A DNA stretch of 48,722 nt from a virus: IMG/VR virus record IMGVR_UViG_3300036766_001189, positions 1-48,722 of that record. The stretch is one strand, 5' to 3'. The translations under genes and the position numbers were made by a program. Under the pieces are notes generated by a model that saw only the letters and a list, made by a program, of their open reading frames with translations, searched no databases and had not been told where the DNA came from. Shown here piece after piece: positions 1 through 48,722 of this stretch; within the stretch, counting starts at the first letter, position 1, and each line of letters opens with the position of its first letter.

Positions 1-460
1 TGAACGCCCGTTCGATGGAGTCCGCATCCGTAACGATCGTGACTGCCCCGGTGAACGCGCGCACGGCCGCACAGTAGCGATCAATCTCGGCCTGTTCGAG
101 TCCTTCGCCGAACGTGGCCAGATACTTCCCCGGCGTGACGCGTAATTGTCGATCTTCGTGGCCAAACGTGTCATCCGGCGTATACGCCACCATGCCGGGA
201 TGCGACACACTGAGATGGGCGTAGCGTTCGGTGCCGTTGTGTTCCCATTGAGGGTAGAGTGCGGACCATGGTGGGCGTGCATAGCTGCCCTCCGTGAAGC
301 GCTCACGTTCGCGTCGTTGCCACACATCCCGTTCGTCCTCTGAGCATCGGAAGCTCACCGTCTGCCCCGTCTGTCGAGCCGCCAGCGCATCCGCCTTGAC
401 CGCGTAACCCGCGTCACCAGGATCGGGGCCCCTGTTCACTGCATGAATGATGTACGGCAT
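1..460 (-). CDS. N-terminal part of a Cys-rich zinc protein (continues at the other end of the window)
   Basis: Leftward open frame starting at ATG 460 and still open at base 1; 153 codons are visible. A GGAG sits 8 bases upstream of the ATG. No stop occurs before the window edge. If base 1 is joined to base 48722 the frame continues through codons for Arg-Ser-Cys straight into the ATG of the frame ending at 47809, giving one 457-residue protein whose C-terminal half holds many CxxC pairs. The visible part is soluble, charged and has no family I can name. It follows the 60-aa gene by 2 bases in the same leftward operon. The frame itself is certain; function is unknown. Confidence 0.8.
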   Translation of the reverse strand, partial: MPYIIHAVNRGPDPGDAGYAVKADALAARQTGQTVSFRCSEDERDVWQRRERERFTEGSYARPPWSALYPQWEHNGTERYAHLSVSHPGMVAYTPDDTFGHEDRQLRVTPGKYLATFGEGLEQAEIDRYCAAVRAFTGAVTIVTDADSIERAF

Positions 461-462
461 GA

Positions 463-645
463 TCAGGCTCCGAGTTTGACGGTCACCAGGGCCGATAGCT
501 GGTCTATATCCGCTTTGAGTGACGCGAGGGTGTCCGCAGCAGCTACCCATTGTTGGCGTTCGAGCTCTCCTTGGAGATCCATCAACAACTGCACGTTCCA
601 CCGGATGACCGCAGACGATTGATCGATAGTCGTTACACCATCCAT
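463..645 (-). CDS. Small hypothetical protein, helical
   Basis: 60 residues, start ATG 645 behind a strong AGGAGAGG ribosome site. The composition (Leu, Gln, Ala, Glu rich, no Pro) predicts two amphipathic helices. The stop lies 2 bases before the start of the next leftward gene, so it is cotranscribed with the Cys-rich protein. No family recognised. Confidence 0.75.
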   Translation of the reverse strand: MDGVTTIDQSSAVIRWNVQLLMDLQGELERQQWVAAADTLASLKADIDQLSALVTVKLGA

Positions 646-712
646 GAGACCTCTCCTATCCTATTGTGGCTTTCGTTGACGTGAGATCCAGACCCCTCGT
701 TGTGACGTATCC

Positions 713-790
713 TCATAGCAGCCCTCCCGCATACATGGCCATGAAAGTCACGAACCAGGCCAACGCAATCAAGTAGAGTAATGTTTTCAT
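713..790 (-). CDS. 25-residue single-span membrane peptide
   Basis: Start ATG 790 preceded by GAGGAGGAG at a good distance. The product begins MKTLLYLIALAWFV and is almost entirely one hydrophobic helix. Micro-proteins like this are common in phage early operons and often act on the host membrane, but no function can be assigned. The stop TGA overlaps an ATG that opens a further 27-codon frame of doubtful status ending inside the next gene. Called from its ribosome site, hydrophobic profile and operon position. Confidence 0.6.
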   Translation of the reverse strand: MKTLLYLIALAWFVTFMAMYAGGLL

Positions 791-849
791 GGTGTCACTC
801 CTCCTCTTTTCATCGATACCAGTCCGTAGGCGGACCATGGTTCCGAGAG

Positions 850-1065
850 TCATTGTGTGGCCTCATCCGTGACATTCCGCGCGAGCCGAGGCGCGGGGAG
901 TGTCGCCTCCAGAAAGGAAATCAGTCGGTCTCGTAGCGTCTCGAACGTCGCTATCGGTACAACGGCCTGTATCTGATTGATCGGGGCCATGGCGTTTATC
1001 GTGACACCATTGTTCGTGGCAAAAATGCCGATGGTGCCGTCTGTGTGAAAGGTGAGTGTTATCAT
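850..1065 (-). CDS. Small hypothetical early protein
   Basis: 71 residues, start ATG 1065 directly after GGGAGGG; the open frame extends further upstream, but this ATG has the ribosome site. The sequence is regular: a beta-rich first half (ITLTFHTDGTIGIFATNNG) followed by a predicted helix. No family recognised. It is the first gene of the leftward arm after the 1.1 kb non-coding region, so a promoter is expected in that region. Confidence 0.75.
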   Translation of the reverse strand: MITLTFHTDGTIGIFATNNGVTINAMAPINQIQAVVPIATFETLRDRLISFLEATLPAPRLARNVTDEATQ

Positions 1066-1269
1066 GCCCTCCCTATAGCACGGCACATGCCAACGCCACC
1101 CCGACGCTAACTCGCGCCTCCACCACGACTTACATTCTCGTCGCTCCTCCAACGTGTCTGAGAGTCGCCGTCGCGAGGGCCTTTTGTCGCGTCACGGGGC
1201 GACTGGCCCGCACCGTGACGATCGGGCTGATGCATAGAGATGTGTGTCCCCTACTGAGGACAGTGACGA

Positions 1270-1325
1270 GATGTGAGTGGTGGGGACTCAGATAACCGCA
1301 CTTCTGCCTGCCACCCACTCACATC
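1270..1325. repeat. Large inverted repeat
   Basis: GATGTGAGTGG at 1270-1280 is the exact reverse complement of 1315-1325. Pairing extends by three more bases if one bulged base is allowed. The enclosed loop is about 30 bases. There is no T-run on either side, so a simple intrinsic terminator is unlikely; a protein-binding or cruciform site is more likely. Confidence 0.6.
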
Positions 1326-1381
1326 CCGCCCTCATCGAGCTATTGGCTCTATGCATGTAATTGCATGGAGGCGGATCCTGA

Positions 1382-1479
1382 ATGCGCGTAATGGCACTCG
1401 AGGTCGAGGCGCGCATCGATGTGGGTAGGTACCTACCCATCTTGGGTAGGCGTAGTAGGTGCGTGGATATGCGCGTAAT
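1382..1479. repeat. 11-bp direct repeats flanking the palindrome
   Basis: ATGCGCGTAAT occurs at 1382-1392 and again at 1469-1479, on either side of the palindrome at 1422-1439. A related short inverted repeat, ATGCA-N6-TGCAT, lies at 1351-1366. The spacing suggests an ordered protein-binding array. Confidence 0.5.
1422..1439. promoter_or_regulatory. 18-bp perfect palindrome, candidate operator
   Basis: TGGGTAGGTACCTACCCA is a perfect dyad. A third copy of the half-site core TGGGTAGG follows at 1443-1450 in direct orientation, and GGGTAGG recurs at 1561. Such dyads with an extra half-site are typical of operators for dimeric repressors or initiator-binding iterons. No obvious repressor gene is recognisable in the genome, so the ligand is unknown. 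Confidence 0.55.
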
Positions 1480-1772
1480 TACCCAACCACTAGCTAGGGC
1501 ATCTGCCAGAACCCTACGCCAACAGCCCTCGTTTCTGGACGCGCACCCACATGCAGCACCGGGTAGGGGGGAGACCCCGCGCGAATTGAGGTGGCACGCC
1601 GGGGTGCGGTCTGTGCGCAAAATCGCCATCCCTCTCGCCCCTGATGCATTCCTGCGCAAAATTCTGCGACCTATTCCGGCCCCGTCTGGCTCTGGCCCTC
1701 GGGTCGTCGAGCGTCGAGGGGGTCGTGGATGTCCGGGGGGATGGCCGCCCGCGAGAGGCGGCAACCTGTTGT

Positions 1773-1822
1773 GGGGGTGGTGGTTGAGAGGGTGGGGGCT
1801 ATGGAGAGGGCTGGAGGGAGGG
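1773..1822 (+). other. G-tract cluster, G-quadruplex potential
   Basis: Six runs of three to five G lie at 1773-1777, 1790-1792, 1794-1798, 1808-1810, 1816-1818 and 1820-1822, with loops of 1 to 12 bases. The last five runs satisfy a permissive G-quadruplex pattern on the plus strand. A perfect hairpin, GTCGTA-N7-TACGAC, follows at 1828-1846. Confidence 0.4.
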
Positions 1823-2093
1823 CTGGAGTCGTAGTGGGGTTACGACAGGGGCGACCGCGCGAAACGGATCACCGTGGCCCGTTTCTGGACGTGTCGAGGG
1901 AGGGGGCGCGCATCGACAGGTTCGGAAGACGTGTACGTTCCTCGGACAGAGGCGTGAGGGGCCTGGACCCACCCCTCGGAGGGCTAGCACCTCCTCGGGG
2001 ATGCCGCCTGCGGCCCCGCCTTCCGCCAGAGGGTCAGGCCCCCTCCAGCGCAGGCACCGAAACCCTGCGTGAAGGGGAACCCTCTTATAAGGG

Positions 2094-2157
2094 GACACCA
2101 TTAAATTTGGGGAATAAGGCCCGAATCATTGGCCTTTCGTGGCCCTTAAATGGTGTC
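2094..2157. repeat. AT-rich nested inverted repeat
   Basis: GACACCATTAAA at 2094-2105 pairs with TTAAATGGTGTC at 2146-2157 with one mismatch. Inside it, AAGGCC-N9-GGCCTT forms a second perfect stem. The island is clearly richer in A and T than the surrounding DNA and ends exactly where the next leftward gene stops. It could be a terminator for that gene, a cruciform or a DNA-unwinding element. Confidence 0.5.
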
Positions 2158-2375
2158 TAAAGGCTTTTCAAGATCGGTTCTCCCGCCGCGAGGGTCGCAC
2201 GGCGACGCCGATTCTGGGTGGTTGCGCGGGGATCCCGCCAGGGTTGGAACTGGATGTGACCCGCCCGAATCCGAAAGTTCAGGCGGTGGACGAGGCCACA
2301 GTCGCAGCACCCCATTTGGTAGGCGCGACGAACGGGCTGGACCCATTCATGGTCATGTACTGGGGTGAAGGTCAT
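2157..2375 (-). CDS. Small CxC-containing conserved phage protein
   Basis: 72 residues from ATG 2375. The N-terminal half has a histidine- and cysteine-bearing core (VHDHEW near residue 6, GCCDCGLVH near residue 22) and the C-terminus is strongly Arg-rich. This layout, a CCDCGLVH motif then an alternating basic tail, resembles small uncharacterised proteins I associate with phage early regions; function unknown. The ATG overlaps the stop of the upstream gene (ATGA), so the two are translationally coupled. The Arg-rich tail suggests nucleic-acid binding. Confidence 0.65.
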   Translation of the reverse strand: MTFTPVHDHEWVQPVRRAYQMGCCDCGLVHRLNFRIRAGHIQFQPWRDPRATTQNRRRRATLAAGEPILKSL

Positions 2376-2683
2376 CGTTGTCGGCTCCGGTCGATGAAAT
2401 TGCCGGGGTCCGGGCTGTCGATCTCGCGGTAGAGGGTCATGCGGCGGGTGACGCGGATGAGACCAGCCATGCCCCGCCGGGTGCCCGGCTGGATGGTGAA
2501 CGCATCCGTGCGGGCGGGGATCACCTCCCCGCCGAATTGGGCGGTGGTGCCCATGATCTGGAGGAGCCCCTTGTGGGGGCCGCGGGTGTGCTCCAGGACG
2601 ATGCGGAGGTTCGAGGGAGGGAGGAGGGGCTCGGGACGGGTGAACGGCGAATCAGACATGTCGAGAGGGGTTGCAAGGGGCAT
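2372..2683 (-). CDS. Hypothetical protein, first gene of the leftward arm
   Basis: About 103 residues; the start is uncertain (GTG 2692, ATG 2683 or ATG 2659; none has a clear ribosome site). The C-terminal 80 residues look like a regular soluble domain (alternating hydrophobic strands, few low-complexity runs). It is coupled by an ATGA overlap to the 72-aa gene. It lies back to back with the first late gene: the two starts are separated by only about 20 bases, so promoters must overlap coding sequence or each other. Confidence 0.55.
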   Translation of the reverse strand: MPLATPLDMSDSPFTRPEPLLPPSNLRIVLEHTRGPHKGLLQIMGTTAQFGGEVIPARTDAFTIQPGTRRGMAGLIRVTRRMTLYREIDSPDPGNFIDRSRQR

Positions 2684-2700
2684 ACCATCCACAGTATTCT
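2671..2700 (+). promoter_or_regulatory. Candidate rightward sigma70-like promoter for the late arm
   Basis: TTGCAA (2671-2676) and TATTCT (2695-2700) are separated by 18 bases; each matches the consensus at four of six positions. Transcription would begin near 2707, essentially at the proposed ATG of the terminase small-subunit candidate. If this promoter is real, either translation is leaderless or the true start is the GTG at 2724 or later. Confidence 0.35.
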
Positions 2701-2705
2701 AGAAG

Positions 2706-3569
2706 ATGGGGGGCCTGACGGACGTGCCGCATTCGACGAGTAAGTCACACAAGTCGCGCAAAACAGCCCCCGAGCTACCTGTCGTCAACACAGGGCTCCT
2801 GATGGCGCTGGGTGGACCCCCTCCTTCCACCTCGGCGACAGCGGCCCCGTCAGGCTCCCCGCTACCACTACTCACCGGGGCACCCCCCGAGGGCGACCCC
2901 AAACAGCAATACTGGCATCGGCCACCCGACTCCCGGAATCGCAAGACCGTCGAACAGATCGTGGTGATGCGGGCCGCGGGGCGATCGGGGCGGGAGATTG
3001 CCAAACGCCTGGGTCGGACGGAGGCGGCCATCCGCCAACTCGTCTACATCGGTCGGAAGAACGGCTGGCTAGACGACGACGATGAGCCCGTTGATCTGGA
3101 GGCGGAGCTGGCCATCAATGTGGACCGGAAGGTCGTGCGGAACATCAACGCCGCGCTGGATGGCGAGATGACCAACTGGCAAACCCACGAGATGACCATC
3201 GCGGCAGCCAAGGGCCGCGGGGTGTTCAAGACACACGAGGTCATCAAGCAGGAGGGGACGGCGGCGCTGTCGGTGGTGGCCATCCAGGTGGTGATGCCGG
3301 CGGTGGGCGCGAGCGATCAGCGACCCGATATCGACGAGGACCAAATAGGGGGGCTACCCGCATATCTGGAGCTGGAGGCGGATCTCGATGCCCCTGTGGA
3401 CGCCCGATCTACCGCCCCGACCCCCGCTCATCATCCCGACACCGGCCCCGAAGCACCCCTGGGTGCTCACCTGGATGGATCGCCGGATGCTGCGGGCGAT
3501 GGGGATTGCGGTGGAGCCGGAGACGTCGTGGTCGTGGAGTCACCCGGAAGCGGACGAGGGATAGCATGA
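2706..3569 (+). CDS. Putative terminase small subunit (HTH protein)
   Basis: 287 residues. The first 75 are Pro/Ser-rich and probably disordered. Residues about 78-120 form a helix-turn-helix (RNRKTVEQIVVMRAAGRSGR, then AKRLGRTEAAIRQLV), as in small terminase and transposase-type DNA-binding domains. A helical middle part follows, then a Pro/Ala/Asp-rich tail. Small terminase subunits recognise the packaging site and regulate TerL; the assignment rests on the HTH and on position at the head of the packaging genes. Length is above the usual 150-200 residues, mainly from low-complexity ends. The start could be the GTG at 2724. Confidence 0.6.
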   Translation: MGGLTDVPHSTSKSHKSRKTAPELPVVNTGLLMALGGPPPSTSATAAPSGSPLPLLTGAPPEGDPKQQYWHRPPDSRNRKTVEQIVVMRAAGRSGREIAKRLGRTEAAIRQLVYIGRKNGWLDDDDEPVDLEAELAINVDRKVVRNINAALDGEMTNWQTHEMTIAAAKGRGVFKTHEVIKQEGTAALSVVAIQVVMPAVGASDQRPDIDEDQIGGLPAYLELEADLDAPVDARSTAPTPAHHPDTGPEAPLGAHLDGSPDAAGDGDCGGAGDVVVVESPGSGRGIA

Positions 3570-3682
3570 TGTGGACGTGGATGGCGACGCAACTGGTCAA
3601 GGGCGCGAGCTGGGCCGCGGGACATCCCGAAGCCCTACGCGCCATTGTGCGCACGGTGATCGCCGCGAAAGCGGGGAAATAG
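3566..3682 (+). CDS. 38-residue hypothetical peptide
   Basis: Start ATG 3566 overlaps the stop of the preceding gene as ATGA, and its stop at 3682 is one base before the next ATG. This tight packing supports translation. The product begins MMWTWMATQLVKGASW and forms one amphipathic helix ending in basic residues. No known family. Confidence 0.5.
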   Translation: MMWTWMATQLVKGASWAAGHPEALRAIVRTVIAAKAGK

Positions 3683-3683
3683 C

Positions 3684-3872
3684 ATGCCCTTCACGTCGGT
3701 GGGCGCGGAGATGCATCGCTTCAAGGCTGGCGGGTTGCACAGCGGGTCGAAGCATGGACCCAAGGTGACGTCGCGTAAGCAGGCGATCGCGATCGCCTTG
3801 AGCGAGGCGCGCAAAGCGAAGGGCGAGCCCGCCTCCCTCAGAGGGTTGAAGAAGACCACGCACGCCGCGTAA
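3684..3872 (+). CDS. DUF6496-like small basic protein
   Basis: 62 residues containing the block KAGGLHSGSKHGPKV followed by SRKQAIAIALSEARKA, the signature I recognise from the DUF6496 family found next to phage structural genes and in environmental bacteria. Function of the family is unknown; the many Lys/Arg residues and single conserved helix suggest nucleic-acid or capsid contact. Stop and next ATG overlap by one base (TAATG), coupling it to TerL. Confidence 0.75.
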   Translation: MPFTSVGAEMHRFKAGGLHSGSKHGPKVTSRKQAIAIALSEARKAKGEPASLRGLKKTTHAA

Positions 3873-5476
3873 TGGCCGCCACCAAACTCCCGCCCGGCTG
3901 TGGCGCCCTCCTAGAGGAGCCGCTCCTCTACATGGAGCAGCAACAGCGGTTCATGCGCGCGCGCCGCATGCGCTTCTGTCTGGCGTGTCGCACGATGGGC
4001 GCGATGGACGAGATGGGGCTGTTCACCTGCGGGAAGTGTGGCGGGGCGTCGAACGGCCGCTGGGGGAATTTGACCGCCCCGCGCGCGTTCAAGCGATTCT
4101 TGTTGCTGGCGGGGCGTGGTGGTGGCAAGACGCTGGTGGCGGCGCATGCCGTTCGGGAAGAGCTGATGATCCCGGGTGCGCTCTGGTGGGTGATGGGCGC
4201 GACCTACAAACTGTTGTGGGATTCGACGTTCCCGACGTTGGTGGGCCTCCTCCATCCTGATTGGATCGCCCGGTGGGATGCCGAGCACGCCGAGATCACC
4301 CTCAAGAATGGGGCAAAGGTCGCCTTTCGGTCGCTCGAAGACCCGGAGCGCGCACGCGGCCCTCACGGGGTGGGCGGCATGTGGTACGACGAGGCGGCGC
4401 AGTGCCCCGAGCGCGCCTGGCACGTCGGCGTCCCCATGCTGATCAAGGCGGGCGGGGTGGCCATCGCGAGCACCACCGTGCTGGGGTACGACTGGACCTA
4501 CGAGATGCTGGAGCGGCGCGCTCTCGTTTACAAGGAGCGGGGCTACTGGGCCGCGCGCTGGAAGACCCTGGACAACCCGCTATTCCGCACGAATCAGGTG
4601 ATGCGGGAGGAGGTGGAGGCGGCGCGCCGAACCAGCACCCCCGAGTTTTTCGCCCAGGAGTATGAGAGTGAACGATCCAACGCCCAAGGGCTCATCTACG
4701 GCCAACGCATCCGCGAGAACGTGCTGGCCGACGACGAGGCCGTTCGACGATTCATTCCCGAATGGCCCGCGATCTCCCCGCAGCGCAAAGTCCTTATCGG
4801 ACTGGACGAGGGCGCGGATCATCCCTTTGGGGCCGTGCTTATTGTGGTTACAGAGCAGGGGCTTGTCGTTGTAGCCGAGTACCTGGAGCGGATGAAGGCA
4901 AATTCCCAGGCGCACGACGACATCTGGGTCAAGCTCGGACTGACACGGTGGCCCGACAAGGTGTTCGCGGGCAACAAGAATGCCCTCCAGCTACGCCTGG
5001 AGTGGGGCCTGAAGGGGACCGGGGTGGTGCCGGCCGAGAGCAAGCAGGAGGTGGGCATCCAGCGCATGCAGTCCTGGCTGATCACCCGGAAGCTCAAGTT
5101 CGCCTACACAGTGCCGCGCACGATCGAGCAGTGTGGGGCGTATCGGTATGCGGAGAATACGAAGCCGACCACGGGCGAAAAGCGCCTGGTTGAGCAGGTG
5201 TTCAAGCTGAAGGATGAGTTGCCGGATGCGATCCGCTACGCCCTGATGGCGTGGCCCGAACTACCCGAGGCGAGTGAGCCAGCCATGACGGATGCCGAGC
5301 ACGCGCGGTGGGCGGCGTTTGACGACAAGACGCGGCACGATCTCACCCTCCAGCGGGAGCACACCCAGCGGCGGAAGCATGGTGTGGACCTCCAACCGGA
5401 GGAGGCGGGATATCCGATCAAAGACTTCTGGCAGAACGACGGACTCGACTCGGATGGCAGCGGGGCGCTCTACTAA
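3872..5476 (+). CDS. terL: Terminase large subunit with N-terminal zinc ribbon
   Basis: 534 residues. The ATPase motor that drives DNA into the prohead has Walker A AGRGGGKT at 80-87 and Walker B MWYDEA at 170-175. A C-terminal RNase H-like nuclease begins at about residue 308 (LIGLDEGADHP), whose Asp is the likely first metal ligand. Before the ATPase, C36-x2-C39 and C53-x2-C56 form a zinc ribbon, which is not part of the usual TerL core. Length is normal for the family. Coupled to the preceding gene by TAATG. Identification is firm. Confidence 0.95.
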   Translation: MAATKLPPGCGALLEEPLLYMEQQQRFMRARRMRFCLACRTMGAMDEMGLFTCGKCGGASNGRWGNLTAPRAFKRFLLLAGRGGGKTLVAAHAVREELMIPGALWWVMGATYKLLWDSTFPTLVGLLHPDWIARWDAEHAEITLKNGAKVAFRSLEDPERARGPHGVGGMWYDEAAQCPERAWHVGVPMLIKAGGVAIASTTVLGYDWTYEMLERRALVYKERGYWAARWKTLDNPLFRTNQVMREEVEAARRTSTPEFFAQEYESERSNAQGLIYGQRIRENVLADDEAVRRFIPEWPAISPQRKVLIGLDEGADHPFGAVLIVVTEQGLVVVAEYLERMKANSQAHDDIWVKLGLTRWPDKVFAGNKNALQLRLEWGLKGTGVVPAESKQEVGIQRMQSWLITRKLKFAYTVPRTIEQCGAYRYAENTKPTTGEKRLVEQVFKLKDELPDAIRYALMAWPELPEASEPAMTDAEHARWAAFDDKTRHDLTLQREHTQRRKHGVDLQPEEAGYPIKDFWQNDGLDSDGSGALY

Positions 5477-5494
5477 CGCCTGGAGGGGCTGGAT

Positions 5495-5863
5495 ATGTGG
5501 ATCAGTAACGCGATTGGGAAGATGCTGGAGGACGCCGCGGAGAAGCGGGCCACCCTCCGAACGGCGCTGGGGGCGAGCGAGGCGTGTGTCAACCGCCTCA
5601 CGCAGGAGAATACGCGATTGCGCTCCGATCTGGACTGGTTCAAGCACCGCCTCACCCAGGTCGAGCGCGAGCGAGGCCAGTTGATCTACGCCGCGCTGGG
5701 CACGAAGATCGCGGTGCCGGAGTTCGTCCCCACCTTCCAGCCGGATGAGGCGCTCAATCCGCAGAACGACCCGTTCAGTGATCTGGGGGAGGGGGCGGAG
5801 GTGGGACAACCCGCACCCGCGGTGGACTTCAGTTTGATGCCGCGTTTCGCCGAGACCAAATAG
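5495..5863 (+). CDS. Coiled-coil protein between TerL and portal
   Basis: 122 residues. Residues about 1-65 are strongly helical with heptad-like spacing of Leu/Val and many Arg/Glu, a probable coiled coil; the rest is acidic and Pro-rich. ATG 5495 follows GGAGGGG, and the stop abuts the portal ATG. Position between terminase and portal suggests a role in packaging or portal assembly, but no family is recognised. Confidence 0.7.
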   Translation: MWISNAIGKMLEDAAEKRATLRTALGASEACVNRLTQENTRLRSDLDWFKHRLTQVERERGQLIYAALGTKIAVPEFVPTFQPDEALNPQNDPFSDLGEGAEVGQPAPAVDFSLMPRFAETK

Positions 5864-8305
5864 ATGGCTGACATGACCGGACTGCCCCTCGAACGGAGGG
5901 CGCCTGCCCCGAAACCCCCTCTCTCGGGGGGTGCTGGTGGGAGGATGGCCCCGATGGCCCCGCCCGCGGAGGACATGGACGACGACACGCTGCTCGATCT
6001 GCATAAACGCCACAAGAAGGAGAGCTTCGACAACCGGTGGATCTGGGAACGCACCTGGATGCGGAATCTCCACTACGTCAATAACCGCCACTGGATCACC
6101 TACGTCCAGAAGTCAAACGAGTGGCGGGATGTGCGGCTGGCCAAGTGGGTGCCCAAGCCGGTCACCAACAAGGTGGGCGAAGGCACCCAAGCGTTGCGCG
6201 CGATGCTGGCGTCTGTCAACATCGGGGTGAATGTGCGCCCCGTGGGCGCGAACCCCGAGAACGTCGCGGTGGCCGCGGTCGGCGATGAACTGTCGCCCCT
6301 CCTGCACGAGGAGCATGACATGGACGCCGTCATGAACGAGGGCGACTTCTGGTTCATCGTGTGCGGCAACGTGTTCCTCCACACCTACCTCGAACGGGAC
6401 ATCAAGCACGGCTCCACCGAGGTGCCCTACGAGCAGTGTCAGATGTGCCAGGCGGTCAGTCCGGTGGATGCCACCACCACGGACGCCGGCCACACCTGCC
6501 CGGAGTGCGGGTCGCCCGATCTGACCCCCGCCATCGACCCCGAGACAGGCGCCCCCAAGGTGGACTACCTCCCCCAGGGGAAGGGCGTAACCTGCGCGTT
6601 GAGCCCTTTCGAACTGGCCTTCCCGAATACCTATGCGCGCTTCGCGGACGTGCCCTACGTTATCCGCTTGCGCTGGCGGTCGAAGGATTACTACGAGCAC
6701 AACCCCGTGCTGAAGCCGCAGGTCGCCCACATCAAGTGGGGCAAGGCGCCGAGCGAGCAGTCGTTGCAGTTGTTCCGATCGTTGCCCTTCCACAGTGACC
6801 TGGGGGTGGCGCCCTTCTTGGGTGTCGCGGGTGGCGCCTCCGAGGAGTTGGGCATCTCCGAGTATGAGCATTGGATCCGGCCGTGTGACCAATACCCCAA
6901 GGGGCTCGTGTTCAGGGTGGTGGGGGACAACGCGCCGATCATCCTCCATCTGGAGGAGGACGAGGCCATTCCTGGCCCGCTCCCGTATGTAGACGCGACG
7001 GGACAGCCGGTGTTCACCTTCGACCACGCCGCGTTCGAACAACGAGGCGGACGCGTCTATGGCACCTCGCCCCTGGACTCGATCATCCCCAAGCAGAACC
7101 AGCTCAACCAACTCGACTCGATGATGCAGATGATCATTCAGCGGACGGCGAACCCGCTGTGGCTCGTACCGAAGGGGGCGGAAATTGAGAAATTCACGGG
7201 AGAGCCGGGCCTCGTCGTCAAGTGGAACCCTCTTACTGTTGGCGGGTCCGCTAAACCTGAACGCCTGGATGGCATCGGCCCTGGCGCGTGGATGTTCCAG
7301 GTGCGGGAGATGTATCTCAAGGATATCGAGGAGGGGCTCGGGACATACGATATCGTCAAGGGATCGAAGCCAGCGGGCGTAGAAGCGTTCTCCGCGATGC
7401 AACTTCTGGTGGAACGGAGTCAGTCGCGATTCGCGACCGCCTTCAAGGCGCGCGGCAACCTCTACAAGTCCTGGTATAAGTTCGCGCTCGAGCTGGAGCG
7501 GGAGTTCGGCCCCGATGAGCGCACCCGGAATGTGTTGAGCCCGGCCCGCACCTGGACCCACAAGATGTTCAAGAACGCGGATCTCCAGGGATCCTTCTCG
7601 GTGGTGGTCGAGGATGGGTCGATGACGCCCAAGACGACCCTCGGGATGCGGGCCTCCATCGAGCACCTCAATTCGTTGCGCTTCCTGGATCCGAACGACC
7701 CCGATCAGCGGTATCGCGTCTTCCAGAAGTTCGGCCAGACGGACCTGGCCCCGTCGCTTGACATTCACATGCAGGCCGCGCTCCGCAAGCAGCAGGCGTT
7801 CGAGGAGTGGGCGCAGAATCCCGAGGCGCAACAACAATCCATGCAGCAGGCGCAACAGGCGGTCATGCAGTATCAGCAACAGGTGGCCGCGATCCCGCCA
7901 CCACCGGAACCGACCGTCGCCGGCCCGGATGGGCAGCCGATGCCCGCGCCAGCTCCCGACCCCGCCGCAATGCTGCCCCCGCCGCCTAGCCCCACGAAAT
8001 TCACGCCTCTCGCGTGGAAGCCGTGGTTCTCGGCGCCCATCCACAAGCAGGAATTCCTGAAGTGGGCCAACAGCGACAAGGTCATCGAGATGGTCAGCCA
8101 GAACCCCGCGCTAGAGGCGCTCCTGGTGGCCCATCTCACCGAGATGGATGGGGCACTCGCCCAGATCCAGATGCAACAGGCGCAGGCGCAGGCTGGCCCC
8201 CCGAAACCCGGTGGCGCCGGTCAGGCCATGAGCAACAGCAACCACGAGTCGGGCGGGTCGCAGAACGCCGGCAACCACGCCGCGAAACCACAGGGGGTGT
8301 CGTAA
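5864..8305 (+). CDS. Portal protein with embedded zinc ribbon
   Basis: 813 residues. The portal is the dodecameric ring through which DNA enters and leaves the head. The assignment rests on size, position after TerL, an internal segment rich in aromatic and Asn/Gln residues (the block around residues 405-425 has the QNQLNQLDS pattern typical of portal stems) and a Gln/Pro-rich C-terminus of the podovirus type. C192-x2-C195 and C212-x2-C215 form a zinc ribbon inside the N-terminal half, an unusual insertion. The stop overlaps the next ATG by one base. Confidence 0.88.
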   Translation: MADMTGLPLERRAPAPKPPLSGGAGGRMAPMAPPAEDMDDDTLLDLHKRHKKESFDNRWIWERTWMRNLHYVNNRHWITYVQKSNEWRDVRLAKWVPKPVTNKVGEGTQALRAMLASVNIGVNVRPVGANPENVAVAAVGDELSPLLHEEHDMDAVMNEGDFWFIVCGNVFLHTYLERDIKHGSTEVPYEQCQMCQAVSPVDATTTDAGHTCPECGSPDLTPAIDPETGAPKVDYLPQGKGVTCALSPFELAFPNTYARFADVPYVIRLRWRSKDYYEHNPVLKPQVAHIKWGKAPSEQSLQLFRSLPFHSDLGVAPFLGVAGGASEELGISEYEHWIRPCDQYPKGLVFRVVGDNAPIILHLEEDEAIPGPLPYVDATGQPVFTFDHAAFEQRGGRVYGTSPLDSIIPKQNQLNQLDSMMQMIIQRTANPLWLVPKGAEIEKFTGEPGLVVKWNPLTVGGSAKPERLDGIGPGAWMFQVREMYLKDIEEGLGTYDIVKGSKPAGVEAFSAMQLLVERSQSRFATAFKARGNLYKSWYKFALELEREFGPDERTRNVLSPARTWTHKMFKNADLQGSFSVVVEDGSMTPKTTLGMRASIEHLNSLRFLDPNDPDQRYRVFQKFGQTDLAPSLDIHMQAALRKQQAFEEWAQNPEAQQQSMQQAQQAVMQYQQQVAAIPPPPEPTVAGPDGQPMPAPAPDPAAMLPPPPSPTKFTPLAWKPWFSAPIHKQEFLKWANSDKVIEMVSQNPALEALLVAHLTEMDGALAQIQMQQAQAQAGPPKPGGAGQAMSNSNHESGGSQNAGNHAAKPQGVS

Positions 8306-8448
8306 TGGAGCACGGGGAAGGGACGCGTGTGTGCTGGATGTGCGGCGCACGGCATACGGCCTCCATGTCGATGAGGTTTTGCTCGTGGTCATGCCGGGAG
8401 GTCTACCGCTGGCGGATGCGGATGGGGTTCGTTGTCAACAAGGGATAG
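8305..8448 (+). CDS. 47-residue zinc-finger mini-protein
   Basis: Starts at ATG 8305 within the portal stop (TAATG). Two Cys pairs, CWMC at residues 10-13 and CSWSC near residue 26, are followed by an Arg/aromatic helix. This is a minimal treble-clef or zinc-ribbon layout. Role unknown; its place between portal and scaffold suggests head assembly or regulation. Confidence 0.65.
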   Translation: MEHGEGTRVCWMCGARHTASMSMRFCSWSCREVYRWRMRMGFVVNKG

Positions 8449-8452
8449 CGGC

Positions 8453-8481
8453 TTGCACACTTCGTGCCAGCAGGATACACT
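8453..8481 (+). promoter_or_regulatory. Sigma70-like promoter for scaffold and capsid
   Basis: TTGCAC at 8453-8458 and TACACT at 8476-8481 are separated by exactly 17 bases, the optimal spacing. It sits in the first real gap of the late arm (8449-8560), directly upstream of the two genes needed in highest amount. An extra promoter here would raise scaffold and capsid output. Confidence 0.5.
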
Positions 8482-8560
8482 AGAGAAGTAACACCTCGAT
8501 CGTGGCAAACACGCCAATTTCCACCGCGGAACCAGACCGCGATACCAAGGGTTGAAGATC

Positions 8561-9418
8561 ATGGCAAACGACGTCGTCGATTCGGGTTCAGGATCAGTAA
8601 CACCCCCGGTGACACCTCCTCCCTCTGGCGGGAGTATCGCGCCAGTAGTGACACCCCCGGTGGCGGACAAGACCTTTTCCTTCAAGGAGGATCGGTCGGA
8701 TTGGATTCCGCGCACACGCCTGAACGAACAAGGACAGCGGCTCACGGCGGCGGAGCAGCGAGCGGTCAAGGCAGAAGGCGACCTGGAGTCGGAACGCGCG
8801 CGGGTGCGAGCCCTCGCGGGTGTCCAACCACAGGATCCGGCCGCGGCCGAAGAAGAGCAGCTTCGCGCCGCGTTGTATAAACTCGTGCCAGGTCTCAAGC
8901 ACCTGGAGAAGTTCACGGCCGAACAACTCGAAGACGTGATGGACGCGGCGAACACCGCGCGCTCGGCATCCTCGGCCCAGTGGGAGCGCCACGCGCTCGG
9001 CATGCTGGAGTCGGCGGAAACCGAGATCGCGAAGGCGATGGGGATTGAGAAACTGACCCCGCGCCAGACGCAGCGCATCCGATCCGCCTACATCGAGGAA
9101 GCGGAGCAGGCCGCACAGGCGCGAGCGCGAGCCACCCAGGCGGGTGACGCGCCGGACGCCACGAACTTCCTCACGCGACACGAACGCGGCGACAAGACAC
9201 TCGTGGCGGAGTTCGTCAAGAACTACCTCGACGATTGGTTCGAACCCGCGCGACGCAAACTCACCGCCACCACTGTCCAACGCACGACGCGACCAGTGCC
9301 GAGGGGCGAACGCACACGGCAGCTTCCTGCCGGGACGACCCCCAAGGTGGATCTCAACGACAAGCAGGCGTTCAAGGACGCCCTCATCGCGGCACGGAAC
9401 GCGAACGCGAACGCGTAA
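8561..9418 (+). CDS. Putative capsid scaffolding protein
   Basis: 285 residues from ATG 8561, with AAGGG about 10 bases upstream; an in-frame TTG at 8552 lacks this spacing. The N-terminus is a Pro/Ser/Val-rich repeat segment, the middle a long Ala/Glu/Arg helical region, and the C-terminus basic, a composition typical of scaffolds that guide capsid assembly and then leave. It directly precedes the major capsid gene. Assigned by composition and position rather than by a sequence motif. Confidence 0.75.
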   Translation: MANDVVDSGSGSVTPPVTPPPSGGSIAPVVTPPVADKTFSFKEDRSDWIPRTRLNEQGQRLTAAEQRAVKAEGDLESERARVRALAGVQPQDPAAAEEEQLRAALYKLVPGLKHLEKFTAEQLEDVMDAANTARSASSAQWERHALGMLESAETEIAKAMGIEKLTPRQTQRIRSAYIEEAEQAAQARARATQAGDAPDATNFLTRHERGDKTLVAEFVKNYLDDWFEPARRKLTATTVQRTTRPVPRGERTRQLPAGTTPKVDLNDKQAFKDALIAARNANANA

Positions 9419-9445
9419 CGCGCCCGGCCGCTCTGGAGTCACAAC

Positions 9446-10762
9446 ATGGCAGGCGTAGACACGACCGTCCTCTCTGGTTTGGAGAAGGACGTTTTCGAGA
9501 AGGGCGTCTCGGAGGGGGTCAACAACAAGTTCCCCCTCAAGGAATTCTTCGAGGCTGAGGCGACCGACGCGGAATACCTCGGCGGCGGCGGGCATATCTG
9601 GGCGCATCACACCGGGAGGAATGTGTCCCCGATGTTCGTGCGTGAAGGCGGGGCGTTTGCCTCGGCTGGCGCGCAGCGACACGTGAAGGGGCGCATCGAC
9701 ATCCGCAAGATGATGGCGCGGCTCTACATGACGGCGGAAGCGATGGAGTTCTACAACCGCTCGGAAGCGTCGTATGCGAATGCGATGGCGGACGAGAAGA
9801 CCCGGTTGGTGGATGACATTGCCTATCGGGAGGAGTTTGCCCTCGCGACGGATGGTCGCGGCATTCTCGCCCTCCTGACGGATGACCCCTCCACCTCGAC
9901 CGATCTGGACTTGGATCGTCCCGGCAATATCGGCTCGGCGGGCGGATCGTTCGGCAATCGCTACGTCCAGAAGGACATGTTCGTGGGCGCGGTGAACCCG
10001 ACCACGGGTGCGCTCCGAGCGGGCATCTCCCAGGTGAGCGCGGTCAACTCGGATGGCAGCGATGTCACCACGGCCGCGAGCATCAATGCCGCGTGGGGCA
10101 CCAACGACTACCTGGTGCAGGCGGCGAACGCCTCCGTCACCAGCGTGCTCGATACCAGCTACGAGGCCGCGTTCTGGGGCCTGCCGGCGCTGATCGACGA
10201 TGGCACGAACCGCGACAACTACTTCGGGATCCTCCGCAGCGATGCGCCGTCCCTGAAGTCGTATGTCGTGTCCAGCGCCGGGGCGTTCTCCCTCGACCTG
10301 GCGCAGCGCACGGCGGACGTCGTGAACCAGAAGCTCGGCGGCGAGATCGACACGATGGTCATGCACCACAGCGTGCGGCGTGAGTACATCAAGTTGCTGA
10401 ATGCGGATCGTCGCTACAGCGGCACCAACCTCCAGAACCCGAACGGCGGCACGGTCGCGATGAAGCAGGGGGATCTGTCCCTTGGTGAGGTCACGGTCAA
10501 GGCGGTGCGGTCGGTGGGTCTGGGCCAGGTCTACTTCCTGGATACGAAGCAGTCGGGCTTCAAGAAGTATGTCGGCGACGACGGCAAGTTCGAGGACCGC
10601 GATGGCTCGATCTGGCAGCGCGACGGGTCCGGCACGAGCGCCAAGCACGCCTTCGAAGCCTGGTGGTATTCGTGGAAGCAGTACTTCTGCACGAATCCGG
10701 GGTTCAACGCGCGGTGGGATGGTGTGACCGGCGCGACCCTTGTGGTTGTCCGTTCGGAATGA
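9446..10762 (+). CDS. Major capsid protein, HK97-type fold
   Basis: 438 residues following the scaffold gene and before a strong terminator. The N-terminal segment (residues about 30-130) has the alternating charged helix and strand pattern of the HK97 arm and spine helix, and the C-terminal third the beta-rich A domain. No delta-domain protease motif is seen, consistent with the separate scaffold gene. It forms the icosahedral shell. Fold is inferred from position, length and composition. Confidence 0.85.
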   Translation: MAGVDTTVLSGLEKDVFEKGVSEGVNNKFPLKEFFEAEATDAEYLGGGGHIWAHHTGRNVSPMFVREGGAFASAGAQRHVKGRIDIRKMMARLYMTAEAMEFYNRSEASYANAMADEKTRLVDDIAYREEFALATDGRGILALLTDDPSTSTDLDLDRPGNIGSAGGSFGNRYVQKDMFVGAVNPTTGALRAGISQVSAVNSDGSDVTTAASINAAWGTNDYLVQAANASVTSVLDTSYEAAFWGLPALIDDGTNRDNYFGILRSDAPSLKSYVVSSAGAFSLDLAQRTADVVNQKLGGEIDTMVMHHSVRREYIKLLNADRRYSGTNLQNPNGGTVAMKQGDLSLGEVTVKAVRSVGLGQVYFLDTKQSGFKKYVGDDGKFEDRDGSIWQRDGSGTSAKHAFEAWWYSWKQYFCTNPGFNARWDGVTGATLVVVRSE

Positions 10763-10807
10763 TCTGATTCTAAAGGACTTAGCGTCCTTTGGATACATAA
10801 CCTGATC

Positions 10808-10838
10808 GGGTCAGTCGCCTCGTGCGGCTGGCCCTTTT
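10808..10838 (+). terminator. Intrinsic terminator after the capsid gene
   Basis: GGGTCAGTCGC (10808-10818) pairs with GCGGCTGGCCC (10824-10834) over 11 bp including two G-T pairs, with a 5-base loop and a following TTTT. A second hairpin, AAAGGAC-N5-GTCCTTT, lies just upstream at 10772-10790 without a T-run. The pair probably limits read-through from the highly expressed capsid transcript. Confidence 0.6.
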
Positions 10839-10848
10839 GGGCTGTCCG

Positions 10849-10920
10849 GCCGATGTAGCTCAGCGGGTAGAGTGTTGCATTGTAGGCGACAGGTCGCCGG
10901 TTCGAGTCCGGCCATCGGCC
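10849..10920 (+). tRNA. tRNA-Thr(UGU)
   Basis: 72-base cloverleaf. Acceptor GCCGATG (10849-10855) pairs with CATCGGC (10913-10919). The D arm carries GCTC/GAGT, and the anticodon stem GTTGC/GCGAC encloses loop ATTGTAG with anticodon TGT at 10881-10883. The T arm is GCCGG-TTCGAGT-CCGGC. UGU reads ACA threonine codons; the GCCGA acceptor start also matches bacterial threonine tRNAs. CCA is not encoded at the exact 3' end, and the discriminator base is C, which is unusual for Thr tRNAs. The D stem is slightly short. Confidence 0.9.
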
Positions 10921-10948
10921 AACCACCCTGTAGGAGGGGGCAGTCGTT

Positions 10949-11380
10949 ATGGGCATTTTCTTCGAGCAGATCGAGGCGGTCAACCGCACCAGCAAGCCGC
11001 TGGAGATCATCTACGACGGGCAGCGGATCAACGTGCCCGCGAATTACACGCCCGCGGGGGTGCGCATCCCGGGGGTCATCACGATGGTACCCACGCAGGT
11101 GGTGCCCTTCGCCCTGAACCAGAACGTCCTGATGGGCAGCGAGGACGCGACCGACCCGAGTGACTTCCGGTCGTTGATTGGGTTTGTGGATCCGAAGGCG
11201 AAGCACGCGAAATCCTGGCACGACATCAGCTTCCTGGAGCAGAGTGAGAAGCTCACCCGCACGCCCCTCGAAGACGTGCTGGAAGACGCCACCTTGAAGA
11301 TCATCGTGCGTGGGAAGACCATTCCACGCGCGTCAGATGCGCATGTCGGGACCACCACCGCGCCCTTTGACATCCAGTGA
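10949..11380 (+). CDS. Hypothetical virion-region protein
   Basis: 143 residues, first protein gene after the tRNA, with a strong TAGGAGGGGG ribosome site. The beta-rich N-terminus (strands around IIYDGQRINVPANYTP) suggests a small beta-barrel. No family recognised; a capsid decoration or head-completion role is plausible from position. Its TGA overlaps the next ATG (TGATG). Confidence 0.7.
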   Translation: MGIFFEQIEAVNRTSKPLEIIYDGQRINVPANYTPAGVRIPGVITMVPTQVVPFALNQNVLMGSEDATDPSDFRSLIGFVDPKAKHAKSWHDISFLEQSEKLTRTPLEDVLEDATLKIIVRGKTIPRASDAHVGTTTAPFDIQ

Positions 11381-11949
11381 TGGACATCGCACCTACGCAC
11401 GCGAACTGGATCCCCGACGTGAATCGCTTCAATCTGGAAGCGCCTCCGGCCGGGTTCCTGACCGAGTTGCAGGCGTTCGACTCGGCGCTGGTCGTGGTGC
11501 CCAGCCGCTTCACGCGACGATATCTGTTGGCGAGGCGGCGGCACTACACCCGCGGGCTGGGGGACGTCGCGATGTTGGATAATCGGCACCCCGATACCAA
11601 TATGCTCTACGAATACGGACTGCTGCCGGTCGGGCATCTCAAGGCGTCCGGGTCGTGGGGATCGGCGACGTTGTTCGCGCAATTGCGGGCGCGGGATACG
11701 TGGGCCATCACGGGCGGGCCGACCGCGACCCTCCGCGATGCGGGCGAGAAGCTCGAACGGTTGGCCAACACGCTGGATGCGGCCGACGCCGCTCAGGAGC
11801 AGAAGGCGCACCGTGATCTCAAGGAGTCGTTCTACCATCGGGGTCGCGACGCATGGCGATCGATGCAAGCACGACTCGGTGCGCGCAATCAGCACGCACG
11901 CAGCACACCGTCTGTGACGCCACGGGCCATTCCGGCAAAGGCGTCCTAA
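11380..11949 (+). CDS. Hypothetical virion-region protein
   Basis: 189 residues from ATG 11380, coupled to the previous stop. An Arg-rich stretch near residue 50 (RFTRRYLLARRRHYTRG) is followed by a mixed alpha/beta part and a basic helical C-terminus. No recognised family. Position between capsid and adaptor suggests a minor head component. Confidence 0.7.
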   Translation: MDIAPTHANWIPDVNRFNLEAPPAGFLTELQAFDSALVVVPSRFTRRYLLARRRHYTRGLGDVAMLDNRHPDTNMLYEYGLLPVGHLKASGSWGSATLFAQLRARDTWAITGGPTATLRDAGEKLERLANTLDAADAAQEQKAHRDLKESFYHRGRDAWRSMQARLGARNQHARSTPSVTPRAIPAKAS

Positions 11950-12014
11950 CCCTCTGGATGAGCGGGCGCGGTCACGGCTAGACCGTTACGCGCACCGGCG
12001 AGGATTCTACTTCC

Positions 12015-12542
12015 ATGGCACTCACGACCGTCAACGCAAATCTCGCCTGGCAGGAGGCGAAAGTCGCCCTCTCCGGGCAGAGCACCACGACCCCCTTCGG
12101 AATTCCGCAGGTGGTCGCCAATCAGTTCGCGGCCCTGAAGGCGCATCTCGCGCAGTTCAAGGGCAACCCGAACCTCTTTTTCGCGCCTTTTCAGGCGACC
12201 GATGTTGATGATGCCTCGGGCGTGGTCGTCATGGGGTTCCCGGCCACCATCTACGGGGTGTTTGCCCGAAAGCTGGCCACCGGGGTCGATACGTACCTCT
12301 ACCTGATCGATGACGCGACGGATGACGCCTCGGCGGTGCTATCCACCGCGAGCGACACGCGAGTGGTGTTGCCGTTCATCGGCTCGCAGGACATCGCGAC
12401 GCTGTTCTATCCGGGTGGGCTGGCCATGGCGGCGGGTATCGTGGCCAAGGCGTACACCGATCCGGTGAGTTCCACCACGCAGAAGGATGCCAGCTCGGCG
12501 GACACGCCCAGCGGCTTCCTCATCATCGGCGATCCGCTGTAA
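12015..12542 (+). CDS. Hypothetical virion-region protein
   Basis: 175 residues with GAGG upstream of ATG 12015. Mixed alpha/beta composition with many Thr/Val/Ala residues and no charged tails, typical of phage virion proteins. No family recognised. It ends just before a strong intrinsic terminator, suggesting that 10949-12542 can be expressed as one unit. Confidence 0.7.
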   Translation: MALTTVNANLAWQEAKVALSGQSTTTPFGIPQVVANQFAALKAHLAQFKGNPNLFFAPFQATDVDDASGVVVMGFPATIYGVFARKLATGVDTYLYLIDDATDDASAVLSTASDTRVVLPFIGSQDIATLFYPGGLAMAAGIVAKAYTDPVSSTTQKDASSADTPSGFLIIGDPL

Positions 12543-12559
12543 GACGCAACGAGACCCTG

Positions 12560-12594
12560 AGGGGTGGTGGCTGGGCCTGCCGCCCCTCTTTTTC
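12560..12594 (+). terminator. Intrinsic terminator
   Basis: GAGGGGTGG (12560-12568) pairs with CCGCCCCTC (12581-12589) with one G-T pair; the loop is 12 bases and a run of five T follows. This is the best-formed intrinsic terminator seen in the window. Confidence 0.75.
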
Positions 12595-12610
12595 ATGACA
12601 GGAATGTCCA

Positions 12611-13222
12611 ATGGCGACGAAATACATTGAAAACATCGGCGCAGCCGCGGCAGGGAATGCGGCCACCGCGCTGGCCAACCAGCTCAAGGACGACTCGGCC
12701 GCGAACGTCGTTCCGTTCGTATGCGACGCGATCGACGGCACCCTCAAGTACTACGACCGCGTGAACAGCAAGGTGCGACAGATTGTCGCAGCCGGTGCGA
12801 TGCCCGTGAACGGGGCGGCCACGTTGACCGTCACCGAGGCGCTGCACAACGCGCGAACCATCCTCCTGAATGCGGTCGCGGGATTCGCCTCCACGCTGCC
12901 CGCGGCGACCGGCTCGGGCAACAAGTTCCGCTTCGTGGTGCAGACCACGCTCACTTCCGGGTCGTACATCATCACGTGCAGCGCGAACGGCGCGACCTTC
13001 ATTGGTGGGTATACCCAGAACGATACGGGTGATACGGCAGCCGCCACGGCCGACTTCTTCCCGGTGGTCGCTGGCGACAACACCTTCACGGGCACGTTGC
13101 TCGCGGGAGGGGGCACGAAGGGCGACTGGTTCGAAGTGGAAGACATCGCGACCAACGTGTATGCGTTCTCTGGCGCAAGCGTGGCCGCGACGGATCCCAC
13201 GACCCGCTTCTCGACGGTGTAA
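12611..13222 (+). CDS. Putative capsid decoration or head-fibre protein
   Basis: 203 residues. After an Ala-rich N-terminal helix the protein is beta-rich, with a stretch around residues 85-125 (the LLNAVAGFASTLPAATGSG block then alternating strands) that I associate with small phage surface proteins of unknown detail. No catalytic motif. Lies directly behind a terminator, so it may have its own promoter or depend on read-through. Confidence 0.6.
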   Translation: MATKYIENIGAAAAGNAATALANQLKDDSAANVVPFVCDAIDGTLKYYDRVNSKVRQIVAAGAMPVNGAATLTVTEALHNARTILLNAVAGFASTLPAATGSGNKFRFVVQTTLTSGSYIITCSANGATFIGGYTQNDTGDTAAATADFFPVVAGDNTFTGTLLAGGGTKGDWFEVEDIATNVYAFSGASVAATDPTTRFSTV

Positions 13223-13822
13223 GTGGCTGGACGGATCATCCAGATGCTCGGGGCGGCGCCCAACCTGGCGCTGACCCCGGACATCGGGGCGGAGCGGTGG
13301 TGCTTCAACAACCCGCGGGCCTATCGGGCCAAGGGGCTTCCCGCGGCGCTCACCACCTGGACGCGGTGGTTCAACCTGCATTCCACGGAGCACATCTACC
13401 GGACGTATCCCTCGTGGTGGGCGCAGACACATCGGGAGGATCAGGGCAAGCCGGTGTTCATGCGGGATGCGGACCTGCGGACCCCGGGCCAGGTGGCGTT
13501 TCCGGGGCAGAGGCTCCTGGACTGGTGTGGGACGCGATTCTTCACGTTCTCGCTTCCATGGGCCTTGGTGCTGGCGTGGTATGAACATACGCATGGCCAG
13601 CCGGTTGACCGAATCGACCTGTGGGGGTTCGAGTTGCGCCGGACGTGGCAGCACGCATTCGAACGACCGTGTTGCGCCTACTGGGTAGAGCGGATGCGAG
13701 CCGCGGGTATTGAGGTGTGGGTGCCTCCGGGCGTGGAGTTTGGTGAGCCGGGAGACCCGACGACGTATGTCGGCCCTCTCTATGGGTACGAGACAACGAA
13801 ACCGGTGGTCGTGCTGACATGA
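13223..13822 (+). CDS. Tandem family member 1 (unknown function, Rossmann-like pattern)
   Basis: 199 residues from GTG 13223, one base after the previous stop. First of four adjacent genes sharing the same order of motifs: a GAERWCFNN block near residue 22, WTRWFNLHS near residue 45, a DRIDLWG strand near residue 130, a YWVERMRAAGIEV helix-strand near residue 152 and a C-terminal GPLYGYET. The strand-Gly and helix-Gly-Ile-Glu-Val spacing resembles Rossmann-type proteins such as DUF115-like or sialyltransferase-like enzymes. That is a fold guess; no catalytic residues can be named. Confidence 0.75.
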   Translation: MAGRIIQMLGAAPNLALTPDIGAERWCFNNPRAYRAKGLPAALTTWTRWFNLHSTEHIYRTYPSWWAQTHREDQGKPVFMRDADLRTPGQVAFPGQRLLDWCGTRFFTFSLPWALVLAWYEHTHGQPVDRIDLWGFELRRTWQHAFERPCCAYWVERMRAAGIEVWVPPGVEFGEPGDPTTYVGPLYGYETTKPVVVLT

Positions 13823-14406
13823 GGGTCGTGCGCCTCTACGGCGTGTCGCACAACCTCCCGCTGGCCCCGCGACGTCGGGCCGACGAGGAGGTCTGGTGCC
13901 TGAACTACCACCAGCGGTATCGGTTCACCTGCAAGCGGGTGCTCGGAGAGTGGACCCGGTGGTTCAATCTGCACAGCCCGTCGCACATGCAGCGCACCTA
14001 TCCCGAGGGGGTCGCGTGGTATCGGACGCAAACGAAGCCCATCTACCTCCAGGAGGTGGACCCGACCATCCCAGGAAGTGTCGCCTTCCCGCGCGAGGCG
14101 GTGCAGCGGTATTTCGGGGCGAACGGTCAGCCCCAACGCTACTTCACCTGCTCGAATGCGTGGCTCATGGCACTGGCGATTCTGGAGGGGTTCGACCGCA
14201 TCGAACTGTGGGGGCACCAGATGCAGAAGGGTGCGGAATACGCGGCGCAGCGCCCCTGCTTCTTCTACTGGATTGAGGAGGCGCGGCGGCGAGGCATCGA
14301 GGTGATCATCCCGCCCGCGTCGCTCGGAGGGCCGGACGCCTCCTACGGAGAGGCCGGCGACCCCACCACCTACACAGGTCCGTTGTATGGCTACGAAACC
14401 TCGTAA
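13819..14406 (+). CDS. Tandem family member 2
   Basis: 195 residues, ATGA overlap with member 1. Carries all family motifs: WCLNY near residue 26, WTRWFNLHS near residue 45, FDRIELWG near residue 128, YWIEEARRRGIEV and GDPTTYTGPLYGYETS at the end. The C-terminal GDPTTY-x-GPLYGYET block is nearly identical to member 1, so these two copies are closest to each other. The copies are otherwise strongly diverged, so the duplication is old or under diversifying selection. Confidence 0.75.
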   Translation: MRVVRLYGVSHNLPLAPRRRADEEVWCLNYHQRYRFTCKRVLGEWTRWFNLHSPSHMQRTYPEGVAWYRTQTKPIYLQEVDPTIPGSVAFPREAVQRYFGANGQPQRYFTCSNAWLMALAILEGFDRIELWGHQMQKGAEYAAQRPCFFYWIEEARRRGIEVIIPPASLGGPDASYGEAGDPTTYTGPLYGYETS

Positions 14407-14986
14407 GATCGTCCAGTTTATCGGCGGCTCGAGGGTGAACATCAAGGCCACCCCGGATAACGTCGCGCTGGGTGCCGAACGCTGGTGTGCGAACGACCCG
14501 CGCACCTACATGCGATTGGGGTTCAAGCCGGCCCTGAAGACGTGGACGCGGTGGTTCAACGTGCATAGCATGCGGCATATCCGCGAGCGGCACCCCAGCG
14601 CGATTCCGTGGTATCTGCGGCAGGATGGGTTCCGGCCGATCTACCTCCTGGAGGTGGATGATCGCATCCCCGGCTGTGTGCGCTTCCCTGGCCCGGAGTT
14701 GCAAGAGCATTTTCGAATCAGCGCCACGGAGCAGGAGACCTTCTTCACCCATCAGGCGGTGTGGATGATGGCGCTGGCGATCTACGAGCAGTTCGAGCGC
14801 ATCGACTTGTGTGGGTATGCGTTTGGACGCGGTGGGCTCGCAGGCCGGAAGTACGAATTCGAGCGGCCGGCCATGCACTACTGGATTGGGCGCGCCCGAC
14901 AAGCGGGGATCGAGGTGAACCTCCCCCCGGAGGCGCAGATGTGTCAGGCGGACTATCTGTATGGGTACGGAGGCCCACCCCTATGA
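14387..14986 (+). CDS. Tandem family member 3
   Basis: 199 residues; the start lies 20 bases inside member 2, an unusually deep overlap for this genome, though the ATG frame begins with a plausible Lys-rich leader. Motifs present: GAERWC near residue 29, WTRWFNVHS near residue 49, FERIDLCG near residue 138, YWIGRARQAGIEV near residue 166, and a shortened end, YLYGYGGPPL. The terminal GDPTTY block of members 1 and 2 is missing. Confidence 0.72.
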   Translation: MATKPRKIVQFIGGSRVNIKATPDNVALGAERWCANDPRTYMRLGFKPALKTWTRWFNVHSMRHIRERHPSAIPWYLRQDGFRPIYLLEVDDRIPGCVRFPGPELQEHFRISATEQETFFTHQAVWMMALAIYEQFERIDLCGYAFGRGGLAGRKYEFERPAMHYWIGRARQAGIEVNLPPEAQMCQADYLYGYGGPPL

Positions 14987-15603
14987 GGCTCGTGCAACTC
15001 ATGGGCGGCACCCCCACCCAGATCGCCTGTCCGCCGCGGCCCGAGGGCGCCCACCGCTGGGGCCTGAACAACCTCTATCGTGCCGCGATGGTGTATCAGC
15101 GCTTCCAGGGGTGGACGGAGTGGTTCGATCTCCACTCCACGGAGCACATCCAGGGGCGGCGCATCAAGGGCTACGGGTGGCTCTGCCAGCAGACGAAGCC
15201 GATCTACCGGTGGGTGGTGGATCCCGCCATGCCCAGCAGTGTGGCGTATCCGGCGACCCCGGTGCGGGCGGCGTTCGGCGGCACCCGGCTGTTCTGCTCG
15301 ACGCTGGATTGGATGCTCGCGCTGGCCATCTACCAGGAGTTTGAGCGCATCGAACTGTTCGGCTGGCGGATGAGTCACCCGGCGTATCAGCACCAGATCA
15401 GTAGTGCGAACTGGTGGATCGCGCAGGCGCAGGCGAGGGGCATCGAGGTGGCCGTGCGCGGACGGTCGATGCTGGCCACGCTGGACAATGTGGGGATGAC
15501 CACGCTGCGAGTACGCCCCGTGCCGGAGATCGTCATTCCGCCCGGGTGCTTGATGTACGGGCTCGAAACGACGGACCGCTCGAAACTCTACCACGCGGTG
15601 TAA
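14983..15603 (+). CDS. Tandem family member 4
   Basis: 206 residues from ATG 14983, ATGA overlap with member 3; the frame is open further upstream, but that part lies inside member 3. Motifs: HRWGLNN near residue 24, WTEWFDLHS near residue 44, FERIELFG near residue 122, RGIEV near residue 150, then an extra 25-residue loop before IPPGCLMYGLET. This is the most diverged copy: it lacks the Cys in the WC motif and has an Asp in place of Asn in WFNLHS. Confidence 0.72.
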   Translation: MRLVQLMGGTPTQIACPPRPEGAHRWGLNNLYRAAMVYQRFQGWTEWFDLHSTEHIQGRRIKGYGWLCQQTKPIYRWVVDPAMPSSVAYPATPVRAAFGGTRLFCSTLDWMLALAIYQEFERIELFGWRMSHPAYQHQISSANWWIAQAQARGIEVAVRGRSMLATLDNVGMTTLRVRPVPEIVIPPGCLMYGLETTDRSKLYHAV

Positions 15604-15630
15604 GGCCGCACTTCCAGAAGGACAAGCACC

Positions 15631-16047
15631 ATGGGCGACTACGCATTCTACCGTCGGCAGTACTCGGACAAGACCACCGATGTGAATATCCTGGTCGCCT
15701 CCACGGCGTTCGCCAACGCCATCGCGGCCAAGTCGGCGAAGCACAGCATCTTCATTCAGAAGATCATGCTGTCGATCACCACGCACTTTGACACCGGGAT
15801 CGTCACGTTCACGGATGATGCGGGCGTCGCGATTGCCGTCTACGCGGACGAGATCACTCCTGCGACAACCGGCCAGGGCATCGTGCCAGTTGTGTGGGAC
15901 TTCGGACCAAAAGGCTACGCGATGGTCGCGGGTGGGAACCTGGACATCGCGATTACGAACGCCGGGATCATCGGCGTCATCCACATCGAGGCATACGAGA
16001 AACTCAACGCGACCGTGTCGGCCTACGCTGGCGCCTCACTCCAGTAA
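15631..16047 (+). CDS. Hypothetical virion-region protein
   Basis: 138 residues, beta-rich throughout (alternating Val/Ile/Thr strands) with a short helical N-terminus. No family recognised; size and composition suit a small neck or decoration protein. It lies between the tandem family and the adaptor gene. Confidence 0.68.
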   Translation: MGDYAFYRRQYSDKTTDVNILVASTAFANAIAAKSAKHSIFIQKIMLSITTHFDTGIVTFTDDAGVAIAVYADEITPATTGQGIVPVVWDFGPKGYAMVAGGNLDIAITNAGIIGVIHIEAYEKLNATVSAYAGASLQ

Positions 16048-16054
16048 CAGGTAG

Positions 16055-16765
16055 ATGGCCACCGCGCTCTCGTCCATCGAATCGCAAGCGCGCCTCCATC
16101 TCAAGGAGGTGACGGCCTCCTACTGGTCGAGCGCCGAACTGATCGCGATCATCAACCACGGGATTCGCGACCTGTGGGGGGCGGTCATCGACCTGAACCA
16201 GGAGCACTTCCAGGTGCTCGATATCACCAACGTGAGCCTGGCGGTGGATGCCACCTCGCTCACGGGGGTGCCGGCCGCGTGCTTCCGGGTGCTCCTCATT
16301 GAGCCGCTGGACACGACGTCGTCCGGCGCGAGCGGGCTGGTGCTGTTCCAGCCGCGGGATTACAACTCGCCGGACTTCATCAACGCGCGGATGCTCACCA
16401 GCCAGACTCCGAGCGGGGGGCTGCGGATCAACTACACCTTGACGCAGGCCGGGGCGCCGGTTGCTGCGCCGACGGTGCTCACGGCCCCCAAGGTGAGCAC
16501 CGCCATCTCCCTGCGTTTCGTTTACATCCCGGTGCAGGCGCTCCTGACCAGCTCGGGCGACAACCCCATCCCGGGGGAGGCGGATAACGCCCTGATCGCC
16601 TGGTGTGTGGCCTACGCCCGCTCCAAGCAGCGCGAGGATCGCAGCCCCGACCCGAATTGGCTCGCGATCTACGCCACGGAGAAGCAGAATCTCCTCGTGC
16701 GGCTCACGCCACGGCAGACGCAAGAGCCGGAGATCGTGCCGAGCCTGTTCGAAGCGTGGTGGTAA
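16055..16765 (+). CDS. Putative head-tail adaptor (connector) protein
   Basis: 236 residues. The N-terminal pattern (SIESQARLHLKEVTASYWSS, then ELIAIINHGIRDLWGA) is the helix pair seen in phage adaptor and gp4-type connector proteins that bind the portal ring. A beta-rich insertion follows, and the C-terminal helix (ALIAWCVAYARSKQRED) returns to the bundle, as in that family. Function: links portal to tail nozzle. Placement before the nozzle genes agrees. Confidence 0.75.
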   Translation: MATALSSIESQARLHLKEVTASYWSSAELIAIINHGIRDLWGAVIDLNQEHFQVLDITNVSLAVDATSLTGVPAACFRVLLIEPLDTTSSGASGLVLFQPRDYNSPDFINARMLTSQTPSGGLRINYTLTQAGAPVAAPTVLTAPKVSTAISLRFVYIPVQALLTSSGDNPIPGEADNALIAWCVAYARSKQREDRSPDPNWLAIYATEKQNLLVRLTPRQTQEPEIVPSLFEAWW

Positions 16766-16810
16766 GTCGTTGAGGGGGATGGCCGTGTGCCGTTCAGGGA
16801 GGATACCTAG

Positions 16811-17332
16811 ATGCCCGCGATGACATTTCTCGATTTGATGAACGCCGCGGAACGGGGCACCCACCCCTTCTGGGCGCCACCCGCGGTGTTTTTGCAGGCG
16901 TCGGACTCGACGAATCAACAGCCCAGCGCGACGACCCCCGTGCAGGTCACGCTGAACACCCTCGACGGCCAGTCGGGGGATTTCGTACTGGCGGCGACCG
17001 GGGATATCACCTTCTTGCGCGCGGGCATCTATCTGATCATCTTCGGGGGGCAGGTTGGAGAGACGAGCAACGCGCATCTGGTCGTGAACCTCTGGCTGCG
17101 GAAAAACGGCGCGGATATCCCTAACACCAATGTGAGCAACTCCGTGACGCTGACGACGGACACCAAGGTGGTGGTAGCGAATTGTGTGGCGGCTTTTCGA
17201 GACGGGGATGTGCTCAAGATCATGATGTCCTGTGACACGCTCTCGAAGGGCGGCGGGTTGATCGCGTCGAGCCCCGTAGGGGAGGCGAAGATCCCGTCGA
17301 TCATGGTGAGTGTGGCGCGGGTGGGGGACTAA
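16811..17332 (+). CDS. C1q/TNF-like jelly-roll virion protein
   Basis: 173 residues, GGAGG 8 bases before ATG 16811. From about residue 45 the strand pattern (GDFVLAATGDITFLRAGIYL, then NLWLRKNGADIP, then DGDVLKIMMS) matches the C1q/TNF-like jelly roll found in phage and bacterial trimeric surface proteins. Likely a trimeric decoration or neck fibre that binds ligands. The fold assignment is by strand and loop pattern only. Confidence 0.6.
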   Translation: MPAMTFLDLMNAAERGTHPFWAPPAVFLQASDSTNQQPSATTPVQVTLNTLDGQSGDFVLAATGDITFLRAGIYLIIFGGQVGETSNAHLVVNLWLRKNGADIPNTNVSNSVTLTTDTKVVVANCVAAFRDGDVLKIMMSCDTLSKGGGLIASSPVGEAKIPSIMVSVARVGD

Positions 17333-17333
17333 C

Positions 17334-18680
17334 GTGGCGGGCACGCTCGTCAATTACAGCATCGGCGGCGGCGGGGTCAACCTCGTCAAGGATCCGCTCC
17401 AGATGGCGGATAATGAGGCGACCCAGTTGCAGAACGCCGAGATGGTGCCGGATGCCGCGGCAGGTGGGGTCGGGGCGCTTACCCAGCGGGGCGGGATCGC
17501 CGCCCTCACCACCGCGCTGGCCGGCGCTATCCTCGGGGTGATCGGCATGCCCCTCAAGACCACCTACACCCGCACGCTCTACGCGTCGCTCGGCACGCTC
17601 GATGCCGACCGGTGGGCCAAGACCACGAACGGCACTACGTGGGCGAACATCGCCACCCCGATCGCCGCCATCGCGAACGGCGCGAGCTACCAACAGATTG
17701 GGTCCGCGGCGTCTGGCGGCGAACGCCGCATGGCGAGTCGCCAAAACTACATCCTCTATCCGGGAGCGGCCCACACCAGCGACCTGGTGACGCCTGCCAA
17801 CAACACCGCCATGCCGATCTGCGCGTGGGATGGCACGACCGCGGCCACCCTCTTGTCCATCGGGATCGGCGCCTCCTCCAGCGATGGCAACTACCCCTTC
17901 ACCGTCACGGATATGTTGGAGGCCAACGGCACGATCTACTTCGCCGTCCACGACCCGGTGAACGGCAGCCCCTACAATGGGCGCGTGCTGTCGTTGAATC
18001 TTGTGACGGGCGCCGTCAAGCAGGTCGCCACCACCTTTGGCTTCGGGACGGGCGCCGTGACGGGCGGCGTGCCCACCGTGCTGTGCTGGTATAACGGGCA
18101 GTTGTGGGTGGGGATGGATCGCGGAGACGGCACTGCGGATGTGGGGAAGATCGTCCGGTGCTACCCCGACACGGACGCTACCTGGACGACGGATACGGCC
18201 ACCCTCCCCGGGTACGTGCGCTCGATGGCGGTGTTCAATGGGTTGCTCTACGTCGGTATTCGCGGGAGTGCGACCTACGATGCGGGCGTCTACGTGCGGT
18301 CGGCCTCGGTGGGCACGTATGCCGCCAGCGATATCGCGACCACCACCAGCGGCATCGACTACGCGGCGAGCCTCATCGTGTATGGCACGTCTCTCTACTA
18401 CATGCTGTTCAGCGACGGCGGCACGGACATCCTGCACATTCGGTCCTTCGATGGCACGACGTGGGGCACGGACCGCGACGTGGATAGCTCGGATTCCGCG
18501 GGGGTCGCGCAGCCCGTTGGGCAGGCCATCCTGTTCGGCGCGGATCTCTTCTTCTGCGTGCAGGCGACCGCGGTCGGCGCGGGGGACGGCTTCATCCTCC
18601 GCAAGTCGAGCGGCACGTGGTCGAAGGTGGTCACGGATAACTTCACGGGCAAGATGGGCGTCTTGTTGGAGCGGACGTAA
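17334..18680 (+). CDS. Putative tail nozzle/stabilisation protein, first half
   Basis: 448 residues from GTG 17334, one base after the previous stop; an in-frame GTG at 17310 would overlap the upstream gene. The N-terminus (GGGGVNLVKDPLQMADNEAT, then QLQNAEMV) is the leader seen in phage nozzle and tail-stabilisation proteins. The rest consists of repeated beta blades rich in Gly, Trp and Asp-Gly turns, a beta-propeller pattern. It overlaps the next gene by one base, and both may form one nozzle complex. Confidence 0.7.
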   Translation: MAGTLVNYSIGGGGVNLVKDPLQMADNEATQLQNAEMVPDAAAGGVGALTQRGGIAALTTALAGAILGVIGMPLKTTYTRTLYASLGTLDADRWAKTTNGTTWANIATPIAAIANGASYQQIGSAASGGERRMASRQNYILYPGAAHTSDLVTPANNTAMPICAWDGTTAATLLSIGIGASSSDGNYPFTVTDMLEANGTIYFAVHDPVNGSPYNGRVLSLNLVTGAVKQVATTFGFGTGAVTGGVPTVLCWYNGQLWVGMDRGDGTADVGKIVRCYPDTDATWTTDTATLPGYVRSMAVFNGLLYVGIRGSATYDAGVYVRSASVGTYAASDIATTTSGIDYAASLIVYGTSLYYMLFSDGGTDILHIRSFDGTTWGTDRDVDSSDSAGVAQPVGQAILFGADLFFCVQATAVGAGDGFILRKSSGTWSKVVTDNFTGKMGVLLERT

Positions 18681-20293
18681 TGAGCTTCTACCTCGCACAA
18701 GGCGGCGCAACCCTCTACAAGATCGATCCGACTACGGGCACCGCCACCGCCTTGACCTTGCCGACCGGGGTGACGCTCGCGACCACCCGGAAGCCGCAAT
18801 TCGCTGTCCTGAATCAGTGGGTCGCGATGGTCAATAGCCCGTCGCGCAATCTCGTGATCGACCCGGAGGGGACGGTCAGGGTGATGGTGCCGCGTCCACC
18901 TATTTCACCGCCGAATGTCGCGGTCGGATCCGGCACGGGCTTGACGGGTGCCTACCTGTTCAAGGAGAGTTTCGTCGTGCTCGGTAGTGACGGGAGCCTC
19001 TACATGGAGAGCGCCCTGAGCCCGGCCAGCACGAGTGTGACGGCCGCAAACCAAGACCTCGCCCTGTCTCGGCTCGAGCTGTCGGGGGATGCGATCAGCG
19101 CGCGGCGCATCTACCGCACCACCGCAGGCGGCACGACCTACTACAAACTCATGGATGTGGACGGCAACACCGTCACGACCGGGCTCACGAGTGTGGCGGA
19201 CGCCAGCCTGACCCTCCTGCCGGCGATTCCGAGTGTGTTGGCTGGCCCGCCCGGCACGCTGGAGGGGTCGCGCTTGAAGGTCATCACCTCCTGGAAGAAT
19301 CGCCTCTGGGCAGCGGATGACGTGAATCCCGATGACCTTTACTACACCGAGGATGGCACCGTCTACCAGTGGCCGAACCGCCAGCCCATCTACCCGATTG
19401 GGCAGGAGTCGAATGGCATCGTCGCGCTCGCGGCCCGCAAGGACCATCTCGGTATCCTGAAGCGCAACGGGGTCTGGATGATCGCCGCCTCCTCCGGGTC
19501 GAGCGGGATCTCCTCCGCCTCGATCAGCGTGGTGCAGATCGCGTTCGGGAAGGCCGGGTGCATCTCACCCGAGAGTGTGGTGGTCGTGAATGACAAGGCG
19601 TACTGGTTGGGGGTGGACGGCATCTACGAGTGGTCGAACGAGGGCGTGAAGAACATCTCCAACGAGACCGTGGCGCCGTGGTTCAAGACGGATACGTATT
19701 TCACCCGGTCGCGGTTTGTGAATGCGTTCGCGAAATACAACGAGTTGCGGAACACGGTCGAGTTCCATCTGGCCGCAGCCGGATCGAGCGTCGAGGATCG
19801 CTGGGTCGGATTCAATCTCACCACACGCGCGTGGTACGGCCCCCACAAGACCGGGCTGTTCACGCCGAGTGCCGCGGGGAGCGCGCCCGACGCGAATGGT
19901 CTCCCCACCACCCTCGTGGGCGGGACGGATGGCCTCCTCTACACCGCGAACAGCACCACCGCGCGCGATGGGTCCGCCACCGCGATCGACATGGATTGCT
20001 ACGGCCCATGGCACTCCGGGGATGCCCCCGACGTGGACCACTTCTGGGGCCACCTGTCCATGCTGACGCGGGTGGAGAGCGCGGGCACCCTCACGGTGAC
20101 GCCGATCGTAGGTCGCCTCAACAGCGCGGCGCAATCCGCGATCACCCACACCCTGACCCTTGGCCGCGAGCAGTGCCGCATTCTGGGGGATGGCCCGCTC
20201 GTGCAATTGCGCTTCAGGAAGAACACGGTGAATCAGTCCGCGTCGCTCTACGGCTACGAGGTCGATCCGGTATTCGAAAATGGCCGAAACTAA
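18680..20293 (+). CDS. Tail nozzle/stabilisation protein, beta-propeller
   Basis: 537 residues, TAATG-coupled to the preceding propeller protein. It contains the block LKVITSWKNRLWAADDVNPD and IGQESNGIVALAARKDHL that I associate with P22 gp10-like or T7 gp12-like nozzle proteins of podoviruses, followed by further blade repeats (KAYWLGVDGIYEWS). Forms the short tail tip below the adaptor. Splitting the propeller into two adjacent genes is notable. Overlaps the next gene by 14 bases. Confidence 0.75.
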   Translation: MSFYLAQGGATLYKIDPTTGTATALTLPTGVTLATTRKPQFAVLNQWVAMVNSPSRNLVIDPEGTVRVMVPRPPISPPNVAVGSGTGLTGAYLFKESFVVLGSDGSLYMESALSPASTSVTAANQDLALSRLELSGDAISARRIYRTTAGGTTYYKLMDVDGNTVTTGLTSVADASLTLLPAIPSVLAGPPGTLEGSRLKVITSWKNRLWAADDVNPDDLYYTEDGTVYQWPNRQPIYPIGQESNGIVALAARKDHLGILKRNGVWMIAASSGSSGISSASISVVQIAFGKAGCISPESVVVVNDKAYWLGVDGIYEWSNEGVKNISNETVAPWFKTDTYFTRSRFVNAFAKYNELRNTVEFHLAAAGSSVEDRWVGFNLTTRAWYGPHKTGLFTPSAAGSAPDANGLPTTLVGGTDGLLYTANSTTARDGSATAIDMDCYGPWHSGDAPDVDHFWGHLSMLTRVESAGTLTVTPIVGRLNSAAQSAITHTLTLGREQCRILGDGPLVQLRFRKNTVNQSASLYGYEVDPVFENGRN

Positions 20294-20465
20294 ACCGCTC
20301 GTCGCGCCTGCGTCCTTCCAGGACCGCTACGCCGTGGATGCCTCGTTTCGGAAGGCCGTGGATGCGCGCCGCACCTCGGCCCAGCGCACCCGCACGACCA
20401 CCGCGATCAAGGATGCGCTGGCCATGATCCGCGGCGTGCCCGGCGCGACGCCGAAGCACTACTAA
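20280..20465 (+). CDS. Small basic protein
   Basis: 61 residues starting 14 bases inside the propeller gene. The product is Ala/Arg/Thr-rich with a helical middle ([19 protein letters not shown]). No family. The tight overlap with both neighbours argues that it is translated. Confidence 0.6.
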
Positions 20466-20472
20466 TCTGGCC

Positions 20473-22665
20473 ATGAGCGACATCCACGACAGCAAACCCT
20501 TCATCCTGGAGGGAGACCCATCCGCCGAGATGGTGTCGCAGATCGACTACATGCTCGACCGGCTCTACAAGGGGCTGGCCAATACCCTCGGCACGCATAA
20601 TCTGCTGAGCGCGACGCATGGGGACGTGTTGGCCGCGACCGCGACACGCGGATCGATCATCCTCGGGAATAGCACGCCCGCCTGGTCGGCGCTGGCGGTG
20701 GGAGCGGCGGCGCGTGTGTTGCGCTCGGACGGGACGGATGCCTCGTGGGCACAGGTCGTCCTTACCACGGATGTGAGCGGGGTACTGCCAGTCGCGAATG
20801 GTGGGACGAGTTTCTCGTCGTATACGCAGGGGGATCTGATCTACGCCAGCGCCGCGGGCACCCTAGCCCTCCTCGCTAAGAATGCGTCCGTGACCCGCTA
20901 CCTGAGCAACACCGGCGCGAGCAACAATCCCGCGTGGGCACAGGTGAACCTCGCGAATGGCGTCACGGGCGTGTTGCTCACCGACAACGGCGGGACCGGC
21001 AAATCCTCCTTCGTGTCCGGGGACATCCTCGTCTACGCGGGTGTCACGAGCACGTTGTCGGTGATCGCCATCGCCGGCTCGACCAGCAAGGTGCTGCGCT
21101 CGACCGGGACCGTGGGGCCACCCAGCTATTCCAGTTGGACGACCCCCACGAGTGTCGCGACCGGGGATATTTGGTACGGGTCGGCGACGAACGTGCTCAC
21201 GGCTCTCGCAGATGTCGCGGTAGGGTCGTATTTGCGGTCGGGTGGGGTGTCGGCCATCCCGGTGTGGAGCACGGTCACACTTCCCAACACCGCAGTCACG
21301 GGCGACCTGTGGTACGCGTCCGCCACCTCGGTGATGTCCGCGCTGGCGGATGTCGCGGTGGGCAGCTATCTCCGATCAGGTGGGGTCACAACGGCGCCCG
21401 TGTGGAGCACCATTACGCTCCCAAATGCCGCGGCCATTGGCGACATTTGGTATGGCAGCGCCACCAGCGTGATCACGGCTCTCGCGACGGATGCGAACGC
21501 GACGCGCTATCTCAGCAACACGGGCGCCTCGAACATCCCGGCCTGGGCGCAAGTCAACCTCGCGAATGGCGTCACCGGCAACCTGCCCGTCGCGAATCTC
21601 AACTCTGGCACGAGCGCCTCCTCCAGCACGTTCTGGCGAGGGGATGCCACCTGGGCCACGGTCACGGCAGCCAACCACGTCCTCCTAGATGGCTCGGTGC
21701 ATTCAGACACGTTAGCGGGCACCGTCGCACGGGGGGATCTCATCATCGGCAATGCGACGCCGAAATGGGCACGGGTCGCGAAGGGTGTCGCAAATACAGT
21801 TCTGACGAGTGATGGGACTGACCCCTCGTGGCAAACGAACGTCACGCTCGGCAACATCACGAATAACGCGGACTTCATCTTTACGAACGCCAGCGCCTCG
21901 ATGCGGCAAAACACGAGTGATGGGTCTGATAACCAGTCCATCGCGATCACGGGCGGGGGCGCGTTCTCCCTCGCGCAGACGCGCGGGGCGGTGCTTCAGA
22001 TGTACGGGAACGAGGAGGGCACCTTTGGCGGGGGGATCCTCGCGCTGGTCGGTGGCTCGGGGGCGCTGCCTAATTTTCAAGTCTATGGGCAGTCGGGGAA
22101 TCCGGTCTTTCGGATCTTCGGAGTCTCTGAACAGTTGCAACACACGCAGGCGGTGCGGTTCTCGACATTTGGCGCTGGCGCGGCGACCTTTGATGCGAAC
22201 GGGAACATCAGTTCCGTGTCGGACGTGCGAGCCAAAGAACACATCTCGCCGTATCTCTCGGGGCTGGCAGCCATCCGCCAACTCCGACCTATTCGGTACA
22301 ATTGGACGAAAGCCTCCGGGATGGATACGCTCCGCACCTATGTGGGCTTCGGTGCCCAGGAGGTGCTCCCGTGGATCCCGGACGCTGTGGATCAGCATCG
22401 TCGCACGGGGCAGTACTCTCTCAATCCGCAAGTGCTAGTAGCGGCGCTGGTCAACGCCGTACAAGAGCTGGCTCAGCGGGTGGACCTCCTCGACGGGAAG
22501 AGAGAGGCGTCTCCGGTAGCCGTGCTGGATCTGGCGACCGCGGTGGGGTTGGATACGGAACAGGTCGCGGCACAAGTCCAGGTGGAGGAGGCCGACGAAC
22601 GAGCCGCGCGACAAGCGTTGATCTCTCGACAGGCGGAAATCGACCGTAAGAGGAGGTTGTCATGA
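20473..22665 (+). CDS. Tail fibre/spike with C-terminal S74 intramolecular chaperone
   Basis: 730 residues. The middle is a repetitive shaft of Ala/Gly/Thr/Asn strands. Three exact 138-base (46-residue) repeats begin at 21163, 21301 and 21439 with GDIWYGSAT-type units. The C-terminal 140 residues form a peptidase S74 chaperone: S583 and K588 in SDVRAK have the 5-residue spacing of the self-cleaving Ser/Lys dyad. The domain trimerises the fibre and then cuts itself off, and the following helix ([16 protein letters not shown]) is its coiled coil. Host-receptor binding is the expected role. Confidence 0.88.
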
Positions 22666-22931
22666 TGTTCAGTAAGAAAAAGATCGTATCCCCCGTAGCC
22701 ATGTCGGAAGCGGCGTACTACAAACTTAAGGCGCGGGTGCTGGAGATTCAGATCGATCAGGAGCGCCTCCAGCAGGCGCAGGCGCTTGTGGCGCAGAAGC
22801 GGGAGATTGCGTACCGGGACGCGGGCCTGGACCCCACCAAGAACTACACCCTGGTGGACGCGACCCATGCCGTGCAGGACGTCGTCCCCACAGCCCCGAC
22901 GGGGGGCGATCAGGGGCCGAACGCGGTATAA
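22662..22931 (+). CDS. Small coiled-coil protein
   Basis: 89 residues with ATGA overlap to the fibre stop. Residues about 15-50 form a charged helix rich in Gln, Glu and Leu. No family; possibly a fibre-associated or internal virion component. Its stop codon lies within the candidate -10 element for the next unit. Confidence 0.65.
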
Positions 22932-22932
22932 T
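22927..22932 (+). promoter_or_regulatory. Candidate -10 element before the internal-protein genes
   Basis: TATAAT at 22927-22932 is a perfect -10 hexamer about 50 bases before the next start, but no -35-like hexamer is found at 16-18 bases and the TGn extension is absent. A short inverted repeat, CGCAT-N6-ATGCG, follows. A phage activator might compensate; otherwise this is chance. Confidence 0.3.
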
Positions 22933-22981
22933 TGAGTAGATAGGCGCGCATTGCAACATGCGTGCCACGTGAGGTTTTTGC

Positions 22982-23797
22982 ATGGCGACTGAGCCGTATA
23001 CTCCCGTGGGATCGCGCACCACCTCGCAATTTCTCTACAACGCGCAGGGTGGCCGACAGATCAACCCGGATTACAACCCCAACCCCGCCCCAGCGCCAAC
23101 GCCGTGGTCGTCCGCGGGGTATGCCGATGAGGCGACTTGGCAGCGAGCGACGACGCCCCCGTCTTTTACCGGGTTGCTGAACACCCCGTCGAGTTCGCCG
23201 TTCACGTCCGGGCAGGCGCCCGCCTTCAGCTCGGGGCAGGGGATGACCACGCCGCAAGCCTCGACGTTCACGCCGATCTACAGCACCACCCCGGGGGACT
23301 CGACCCGTTCGACCACCACGGGATCGATCTCGAACGACGCCTTCGAGAAGCAACAGCAGATGCAACTGGCGGCGCAACTCCAGCAGCAGGCGGAGCAGCG
23401 GCGGCTCGGCTACATGAGTTCCGTGCGGGGATCGTCGCCGGAAGTGACGCGCGGGAATCTTGCGACTGATGAGGCGGGCGCACGGGCCGCGGCGTTCGGG
23501 CGCGCGAAGGATCAGGCGGCGCAGACGGCCAGCGCCAGCGTGCAGGCGCTTCATGACGTGATGGCGGGTCGCGGCATGCAGAATGGCTCCCAGGAGCAGT
23601 CGCGCTTGGCGGATATCTTCACGGGTGCAGGTCAGGGGGTCGATGAGTTCACCCGCGAGCAGCTCATCCAGGATCTCAATCGGGCGGCGGAGATCAGCGA
23701 CACCAACTACCGAGGCGCGATTACCCAGCGCGGCCAGAATCTCGCGATGGTGCCCAGCCTGATGGGGCTGATCACGGCCGGGAGCGGGGTCTACTAA
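22982..23797 (+). CDS. Hypothetical internal or tail-associated protein
   Basis: 271 residues. The first 110 are Pro/Ser/Thr-rich and probably unfolded; the remainder is Gln/Ala/Arg-rich and helical (a Gln-rich run near residue 125). The composition matches podovirus internal or ejected virion proteins. No domain recognised. Confidence 0.65.
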   Translation: MATEPYTPVGSRTTSQFLYNAQGGRQINPDYNPNPAPAPTPWSSAGYADEATWQRATTPPSFTGLLNTPSSSPFTSGQAPAFSSGQGMTTPQASTFTPIYSTTPGDSTRSTTTGSISNDAFEKQQQMQLAAQLQQQAEQRRLGYMSSVRGSSPEVTRGNLATDEAGARAAAFGRAKDQAAQTASASVQALHDVMAGRGMQNGSQEQSRLADIFTGAGQGVDEFTREQLIQDLNRAAEISDTNYRGAITQRGQNLAMVPSLMGLITAGSGVY

Positions 23798-23798
23798 C

Positions 23799-24224
23799 GT
23801 GGCCGACAACGGGCAGGCGTCTGCCGCACAAATTGCCTCGGCACGGCAACTGGCGATCGCTCGCGGGTATGATCCCGCCTTGGTGACCGCGGGGAACGCC
23901 GACCGCGCGAATACCGCGTTCCCGGTGCAGAGTGGTGGGTATACGGGAGGGGCGAATTACAAGCCCCCCACGACAACCACGGCCACCTCCGCACCCACGG
24001 CCCCGATGGGCGGTGGTGGGGGCAGCCTCGACGGGCTCAATAAGGTCGTGAACCCCGCGATGCCCGCGCCCATTCCGCAAACGCCCACCCCGACCGGGTT
24101 GCTGGGCGGTGGGGGTGGCGATGGGGGCGGTGGCATGCTCGGGGACTCGATGAGCGCCCTGCGCCTGCTGGGTCGCCGCACCCCGCCGATGGATATGCAA
24201 CGACTGCCGCAACGAGCGTACTAA
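23799..24224 (+). CDS. Gly/Pro-rich hypothetical virion protein
   Basis: 141 residues from GTG 23799, one base after the previous stop. A short N-terminal helical domain (SAAQIASARQLAIARGYDPA) is followed by a low-complexity Gly/Pro/Thr tail. No family; an internal virion protein is likely from position. Confidence 0.6.
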   Translation: MADNGQASAAQIASARQLAIARGYDPALVTAGNADRANTAFPVQSGGYTGGANYKPPTTTTATSAPTAPMGGGGGSLDGLNKVVNPAMPAPIPQTPTPTGLLGGGGGDGGGGMLGDSMSALRLLGRRTPPMDMQRLPQRAY

Positions 24225-24225
24225 C

Positions 24226-24705
24226 ATGCTGACATCCCGTGCTCCTGCCTCTCGCCGCGTGCGCGCGGACCAGTTCCGCCCCGACACGGGCACGTCCATG
24301 ATCGATCCAGTGGCGCGCCTCGCGGACCTGTCCAGCCAGATGCAGATCCATCCGGGGCGCGCACCGGGCGGGTCGGGGGAGACCGGTGTGGGTCGGTGGG
24401 ACGCGAACGGCTACCGCCAGATGCTCCAAGATCGCCAGGAATACCTCGCCCTTCAGGACTACATGGGTGGGGGGAACGGCATCAACACCGCAACCGGGCC
24501 GGATCGCGCTTCGACGCGCACGCTGAACACCGCGACCGGCCACCAAGACCGTGGATCGTTTGGAATGGGCACAGGCGCGGATAACGCCGTACTTGAGGGG
24601 CTAGACGCCGCAGCGACCACCGGCACCCCCGAGGGCCAACAGGCAGCCCGCACTGAACGAACACGACTCAATGCGTCGCGATACGCCCGCCTTCCAGGAT
24701 ATTAA
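24226..24705 (+). CDS. Hypothetical virion-region protein
   Basis: 159 residues, one base after the preceding stop. Polar, Gly/Arg/Asn-rich with two predicted helices (RQMLQDRQEYLALQDYM). No family recognised. Belongs to the same uninterrupted series of six genes, 22982-27949. Confidence 0.6.
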   Translation: MLTSRAPASRRVRADQFRPDTGTSMIDPVARLADLSSQMQIHPGRAPGGSGETGVGRWDANGYRQMLQDRQEYLALQDYMGGGNGINTATGPDRASTRTLNTATGHQDRGSFGMGTGADNAVLEGLDAAATTGTPEGQQAARTERTRLNASRYARLPGY

Positions 24706-24707
24706 CT

Positions 24708-25586
24708 ATGCCACCCCAGATGCTTACCCTCCCCGAGGGAGGTCGTAATCGCTCGACCGCCGACCCGATGGCGGGACTCGCCACCCTCTTGAAACTGCGC
24801 TCGCCCTCGAATATGCAGTCCACCGGGGATGCGTATGGGGACAAGCGACGCAGCCAGATCCTCTCTGGCCAGGAGGACTACGCGCCCTCCGAACTAGACC
24901 AGATGACCACGCAGCTCGACCTGGGTGATCGCGGGTTGGGCGTGTCGCGTGACCTCGTTCGCGATGCCGGCATCCAGCACGGGGTCGAGGGCGAGCGGGT
25001 GGCGATGCAGAAACTCCAGCAGATGCTTTTGCCGGCACAGGTCAAGGGGCAGTATGACGTGCAGGCCGCGCGGGAGAACGCCACGGCCGCGAGTGCGCGC
25101 GCGCAGGCGTCCGAAAATGCGGCCCGCGAACGCGCCCAGATGACTGCTGATGCGGTGAACGCGCGTCAGACCGCGGGATTCACCCAGGGGGACAAAGCGC
25201 GGGAAGATGAGCAAGCGGCCAAAGCGGCTGCGGCGGCTGCGCTTGCCGCATTGCGAGCACAACAGGGTGTCCCGGCCCCGATAAGCAAGGCCCTCCAGGA
25301 CGCGCGCGCGGGCTACGAGGGCGTCCACCCGATGAACAGCCTCCTCCGCATGTTCGGGCAGACGCCGAACGCGGACACCCGCTACGAGCAGTCCCTCACC
25401 GACGTCCTGAGCCGGCAAGGCGCGCTGGAGAATGTCCAGAAAGCCTCCGCCCTGTTGGGCCGTTACCCCGGCGAAACGCTGGATGCAAAGCTGGCCGCGA
25501 TGCAGGCGGACCCCCAAGCGCCATTCGACGTGACGGATCTCTCCGACTACGAGCGGCAGTACCTCACGCTGAAGATGGGACGCTAA
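24708..25586 (+). CDS. Putative internal virion (ejection) protein
   Basis: 292 residues, mostly Ala/Glu/Arg/Gln helices; residues about 120-190 form a long charged helix with Ala repeats. Long helical, Ala-rich proteins downstream of the tail genes in podoviruses are usually packaged inside the head and ejected with the DNA. No catalytic motif is visible. The role is inferred from composition and location. Confidence 0.6.
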   Translation: MPPQMLTLPEGGRNRSTADPMAGLATLLKLRSPSNMQSTGDAYGDKRRSQILSGQEDYAPSELDQMTTQLDLGDRGLGVSRDLVRDAGIQHGVEGERVAMQKLQQMLLPAQVKGQYDVQAARENATAASARAQASENAARERAQMTADAVNARQTAGFTQGDKAREDEQAAKAAAAAALAALRAQQGVPAPISKALQDARAGYEGVHPMNSLLRMFGQTPNADTRYEQSLTDVLSRQGALENVQKASALLGRYPGETLDAKLAAMQADPQAPFDVTDLSDYERQYLTLKMGR

Positions 25587-25587
25587 C

Positions 25588-26919
25588 ATGCCTCGTGAAC
25601 AGACCCTCGACGAGATCCTCGCCGGAGCCAAGCAGTTCCTCGGTCAGCGATCCGTGACCGATGAGGCGCGCGATTTCGCGACGAGTGAAGCGGCGGTCAG
25701 ACGGGCGGCACAACGCCTCACGCCGGCTGGACGGGTGAAGGCGTATGGCGCCCCCGTGGTGGAGGGGCTGCGGGCAGCCGCCCTCCCGGCCTCCTTCCTG
25801 ACCGGGCCAGTGGGTATGGCCGCGGGCGGGGCGCTTGCGCTGGAGGGGCTCCAGGCGGCGGCGAAGGATCCCTCCGCGATGAACATGGGCATGGCCGGCC
25901 TCGGCATGCTGCCGTATGCGCGGGCCGCACGTGGGGCGTGGCGGGGCGCGTCAGCGGCTGCGGACGTCGCGCCAGACATCCTGCATGGGGCAGACATGTT
26001 CTCGGACGTCGTCGGCCGCGGTGGGCGAGGCCCGGTGGCCACGGCTGGAGCCTCGCGTGTGCCGTATGTGGCCCAAGTGACTCACCCCGCTTCAGAAGCT
26101 CAACACGGGGCGGACATGTTCAACGACGTAATTAGTCGTGGCGGACAAGGCCCCGTATCGGCTGCCGGAGCCTCGCGGGTACCCTATGTCGCTCAGCACA
26201 CTCCTAACCCCCACCCGGAGACTCTTCAGGGGGCAGGAATGTATGCCGACGTGCTCTCGCGACGGGTTACGCCGGTGGAGGAGAGCGTTCAGGGGCTCCA
26301 AGCGACGTTGCCGCCGAGGGTGGTTCGTCAGCCCTATACGATGCCGGAGCCCCTCGCACCGAGTGGTCCTCGTCCCAACGCGGGCGGTCGCCTCACGAAG
26401 GGGGGAACCCCACGTCCGGGTACGCCTATTCAGGAGAGTATCTTGGAAGGGCTCCGAGCCGCGGGTGCTGACAGCCCCCTCCCGGGGGGCAGCCTACCCC
26501 CGAACGTTCGCGCGTATGACCCGGCCCCTGAAGTGGAACGACTGAAACAGATCCTCCGTAACCAAGACCGCCGCCTCCAGGATCGCCGTGTGCTGGGTGG
26601 CCCCGGCGACGTCCCCGCCAACCCCGAAGCCCAGGCACTCGAAGCGTTGCGCGTGACGGCGGGTCGTGCCCCCACAGGCGACTGGCGCAGCACCCCGCCC
26701 CCAGCAGACCTGGTGGCCAAAGCTCGCCTGATCCCCGCGCACGCCCAGAAGACCCAGGTGGACCTCGCCAACGAGATCATCAAGGAAGGCTACCCCGGCT
26801 GGGATCCCCACGTGCGCGTGAAGACCATCAAGGCCCCACTCTATCCCGAGGGGGGCGCGAAGGGCAGCAATCGCAAGGCCATGCGTCAACGCGAGAAGAT
26901 CGCCGGGATGAGGGATTAA
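25588..26919 (+). CDS. Putative internal virion protein with 40-residue repeats
   Basis: 443 residues. A hydrophobic Gly/Ala segment near residues 60-95 (LPASFLTGPVGMAAGGALAL) could insert in a membrane during ejection. Three repeats start at residues 133, 173 and 214 with HGADMFSDV-like units and two copies of the GASRVPYVAQ end, a period of 40-41 residues. The C-terminal third is helical and basic. No family recognised. Confidence 0.62.
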   Translation: MPREQTLDEILAGAKQFLGQRSVTDEARDFATSEAAVRRAAQRLTPAGRVKAYGAPVVEGLRAAALPASFLTGPVGMAAGGALALEGLQAAAKDPSAMNMGMAGLGMLPYARAARGAWRGASAAADVAPDILHGADMFSDVVGRGGRGPVATAGASRVPYVAQVTHPASEAQHGADMFNDVISRGGQGPVSAAGASRVPYVAQHTPNPHPETLQGAGMYADVLSRRVTPVEESVQGLQATLPPRVVRQPYTMPEPLAPSGPRPNAGGRLTKGGTPRPGTPIQESILEGLRAAGADSPLPGGSLPPNVRAYDPAPEVERLKQILRNQDRRLQDRRVLGGPGDVPANPEAQALEALRVTAGRAPTGDWRSTPPPADLVAKARLIPAHAQKTQVDLANEIIKEGYPGWDPHVRVKTIKAPLYPEGGAKGSNRKAMRQREKIAGMRD

Positions 26920-26920
26920 C

Positions 26921-27949
26921 GTGCCGATCAGGCTGAAGGGTGACGCGGGGCCAGCCCCCTCCCCGACAACGGGCGGGGGCATCCATCTCCGCGCGCCGGA
27001 TTCGGGCGGAGCCCTGCCAGAGGACTACCAGCCACCCGTCGCGCCTCCCGCGGCCGAGACGCCCGGAGTGAACCCCGCCCTGATGGTGGGGGGAGCCGCA
27101 GCTCTGGGTGGGCTCGCCTACGCGGGCTCCAAGATGGCCAGCATGCCCGGGGCGCTGGGTAAGATCGGCAAAGTGGCCAGCTTGGTCAACGCCCTCCGCC
27201 AGCAGGCCATGCTGAGTGGGTTCGCGCTCCCCAAGTCCATGCTCGGGAACGTGGGTGCGGCGGTCAACGCGAGCGCCGAGCGCGGCTCGATGGCCCCGCT
27301 CAAGGCGCTCCTGTCCAGACAGACCCTCCAGGATGCGGTGCAGTCCTTCAAGACCGGAAGCGGCGCGGTGATCAATCCGGCGGGATATACGGCCAATTTG
27401 CCGAAAGCCCTGTCTCTGCCAGGTCGTGCGATGGGCGCCTTCGACGAGGCCACCCAGAAAGCCTTGCAGCGCGGGGGACTGACCGCCAATGAGGCCATGA
27501 CCGAGACGCTCCAGGCGCCCTTGACGGGCGGTTTGTCCAAGGCGTTCCGGGACAATCCTTGGGCACAATATCTGATCCCGTTTCGTCGCACGCCCTTCAA
27601 TCAGCTCACGGAGGGACTCCTCTCGATGAGCCCCGAGGCCATGAGGGCGAACCCACGGGTGACAGCGGCCTACATGGCTCTGGGTGCGGGGCATGGTGCA
27701 GCGACGGCGGATGATCCCGAGCCTTACTCTATCCCCTTGGCGATTGCGGGGGCCGGTCGGCGGGGACTGCCGTACGGGCTGGCCACGATAGCCGGTCGTG
27801 CCCTCGCCGGGGGTAAACCCGATTCGGCCGCGGCCTCTAGCATGACCCCGATCAGCGACTACGGCATCACCTCCTCAGTCGCCGACCCGACCCGCGCATT
27901 TCGCCAACCCGCGGCCCTCTCGGCCCTCAAGAAGATCGGTCTCCAGTAA
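26921..27949 (+). CDS. Putative internal virion protein
   Basis: 342 residues from GTG 26921, one base after the previous stop. A hydrophobic helix near residue 50 (LMVGGAAALGGLAYAGSKMA) is followed by a long Ala/Leu/Lys-rich helical region and a Gly/Pro-rich tail. The membrane-active helix suits a protein that forms part of the channel for DNA ejection. Overlaps the holin start by one base (TAATG). Confidence 0.6.
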   Translation: MPIRLKGDAGPAPSPTTGGGIHLRAPDSGGALPEDYQPPVAPPAAETPGVNPALMVGGAAALGGLAYAGSKMASMPGALGKIGKVASLVNALRQQAMLSGFALPKSMLGNVGAAVNASAERGSMAPLKALLSRQTLQDAVQSFKTGSGAVINPAGYTANLPKALSLPGRAMGAFDEATQKALQRGGLTANEAMTETLQAPLTGGLSKAFRDNPWAQYLIPFRRTPFNQLTEGLLSMSPEAMRANPRVTAAYMALGAGHGAATADDPEPYSIPLAIAGAGRRGLPYGLATIAGRALAGGKPDSAAASSMTPISDYGITSSVADPTRAFRQPAALSALKKIGLQ

Positions 27950-28185
27950 TGGCCACTGACCCGCTCTCTCAGCGCGAATTCGACACCTGGCGCGAAAGCG
28001 ACGAGGCGTTCAAACGTGAGATGCGTGATCACATCCTGGTGCAGACGACCACGAATCTGGCCGTCGAGGGGCGTGTGACGTCCCTCGAAACCCACCGTGA
28101 GCACGCCATCATCGGGATCGGCATCTTCTCCTCGATCATCAGCACGATCGTGGGGAGTATCGCGGGCTTCATCTTCGGGAGATAA
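27949..28185 (+). CDS. Putative holin with C-terminal membrane helix
   Basis: 78 residues: a charged helical N-terminal half (about residues 1-52) and one hydrophobic C-terminal span (IIGIGIFSSIISTIVGSIAGF). This resembles the XhlA-type haemolysin/holin-like layout. It lies directly before the endolysin gene. Holins make the membrane holes that release or activate endolysin. The assignment depends on topology and neighbours. Confidence 0.7.
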   Translation: MATDPLSQREFDTWRESDEAFKREMRDHILVQTTTNLAVEGRVTSLETHREHAIIGIGIFSSIISTIVGSIAGFIFGR

Positions 28186-28186
28186 C

Positions 28187-28732
28187 ATGGCGGCCGTGGA
28201 GTTACCCAAGGGGTTCCGGTTCTACAAGGGACTCATCGAGCAGATCGCGACCGAGCACGGGTTGGATCCCCTCCTCGTGCATGCGGTGGTGTGGCAGGAG
28301 AGCGCCTACAACACGGACGCCTTTCGGTATGAGCCTGACTTCTGGAATCGCTACCTCAAGGGAAACCCCAAGTATCGCGATCTGAACCCGCGGCGCGTCT
28401 CCTCCAGCTACGGGTTGATGCAAACGATGTTCAGTCGCATCTGGGAGGACCGCATCGCCGACAACGACACCATCCCGCCCGAGCACCTCTTCATCCCGGA
28501 GATCGGCCTGCATGTCGGGTGTGGGCTGTTGGCGGAGTTGCTGGTGTGGGCCAAGACGCGCACCGCCCCGCCCGGTATCATTGCCGTCCCCGAACTGATC
28601 GCCCTCGCGGCCTACAACGGAGGCCGGGGTGGGAATGACCCCGCGAAGAACTGGCCCCTCCGCAATGGGGTCTACGCCGGCCAGGTGCTCGCGAAACGCG
28701 CCCTCGTCGCGGCAGCCTACACTTACGCGTAA
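28187..28732 (+). CDS. Lytic transglycosylase (SLT domain), endolysin
   Basis: 181 residues from ATG 28187, one base after the holin stop; a longer upstream frame overlaps the holin and has no start signal. E38 in VWQESAYN is the catalytic acid, and SSSYGLMQ at 72-79 is the SLT signature. A further Asn-Gly motif, AAYNGG, lies near residue 145. It cleaves the glycan strands of peptidoglycan. No signal peptide, so release needs the holin. Confidence 0.9.
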   Translation: MAAVELPKGFRFYKGLIEQIATEHGLDPLLVHAVVWQESAYNTDAFRYEPDFWNRYLKGNPKYRDLNPRRVSSSYGLMQTMFSRIWEDRIADNDTIPPEHLFIPEIGLHVGCGLLAELLVWAKTRTAPPGIIAVPELIALAAYNGGRGGNDPAKNWPLRNGVYAGQVLAKRALVAAAYTYA

Positions 28733-28765
28733 GTGTCTGCACTATTACACAGGAGGAGACCGCCG

Positions 28766-29233
28766 ATGCCAATCGCCAGCACGCCCCAACCCGGTGACGT
28801 CCTCCTCTACAAGGGTACGGGGGCGTATGGGTGGGCTATTCGCCTTAAGACGTGGCACCCCGTGGGCCATGTCGAGGTGTACGTCGGCGGCGGTGACGCG
28901 GTCGCCAGCCGCAACGGCCTTGGCGTGAATGAATACCCCCTCCGCACCCGCGACCTCCTCCACGTCCTCCGCCCCGAGCAGCCCTTCGACCTGATCGCCG
29001 CAATGGCGTGGTTTCGCACCGCCAAGGGCCTCCCCTATGGGTGGGCGGATCTCCTCCAGTTTGTCGGCCTGAACGTCAACCGGCGCGGCATCGTCTGTAG
29101 TCCCTTCGCGACCCTCTTCCTCCGCGCGGGCGGTATCCCCGTCTTCAATGACGAGCCGGCCGAAAAGATCGCCCCCTTCCAATTCCTCACCTCTGAGACG
29201 CTCTCGCCTGTGCCCCCGCCCTGGGTGGCATAG
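28766..29233 (+). CDS. YiiX/NlpC-P60-like papain-fold amidase
   Basis: 155 residues from ATG 28766 with AGGAGGAG upstream. PGDVLLYKG at 9-17, H35 in VGHVEVYVGG and C111 in IVCSPF give the circularly permuted NlpC/P60 (YiiX-like) arrangement, in which the His precedes the Cys. Such enzymes hydrolyse peptide or ester bonds in cell-wall peptides or lipids. Next to the transglycosylase it probably acts as a second lysis enzyme. The family is fairly sure, the substrate is not. Confidence 0.75.
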   Translation: MPIASTPQPGDVLLYKGTGAYGWAIRLKTWHPVGHVEVYVGGGDAVASRNGLGVNEYPLRTRDLLHVLRPEQPFDLIAAMAWFRTAKGLPYGWADLLQFVGLNVNRRGIVCSPFATLFLRAGGIPVFNDEPAEKIAPFQFLTSETLSPVPPPWVA

Positions 29234-29245
29234 GACGTGCAACGG

Positions 29246-29289
29246 CATCCCTCCACCGGGATGGGTGTCGTCTCGGCACGGATCGTGCC
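29246..29289 (+). terminator. Two hairpins after the lysis cassette
   Basis: CATCCC-N6-GGGATG (29246-29263) and GGCACG-GAT-CGTGCC (29275-29289) are perfect 6-bp stems in the 101-base gap after the amidase gene. Only a weak TCTTCCC follows, so termination would be partial. Confidence 0.3.
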
Positions 29290-29334
29290 TCTTCCCGCAA
29301 CACACCCCTCATTCGTCCCTCAAGGAGGACATTC

Positions 29335-30435
29335 GTGGCCGATATGTGTTCTGCATGCCAGACGAACAAGGCTCGACGTCGGGGTCTCTGTGATCGCTGC
29401 CGGCTGTCCCCCGCGCCATTGACGGCCGCAGCCGCCGTCGCGGCGGACCGGGATCGACTCCAAGCGACCGGGGCGTTGGCCGCACTCCGCGCCAAATATA
29501 GCGAGGCCTTGAGGACCATCGAACGGCAGGACCAGGAGTTGCAGGCGCTCGACATTCTCGGGGCCAGTGTTGACACGGTCACGATTAAACCGAAACAGGG
29601 ATCGGGCGCCGGGGAAGCCACCGCGGTGCTTGTCGCGAGCGATTGGCACATCGAGGAACTGGTCGGCAACGAAATGGGCGGGCTCAACACCTACACGCCC
29701 GAGATCGCCGAACGGGATGCGCGGACCTTCTTCACCGCTGGACTTCGATTGATCCGCCTCCTCCAGCAGGACGTGAAGATCGAGACGACCGTGCTGGCCC
29801 TGCTCGGGGACTTCATCACCAACCAGATCCACGGTGCGGAGAACGCCGAAAAGAACGCCTGCCTCCCCACGGACGCCATCGTGCGTGCCCAGAATCTCCT
29901 CATCAGCGGGATCGAATTCCTCCTCGACCACTCCACGATGGCCTTGGTGATCCCCTGCCACAGTGGCAACCACGCCCGCACGACCCTCAAGACGCGCTTC
30001 GCCACGGAGAACGGCCACTCCCTCGAATATCTGATGTACCTCCATCTCGCGGCCTACTTCCGCAACGAGCCACGAGTCACGTTCGTCATCCCTGGTGGTC
30101 AACACAGTTACCTCCAGGTGTATGATCAGACCATTCGTTTCCACCACGGCCACAGCGTCAAGTATGGCGGCGGGGTGGGCGGCATCTACATTCCCGTGAA
30201 CAAGGCCCTCGCGCAGTGGGACCGGGCGCGGCGCGCCGATCTGGACGTCTTCGGCCACTTCCACCAGATGAAGGATGGCGGGAAGTTCATCTGTAACGGA
30301 TCGATCATCGGCTACAACGCGTTCGCCCTGGCCATCAAGGCGGACTACGAGCGGCCCAAACAGACCTTGTTCCTGATGGACAAGAAGCGGGGTCGGACCT
30401 GCACGTGGCCCATCCTCTTCCCGGAGCGGACGTGA
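29335..30435 (+). CDS. Calcineurin-like metallophosphoesterase with N-terminal zinc ribbon
   Basis: 366 residues from GTG 29335 with AAGGAGG upstream. C5-x2-C8 and C19-x2-C22 make a zinc ribbon at the very N-terminus. A linker of about 80 residues leads to the phosphoesterase: D103-x-H105, G-D159, N212-H213 and G-H308-x-H310, the full two-metal set. Such phage enzymes may be DNA nucleases of the Mre11/SbcD type or small-molecule phosphatases; there is no SbcC-like partner here. Metal chemistry is confident, substrate unknown. Confidence 0.88.
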   Translation: MADMCSACQTNKARRRGLCDRCRLSPAPLTAAAAVAADRDRLQATGALAALRAKYSEALRTIERQDQELQALDILGASVDTVTIKPKQGSGAGEATAVLVASDWHIEELVGNEMGGLNTYTPEIAERDARTFFTAGLRLIRLLQQDVKIETTVLALLGDFITNQIHGAENAEKNACLPTDAIVRAQNLLISGIEFLLDHSTMALVIPCHSGNHARTTLKTRFATENGHSLEYLMYLHLAAYFRNEPRVTFVIPGGQHSYLQVYDQTIRFHHGHSVKYGGGVGGIYIPVNKALAQWDRARRADLDVFGHFHQMKDGGKFICNGSIIGYNAFALAIKADYERPKQTLFLMDKKRGRTCTWPILFPERT

Positions 30436-30584
30436 GCGCGACCGTACTCGGCCTTGTGGCCCTCGCCTATCTGGGGGTGGCGGTGGATCTCTTCCTCACC
30501 CAGCGGTGGGGGTTGTCGCTCGCGTTCGTGGCGTATGCGTTCGCCAACCTCGGCTTCATCTGGGACATTACGGGGGCGAAATGA
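30432..30584 (+). CDS. 50-residue membrane protein with two spans
   Basis: GTG 30432 overlaps the previous stop and the TGA overlaps the next ATG, so it is embedded in the operon. Two hydrophobic segments (residues 3-20 and 28-46) are joined by a short loop containing TQRWG. No family; a small inner-membrane protein. Confidence 0.6.
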   Translation: MSATVLGLVALAYLGVAVDLFLTQRWGLSLAFVAYAFANLGFIWDITGAK

Positions 30585-30904
30585 CCGAACCGCGCTTCAC
30601 GATCGTTCGATGGCATGACGCGTGGGCGGACTCGGTGGGGGCGGTCACCATCAGCGACGCCCTGCTCACCCACAAGCCGGAAACCATCCGCACAGTCGGG
30701 TGGCTGCTGGTGGATGACCCGATGGGGGTCAGTCTGGCGAACGAGGTCTGTGGAGACGGATCCTATCGCGGCCGGACCTTCGTGCCGCGGGCAATGATCG
30801 TCAGCGTCACCGTGTATGAGCTACGCGCACCCCGCGCACCCCGCGCCCCCCGCGTCCCTCGGAAACCGCGGCTCGCGCCGCCTCTCGTGGAGGATACGAT
30901 ATGA
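30581..30904 (+). CDS. Conserved hypothetical phage protein with basic proline tail
   Basis: 107 residues. The first 80 form a compact alpha/beta domain containing IVRWHDAWADS and TVGWLLVDDPMGVSLANE, which I recognise as a recurring small phage protein of unknown role. The C-terminus has repeats of Ala-Pro-Arg (RAPRAPRAPRVPRK), likely a flexible nucleic-acid-binding tail. ATGA coupling on both sides. Confidence 0.7.
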   Translation: MTEPRFTIVRWHDAWADSVGAVTISDALLTHKPETIRTVGWLLVDDPMGVSLANEVCGDGSYRGRTFVPRAMIVSVTVYELRAPRAPRAPRVPRKPRLAPPLVEDTI

Positions 30905-31440
30905 GCGCACTCTGTTGTGGATGCGACCCCTCCTGCAAAGGAGGCCCCCATTATTGCGAGGTACACACCGCGCCCTGCGCCGGGCTCCCAGTGGACGCGG
31001 CTACACGCAAGACCTACCCCATCGCAAGCGGCGTCCTTGGTTACTTCCCGAACGCCCTCGCGGTCATCTCGCACGTCAGTTACCGCGGCAACGAGCAGCA
31101 CAACCCCGGCCAGCCGCTCCATTGGGATCGGACCAAATCCACCGATGAGGCGGACGCCCTGATACGCCATTTCCTCCTCCGGGGCACCCTTGACACCGAC
31201 GGGCTCCGACACTCAGCAAAGATGGCGTGGCGGGCGCTGGCCCTCCTCCAGAAGGAAATAGAGGCGGAGGTCACCCGGGCGACGAACCAGGCGACCTCGC
31301 CGCCCCTTCGTGTCGTGGTCTGCCCGCAGACGGACGTGGCATGTACGTCCTCCTGTAGCGATCGAGAGGTCCGCGAGTGTCAGGGGTTCAAGATGCGGCG
31401 ACAGGATCAGCGGGGGCTGCCGCGGGAGATCGCCCGATGA
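30901..31440 (+). CDS. DUF5664 / MazZ-like dATP-dGTP diphosphohydrolase
   Basis: 179 residues. Residues about 38-120 carry the family block: ASGVLGYFPNAL, GNEQHNPGQPLHWDR-x-KSTDEAD and the HSAKMAWRALALLQKEIE helix. Pfam describes this as the N-terminal domain of dATP/dGTP diphosphohydrolase (MazZ of cyanophage S-2L), which turns dGTP into dGMP for Z-base synthesis. Cys clusters flank it (CCGCDPSC at 5-12; several Cys after residue 140). The family is also common in phages without Z DNA. ATGA-coupled to the DatZ-like gene. Confidence 0.85.
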   Translation: MSALCCGCDPSCKGGPHYCEVHTAPCAGLPVDAATRKTYPIASGVLGYFPNALAVISHVSYRGNEQHNPGQPLHWDRTKSTDEADALIRHFLLRGTLDTDGLRHSAKMAWRALALLQKEIEAEVTRATNQATSPPLRVVVCPQTDVACTSSCSDREVRECQGFKMRRQDQRGLPREIAR

Positions 31441-32501
31441 CCCTGATCTCGCACTCCTGGATCAAAACCTCCACCGGGCGACGGTTCGACCCCTTCTCCA
31501 TCGACCCGGATCAGATCATCCTGGAGGACATCGCGCAGGCCCTCTCGAACATCTGCCGATTCACGGGGCATTGCCGCGAGTTTTACTGCCCAACCGAGGA
31601 TCAGCGCATCCTGACCGCGGACTTGCGTTGGGTGGCCGCGGGGGATCTTCAGCAAAACGATCTCCTCCTCGGATGCGATGAACAACCAGTCAAAGCCAAC
31701 ACCGGGAGGCAATATCGTCCTTCTCGGGTGACTACTCGTCTCCCAATAAAACGACACGTCTGGCGATTGGAGTTGAGTGACGGATCGTGCGTCAAAAGTT
31801 CCGATGAACATCCGTGGCTCGCTTCTGGAAAAATATCTAACCCTCACAAGTGGTTCACAACCGAAGCCCTTGCCCGCGATGTACGGCACGGCCGAACGCG
31901 TTGGCTCCATCGTTTTTTCGATATCTGGGAGACCGGGTGGCTATCCCAACGACTCTTAGATACTTTCGTTCAGGCCCTCTTGGAGAATGCGTTTCGTAAA
32001 GAATTACGGAGTGTCGAAAAGGTACGAATTCAACGGGCCTACGACGAGGGAGAGCAGTGGGTGATCGGACTGGAAACCTCAGCACATACGTATTTCTCCG
32101 AGGGGTTCTGCGCGCACAACTCGGTGGCGGAACATGCCTACACCGTGTCGCTGTATTGCGACCCCGCCGACGCACTGGCCGGCCTCCTCCATGACGCGTC
32201 CGAAGCCTATCTCGCGGATGTCGCCCGCCCCATCAAGCACCACGCCGACATGGCGGCGTATCGCGCCATCGAAGCGAGTGTCGAGGCCGCGATCAACCGG
32301 AAGTTCGGCCTGCGCTACCCGAAGCCCGCCAGCGTCGAGGAGGCGGATAGCCGTCTCTGCATCACGGAGGCGCGGCAACTCCTCCCGGATGTGGATGAGT
32401 GGAACTGGCCCCACCCGCCGTATGAGGGGCTCACCATTGCGTGTCACCGCCCGCGGATCGCGAAGCGGATGTTCCTCGACCGCTACGCGGAGCTCACATA
32501 G
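31437..32501 (+). CDS. DatZ-like HD phosphohydrolase interrupted by an intein
   Basis: 354-residue precursor. Removing residues 51-228 leaves a 176-residue HD-domain protein, the length of cyanophage DatZ (about 175). H233 in SVAEH, H252-D253 in LLHDASEAYL and D304 are the expected metal ligands. DatZ-type enzymes dephosphorylate dATP to deoxyadenosine and keep A out of Z-DNA; YfbR-like relatives act on other deoxynucleotides. The intein splits the RFTGH-x4-Y / SVAEH active-site motif, so activity requires splicing. ATGA-coupled to the MazZ-like gene. A general dNTP phosphatase role is the alternative. Confidence 0.88.
   Translation: MTLISHSWIKTSTGRRFDPFSIDPDQIILEDIAQALSNICRFTGHCREFYCPTEDQRILTADLRWVAAGDLQQNDLLLGCDEQPVKANTGRQYRPSRVTTRLPIKRHVWRLELSDGSCVKSSDEHPWLASGKISNPHKWFTTEALARDVRHGRTRWLHRFFDIWETGWLSQRLLDTFVQALLENAFRKELRSVEKVRIQRAYDEGEQWVIGLETSAHTYFSEGFCAHNSVAEHAYTVSLYCDPADALAGLLHDASEAYLADVARPIKHHADMAAYRAIEASVEAAINRKFGLRYPKPASVEEADSRLCITEARQLLPDVDEWNWPHPPYEGLTIACHRPRIAKRMFLDRYAELT
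31587..32120 (+). other. Mini-intein (178 residues) in the DatZ-like protein
   Basis: Begins with Cys (residue 51 of the precursor) and the block-A pattern CPTEDQRILT-x-G DL. Block B contains SSDEHPWL with the conserved His, block F VIGLETSAHTYFSEGF, and the end is Ala-His-Asn followed by extein Ser. All splice-essential residues are present. It is too short for a LAGLIDADG or HNH homing endonuclease. G+C over 31681-31860 is 49% by count, against 70% in 32161-32220 of the extein, which suggests recent arrival. Confidence 0.92.
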
Positions 32502-32504
32502 CCA

Positions 32505-32513
32505 TGCGATAAT
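32505..32513 (+). promoter_or_regulatory. Candidate extended -10 promoter for the secreted-protein pair
   Basis: TGCGATAAT matches an extended -10 (TG-n-TATAAT with one mismatch). It lies four bases after the DatZ-like stop and about 50 bases before the protease ATG. No -35 is seen, as expected for this class. It could give the two exported proteins their own transcript. Confidence 0.35.
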
Positions 32514-32562
32514 AGAGAGGTGGGCACCCCCGCTCACCCTCTCCCGGAAGGCCCGTCTCGCC

Positions 32563-33198
32563 ATGCGCCGACCCCTCCTCGCGATCCCGCTGGTCACCCT
32601 CCTGTGGCTCCCCGTCTTGGCCGCTCCGCTCCCCTGGGAGCGCATCACGGCGCGCGTCCACCCCTCGATGGGCCGTATCACCATCACCCGACTCCCCACG
32701 GACGATCAGGCCCTGGTAACGGGGGACTGTTCGACCTTCGCGATTGATGGCGTACGACACTACTACCTGACCGCGGCGCACTGCCAGGGGGACGTGCTGG
32801 AGGTGGATGGCAAGTCGGCCGGCGTCGTCCTGGTGGATGCCACGCTCGACCTGCTGGTGCTGCGTGTCCCCGAAGGGAGACACCCTGCCCTCGCAAGTGG
32901 ACACCCCGTTCGGCAGGGGCAGGCGGTCATGGCGTATGGGTATGCGTTTGGGTGGACGACGATCTTCGCCAAAACGGGGGTCGTGGCTGTCCCGGATCTC
33001 CGCATCCCCCTGTTTGGGAACCGGAGCCTCACCCTGACGGATTTTGCCTTCATCGAGGGGATGTCTGGCGGGCCGGTGGTGGATGCTGAGGGGCGAGTCG
33101 TCTCGATGGTGCAGTCGTCGCACAGCAACGGTCTGGCGGGCCAGGGACCGTCGATTCAGGCGATTCTGGGGGCGACCGGAGCGTTCTGGGGGAGGTAG
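32563..33198 (+). CDS. Exported trypsin-like serine protease
   Basis: 211 residues. Residues 1-20 are a classic signal peptide (RR at 2-3, a Leu/Val core, LAA cleavage). The mature part has the chymotrypsin triad H73 (LTAAHC), D96 (TLDLLVL) and S168 (GMSGGPV). It should be secreted to the periplasm. Trypsin-like proteases with signal peptides are uncommon in lytic phages. It could degrade periplasmic or surface proteins during lysis or exclusion. Followed two bases later by another exported protein, probably a partner. Confidence 0.88.
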   Translation: MRRPLLAIPLVTLLWLPVLAAPLPWERITARVHPSMGRITITRLPTDDQALVTGDCSTFAIDGVRHYYLTAAHCQGDVLEVDGKSAGVVLVDATLDLLVLRVPEGRHPALASGHPVRQGQAVMAYGYAFGWTTIFAKTGVVAVPDLRIPLFGNRSLTLTDFAFIEGMSGGPVVDAEGRVVSMVQSSHSNGLAGQGPSIQAILGATGAFWGR

Positions 33199-33200
33199 GT

Positions 33201-33599
33201 ATGCGGAGATCCGTATTCTACGCCATACGGGGCGTTGCGTTCGGGATACTGGTCGTGCTGTGGAACACGGGTGCGGGTGCGGCTCCAGAGGCCCACCTCG
33301 ACGCCTCCCCGCGCGTGCAGTTCGCCCCGGGCACGGTGCGCTTCACGCTCACCATCGAGTCCCACCCCGACAACCGCGAATATTGCCTCGTGGTGGTCGA
33401 GAGCGGGTTCGATACCGCCTCGTGTGCGACCCTCGACGGGGCGGGGGAGCGCCGCACCCGCGAGGTCACCCAGACCGGGCTCGACGCCGGGGAGTATCAC
33501 GCCTACCTTCAGGTTGCGAGGGTCGGGCAACCACGAGCCATACTGAGCAACACCGTGCGGTTCGAGGTGCGCGGAGACGAGCCTATGAGGGTGCCCTGA
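33201..33599 (+). CDS. Small exported protein, beta-rich
   Basis: 132 residues. An N-terminal hydrophobic segment (residues 7-27, ending GAGAAPEA) looks like a signal peptide. The rest is beta-rich with two Cys that could form a disulfide, an Ig- or FN3-like pattern. It starts two bases after the protease stop, so the two are likely made together: inhibitor, anchor or substrate of the protease are possibilities. No family recognised. Confidence 0.65.
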   Translation: MRRSVFYAIRGVAFGILVVLWNTGAGAAPEAHLDASPRVQFAPGTVRFTLTIESHPDNREYCLVVVESGFDTASCATLDGAGERRTREVTQTGLDAGEYHAYLQVARVGQPRAILSNTVRFEVRGDEPMRVP

Positions 33600-33605
33600 T
33601 AGGCT
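33580..33605. terminator. Bidirectional hairpin where the two arms converge
   Basis: AGCCTAT (33580-33586) pairs with ATAGGCT (33599-33605), and inside it AGG-GTGC-CCT continues the stem after one mismatch. The hairpin covers the stop codons of both convergent genes. T-runs are lacking, but the symmetry and the exact placement suggest that it blocks both transcripts. Confidence 0.5.
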
Positions 33606-34005
33606 ATGACGGGTCGTCCTTGATAGGTTTTGGTGCGGTGATCTTTAAATAGGGCTCGTTAGGCACATGATCCGTCGCCTCAGCGATCCAAGACGGTTCA
33701 CACCCCAGCTCGATCAGCGTGGCCCGGTTCAAGACATCCCGGGAGGCACAGATCAATGTGACTTTGTGGCCGTCGATGTCCACCCCGTCGAGGAGGGGCT
33801 TCCCCTGGCCATCCTTCACGAACAGCTCGTGCACTTCCTGTTTGAGGCGCTTCTGCCGCACCTCCAGGGCCTTGATCTGCGTGGAGAGGCGCGCATTCTC
33901 CTCGCAACGGGCCAGGACCATCTGGCGCGTGGTGGGTTTCAATTTGACCGTCATGACTTGCTGGACGGTGGCGGTGATGGCAGTCGTGGTCGTGGGCATG
34001 GTCAT
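33604..34005 (-). CDS. Hypothetical early protein, last gene of the leftward arm
   Basis: 133 residues. A helical N-terminal half with heptad spacing (ARLSTQIKALEVRQKRLKQE) is followed by a compact beta domain (DGVDIDGHKVTLIC). No family recognised, but both parts look well folded. ATG 34005 has AAGGATGACC upstream. Confidence 0.7.
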   Translation of the reverse strand: MTMPTTTTAITATVQQVMTVKLKPTTRQMVLARCEENARLSTQIKALEVRQKRLKQEVHELFVKDGQGKPLLDGVDIDGHKVTLICASRDVLNRATLIELGCEPSWIAEATDHVPNEPYLKITAPKPIKDDPS

Positions 34006-34026
34006 CCTTTCAAATAGGGTGGGGTG

Positions 34027-34161
34027 TTACTCGGGCCAGACATCGTCAAACCACTCCTCCAACATCGACGCAATCACGAGCGCGCCTTGGATCGTCGCGA
34101 AGACGGCCACGATCCCGCCCACGATCATGAGCAGCCGCCAGAACTCCGCATCCGTGATCAT
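34027..34161 (-). CDS. 44-residue single-span membrane protein
   Basis: ATG 34161 overlaps the stop of the Dam gene (ATGA). One membrane helix (residues 8-32, LLMIVGGIVAVFATIQGALVI) is followed by an acidic tail (EEWFDDVWPE). No family known. Confidence 0.65.
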   Translation of the reverse strand: MITDAEFWRLLMIVGGIVAVFATIQGALVIASMLEEWFDDVWPE

Positions 34162-34649
34162 CGCAGCGCCTCCATCCACGTCCAGATCGCATCCCCCGGA
34201 CAGGTGAACCGACAGGGCTCATACACGAGGAGCGCGCAATCCTTCGGGTAGGGGTCGGTGGTGCCCACGAAGGTAAGCCGGCCGTTGAGGAACAGGATGT
34301 GCGCCTTCCGGTAGACCCAATCCCGCCACCAATTCGCGCCCGTGGACGCCGGCACGAGCACCACGACCCTCGCCCCGAGCAGGGACTCCTCGTAGGCTTT
34401 CTGCACCCACGGCGCGATACGGGCATAGGGCGGATTGAGCCACAACCACCCCGGGTGCCGATGCCACGGCTGGATCAGCGCGTCGTCCGCCTCGGTGAAA
34501 TGGCGTCCCCCAGGCACCACCGCATTCGCGTCCGTCGCGGCCAGATCCCACACGAGCGGCGCCCCGAGCCGCTGGTGGACCGCCTCTAGAAATACCCGCG
34601 GGGTGCCATAATCCTGACGGGAGCGGCCGGGTTTCTGTGTGGGCATCAT
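34158..34649 (-). CDS. dam: Phage-type DNA N6-adenine methyltransferase (Dam)
   Basis: 163 residues from ATG 34649, which overlaps the previous stop; AAAGGA lies about 10 bases upstream. DYGTP at 13-17, WDLAATDANAV around 34-44, TEADDAL around 52-58, the catalytic NPPY at 72-75 and a C-terminal PYPKDCALLVY match the phage Dam family (PF05869). It methylates adenine N6 in DNA, probably against host restriction. Adenine methylation would sit oddly with a Z-DNA genome and argues that adenine remains in this phage. Confidence 0.88.
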   Translation of the reverse strand: MMPTQKPGRSRQDYGTPRVFLEAVHQRLGAPLVWDLAATDANAVVPGGRHFTEADDALIQPWHRHPGWLWLNPPYARIAPWVQKAYEESLLGARVVVLVPASTGANWWRDWVYRKAHILFLNGRLTFVGTTDPYPKDCALLVYEPCRFTCPGDAIWTWMEALR

Positions 34650-34828
34650 GCGAGGTGAATCCTTTCGCACGTGGGGCAGTGACGCACCTCACCCTGATCA
34701 AATAGCGCCATCAAGGCCTCCGTGGTGAGCGGCTGCACCTCCAGGGAGAGACACCGGCCGCACCGGGTCGGGGTGGAGCGGCTCTCCATGACCCAGCTAC
34801 AGGCGGCACACTGGTAACCCGCGGTCAT
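34646..34828 (-). CDS. 60-residue multi-CxxC zinc-ribbon protein
   Basis: From ATG 34828, two bases after the polymerase stop. Three CxxC pairs (CAAC near 7, CGRC near 24, CPTC near 53) give one complete zinc ribbon and part of another. ATGA overlap with Dam. No known family; a DNA-replication accessory factor is possible from position. Confidence 0.7.
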   Translation of the reverse strand: MTAGYQCAACSWVMESRSTPTRCGRCLSLEVQPLTTEALMALFDQGEVRHCPTCERIHLA

Positions 34829-34829
34829 C

Positions 34830-37043
34830 TCACTTATGGTAGCGTGTTGCACAAAATCCCTCCGCCACAACCGGAATCCCCGTGCCCCATGCGGGAGTCG
34901 CGGCCACAAGCTGTTCGAACTCGTGAACGCAGCCCACACCCATGGGCGCCTCACAAATAATCTCATCATGCACGGTCAACACGGGCCGGTAGACGCCCGA
35001 CGCCGCACAGCGTTGCAAGGCGCAGGCCAGTAGGTCGCGCGAGAGGGCCTGGTCTACATTTTCCACCAGCGATCCCCCATAGGTGTGCTGCCGGCCCCAC
35101 TGCCGCGTGTACGGATCGATCCCCATGAAGGTGAGTTGGTCGCGCCGCTCGCCCCACGAGGTCGTCTGCTCCCGGATCTCGGGGAAGGGGTAGGCGAGGC
35201 GCCGACCGCTCGGCAAGACGCCATAGAGAAAGTCCCCCTCCAGGAGCCACGTCACCGGGCCGCATCGGACGGCGTAGTCCGGCCCATCCAGCACGGCCGC
35301 GATCGCCGCCTGCTCCATGTCACGCCACAGGGCTTTGACGCGTCGATACTTCGAGCGGTAGGCGTCCACCACGGTCCTGCCAAACTCCTCGGTGATTGTC
35401 ACGCCGGCTGCTGCACAGGTGGCGACGAACTTCGCGGCCCCCATCTGGTACCCTAAACCCAGGACGGCAATCTTGCAGACGTCGCGCTTCTCCTTGTCCG
35501 CTTTGGTGATGGTGTGGCCGTAGACGCTGGGGGCGAACGCACAGTAGGGGTCCGCGCCCTGTCGGAACACGTCCAGCGCCGCCTCCTCCCCGGCCATCCA
35601 GACGAGGACGCGGGCCTCAATGCTGGCGTAGTCCGCCACGTAAAACTGGCACCCGGTGGACGGGATGATCGCCCCGCGCAACCCCTGGCTCAGGGCCTCC
35701 ATGACACTCGTGTAGGTCGGCTCCCCGTCCGTATCGAGCGGCGCCGCGGCCACGATGAACCCCGCATCCCGCGTCTTCAGCACATCCCACAGATCGTCCT
35801 GACTTGGCGGACCCTGTTTGGTAAAATTATGCGGCTGCACTCCCGCACCGGTCCAGCGACCGGTACTTGCACCATGGTAGAGCAGCCCTCCATGCACCCG
35901 ATCGTCAGGGCACACCCACTGGGACATGGAGACGTATTTGGCCGTGCTGGACCGGCCGAGCATCCGCATCAGCGCGAGCGCACGGAGCGCGGTCGGGGTG
36001 GGCGGCGTTCTCCAGGGGGAATACGCCTCGGCGTGGTCAAGAATGTCGTCCAACGTCTCCTTGCGCGTATCCTCCAGCGTGAGCCCCTGCACCTCCCGGA
36101 GCCAGATCATCATCTGCGCACGCTGCGTCGCCTTCTGGACCTGGCCACCCGTGAGCACCGCCAGTTCCGCATTCAGCACGAGACACTGGTCGTCGATCAA
36201 GGCGAGTGCCGCGGACACGGCGTCGGTATCCAAGCGAAAGCCATATTCGTTGGCGCTCTGATCGAGGGAGTAGATCGCCGTCTCGTCCGGGGAGAGGTCC
36301 GGCAGCGCCCGCGATAAGGCTTCCTCGACGAGCACGTCCTGACGGCAGTAGGCCCACAGCAACTCCAATTGGTCGAGGCTTTCGTGGTAGAGGCGCGGCA
36401 TCGGGGGGAGGGCACGCGTCGCGTCCACCCCGGAGCCCACACAGGACGCGCATTTGGCGCCCTTCACGGTCGGGGTGCCATCCTTCCGGGTCGAGGCGAC
36501 TCGCCCGACTCCCGCGCAGACCCCACACGGGGCGTGCTGTCGGCCCCACGTCGCGTAGTCCGCCTGGATGGGATTGCGCGGCTGCGCCAGTTTCTTCATG
36601 ATCGTCCCGCCCTCGGCGTCCTTGCGGATAGCCAGCCCGAGAGCGGCGACGGCCCCATCGAGACCGCGGGGAAGCGCATGCGCCGCCGCCTTGGCCGCGG
36701 AGCAACGGCGTTGTGCGGTGGGTAACGCGGGCCATCCGAAGCGTGGCACGCACACATTGGCCCAGATGCCGGCCTCGAAAAAGCTATTGTGACTTTCCAC
36801 CAACCCGCCGTCCTCGATCCACGCAAAGAGATCCGCGAGGTCGAGCAGTCCGTCCTCCTCGATGGCGAGGTGTGGAAACGACGGATGGTAGAGCCCTGTC
36901 CGCCCCGGCGCCCACGACGGGAGCCGGAAGGCGGCGCAGAGCAACTCCGTGGACGGATCCAGTGAGTAGCGCCAGGATCCAGACGCGCGCAATGAGCACG
37001 CGGATCGCGTTTCTACGTCCAGATACGCCACGGAGTTGGGCAT
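34830..37043 (-). CDS. Family A DNA polymerase with 3'-5' exonuclease and DnaJ-like zinc insertion
   Basis: 737 residues from ATG 37043 (AAGGAG upstream); the longer frame from 37106 lacks a ribosome site. The exonuclease has DVETRS near residue 8, NSFFEAG (Exo II) near 90 and an Asp-rich Exo III near 235. Between exonuclease and polymerase sits a C-x2-C-x-G-x-G pair (CGVCAGVG, CASCVGSG), a half DnaJ zinc domain. Polymerase motif A is DYASIEARV, motif B the KRDVCKIAVLGLGYQMG helix, motif C VHDEI. It is the replicative enzyme. Whether it is a DpoZ-type polymerase that prefers Z cannot be judged by eye. Confidence 0.94.
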   Translation of the reverse strand: MPNSVAYLDVETRSACSLRASGSWRYSLDPSTELLCAAFRLPSWAPGRTGLYHPSFPHLAIEEDGLLDLADLFAWIEDGGLVESHNSFFEAGIWANVCVPRFGWPALPTAQRRCSAAKAAAHALPRGLDGAVAALGLAIRKDAEGGTIMKKLAQPRNPIQADYATWGRQHAPCGVCAGVGRVASTRKDGTPTVKGAKCASCVGSGVDATRALPPMPRLYHESLDQLELLWAYCRQDVLVEEALSRALPDLSPDETAIYSLDQSANEYGFRLDTDAVSAALALIDDQCLVLNAELAVLTGGQVQKATQRAQMMIWLREVQGLTLEDTRKETLDDILDHAEAYSPWRTPPTPTALRALALMRMLGRSSTAKYVSMSQWVCPDDRVHGGLLYHGASTGRWTGAGVQPHNFTKQGPPSQDDLWDVLKTRDAGFIVAAAPLDTDGEPTYTSVMEALSQGLRGAIIPSTGCQFYVADYASIEARVLVWMAGEEAALDVFRQGADPYCAFAPSVYGHTITKADKEKRDVCKIAVLGLGYQMGAAKFVATCAAAGVTITEEFGRTVVDAYRSKYRRVKALWRDMEQAAIAAVLDGPDYAVRCGPVTWLLEGDFLYGVLPSGRRLAYPFPEIREQTTSWGERRDQLTFMGIDPYTRQWGRQHTYGGSLVENVDQALSRDLLACALQRCAASGVYRPVLTVHDEIICEAPMGVGCVHEFEQLVAATPAWGTGIPVVAEGFCATRYHK

Positions 37044-37056
37044 GTGAACGGTCTCC

Positions 37057-37356
37057 TTAGTGCGCCAACAGCGATGGGACGGGCGCCAGGATCTCCTCGA
37101 AGTCAAACCACGTCGAGAACCCGCGCCGTGAGCGTTGCGTCGGCCCCTCCACCGGGTCGATCACATACTCGTTGAAGATGAGTCCGCCCGTGGCGGTGTG
37201 CTGGACGACGTGCGCGTGGACGTGGATGATCTCCACCCTCCCGTTGGGATCCCACCGCCGCACCGAAAAGATGCGCGTGGCGGGCACCGTCGGCACCGGG
37301 GGCTCGCCCAACACCGGACCGAGTGTCTGATTGTCAGGGGTGTCATGTTTGAACAT
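37057..37356 (-). CDS. Hypothetical early protein
   Basis: 99 residues. ATG 37356 follows the previous stop directly (TAAATG). A beta-rich middle (TRIFSVRRWDPNGRVEIIHV) and two aromatic C-terminal helices. No family recognised; lies between the ERCC4 nuclease and the polymerase. Confidence 0.65.
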   Translation of the reverse strand: MFKHDTPDNQTLGPVLGEPPVPTVPATRIFSVRRWDPNGRVEIIHVHAHVVQHTATGGLIFNEYVIDPVEGPTQRSRRGFSTWFDFEEILAPVPSLLAH

Positions 37357-38136
37357 TTAACGAAGTGCCTCCAAAATGGTCTGCGCCCGCGCGTTCCCAA
37401 TGCGTCGAGCCTTCCCGTGATCATCCAGCGTGACCAGTTCCGCCAGCACGGTCTCGGACATCATCATCAGTCGTCGAAAGCTGCCCTCCCCTTTCGTCTC
37501 GTCCCACACCGCCGCCTCGATCGCCTTACTCGTACGGAAACCAATCGCAGGGATTTGCGCGATGATCCGTCGAAAGTCGCTCGCCGGGACCAGGATGTTT
37601 TGGTCGAGGTCGGGCGCGTGAATCGCGAGGTGTGACCGATGCCCGTCGAGATCGCGATCGGTCCAGAATCGATAGAGCGCGTAGATGAAGCGCAACGTGT
37701 CCCGGCGATCCGGGCACATCCTGACCTTCAGGCCACCCCGCACCTCCAGCGTGAGGAGCCGCTTCTCCAGCTCGAAGGCCGGGGGTGCCCCCTTCACGGG
37801 ACGCCGTGCCCCTCGCGTGCGGAACATCGTCACGCGCCCCTCGACGTCGTGTTTCCAGTCCCCCTCGATGATGAGCCACGCACGATCGTAGGCCGTGATC
37901 ATGCCTGGCAATTGATGCCCGGTGAGGCGTGCGTCATTCAGGGATTGGATCAGATCGGGGATCTTTTTGTGCTCGACGCCGACCAGCACCGGGACGCCCT
38001 TCTCGCCGCGGCCCACAAAGCACAGATCACCGAAATCGAGCCGGGTCGATTCGACCGGGAGGCCCAGCTTGAGGAGGGGCTCGATGAGCGTATTCGAGCC
38101 CGCGCGATCATCCACCAGGAGGGGCACTATTCCCAT
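37357..38136 (-). CDS. ERCC4/XPF-type nuclease
   Basis: 259 residues from ATG 38136 (upstream codons lie in the neighbouring ATPase gene). D9-D10-R11, G36-D37 and the V-E55-x-K57-K58-x2-D61 motif form the XPF-like metal site (GDx(n)ERKx3D pattern). A C-terminal helix-hairpin-helix-like region (AQIPAIGFRTSKAI) follows, as in branched-DNA nucleases of this class. It probably cuts flaps or branched DNA in recombination or replication. Overlaps the ATPase gene by 10 bases. Confidence 0.82.
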   Translation of the reverse strand: MGIVPLLVDDRAGSNTLIEPLLKLGLPVESTRLDFGDLCFVGRGEKGVPVLVGVEHKKIPDLIQSLNDARLTGHQLPGMITAYDRAWLIIEGDWKHDVEGRVTMFRTRGARRPVKGAPPAFELEKRLLTLEVRGGLKVRMCPDRRDTLRFIYALYRFWTDRDLDGHRSHLAIHAPDLDQNILVPASDFRRIIAQIPAIGFRTSKAIEAAVWDETKGEGSFRRLMMMSETVLAELVTLDDHGKARRIGNARAQTILEALR

Positions 38137-38891
38137 TCGGAGGGATCCGACGTCGGAAAGAGCTCCATCGCGAGCGTTAAGAAATCCATCGACTCGAAGG
38201 TCTGGCCCAGCAACTTCTCCGCCTCGCCCAGACGACACTTATCCAGGATCGTCACCTTGAACGAGCGCGACTCCGAATCCCACGCATGTTGGAGGCACAC
38301 CTGGACCAGCTCCGGCACTCGCTTCGATCCACACGACCGGAACGCCCCGGTCGGCCCGCCCCGCGCCCACACCTCTTTCATGCCGCACAGCGAGCCGAAG
38401 TTCACGCCGGCTGTCTCCGCCTCCGCGAACCACCCGCGATACCGCATATTCAGCGGCGAGAAGTCCCACGCCTGCTTGCCCTTGGTCTCCTCCGCGCATT
38501 GGAGCAGTTCCCACAACGAATCCTCCTTGTCGAGGCCCACGGTGCGAAACGCCCCGCTCATCGCCACGGCCCAATCGTCCTCGAACTGGAGCAGGACGTC
38601 CTGTGCGGCCTGCGCGCGGTCCGCCTCGGGGAGTTTCGCGACATTGACAATCTTGGAATAATCGATGACCCGGATATCCTTCGTCTTGAACAGCGGGTTA
38701 TCCATGAGCCCCTTCAACCCACCTGGATCGAACAGGAGCACGGCGATCGGGTCCGGTGCGGTGAGGAGGAAGTGCGTCTTGCCGGACCCGCCGTCCCCCT
38801 GGCTGGACCACAGGATGTTGCGCGTGTTGGTGGTCTCTTGGGCCGGCTCGAAGCGACCGTAATCCGGGGTCGGGGCGCTCGTCTTGGTCAT
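38127..38891 (-). CDS. RecA-like P-loop ATPase (Sak4-type)
   Basis: 254 residues from ATG 38891. Walker A GDGGSGKT at 32-39 and a Walker B-like VGLDKEDS around residue 145. The single-domain RecA-like core of about 250 residues fits Sak4-type ATPases found with phage recombination genes. It neighbours a Cas4-like nuclease and an ssDNA-binding candidate, a common phage recombination grouping. Strand pairing is the expected role. Confidence 0.8.
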   Translation of the reverse strand: MTKTSAPTPDYGRFEPAQETTNTRNILWSSQGDGGSGKTHFLLTAPDPIAVLLFDPGGLKGLMDNPLFKTKDIRVIDYSKIVNVAKLPEADRAQAAQDVLLQFEDDWAVAMSGAFRTVGLDKEDSLWELLQCAEETKGKQAWDFSPLNMRYRGWFAEAETAGVNFGSLCGMKEVWARGGPTGAFRSCGSKRVPELVQVCLQHAWDSESRSFKVTILDKCRLGEAEKLLGQTFESMDFLTLAMELFPTSDPSEWE

Positions 38892-39556
38892 ACGGGTAGT
38901 AGTCCTTTTCGATGTGCGTGTCGCAACAATCGCGCCCATTCGCGTTCCAACTCCGCGGAGGTAAAGGTGATCTCCCAGGCTTTGATCTGCTCGTCTCCCA
39001 GAGGCGGCTTGTAGGAATAGTCCCCCATCACGAACAGTACATAGAGCCGTGCGCGCAGCACGTTCAGGTGGTAGCAGTACGCCTTCATCTGCGTGATCCA
39101 CTTGTCAAATTTCTCGTTGTAGGGCGCCCCGCGCAGAGTGTATTTCGTGCGCTTGAATTCCCCGAGCACCGTCGAGCCATCGGGCTCGTCGAACAGCCAG
39201 TCGGGGGAGTAGGCGATGCCGGCTCCGCAGGCGCACAACAGACCACCATCACGGACCCTGGTGCCCTCAAGCGGACACATGGCATCATGTTGGGTGAAGA
39301 ATTCTCCCGGACGTGCGCCCAGCAGCCGCGCCGCGAGCCGCGGCTCCAGCCACTCCTCGAACGCCATCCCCTCTTCCATGATGACGAGGTCCAGGCCCTT
39401 CGTGGACCCATCCGGCTCGCGCTTATCGTAGCGTTCCGGGTCAATCATCGCGTAGAGGGAACCGTAAATCTGACTCATGTGCAGGCCAGGGGAGCGCACA
39501 AACCCGGGGGCATTCGCCGCGAGGGAGAGGCCATGCTCGACTTCGGTGATGATCAT
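38888..39556 (-). CDS. Cas4/RecB-like PD-(D/E)XK exonuclease
   Basis: 222 residues from ATG 39556 with AGGAGG upstream. SPDWLF then GEFKRTKYT form the PD-(D/E)xK core, and the helix YNEKFDKWITQMKAYCYHL supplies the QxxxY-type motif of RecB-family nucleases. A Cys cluster near residue 95 (CPLEG, CACG) could hold a zinc or an iron-sulfur cluster as in Cas4. Processes DNA ends for the adjacent RecA-like protein. ATGA overlap with it. Confidence 0.82.
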   Translation of the reverse strand: MIITEVEHGLSLAANAPGFVRSPGLHMSQIYGSLYAMIDPERYDKREPDGSTKGLDLVIMEEGMAFEEWLEPRLAARLLGARPGEFFTQHDAMCPLEGTRVRDGGLLCACGAGIAYSPDWLFDEPDGSTVLGEFKRTKYTLRGAPYNEKFDKWITQMKAYCYHLNVLRARLYVLFVMGDYSYKPPLGDEQIKAWEITFTSAELEREWARLLRHAHRKGLLPV

Positions 39557-39602
39557 GTGCCTCCTGAACAAGGACAACGCCGGTCTCTCCCGGCTGTCAC
39601 GG

Positions 39603-39695
39603 CTACTTGTGGTGGCCGTTCACCTCCCGGCAGGTGGCGACCCGGGCTAGCCATCTGCCGAACTCGTGGAGAGGGACGGGGAGACTGATGGTCAC
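39603..39695 (-). CDS. Possible 30-residue peptide
   Basis: GTG 39695 with GGAG 10 bases upstream encodes a peptide starting VTISLPVPLHEFGRWLARV. It fills the gap between the Cas4-like and the ssDNA-binding genes. Composition is protein-like, but with so short a frame, chance cannot be excluded. Confidence 0.35.
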   Translation of the reverse strand: MTISLPVPLHEFGRWLARVATCREVNGHHK

Positions 39696-39737
39696 GGACC
39701 TGCTCCCCCAGCACGCGGCTTGCGTCCCAACCCGATC

Positions 39738-40619
39738 CTACGCCAACGCGATCGTCTTCGCCTGCTTGTCGAATGTCACGCCCTCGATGCTGCTGAGGAA
39801 CGCCACATCCTTGAGGAGCCGCGCGGTCGCCTCTCGGTCCTCACGGAGCATGCCGCTCGCCGCCGCGAACTTGATCAGCGTGGAGTTGAGCCGCGCCGTC
39901 TCCAGCGTGTTGTCCGGCGCATCCGCCAGCATGCTCAGCACGGTGTCGGCCGCGGCGGCTGTGTCCCCGTCGCCACCGGTGGGGGCGGCGGTGGCGGCGA
40001 CCTTGCCGCTCCCATTGGTCCGGCTGGCGCTCTTGCCCCCCTTGACGGGCTCCTTGCCCAGCACGGCGGACACCGCGAGGTAATCCACGTTGTAGGACTT
40101 CGAGGCGTCCGTCTTGTCCTGCCGCTTGCCCGCGGTCATGATCTCCTCGGCGGTGCTGTGCTTCGCCTTCGCCCCGAGCCGCTTCGTGCCGATGGCGATC
40201 TGCGTCTCGGCATCGAGCACCTTGGCGAAGGTGACGCGATACCCCACCAACCCCTCGAAGGTGCGGCCTGCGGGGTCGAGGTCCGCCTCGACGTCAGGGT
40301 TCGCCTCCAGTATGCTCATGACGAACTTCCCGAAGTCAGAGTCCTCCGTGATGATGGGCCGATCGTTGTCCGAGGTGAGGGTCTTGCCGTCCTTCGAGAC
40401 GGACTGCCCGTCGTAGAGGAAGCCGGCCTTGAGGAATTGCTGCACCGCGATCGTCTGCCCATCCTGCATGATCCGCACCTCGGCCGAGAGGGTCGAGTAC
40501 GCCGGCTTCTTGCCGACCGCAGGCCACGCCTTGCTGTCAAAGGTGATACCGATGATCTTGCCGGTGACGCCGTTCAGGAACCCGCCGCCGCCTGCTTTCC
40601 GAAATCCGTTGTACGCCAT
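39738..40619 (-). CDS. Putative single-stranded DNA-binding protein
   Basis: 293 residues from ATG 40619 with GAGG upstream. The N-terminal part (residues about 10-160) is beta-rich with an OB-fold-like strand order, and a Gly/Thr/Ala linker near 210-235 leads to a helical C-terminal domain (TARLNSTLIKFAAASGM). Gene order (nuclease, RecA-like, this gene, helicase) fits an SSB or annealing protein. No sequence signature, so this remains tentative. Confidence 0.5.
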   Translation of the reverse strand: MAYNGFRKAGGGGFLNGVTGKIIGITFDSKAWPAVGKKPAYSTLSAEVRIMQDGQTIAVQQFLKAGFLYDGQSVSKDGKTLTSDNDRPIITEDSDFGKFVMSILEANPDVEADLDPAGRTFEGLVGYRVTFAKVLDAETQIAIGTKRLGAKAKHSTAEEIMTAGKRQDKTDASKSYNVDYLAVSAVLGKEPVKGGKSASRTNGSGKVAATAAPTGGDGDTAAAADTVLSMLADAPDNTLETARLNSTLIKFAAASGMLREDREATARLLKDVAFLSSIEGVTFDKQAKTIALA

Positions 40620-40742
40620 AATGTCGATGTCCTCATGTGGGTGCAGTGTCCCGGCCCATTCCGGGCCACTGTCCTCTCCGGGGGACGATACATGGGTCCG
40701 TCCCACCCACACGCCAGAGAGGGATGCAAGATCCCAGCCAGT

Positions 40743-40949
40743 TTAGAGGTCGGCGAGGGTCTGGGTGAGGCGGGCGATCTCCGCCCGCAGTCGGTCGATC
40801 TCCGCCAGGAGCGGCGTGACACCACAGGCCCAGTGATAGGTGGAGCAGCCGTCCCAGTGCGTGCCGAGACGGCCGGGATTGTCGGCAAGGGCCGCGCGAA
40901 TGGCCTGCTCCGTCGCCGGTGGTCCCGGTGCTTGATGGCTAACGGCCAT
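40743..40949 (-). CDS. Small conserved phage protein with coiled coil
   Basis: 68 residues with AGGAGGG upstream of ATG 40949. HWDGCSTYHWACGV with paired Trp and Cys is followed by a Leu/Arg/Glu helix (LLAEIDRLRAEIARLTQTL). I recognise this Trp/Cys plus coiled-coil layout from small phage proteins of unknown role. Confidence 0.7.
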   Translation of the reverse strand: MAVSHQAPGPPATEQAIRAALADNPGRLGTHWDGCSTYHWACGVTPLLAEIDRLRAEIARLTQTLADL

Positions 40950-41412
40950 GGCGTCCCTCCTGTCTGCCTTTCGGCAAGCTGTGCGTCAGTGTGTCAACAC
41001 TGGCCCGCTCCATCGCCGGGCTTAAGAGTACCGTCGGCGGTCGATCATAGGGCGTGGAGAGTCGCACGGACTGGCCCCTGTGCCGGATGGTCTGTCCCAC
41101 GCTGCACCGGGCACCACGGGAGATGCGGACGCTCACGAGTAGTTCAGCGATAGCGTCTCGAAGTGCGCTGTGCTCGTGTCTTAGTGGGCCTACGAGCGAT
41201 GGAATGCCCCCGAATACCGCGACTTCCTTCACCAGAAGTGCATCGAATACCTCGCGGAGCGTTCTCAGGGCCGTGCCCTGGGCCGCGTGGTAGGCGTCGA
41301 GGTCGTCGGCAGCCGTGTTCAAGCGGTGCCGCAGGTCGGTCGCATTCGCGCCACCATCGACAAGCTCACGCGCGTGTAATCGTAGCTGCGCACTCAACGG
41401 GTGGGCGCTCAT
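40939..41412 (-). CDS. Hypothetical helical protein
   Basis: 157 residues. ATG 41412 overlaps the TGA of the 26-residue peptide gene; no separate ribosome site, so it is probably translated by coupling. Mostly helical (LRLHARELVDGGANATDLRH, RTLREVFDALLVKE), with a basic C-terminus. No family recognised. Confidence 0.6.
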   Translation of the reverse strand: MSAHPLSAQLRLHARELVDGGANATDLRHRLNTAADDLDAYHAAQGTALRTLREVFDALLVKEVAVFGGIPSLVGPLRHEHSALRDAIAELLVSVRISRGARCSVGQTIRHRGQSVRLSTPYDRPPTVLLSPAMERASVDTLTHSLPKGRQEGRHGR

Positions 41413-41489
41413 CGGGCTAACCACCAGCCGAACACGATTCCGCACGCCGCCATCACGAACCAGAGCCACGCCGAATATCGTTCGCTCAC
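41409..41489 (-). CDS. 26-residue membrane peptide
   Basis: GTG 41489 has AGGAGG at ideal distance; the peptide (SERYSAWLWFVMAACGIVFG core) is one membrane helix. Start and stop both overlap neighbours (GTGA and ATGA), which supports translation. Function unknown. Confidence 0.6.
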   Translation of the reverse strand: MSERYSAWLWFVMAACGIVFGWWLAR

Positions 41490-41707
41490 TTCTCGCCTCC
41501 TGTCGTCTCCGGCACGCGCCGAATCATGACTTTTTGAATGACCACATCGGCATCTGTTCCCCTGGTGGTATAGCCGGCATTGTTCGCGGCATCCACCGCG
41601 ACATGGCGCCGCCAGAACACGGGCAGATGCCCATCAATCACGGCCAGTTTGCCGGTGCGCTCGACGATACCCCACGCTGGGACTGGTAATCGCAATCTCG
41701 GGTTCAT
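41486..41707 (-). CDS. Hypothetical early protein
   Basis: 73 residues from ATG 41707, overlapping the previous stop. An alpha/beta pattern with a WGIVERTGKLAVIDGHLPVF strand pair and a basic tail. No family known. Confidence 0.65.
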   Translation of the reverse strand: MNPRLRLPVPAWGIVERTGKLAVIDGHLPVFWRRHVAVDAANNAGYTTRGTDADVVIQKVMIRRVPETTGGEK

Positions 41708-42165
41708 GGTGTCTCCGTCCCGCGCAGTCGCCAATTCACAGGACCGACCGTCGCAAACAACGGACTGATGGCGCCGGCTGAGAAGATCGTGATGAACAGA
41801 TCCTCGCCCTCGAACACGCGACGCCGTTCTTCATCCGTGAAGACCCAGCGCGTGATGACTTGGTGATCAGGCGTCCGCACGCTTGGCCGCGGTAAATAGC
41901 CATCTGCCTGCTGATGCTCCGCGATGACAATAGCCCGTGAACCAGCGGGGACGAGCGCAGGGTCGATACGTGGATCAGCTATTTCCATCTGGGCTTTCTC
42001 CTGTCGTCTCCGTCCAGCGATCTGTGACCACATCCCACCCATTCGGAACCGAATCACGGCCGCGCAGCGCCGACAGCGATAGAGCACGTCTAGTTCAGAG
42101 GATGGGGTGATTGGTCCATCTGGATCATGCCCAATCCACTGGCACAGTAATCGTCGTAAGCTCAT
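41704..42165 (-). CDS. Hypothetical protein with N-terminal Cys-His cluster
   Basis: 153 residues, GGAGG before ATG 42165. Residues 1-40 hold C8, H13 and CRRC near 31-34, a possible zinc site. The C-terminal 90 residues form a separate alpha/beta domain (PAGSRAIVIAEHQQADGY, then ADGY-type loops). An internal ATG could make the C-terminal domain alone. No family. Confidence 0.6.
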   Translation of the reverse strand: MSLRRLLCQWIGHDPDGPITPSSELDVLYRCRRCAAVIRFRMGGMWSQIAGRRRQEKAQMEIADPRIDPALVPAGSRAIVIAEHQQADGYLPRPSVRTPDHQVITRWVFTDEERRRVFEGEDLFITIFSAGAISPLFATVGPVNWRLRGTETP

Positions 42166-42440
42166 GGCTTACCTCCGAGGGCGGCATCGACGGCTGTGCA
42201 TGTGCAGCAGCGGCTATCGAAGTCACCTGTTGGCCACGGGTGACATTCCTGACACCCCTCATGCGACTTCCGATACGCCTTCAGTAGCGGCCGGAGATCC
42301 GCGCCTGGCGTGGTATCGCATCCGAGCGTGTTCAACGCGGCATCGAGTTCATCGGCCCGCTCATGGTCGCGTTGATGCCGCGAGAGTCGCCAGTGGTCCA
42401 CGAGCACATGGAGAGTGGCCCCTATGTGCGTCATCCTCAT
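42162..42440 (-). CDS. Small Cys-rich protein
   Basis: 92 residues from ATG 42440, coupled to the helicase stop. Helical His/Arg-rich N-terminus, then GCQECHPW near 62 and a CCTC cluster near 78, consistent with one zinc site. Function unknown. Confidence 0.65.
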   Translation of the reverse strand: MRMTHIGATLHVLVDHWRLSRHQRDHERADELDAALNTLGCDTTPGADLRPLLKAYRKSHEGCQECHPWPTGDFDSRCCTCTAVDAALGGKP

Positions 42441-43312
42441 TCGTCACCTCCCTCTTCCTTGACCGCCTGCCGATGCTCCTGGCTGGCGGTATATGATCCC
42501 TTCAACACGATCCCGGTCTTTGCCTTGTCCGTGTGGGAGGGCGTCACGTAGATATTCTGATTGAGCCCCCAGGCGCGCGTCTTGTCGGGTTCGATCCACG
42601 TCACCGACAGTCCATCCTTGGTCGGGCGACCGGGCCGCTTCACATGATAGACCGTCTGGTCGGCCGCGCTCAGCCACGCCTTCGCCCCCCGCATGGTCCG
42701 GCGACGTCCCTCGCCCATGCTGCGCGTCTTGGCATGCTTCATGACCAGCGCCGTGCACACCGGGTCCGTGAGCCGCTTGATCTGCTCGATGCGCCGGAGC
42801 ACCGCGGTCGCCTCCGCGTTGCTATTCTCATCCTGGACGTGAAAGCACGGCGTGGCCGTATCGAACCACATGGCGTGCGGCCGTACATACCGCACCCACT
42901 TCTCACACTCGACTGCCCAGTCCTCCCCGCCCAGATTGAACGCCACCACCCAGAGATTCTCCTGGAGGAGGGCGAGATCCGGGTCATGCTGCGTCGCCAT
43001 GAGCCCATACCAGACCTGCTGGATGTACTTGTTCCGGTTCTGTTCGCTGTTCTCCTCGTCGAAGTAGAGGACGCGCTTCGGCTCGCCGGCCGGAATGAGC
43101 CCCCCGAAGGCGGGGACTCCCGCGGCCACCGCCATCGCCAGATGGTAATTGATGACCGACTTGCCCACCCCGCTTTCTCCGGCCACTGCAATGGTCGTGC
43201 CCTGGAGATACATGCCCGGAATCAGCCACGTCGGCTCGATGTCGTCCGCGGTCAGGACATCCACGATGGTGTTCTCGGGCGCAAACACGTCCCCCTCTCG
43301 CGAGTCACTCAC
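42437..43312 (-). CDS. RepA/DnaB-like RecA-fold ATPase, putative replicative helicase
   Basis: 291 residues. Walker A GESGVGKS at 45-52, an acidic YFDEENS motif near 93 and a Walker B-like HAMWFDTATP near 145. A later HAKTRS motif near 190 fits the RepA-type (AAA_25) helicase family. As the only helicase-like ATPase seen, it probably unwinds DNA for the family A polymerase. No primase is recognised. ATGA-coupled on both sides. Confidence 0.82.
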   Translation of the reverse strand: MSDSREGDVFAPENTIVDVLTADDIEPTWLIPGMYLQGTTIAVAGESGVGKSVINYHLAMAVAAGVPAFGGLIPAGEPKRVLYFDEENSEQNRNKYIQQVWYGLMATQHDPDLALLQENLWVVAFNLGGEDWAVECEKWVRYVRPHAMWFDTATPCFHVQDENSNAEATAVLRRIEQIKRLTDPVCTALVMKHAKTRSMGEGRRRTMRGAKAWLSAADQTVYHVKRPGRPTKDGLSVTWIEPDKTRAWGLNQNIYVTPSHTDKAKTGIVLKGSYTASQEHRQAVKEEGGDE

Positions 43313-43734
43313 CGGCCCCCCTCCAGGTAGGCCACAACCCGTCGAAGCTGCTGGATGCTACCGCCGAACATCCCGAGCCCCACCACACACCGCCGACACA
43401 CGAGCCCCCGCACATGGCGCGGCCGATCCTGGTCCGCGGCCAGCGTTCTCCACGGTAAGGGGCGCTCCCCACACGCGGCACACACCCCTCTCTGGTGGCG
43501 AAGCCGCTCCGCATAGCCCGCAGGTGTCAGGCCGACTCGTTTCAGTACGGCCGTTCGGGCATACCCCCGCACCTTCTCGGGGTGCTGTTGCTTCCAGAGG
43601 GCGTTCCTACACGGAGGGGAGCACGCGCGGGATGTGCGCCTCGCCGGAAGGAAGCGCGTCCTGCACCACCCACACGGGCGGAGGAACCCGTCCGCCCAGT
43701 TCGATTCTGAAATAGGGTTTGTGGAAATTTTCAT
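43309..43734 (-). CDS. Endonuclease VII-like protein with altered catalytic residues
   Basis: 141 residues. CAAC near 84 and CRRC near 114 keep the zinc pair, and VRGLVC-RRC-x2-GLG plus the C-terminal helix match the recombination endonuclease VII family. The usual VDHDH is AADQD here and the Asn after the second Cys pair is Val, so the catalytic His and Asn appear lost. An extra N-terminal CGWC-x(n)-C-x3-C zinc element is present. It may bind junctions without cutting. Lies at the head of the replication gene block. Confidence 0.75.
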   Translation of the reverse strand: MKISTNPISESNWADGFLRPCGWCRTRFLPARRTSRACSPPCRNALWKQQHPEKVRGYARTAVLKRVGLTPAGYAERLRHQRGVCAACGERPLPWRTLAADQDRPRHVRGLVCRRCVVGLGMFGGSIQQLRRVVAYLEGGR

Positions 43735-43825
43735 GATCGGATTCCCTGAGTGTTTTCATCGAAATAATAGCGCACCCTCTATCTAAAGAGGCCGCTACCC
43801 GGATGGCATTACGGGCCTCCTCGCG

Positions 43826-44077
43826 TTAGTGCGTCCGCAGGGTGGCATCCGTCCCGCCCACCTCGTGCCACAACGCCCGCACCGCGGCCCGCAACACGTC
43901 CATATCCGCGCCATGCTCACGGGCCACCGCCACACTCTGATACAGCAAGGTCCAGTAGGCGGATAGGACTTCGTTTGTGGTCGGCGCCAGACGCTGCGCC
44001 GCCGTGAGGATGCCCTCATTCGCGGCCATGCAGAGCGCGCGCACGATGTGTTCTCGCGTCGGGGGAGGGGCGTCCAT
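43826..44077 (-). CDS. Small helical hypothetical protein
   Basis: 83 residues from ATG 44077, overlapping the previous stop by one base; longer upstream frames are antisense noise. All-helical with HIVRALCMAANEGILTAAQR and a Trp/Tyr-rich core. No family. Confidence 0.65.
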   Translation of the reverse strand: MDAPPPTREHIVRALCMAANEGILTAAQRLAPTTNEVLSAYWTLLYQSVAVAREHGADMDVLRAAVRALWHEVGGTDATLRTH

Positions 44078-44274
44078 CACCACGGCGCCACCACCAACAG
44101 GTAGACCACGGCCACCGTCATGGCCCCCACCCACGCCAGTAGGAGCCGCCGCTCCCGGAGCAACATCGATGTGGCCCCTAGGATCGCCCGGAGCGCCGAG
44201 ACGTGGTCCGTGAGGGCCGCCTCGATCGTCCGGTCGTTGGTGCCTCGCATCTTTTGATAGATTTTGTCTGCCAT
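44077..44274 (-). CDS. Membrane-anchored helical protein
   Basis: 65 residues. A charged helix (residues 1-42) precedes one C-terminal membrane span (LLAWVGAMTVAVVYLLVVAP). It resembles holin-accessory or early inhibitory membrane proteins in layout, but it lies far from the lysis genes. Coupled on both sides. Confidence 0.65.
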   Translation of the reverse strand: MADKIYQKMRGTNDRTIEAALTDHVSALRAILGATSMLLRERRLLLAWVGAMTVAVVYLLVVAPW

Positions 44275-44466
44275 TTACTCCTCCTCGGGTATGTCGGTGT
44301 CGTAGCGGGTCAGGCGAGACGAGGGGGTGCGTACCGCATCGGCCACCTCCTCCATCAGCCGCCCCGCCCACGGGTAGGTGTGCGGGTGGACCCGCACCAC
44401 GGGGAGCGGGGCCAGCATGATCTGCATCCGCGCGACGTGGCGACGGGTCTTCTCGATCTCGGTCAT
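44275..44466 (-). CDS. Small hypothetical early protein
   Basis: 63 residues from ATG 44466. One helix rich in Arg/Met and an acidic C-terminus (DTDIPEEE), whose Glu codons double as the ribosome site for the next gene. No family. Confidence 0.6.
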   Translation of the reverse strand: MTEIEKTRRHVARMQIMLAPLPVVRVHPHTYPWAGRLMEEVADAVRTPSSRLTRYDTDIPEEE

Positions 44467-44482
44467 GGGGGTGGTCCTGATC

Positions 44483-45172
44483 CTAGTCCTTGTCCTTGCC
44501 GCAATCGCGGTGGCCATCGTCATTGTGGTCGCCACTATTCCCATTCCTGCACGGCGGCTTCCCATCGTCGGAGCCTGGAGGGGGGTTCGAACCACCACCA
44601 CCCGCACCACCGCCCCCAGGAGCGCCGTCGCCACCCGGTCCCGCCCCTGAGCCGCCCTCGCCTCCACTCGCTCCACCAGGGGCGTCAGGGGGCCGCGGAA
44701 CAGGCCCCACCACGACCACCCGAGCACCCTCCCCGATGGAATACTCGAACCACGGCGACCAGCTACCCACTTCGCCGCACGACTGCACGCGAATGCGCGC
44801 CCGGAAGATTCCGGTCCCGAGCCTGAAGTCCCGATAGGCGGGCTCCGTCTCATCCACGCCCACCAGCGCGACGGTCGTGTAGGTGGCGCCATTCGCCTCG
44901 CGCCGCTGGACTTCGATTTGGTAGCTCTCCACCCCCAACACCAGCGACCACATCGCCGTGGCCGTCTCCTCATGCGTCCCGACCCGGAACAGCCCTGGTC
45001 CCTCGGTGGGACACGAGTAGCGTGGATTGATCGACACCAACCGGGTATGGCTAATGTCCCCTCCTGAGGACAGCGGGACACTCGGCCCGATCCCCGTCGT
45101 CTGTAGTGGGGCGACCGGCCCGCTACAGGCTGCTAGCATCACGAGGACTCCGCTCAGTCGTACGTATCGCAT
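44483..45172 (-). CDS. Lipoprotein with FN3-like domain and Gly-rich tail
   Basis: 229 residues from ATG 45172, strong GGAGGAG upstream. A signal peptide with lipobox L13-A-A-C16 predicts a membrane lipoprotein. Residues about 60-150 have an FN3/Ig strand pattern (SLVLGVESYQIEVQR, then RARIRVQSC). The last 70 residues are Gly/Pro/Ser-rich and end in Asp/His/Lys. Early phage lipoproteins often block superinfection; this is the main hypothesis here. Confidence 0.8.
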   Translation of the reverse strand: MRYVRLSGVLVMLAACSGPVAPLQTTGIGPSVPLSSGGDISHTRLVSINPRYSCPTEGPGLFRVGTHEETATAMWSLVLGVESYQIEVQRREANGATYTTVALVGVDETEPAYRDFRLGTGIFRARIRVQSCGEVGSWSPWFEYSIGEGARVVVVGPVPRPPDAPGGASGGEGGSGAGPGGDGAPGGGGAGGGGSNPPPGSDDGKPPCRNGNSGDHNDDGHRDCGKDKD

Positions 45173-45230
45173 ATTGCCTTCTCCTCCAGGTTGTTGTTGA
45201 TTGCCCTCCGCGTATGCAAGACGTGTGCCG

Positions 45231-45428
45231 CTACCGCCCCTCCCGGTCATCAATCCTCACAATCACCATCGTGAAGGAAGACGCCGTGATCCGCTCCTCC
45301 CCTTTCAACGCAAGCCACACCCCGACTCGGCCATGCAACGTGCGTGGCTGCACATACACCAGACGCCACCCTCGATACACATGCGCATCAACGTCGCACG
45401 CCTGATCCTGGTCCTGCTGGTCCCGCAT
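45231..45428 (-). CDS. Small hypothetical early protein
   Basis: 65 residues, GAGGAGGAGG just before ATG 45428. It opens with a Gln/Asp run (MRDQQDQDQACD) and then forms a beta-rich domain (GWRLVYVQPRTLHGRVGVWL). The Asp/Gln run recurs in another early protein (45964 and 46117 entries). No family. Confidence 0.7.
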   Translation of the reverse strand: MRDQQDQDQACDVDAHVYRGWRLVYVQPRTLHGRVGVWLALKGEERITASSFTMVIVRIDDREGR

Positions 45429-45440
45429 ACCTCCTCCTCT

Positions 45441-45602
45441 CTACATGAACGCGCGCGTTACCATCCATCGACATTCCGCGGTATCCCACTCATGCCCGAT
45501 GAGCACCTTTAGCACCCCGGCCCACGCCGCGGCATCCTCCACCACCCGCACCAGGACGACACGCCCGGTCCGGATCTGCACCAGCACGAGGCACGGGATC
45601 AC
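45441..45602 (-). CDS. Small hypothetical early protein
   Basis: 53 residues from GTG 45602, overlapping the previous stop (GTGA). Beta-alpha pattern with VLVQIRTGRVVLVRVVEDAA, then a helix and Trp-rich end. No family recognised. Confidence 0.6.
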   Translation of the reverse strand: MIPCLVLVQIRTGRVVLVRVVEDAAAWAGVLKVLIGHEWDTAECRWMVTRAFM

Positions 45603-45748
45603 AGTGGCACCACCCCTCGCCCGCCACACGCGCGGCAGTCCGCCACGGGGATGTCGTCCGGCGCGTCCTCCGAGATGGCTGCGAGCCCGGTCCCGCCGCA
45701 CACCCCGCAATACTCGTGATCATCGTCTAACGGCACGTCAGGCTGCAT
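45599..45748 (-). CDS. DnaJ-type zinc-ribbon mini-protein
   Basis: 49 residues from ATG 45748 (GGGAGGG 9 bases upstream). CGVCGGTG and CRACGGRG form the two CxxCxGxG halves of a DnaJ-like zinc module, nearly the whole protein. The same motif type is inserted in this phage's DNA polymerase. Possibly a protein- or DNA-binding adaptor. Confidence 0.72.
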   Translation of the reverse strand: MQPDVPLDDDHEYCGVCGGTGLAAISEDAPDDIPVADCRACGGRGVVPL

Positions 45749-45971
45749 GTCCATACCCTCCCACAAAACACTGTTCCGATTCCGACCACACCGCAACATA
45801 CTGGATACTATCACGCGGATCCGCCAGCAATGCGCGTGCCTCTGCCTCGACGTCCTCTCCATCCAGAGTCCCAGCCAGCCACTCCCCCGCCGTCTGCCCC
45901 GCCGTGCGCCCCGGTCGGCACACGTGCAGGATATACGGGCCTCGATGGCGTGTCCAAAACGGGTCAGCCAT
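45738..45971 (-). CDS. Small hypothetical early protein
   Basis: 77 residues from ATG 45971, with GGGAGG six bases upstream. Alpha/beta pattern: WTRHRGPYILHVCRPG, an Ala/Glu helix and a SIQYVAVWSESEQCFVGGYG strand pair. No family. Confidence 0.65.
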   Translation of the reverse strand: MADPFWTRHRGPYILHVCRPGRTAGQTAGEWLAGTLDGEDVEAEARALLADPRDSIQYVAVWSESEQCFVGGYGHAA

Positions 45972-46099
45972 CCTCATCCTCCCGGTCTCGATCGCGGTCC
46001 CGATACCGCATCGGGAGGCACAAGGCGCAGTAGTCCTCATATTCCGCCGGCTGCGCAGAAGGGGCAAATGAGCGGCCTGTCGTCGTTCGTCTCACACAT
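45964..46099 (-). CDS. Zinc-ribbon mini-protein apparently needing a +1 frameshift
   Basis: ATG 46099 (GGGAGG upstream) encodes MCETNDDRPLICPFC, then the frame stops after five more codons. One base over, the sequence reads QPAEYEDYCALCLPMRYR and a charged Arg/Asp tail ending at 45964. Joined by +1 shift after the TTC-TGC codons this gives a 44-residue protein with C-x2-C-x8-C-x2-C, a regular zinc ribbon. Either a programmed shift, a one-base error in the assembly, or a recent indel. The second frame alone could start at GTG 46095. Confidence 0.4.
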
Positions 46100-46116
46100 A
46101 CCGCATGCCCTCCCGG

Positions 46117-46332
46117 TTAATGCCGCGTCACCGGCCGACCATCCTGCTGAATGTACCAGCGCTCCGCCAAATCCGCGTTGATCGCGGCGCGCTCCCGGTT
46201 CGCGGCGACCTTCGCTCGTGCGATACTCTCGGCCGTGACTGGCGGATAGTCCCGGCTCTGGTCCTGGTCCTGGTTCACAACCGACTCTTGACCGGCGCGC
46301 ACAGCGCCACCAATTGATCGTGATCGAGGCAT
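46117..46332 (-). CDS. Small charged early protein
   Basis: 71 residues from ATG 46332 with AAAGGA eight bases upstream. A polar N-terminus with NQDQDQSRD is followed by a strong charged helix (AESIARAKVAANRERAAINA). Overlaps the C-terminal end of the upstream gene by 58 bases in another frame. Function unknown. Confidence 0.62.
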   Translation of the reverse strand: MPRSRSIGGAVRAGQESVVNQDQDQSRDYPPVTAESIARAKVAANRERAAINADLAERWYIQQDGRPVTRH

Positions 46333-46526
46333 GGGGCATCCTTTCCGGCAAAATGGTTTGCGTGGCGAGACGTCGTGACGCTGAAATGGCGGGACGTGCG
46401 TAGGTACCCGCGGTCGTACACACTCACCCCGATCCCCTTCGGAATGAACGCGGCAACGATCACCCCATAGCTGAGACACACTTCGCGCCCATCGGCGAGG
46501 GTAACGATTTGCACATTGTCTTTCAT
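46275..46526 (-). CDS. Small hypothetical early protein
   Basis: 83 residues, AGGAGG before ATG 46526. Beta-rich start (VQIVTLADGREVCLSYGVIV) and a His/Ser-rich C-terminus. No family. Its 3' part shares DNA with the next gene in a different frame. Confidence 0.65.
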   Translation of the reverse strand: MKDNVQIVTLADGREVCLSYGVIVAAFIPKGIGVSVYDRGYLRTSRHFSVTTSRHANHFAGKDAPCLDHDQLVALCAPVKSRL

Positions 46527-46589
46527 CGATCATCCTCCTTGAGAGGGACCACACCCGGTCCCTGATGTGAACGCCCGTCGAGCCGTGTC

Positions 46590-46763
46590 TTACCCGTTGA
46601 CCGTGACGCGGTAAAGCCGATAGCGCCCATCCCCGTTCGCGCGCAATGCGTCGAGCACAATCCCGACAAGCGTACGAAGATTCGCGTCACCAAGACCGGT
46701 ATCCAAGGTAGACGAGGTAAACACACGCACATCATTTCGCTTGATCGTCCAATAGATTTTCAT
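46590..46763 (-). CDS. Small hypothetical early protein
   Basis: 57 residues from ATG 46763 (GGAGACAGGA upstream). Alternating strands and one helix: KIYWTIKRNDVRVFTS, LRTLVGIVLDALRANGDG, RYRLYRVTVNG. The pattern is that of a compact beta-alpha-beta fold. No family. Confidence 0.65.
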   Translation of the reverse strand: MKIYWTIKRNDVRVFTSSTLDTGLGDANLRTLVGIVLDALRANGDGRYRLYRVTVNG

Positions 46764-46777
46764 GGTCCTGTCTCCGT

Positions 46778-47812
46778 TCATGATCGGCCGGGTGACATTA
46801 CCCGCCGTTTATACCGCCCATCATAGCGTCGCGCATCCCGCGGCAGATCCCACTCTACCCGGAAGGTGCGCGCGAACGTCTCTAGATCCTCCGTGGTATC
46901 CTCTCGCCGTGCATGAAACCCATACTCCTCCAGTTCCTGCACGAGCGCCGCCCGATCAGCTTGTGCCCAGCTCTCGGGCCATGGCTGCCGGTCCTTCCCG
47001 GCATCCATCGACGTCCACGTGCGCCACACATCCACGCTCGGTGTGCGTTTGCAGAGCAGCGCATCCTCATCGATGTGGCACAACGCCGCCAGCAACTGGA
47101 GCGCATGATTGGTATCCACCGACTCGGTGTGCCCATGCGCCTCCGAGTACCCGATGCTCACGTTGGTGCACTCGGGCACCGTCCCGGCGTAATGCTCCGT
47201 GTCGGTGAACAGGCCATATTCAGATGGGGCATACTCCAGACCGTGCGCGTTCAACTGCTCGGCGAGACTGCGCGCGAACGTATCGCTTGCGGTGCGTCGG
47301 CCCATCTGATGTGTGATGACGTCGCCCGTGCCCTTACGGTCGAAGGCAATGGCAAATTTGATGTCCGAGAGCCACGGGGGATTTTGATCCGCGAGTGCCG
47401 ACGATCCAATGCATCCTTGCTCCTCGCCGTAATGAAAGACGTAGTGACCGGGCACCTTCGCACGAATCAGGTTGACCGCGAGCCACACCCCGACTGTATC
47501 ATCGGCCCCAAGGCAATTCTGTTTGCGCTTCTCCCGTCGCGCAAGGCTGAGGCGCCCGGTCTTATCACACCGGACACGCTGTCGGCCATCGCGCCAATGC
47601 ACCGTGTCGGTGTGGCAGGACCACAACACGGCGGAAGCGGTCCCGTCTGGGCGTGCGACGATCACGTGCAGGTTCCCATGCGCATCCTCTACCGCGCCCA
47701 GCGGATAGATCCAGCGGCCGCAGAACGCGCGATCGGTCGCACTCCCATGCGGACGCGCGTAGGTGTGCATCGCGATCAATTCCGATCGGTGTTGCTCGCG
47801 TTGGGTGATCAT
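46778..47812 (-). CDS. M20/M42-like zinc metallopeptidase
   Basis: 344 residues, ATG 47812 overlapping the previous stop. H67-x-D69 (CHTDTVH), GAD-D105, GEE at 129-131, D158 (AFDRKG) and a C-terminal His in SEAHGH give the complete two-zinc set of M20/M28-clan exopeptidases. There is no signal peptide, so it acts in the cytoplasm. Peptidases or deacylases of this type are unusual in phage early operons; possible substrates are peptides or acylated small molecules used in host defence or nutrition. Confidence 0.82.
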   Translation of the reverse strand: MITQREQHRSELIAMHTYARPHGSATDRAFCGRWIYPLGAVEDAHGNLHVIVARPDGTASAVLWSCHTDTVHWRDGRQRVRCDKTGRLSLARREKRKQNCLGADDTVGVWLAVNLIRAKVPGHYVFHYGEEQGCIGSSALADQNPPWLSDIKFAIAFDRKGTGDVITHQMGRRTASDTFARSLAEQLNAHGLEYAPSEYGLFTDTEHYAGTVPECTNVSIGYSEAHGHTESVDTNHALQLLAALCHIDEDALLCKRTPSVDVWRTWTSMDAGKDRQPWPESWAQADRAALVQELEEYGFHARREDTTEDLETFARTFRVEWDLPRDARRYDGRYKRRVMSPGRS

Positions 47813-48722
47813 ACGGTTGCCTCCCTGGGGTTGTAATCGACACTGCGTCGGTAGATGGTATATCCGCGCTGTGCCTTTTGTGTGGCGACGCGCGCTGCCC
47901 GGGCCTGTTGTTGTTCACGTGCCGTGCAGACTGGGCACTCATCTAGATCGACATCATCCATGTCGTGCAGCGTCTGGCACTCGGCACAATACCAATGCCC
48001 ATCGCCACAGTCGGGACAATGCTCATCTGTATGTTGTCGCAGACGATCACGATGCCCGGTCGGGCTGATTGCGCATCCGTAATACGTCTCGTTGCATTCG
48101 AGGCAATCCCGCGACTCCTCCGACGCGCACGAGTCGCACAGATACCGCGAACCGAGCTGATAATGAGGTACTTCAATACTCGACTCGTTACTATTGAAAT
48201 ACTCCCCGCCGCATGCGTCACACGACCAGGCATCCTCCCGACACGACGTGCAGAGCGATTCATCTTCGTCGCACCCCGCCTCGCAGCGCGAACAGTAGAA
48301 GCACTCGACGGCCCCTGCTACGCCGGTCGTTTCTCGCGCGCTGTACTCGCCCTCACCTCCCGCAAGGATCCGAAACCACGACCGCCCCTCGCGCGTCACG
48401 CGCGCCACGCTATCGCCACAATCCAGATAGGGCATGACATACTCCCCGTCGCCATCGCTCTCGATACACCGGATATGGGCGCCCTCGAACGCACTCGCCG
48501 GCGAGTACCCCATCCCGCGTAAGATCCCCGCAATCGCTGCATCCCCATAGACGCGGTTGTACTGCTTCTTCTCAGGCCAGATCACGACGCGCGCCGATAT
48601 GTGCGGATCGGCCCCGTCGAGTGTCCCTATGAACGCGACGGCCAGATCAGACTCCGCGTAGACGGCCGACGGATGGATCCCGCCCGTCCCAAATTGCGAC
48701 GCCGCATACCGCATACAGGATC
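47809..48722 (-). CDS. C-terminal part of the Cys-rich zinc protein (N-terminal part at 1-460)
   Basis: Open frame to the window edge; an ATG occurs at 48714, but the frame continues upstream as Ser-Cys and, across the junction to base 1, into the frame from 460. The SCMRYAASQ at the seam looks like an ordinary protein interior. After a mixed domain, residues about 290-420 of the joined protein carry nine or more CxxC-type pairs (CFYCSRCEAGC, CDACGGEYF, CDSC, CLEC, CPDCGDGHWYCAEC, CPVC), an array of zinc ribbons. Probably a nucleic-acid or protein-binding scaffold of unknown role. Confidence 0.8.
   Translation of the reverse strand, partial: SCMRYAASQFGTGGIHPSAVYAESDLAVAFIGTLDGADPHISARVVIWPEKKQYNRVYGDAAIAGILRGMGYSPASAFEGAHIRCIESDGDGEYVMPYLDCGDSVARVTREGRSWFRILAGGEGEYSARETTGVAGAVECFYCSRCEAGCDEDESLCTSCREDAWSCDACGGEYFNSNESSIEVPHYQLGSRYLCDSCASEESRDCLECNETYYGCAISPTGHRDRLRQHTDEHCPDCGDGHWYCAECQTLHDMDDVDLDECPVCTAREQQQARAARVATQKAQRGYTIYRRSVDYNPREATV

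Follow-up and report, generated by a model that had tools for sequence, protein, structure and literature searches.

A probable cis-splicing mini-intein with a deleted endonuclease in a phage HD phosphohydrolase gene

The window analysed here is the whole 48,722-nucleotide stretch of IMG/VR virus record IMGVR_UViG_3300036766_001189, and it contains a class 1 intein within a gene for an HD phosphohydrolase. The complete reading, to which we assign a probability of about 0.93, is that of a phage HD phosphohydrolase gene carrying a class 1 cis-splicing mini-intein from which the endonuclease has been deleted while splicing has been kept.

The precursor and its splice junctions

The open reading frame at 31437-32501 (+) translates without a stop into a precursor of 354 residues. 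Its ATG shares bases with the stop codon of the preceding ORF (ATGA), and GGGAGA is found further 5'. Removal of the 178-residue intein leaves an extein of 176 residues once joined (Table 1). The set of class 1 residues is complete and comprises Cys1, the S-x-x-H motif of block B, the block F histidine, the penultimate histidine, the terminal asparagine and a serine at +1. An earlier note on this DNA, made from its letters, had recognised an intein in this ORF and had placed Cys51, S122-x-x-H125, H217, H227-N228 and S229. These placements were confirmed by residue checks, and the sizes that it gave for the intein and the joined extein are right.

Table 1. Features of the intein-containing HD phosphohydrolase gene (positions in the window).
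Feature	Positions	Strand	Basis and remarks
N-extein, HD phosphohydrolase	31437..31586	+	50 aa, ending in GHCREFY; aligns with intein-free homologues
Mini-intein, Cys1-Asn178 (precursor C51-N228, residues 51-228)	31587..32120	+	Leave-one-out profile, E=2.8e-54; Hint fold in the AF2 model
Cys1, block A nucleophile (precursor C51)	31587..31589	+	Residue check and alignment with relatives
Block B, S-D-E-H (precursor S122-H125)	31800..31811	+	Residue check and alignment
GWLSQ, what is left of GWLAG, with which the LAGLIDADG motif begins	31935..31949	+	Alignment with relatives; profile positions 121-204 absent
Block F, WVIGLETSAHTYF, including His217	32058..32096	+	Residue check and alignment
C-terminal splice junction, H227-N228/S229	32115..32123	+	Residue check
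C-extein, catalytic HD core (H233, H252-D253, E256, D261, K267, D304)	32121..32501	+	Alignment with homologues and residue check

The insertion site

Tyr50 and Ser229 flank the intein, which is inserted four residues ahead of the metal-binding His233, just before the SVAEH motif, as the earlier note had stated. In HD phosphohydrolases the histidine of this motif serves as the first metal ligand and, because it adjoins the insertion, the precursor can reasonably be taken as inactive until spliced. That note had also proposed looking for intein-free homologues with tyrosine and serine directly joined, and such forms were found: the homologues run FYSVAEH or FYCVAEH across the site, and a simple pattern for the joined FY[S/C]VAxH is matched by 71 of 80 sampled viral loci (70 with Ser, 1 with Cys).

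Thirteen groups of mycobacteriophage host proteins, many of them with insertions at active centres, are described in an intein survey whose text contains neither 'phosphohydrolase' nor 'HD domain' (PMC5050341). Of the papers retrieved by pairing intein with HD hydrolase or HD domain, which mention intein once, none reports such a case in its title or abstract. Among the matches listed, the matched stretches in the best 60 phage records span roughly 400-630 bp, which leaves no room for an intein, and a scan of genome contigs returned only a Planctomycetales homologue devoid of intein. The insertion site is probably unreported; the kind of element itself is well known.

Identification of the insert as an intein

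A profile built from eight relatives, with the window copy left out, retrieved the window intein with E=2.8e-54 in two blocks corresponding to profile positions 1-120 and 205-263, which bears out the intein call of the earlier note. When the 534 nucleotides of the insert were shuffled, the frame stayed open in just 2 of 2000 cases. None of the curated intein and Hint models in Pfam and NCBIfam scored the window copy above its cut-off, and the sole NCBIfam match was to an intein-containing radical SAM model (E=9e-6 with the whole precursor as query, 1.7e-4 with just the intein). In the profile searches that the earlier note had advised, the HD-family profile matched (PHROG_318) and the curated intein profiles remained below cut-off.

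Structure prediction of the precursor with AF2 (pLDDT 80, pTM 0.57) yielded a Hint fold at model residues 51-226 that matched many inteins with Z 11-13.6, the best being the splicing domain of the Mtu RecA mini-intein (Z 13.6, 2.7 Å over 132 residues). The remaining chain resembles Atu1052 (Z 21.8, 1.8 Å, 174 residues) with the Hint domain looped out. The model is weak at the junctions, where pLDDT falls below 50 (residues 44-49 and 221-226). The Ssp DnaB M86, Npu DnaB and Mtu RecA mini-inteins share with the window copy the Hint fold, predicted in the latter, and the class 1 residues (Z 12.9-13.6 to the model), and these constructs likewise have no endonuclease domain. They differ in being only ~15% identical to it and in residing in other host proteins, and the deletion in the window copy is a natural one.

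The failure of all curated Hint and intein models to reach cut-off could be taken to favour an ordinary inserted enzyme domain. Such a domain would have next to no chance of accounting for the rest of the data: homologues that contain the segment always display Cys1 and HN followed by S or C at its ends, at one residue site, in a patchy distribution and with an endonuclease within it; the majority of homologues do not have the segment; kindred inteins occur in phage terminase-like and portal genes and in a plasmid DNA polymerase; and the insert is predicted to adopt a Hint fold. The clean empty sites and the relatives in unrelated host proteins rule this reading out. A split intein or split gene was also considered, given that PHROG_21461 (52 aa) and PHROG_20276 both match the N-extein. 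It was dropped since each of these families also matches across the junction of the spliced extein and so provides no evidence of a split.

The insert also differs from its surroundings in base composition. The GC contrast reported by the earlier note was reproduced on recomputation, with 49.4% over 31681-31860 in the intein versus 70% over 32161-32220 in the extein. Over the entire intein, GC is 54.3% and GC3 is 0.567 (178 codons). In equal-length coding segments drawn from 37 other window ORFs (n=184), GC3 has a mean of 0.818, an SD of 0.06 and a minimum of 0.635; the intein thus lies under every native segment and is compositionally foreign.

The host enzyme

The joined extein matches PHROG_318, annotated as deoxyribonucleoside 5'-monophosphate phosphatase, in a single stretch with E=8e-60; with the unspliced precursor the match drops to E=2e-51 and its best stretch is restricted to the C-extein. 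The nearest solved structure, by sequence and by fold, is Atu1052 (2gz4), to which the family profile matches with 6e-26, and E. coli phage proteins of this family go by the names YfdR or HD hydrolase. The window extein belongs to this YfdR/Atu1052/PHROG_318 group. Nearly all of its members are free of the insertion, whereas that of the window is made as a splice precursor.

The metal ligands of an HD phosphohydrolase are present as H233, H252, D253 and D304. In DatZ, the metal ligands are H34, H66, D67 and D119, with E70, D75, P79, K81 and K116 as further residues (PMC8065100). The window protein has the same order (H233, H252, D253, E256, D261, P265, K267, D304), and the position of DatZ K116, mapped by spacing, is occupied by Glu301. 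With these DatZ-type residues in matching order, the enzyme looks catalytically complete once spliced.

The earlier note had called the enzyme DatZ-like and had linked it to dATP removal. The catalytic part of this comparison stands, as DatZ of S-2L and SH-Ab 15497 belongs to the same HD superfamily and its SVAEH, HD, E, D, P and K positions align with the window extein. As a specific identity, DatZ was set aside: SH-Ab 15497 DatZ reaches just 24 bits against the window family profile; phmmer and profile searches of the PDB with E up to 10 recovered no DatZ chain, a result compatible with kinship; and the best tblastn hit of SH-Ab 15497 PurZ in the window, from a record that may be a fragment, has E=0.5. 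The substrate-selecting residues of S-2L DatZ are W20 and I22. Placement with Atu1052/YfdR (PHROG_318), along with the failure to find PurZ in the window, does not point to dATP removal. The PHROG_318 annotation makes a dNMP phosphatase the better guess.

Several other genes of the window were noted. Directly 3' of the HD gene, 32539-33198 (+) encodes a trypsin-like serine protease (PF13365 Trypsin_2, E=1e-11; PHROG_9683 protease) whose N-terminus resembles a signal peptide. A DNA methyltransferase gene at 34158-34670 (-) (PHROG_111, E=1.8e-38) adjoins a PHROG_17 DNA polymerase gene, and an M28-family peptidase-like protein (PF04389, E=1.5e-7) is encoded at 46778-47812 (-). The structural gene region contains four tandem paralogous ORFs of ~195-280 aa at 13223-15603 (+), mutually 30-42% identical, the first of which has no Pfam match at E<=0.01.

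Same-site inteins and loss of the endonuclease

Searches of IMG/VR uncovered full-length inteins at the identical residue in six other viral lineages, which the earlier note had overlooked: L008 (also L001/L095), L096, L009 (L002/L100), L010, L011 with its near-copy L012, and L101. Each of these inteins measures 262-266 aa and has one match to the LAGLIDADG_3 family PF14528 (1.7e-6 to 3.6e-3) with a conserved DGEG, and across all carriers the +1 residue is Ser or Cys. Compared with them, the window copy is missing 84-88 aa, corresponding to profile positions 121-204, which constitute the endonuclease domain; it reads GWLSQ where the others read GWL(A/S)G, and Pfam finds no LAGLIDADG match in it. 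The view of the earlier note that the window intein has no homing endonuclease is therefore upheld.

The single-LAGLIDADG domain extends beyond this host gene: related inteins in a terminase-like protein (mycobacteriophage Pham3880) and in a Mycobacterium intracellulare plasmid DNA polymerase carry it too, and a Gordonia phage portal gene, once translated, contains a similar GWIAGFFDGEG segment. The mycobacteriophage C1 Pham3880-g terminase-like intein (Kelley et al. 2016, PMC5050341) is among the closest systems known. The full-length form L008 can be aligned with it along 100% of its length, with 34.5% identity, and both share Cys1, a single LAGLIDADG motif with DGEG and the terminal HN, which places them in the same intein family. 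The Pham3880-g intein differs from the window copy in its host protein and insertion site and in its size, ~269 aa including an endonuclease domain that the window copy does not have. In a reporter assay the Pham3880 intein splices with some precursor remaining (PMC5050341).

The presence of a homologous endonuclease in relatives' inteins that reside in other host proteins indicates that it is ancestral in the family and was lost in the window. Since only the endonuclease domain is missing and the GWLSQ stub is kept, the window copy is best seen as an endonuclease-deleted descendant. The converse polarity, with the mini form as ancestral, was ruled out on these grounds, the endonuclease of the other-host relatives occupying the same place. 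No close relatives of the mini form were found in these searches. Inteins in general are known to pass through a stage at which the endonuclease is lost.

Together with L103, L104 and L105, the six same-site lineages outline a family of phage and plasmid inteins of ~260-270 aa that carry a single LAGLIDADG motif where two are usual and whose host genes encode HD hydrolase, terminase-like, portal and DNA polymerase proteins. Their endonuclease could conceivably be homodimeric or half-size; the predicted structure of the domain has a confidence of 40-60 over much of the region. On another IMG/VR contig, a compact Hint-like segment of ~130 aa (CPTPDMKILL...DAHTYFCEGFLCHN; L102:3001-3390) is located close to the C-terminus of a long, unrelated protein.

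Horizontal spread

In each between-lineage comparison the inteins are more alike than their hosts, with 47-55% identity versus 29-42% for the exteins, in a table compiled before L096 and L101 were found. In an extein tree of 45 rows the carriers are scattered and 6 gains or losses are needed, at least 5 of them forced by supported branches, long branches making the placement of the window, L010 and L011 uncertain. The DNA of L008 is collinear with that of the intein-free L080, L082 and L085, about 72-88% identical around the gene and broken only at the intein. The greater likeness of the inteins, the scattered carriers and the clean empty sites together show that the element spread horizontally. 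A homing element that targets a conserved site would leave this pattern, and homing would most simply explain the spread.

Proposed history and fate of splicing

We propose that a phage-borne intein family of ~265 aa with one LAGLIDADG domain entered the conserved HD site horizontally, most simply by homing, and that the endonuclease was later deleted in frame in the window virus. The precursor is predicted to fold into two domains, with the Hint domain looped out and the HD domain complete apart from it. In the predicted splicing course, Cys1 would attack the Tyr50-Cys51 bond by an N-S shift, the ester would be transferred to Ser+1, Asn178 would cyclise with the assistance of the penultimate His, and Tyr50 would be joined to Ser229 to give the 176-aa active enzyme. 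Splicing would have been retained because the host enzyme needs it and its failure would cost the virus that enzyme. We infer that the window intein is functional in splicing and that selection maintains this function.

It might be argued that loss of the endonuclease left the mini-intein dead or crippled, in a decaying gene whose HD enzyme is not active. The low GC3 suggests a recent arrival with little time for testing, the C-terminal region is unlike that of all relatives (YFSEGFCAHN versus YFCEGFGAHN) and the extein branch is fairly long (1.79). We nevertheless deem this decay unlikely, for all catalytic splicing residues and all invariant extein residues are retained, the reading frame has no interruption, the deletion preserves it and no second HD gene copy was found within the window.

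Splicing might otherwise serve as a conditional switch, with redox, metal or host signals setting its timing and hence that of nucleotide hydrolysis. Location at an active centre has been argued to favour regulation (PMC5050341), and a redox trap would be chemically feasible, as Cys46 of the N-extein precedes Cys1 by five residues and Cys225 is close to the C-terminal junction. Homing into conserved DNA explains an active-site insertion equally well, Cys225 is missing in the other carriers and Cys46 is common among intein-free homologues. Conditional or redox-controlled splicing, which the earlier note had raised, is thus speculation, and a switch of this kind seems improbable to us. The further proposal that, at a site new to the literature searched, the mini-intein was kept after endonuclease loss as controlled splicing delays or gates the hydrolase during infection is one we consider very unlikely.

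Significance

With an endonuclease-deleted, splicing-competent element as the favoured reading, the list of intein hosts gains an enzyme of nucleotide metabolism, entered just before a metal-binding active-site motif. The 178-aa element is a candidate natural compact intein with Ser at +1. The viruses compared here provide a natural series at one site, from empty to occupied by a mobile single-LAGLIDADG intein and then by an endonuclease-free mini-intein, in which the later part of the homing cycle appears to have been caught across viruses.
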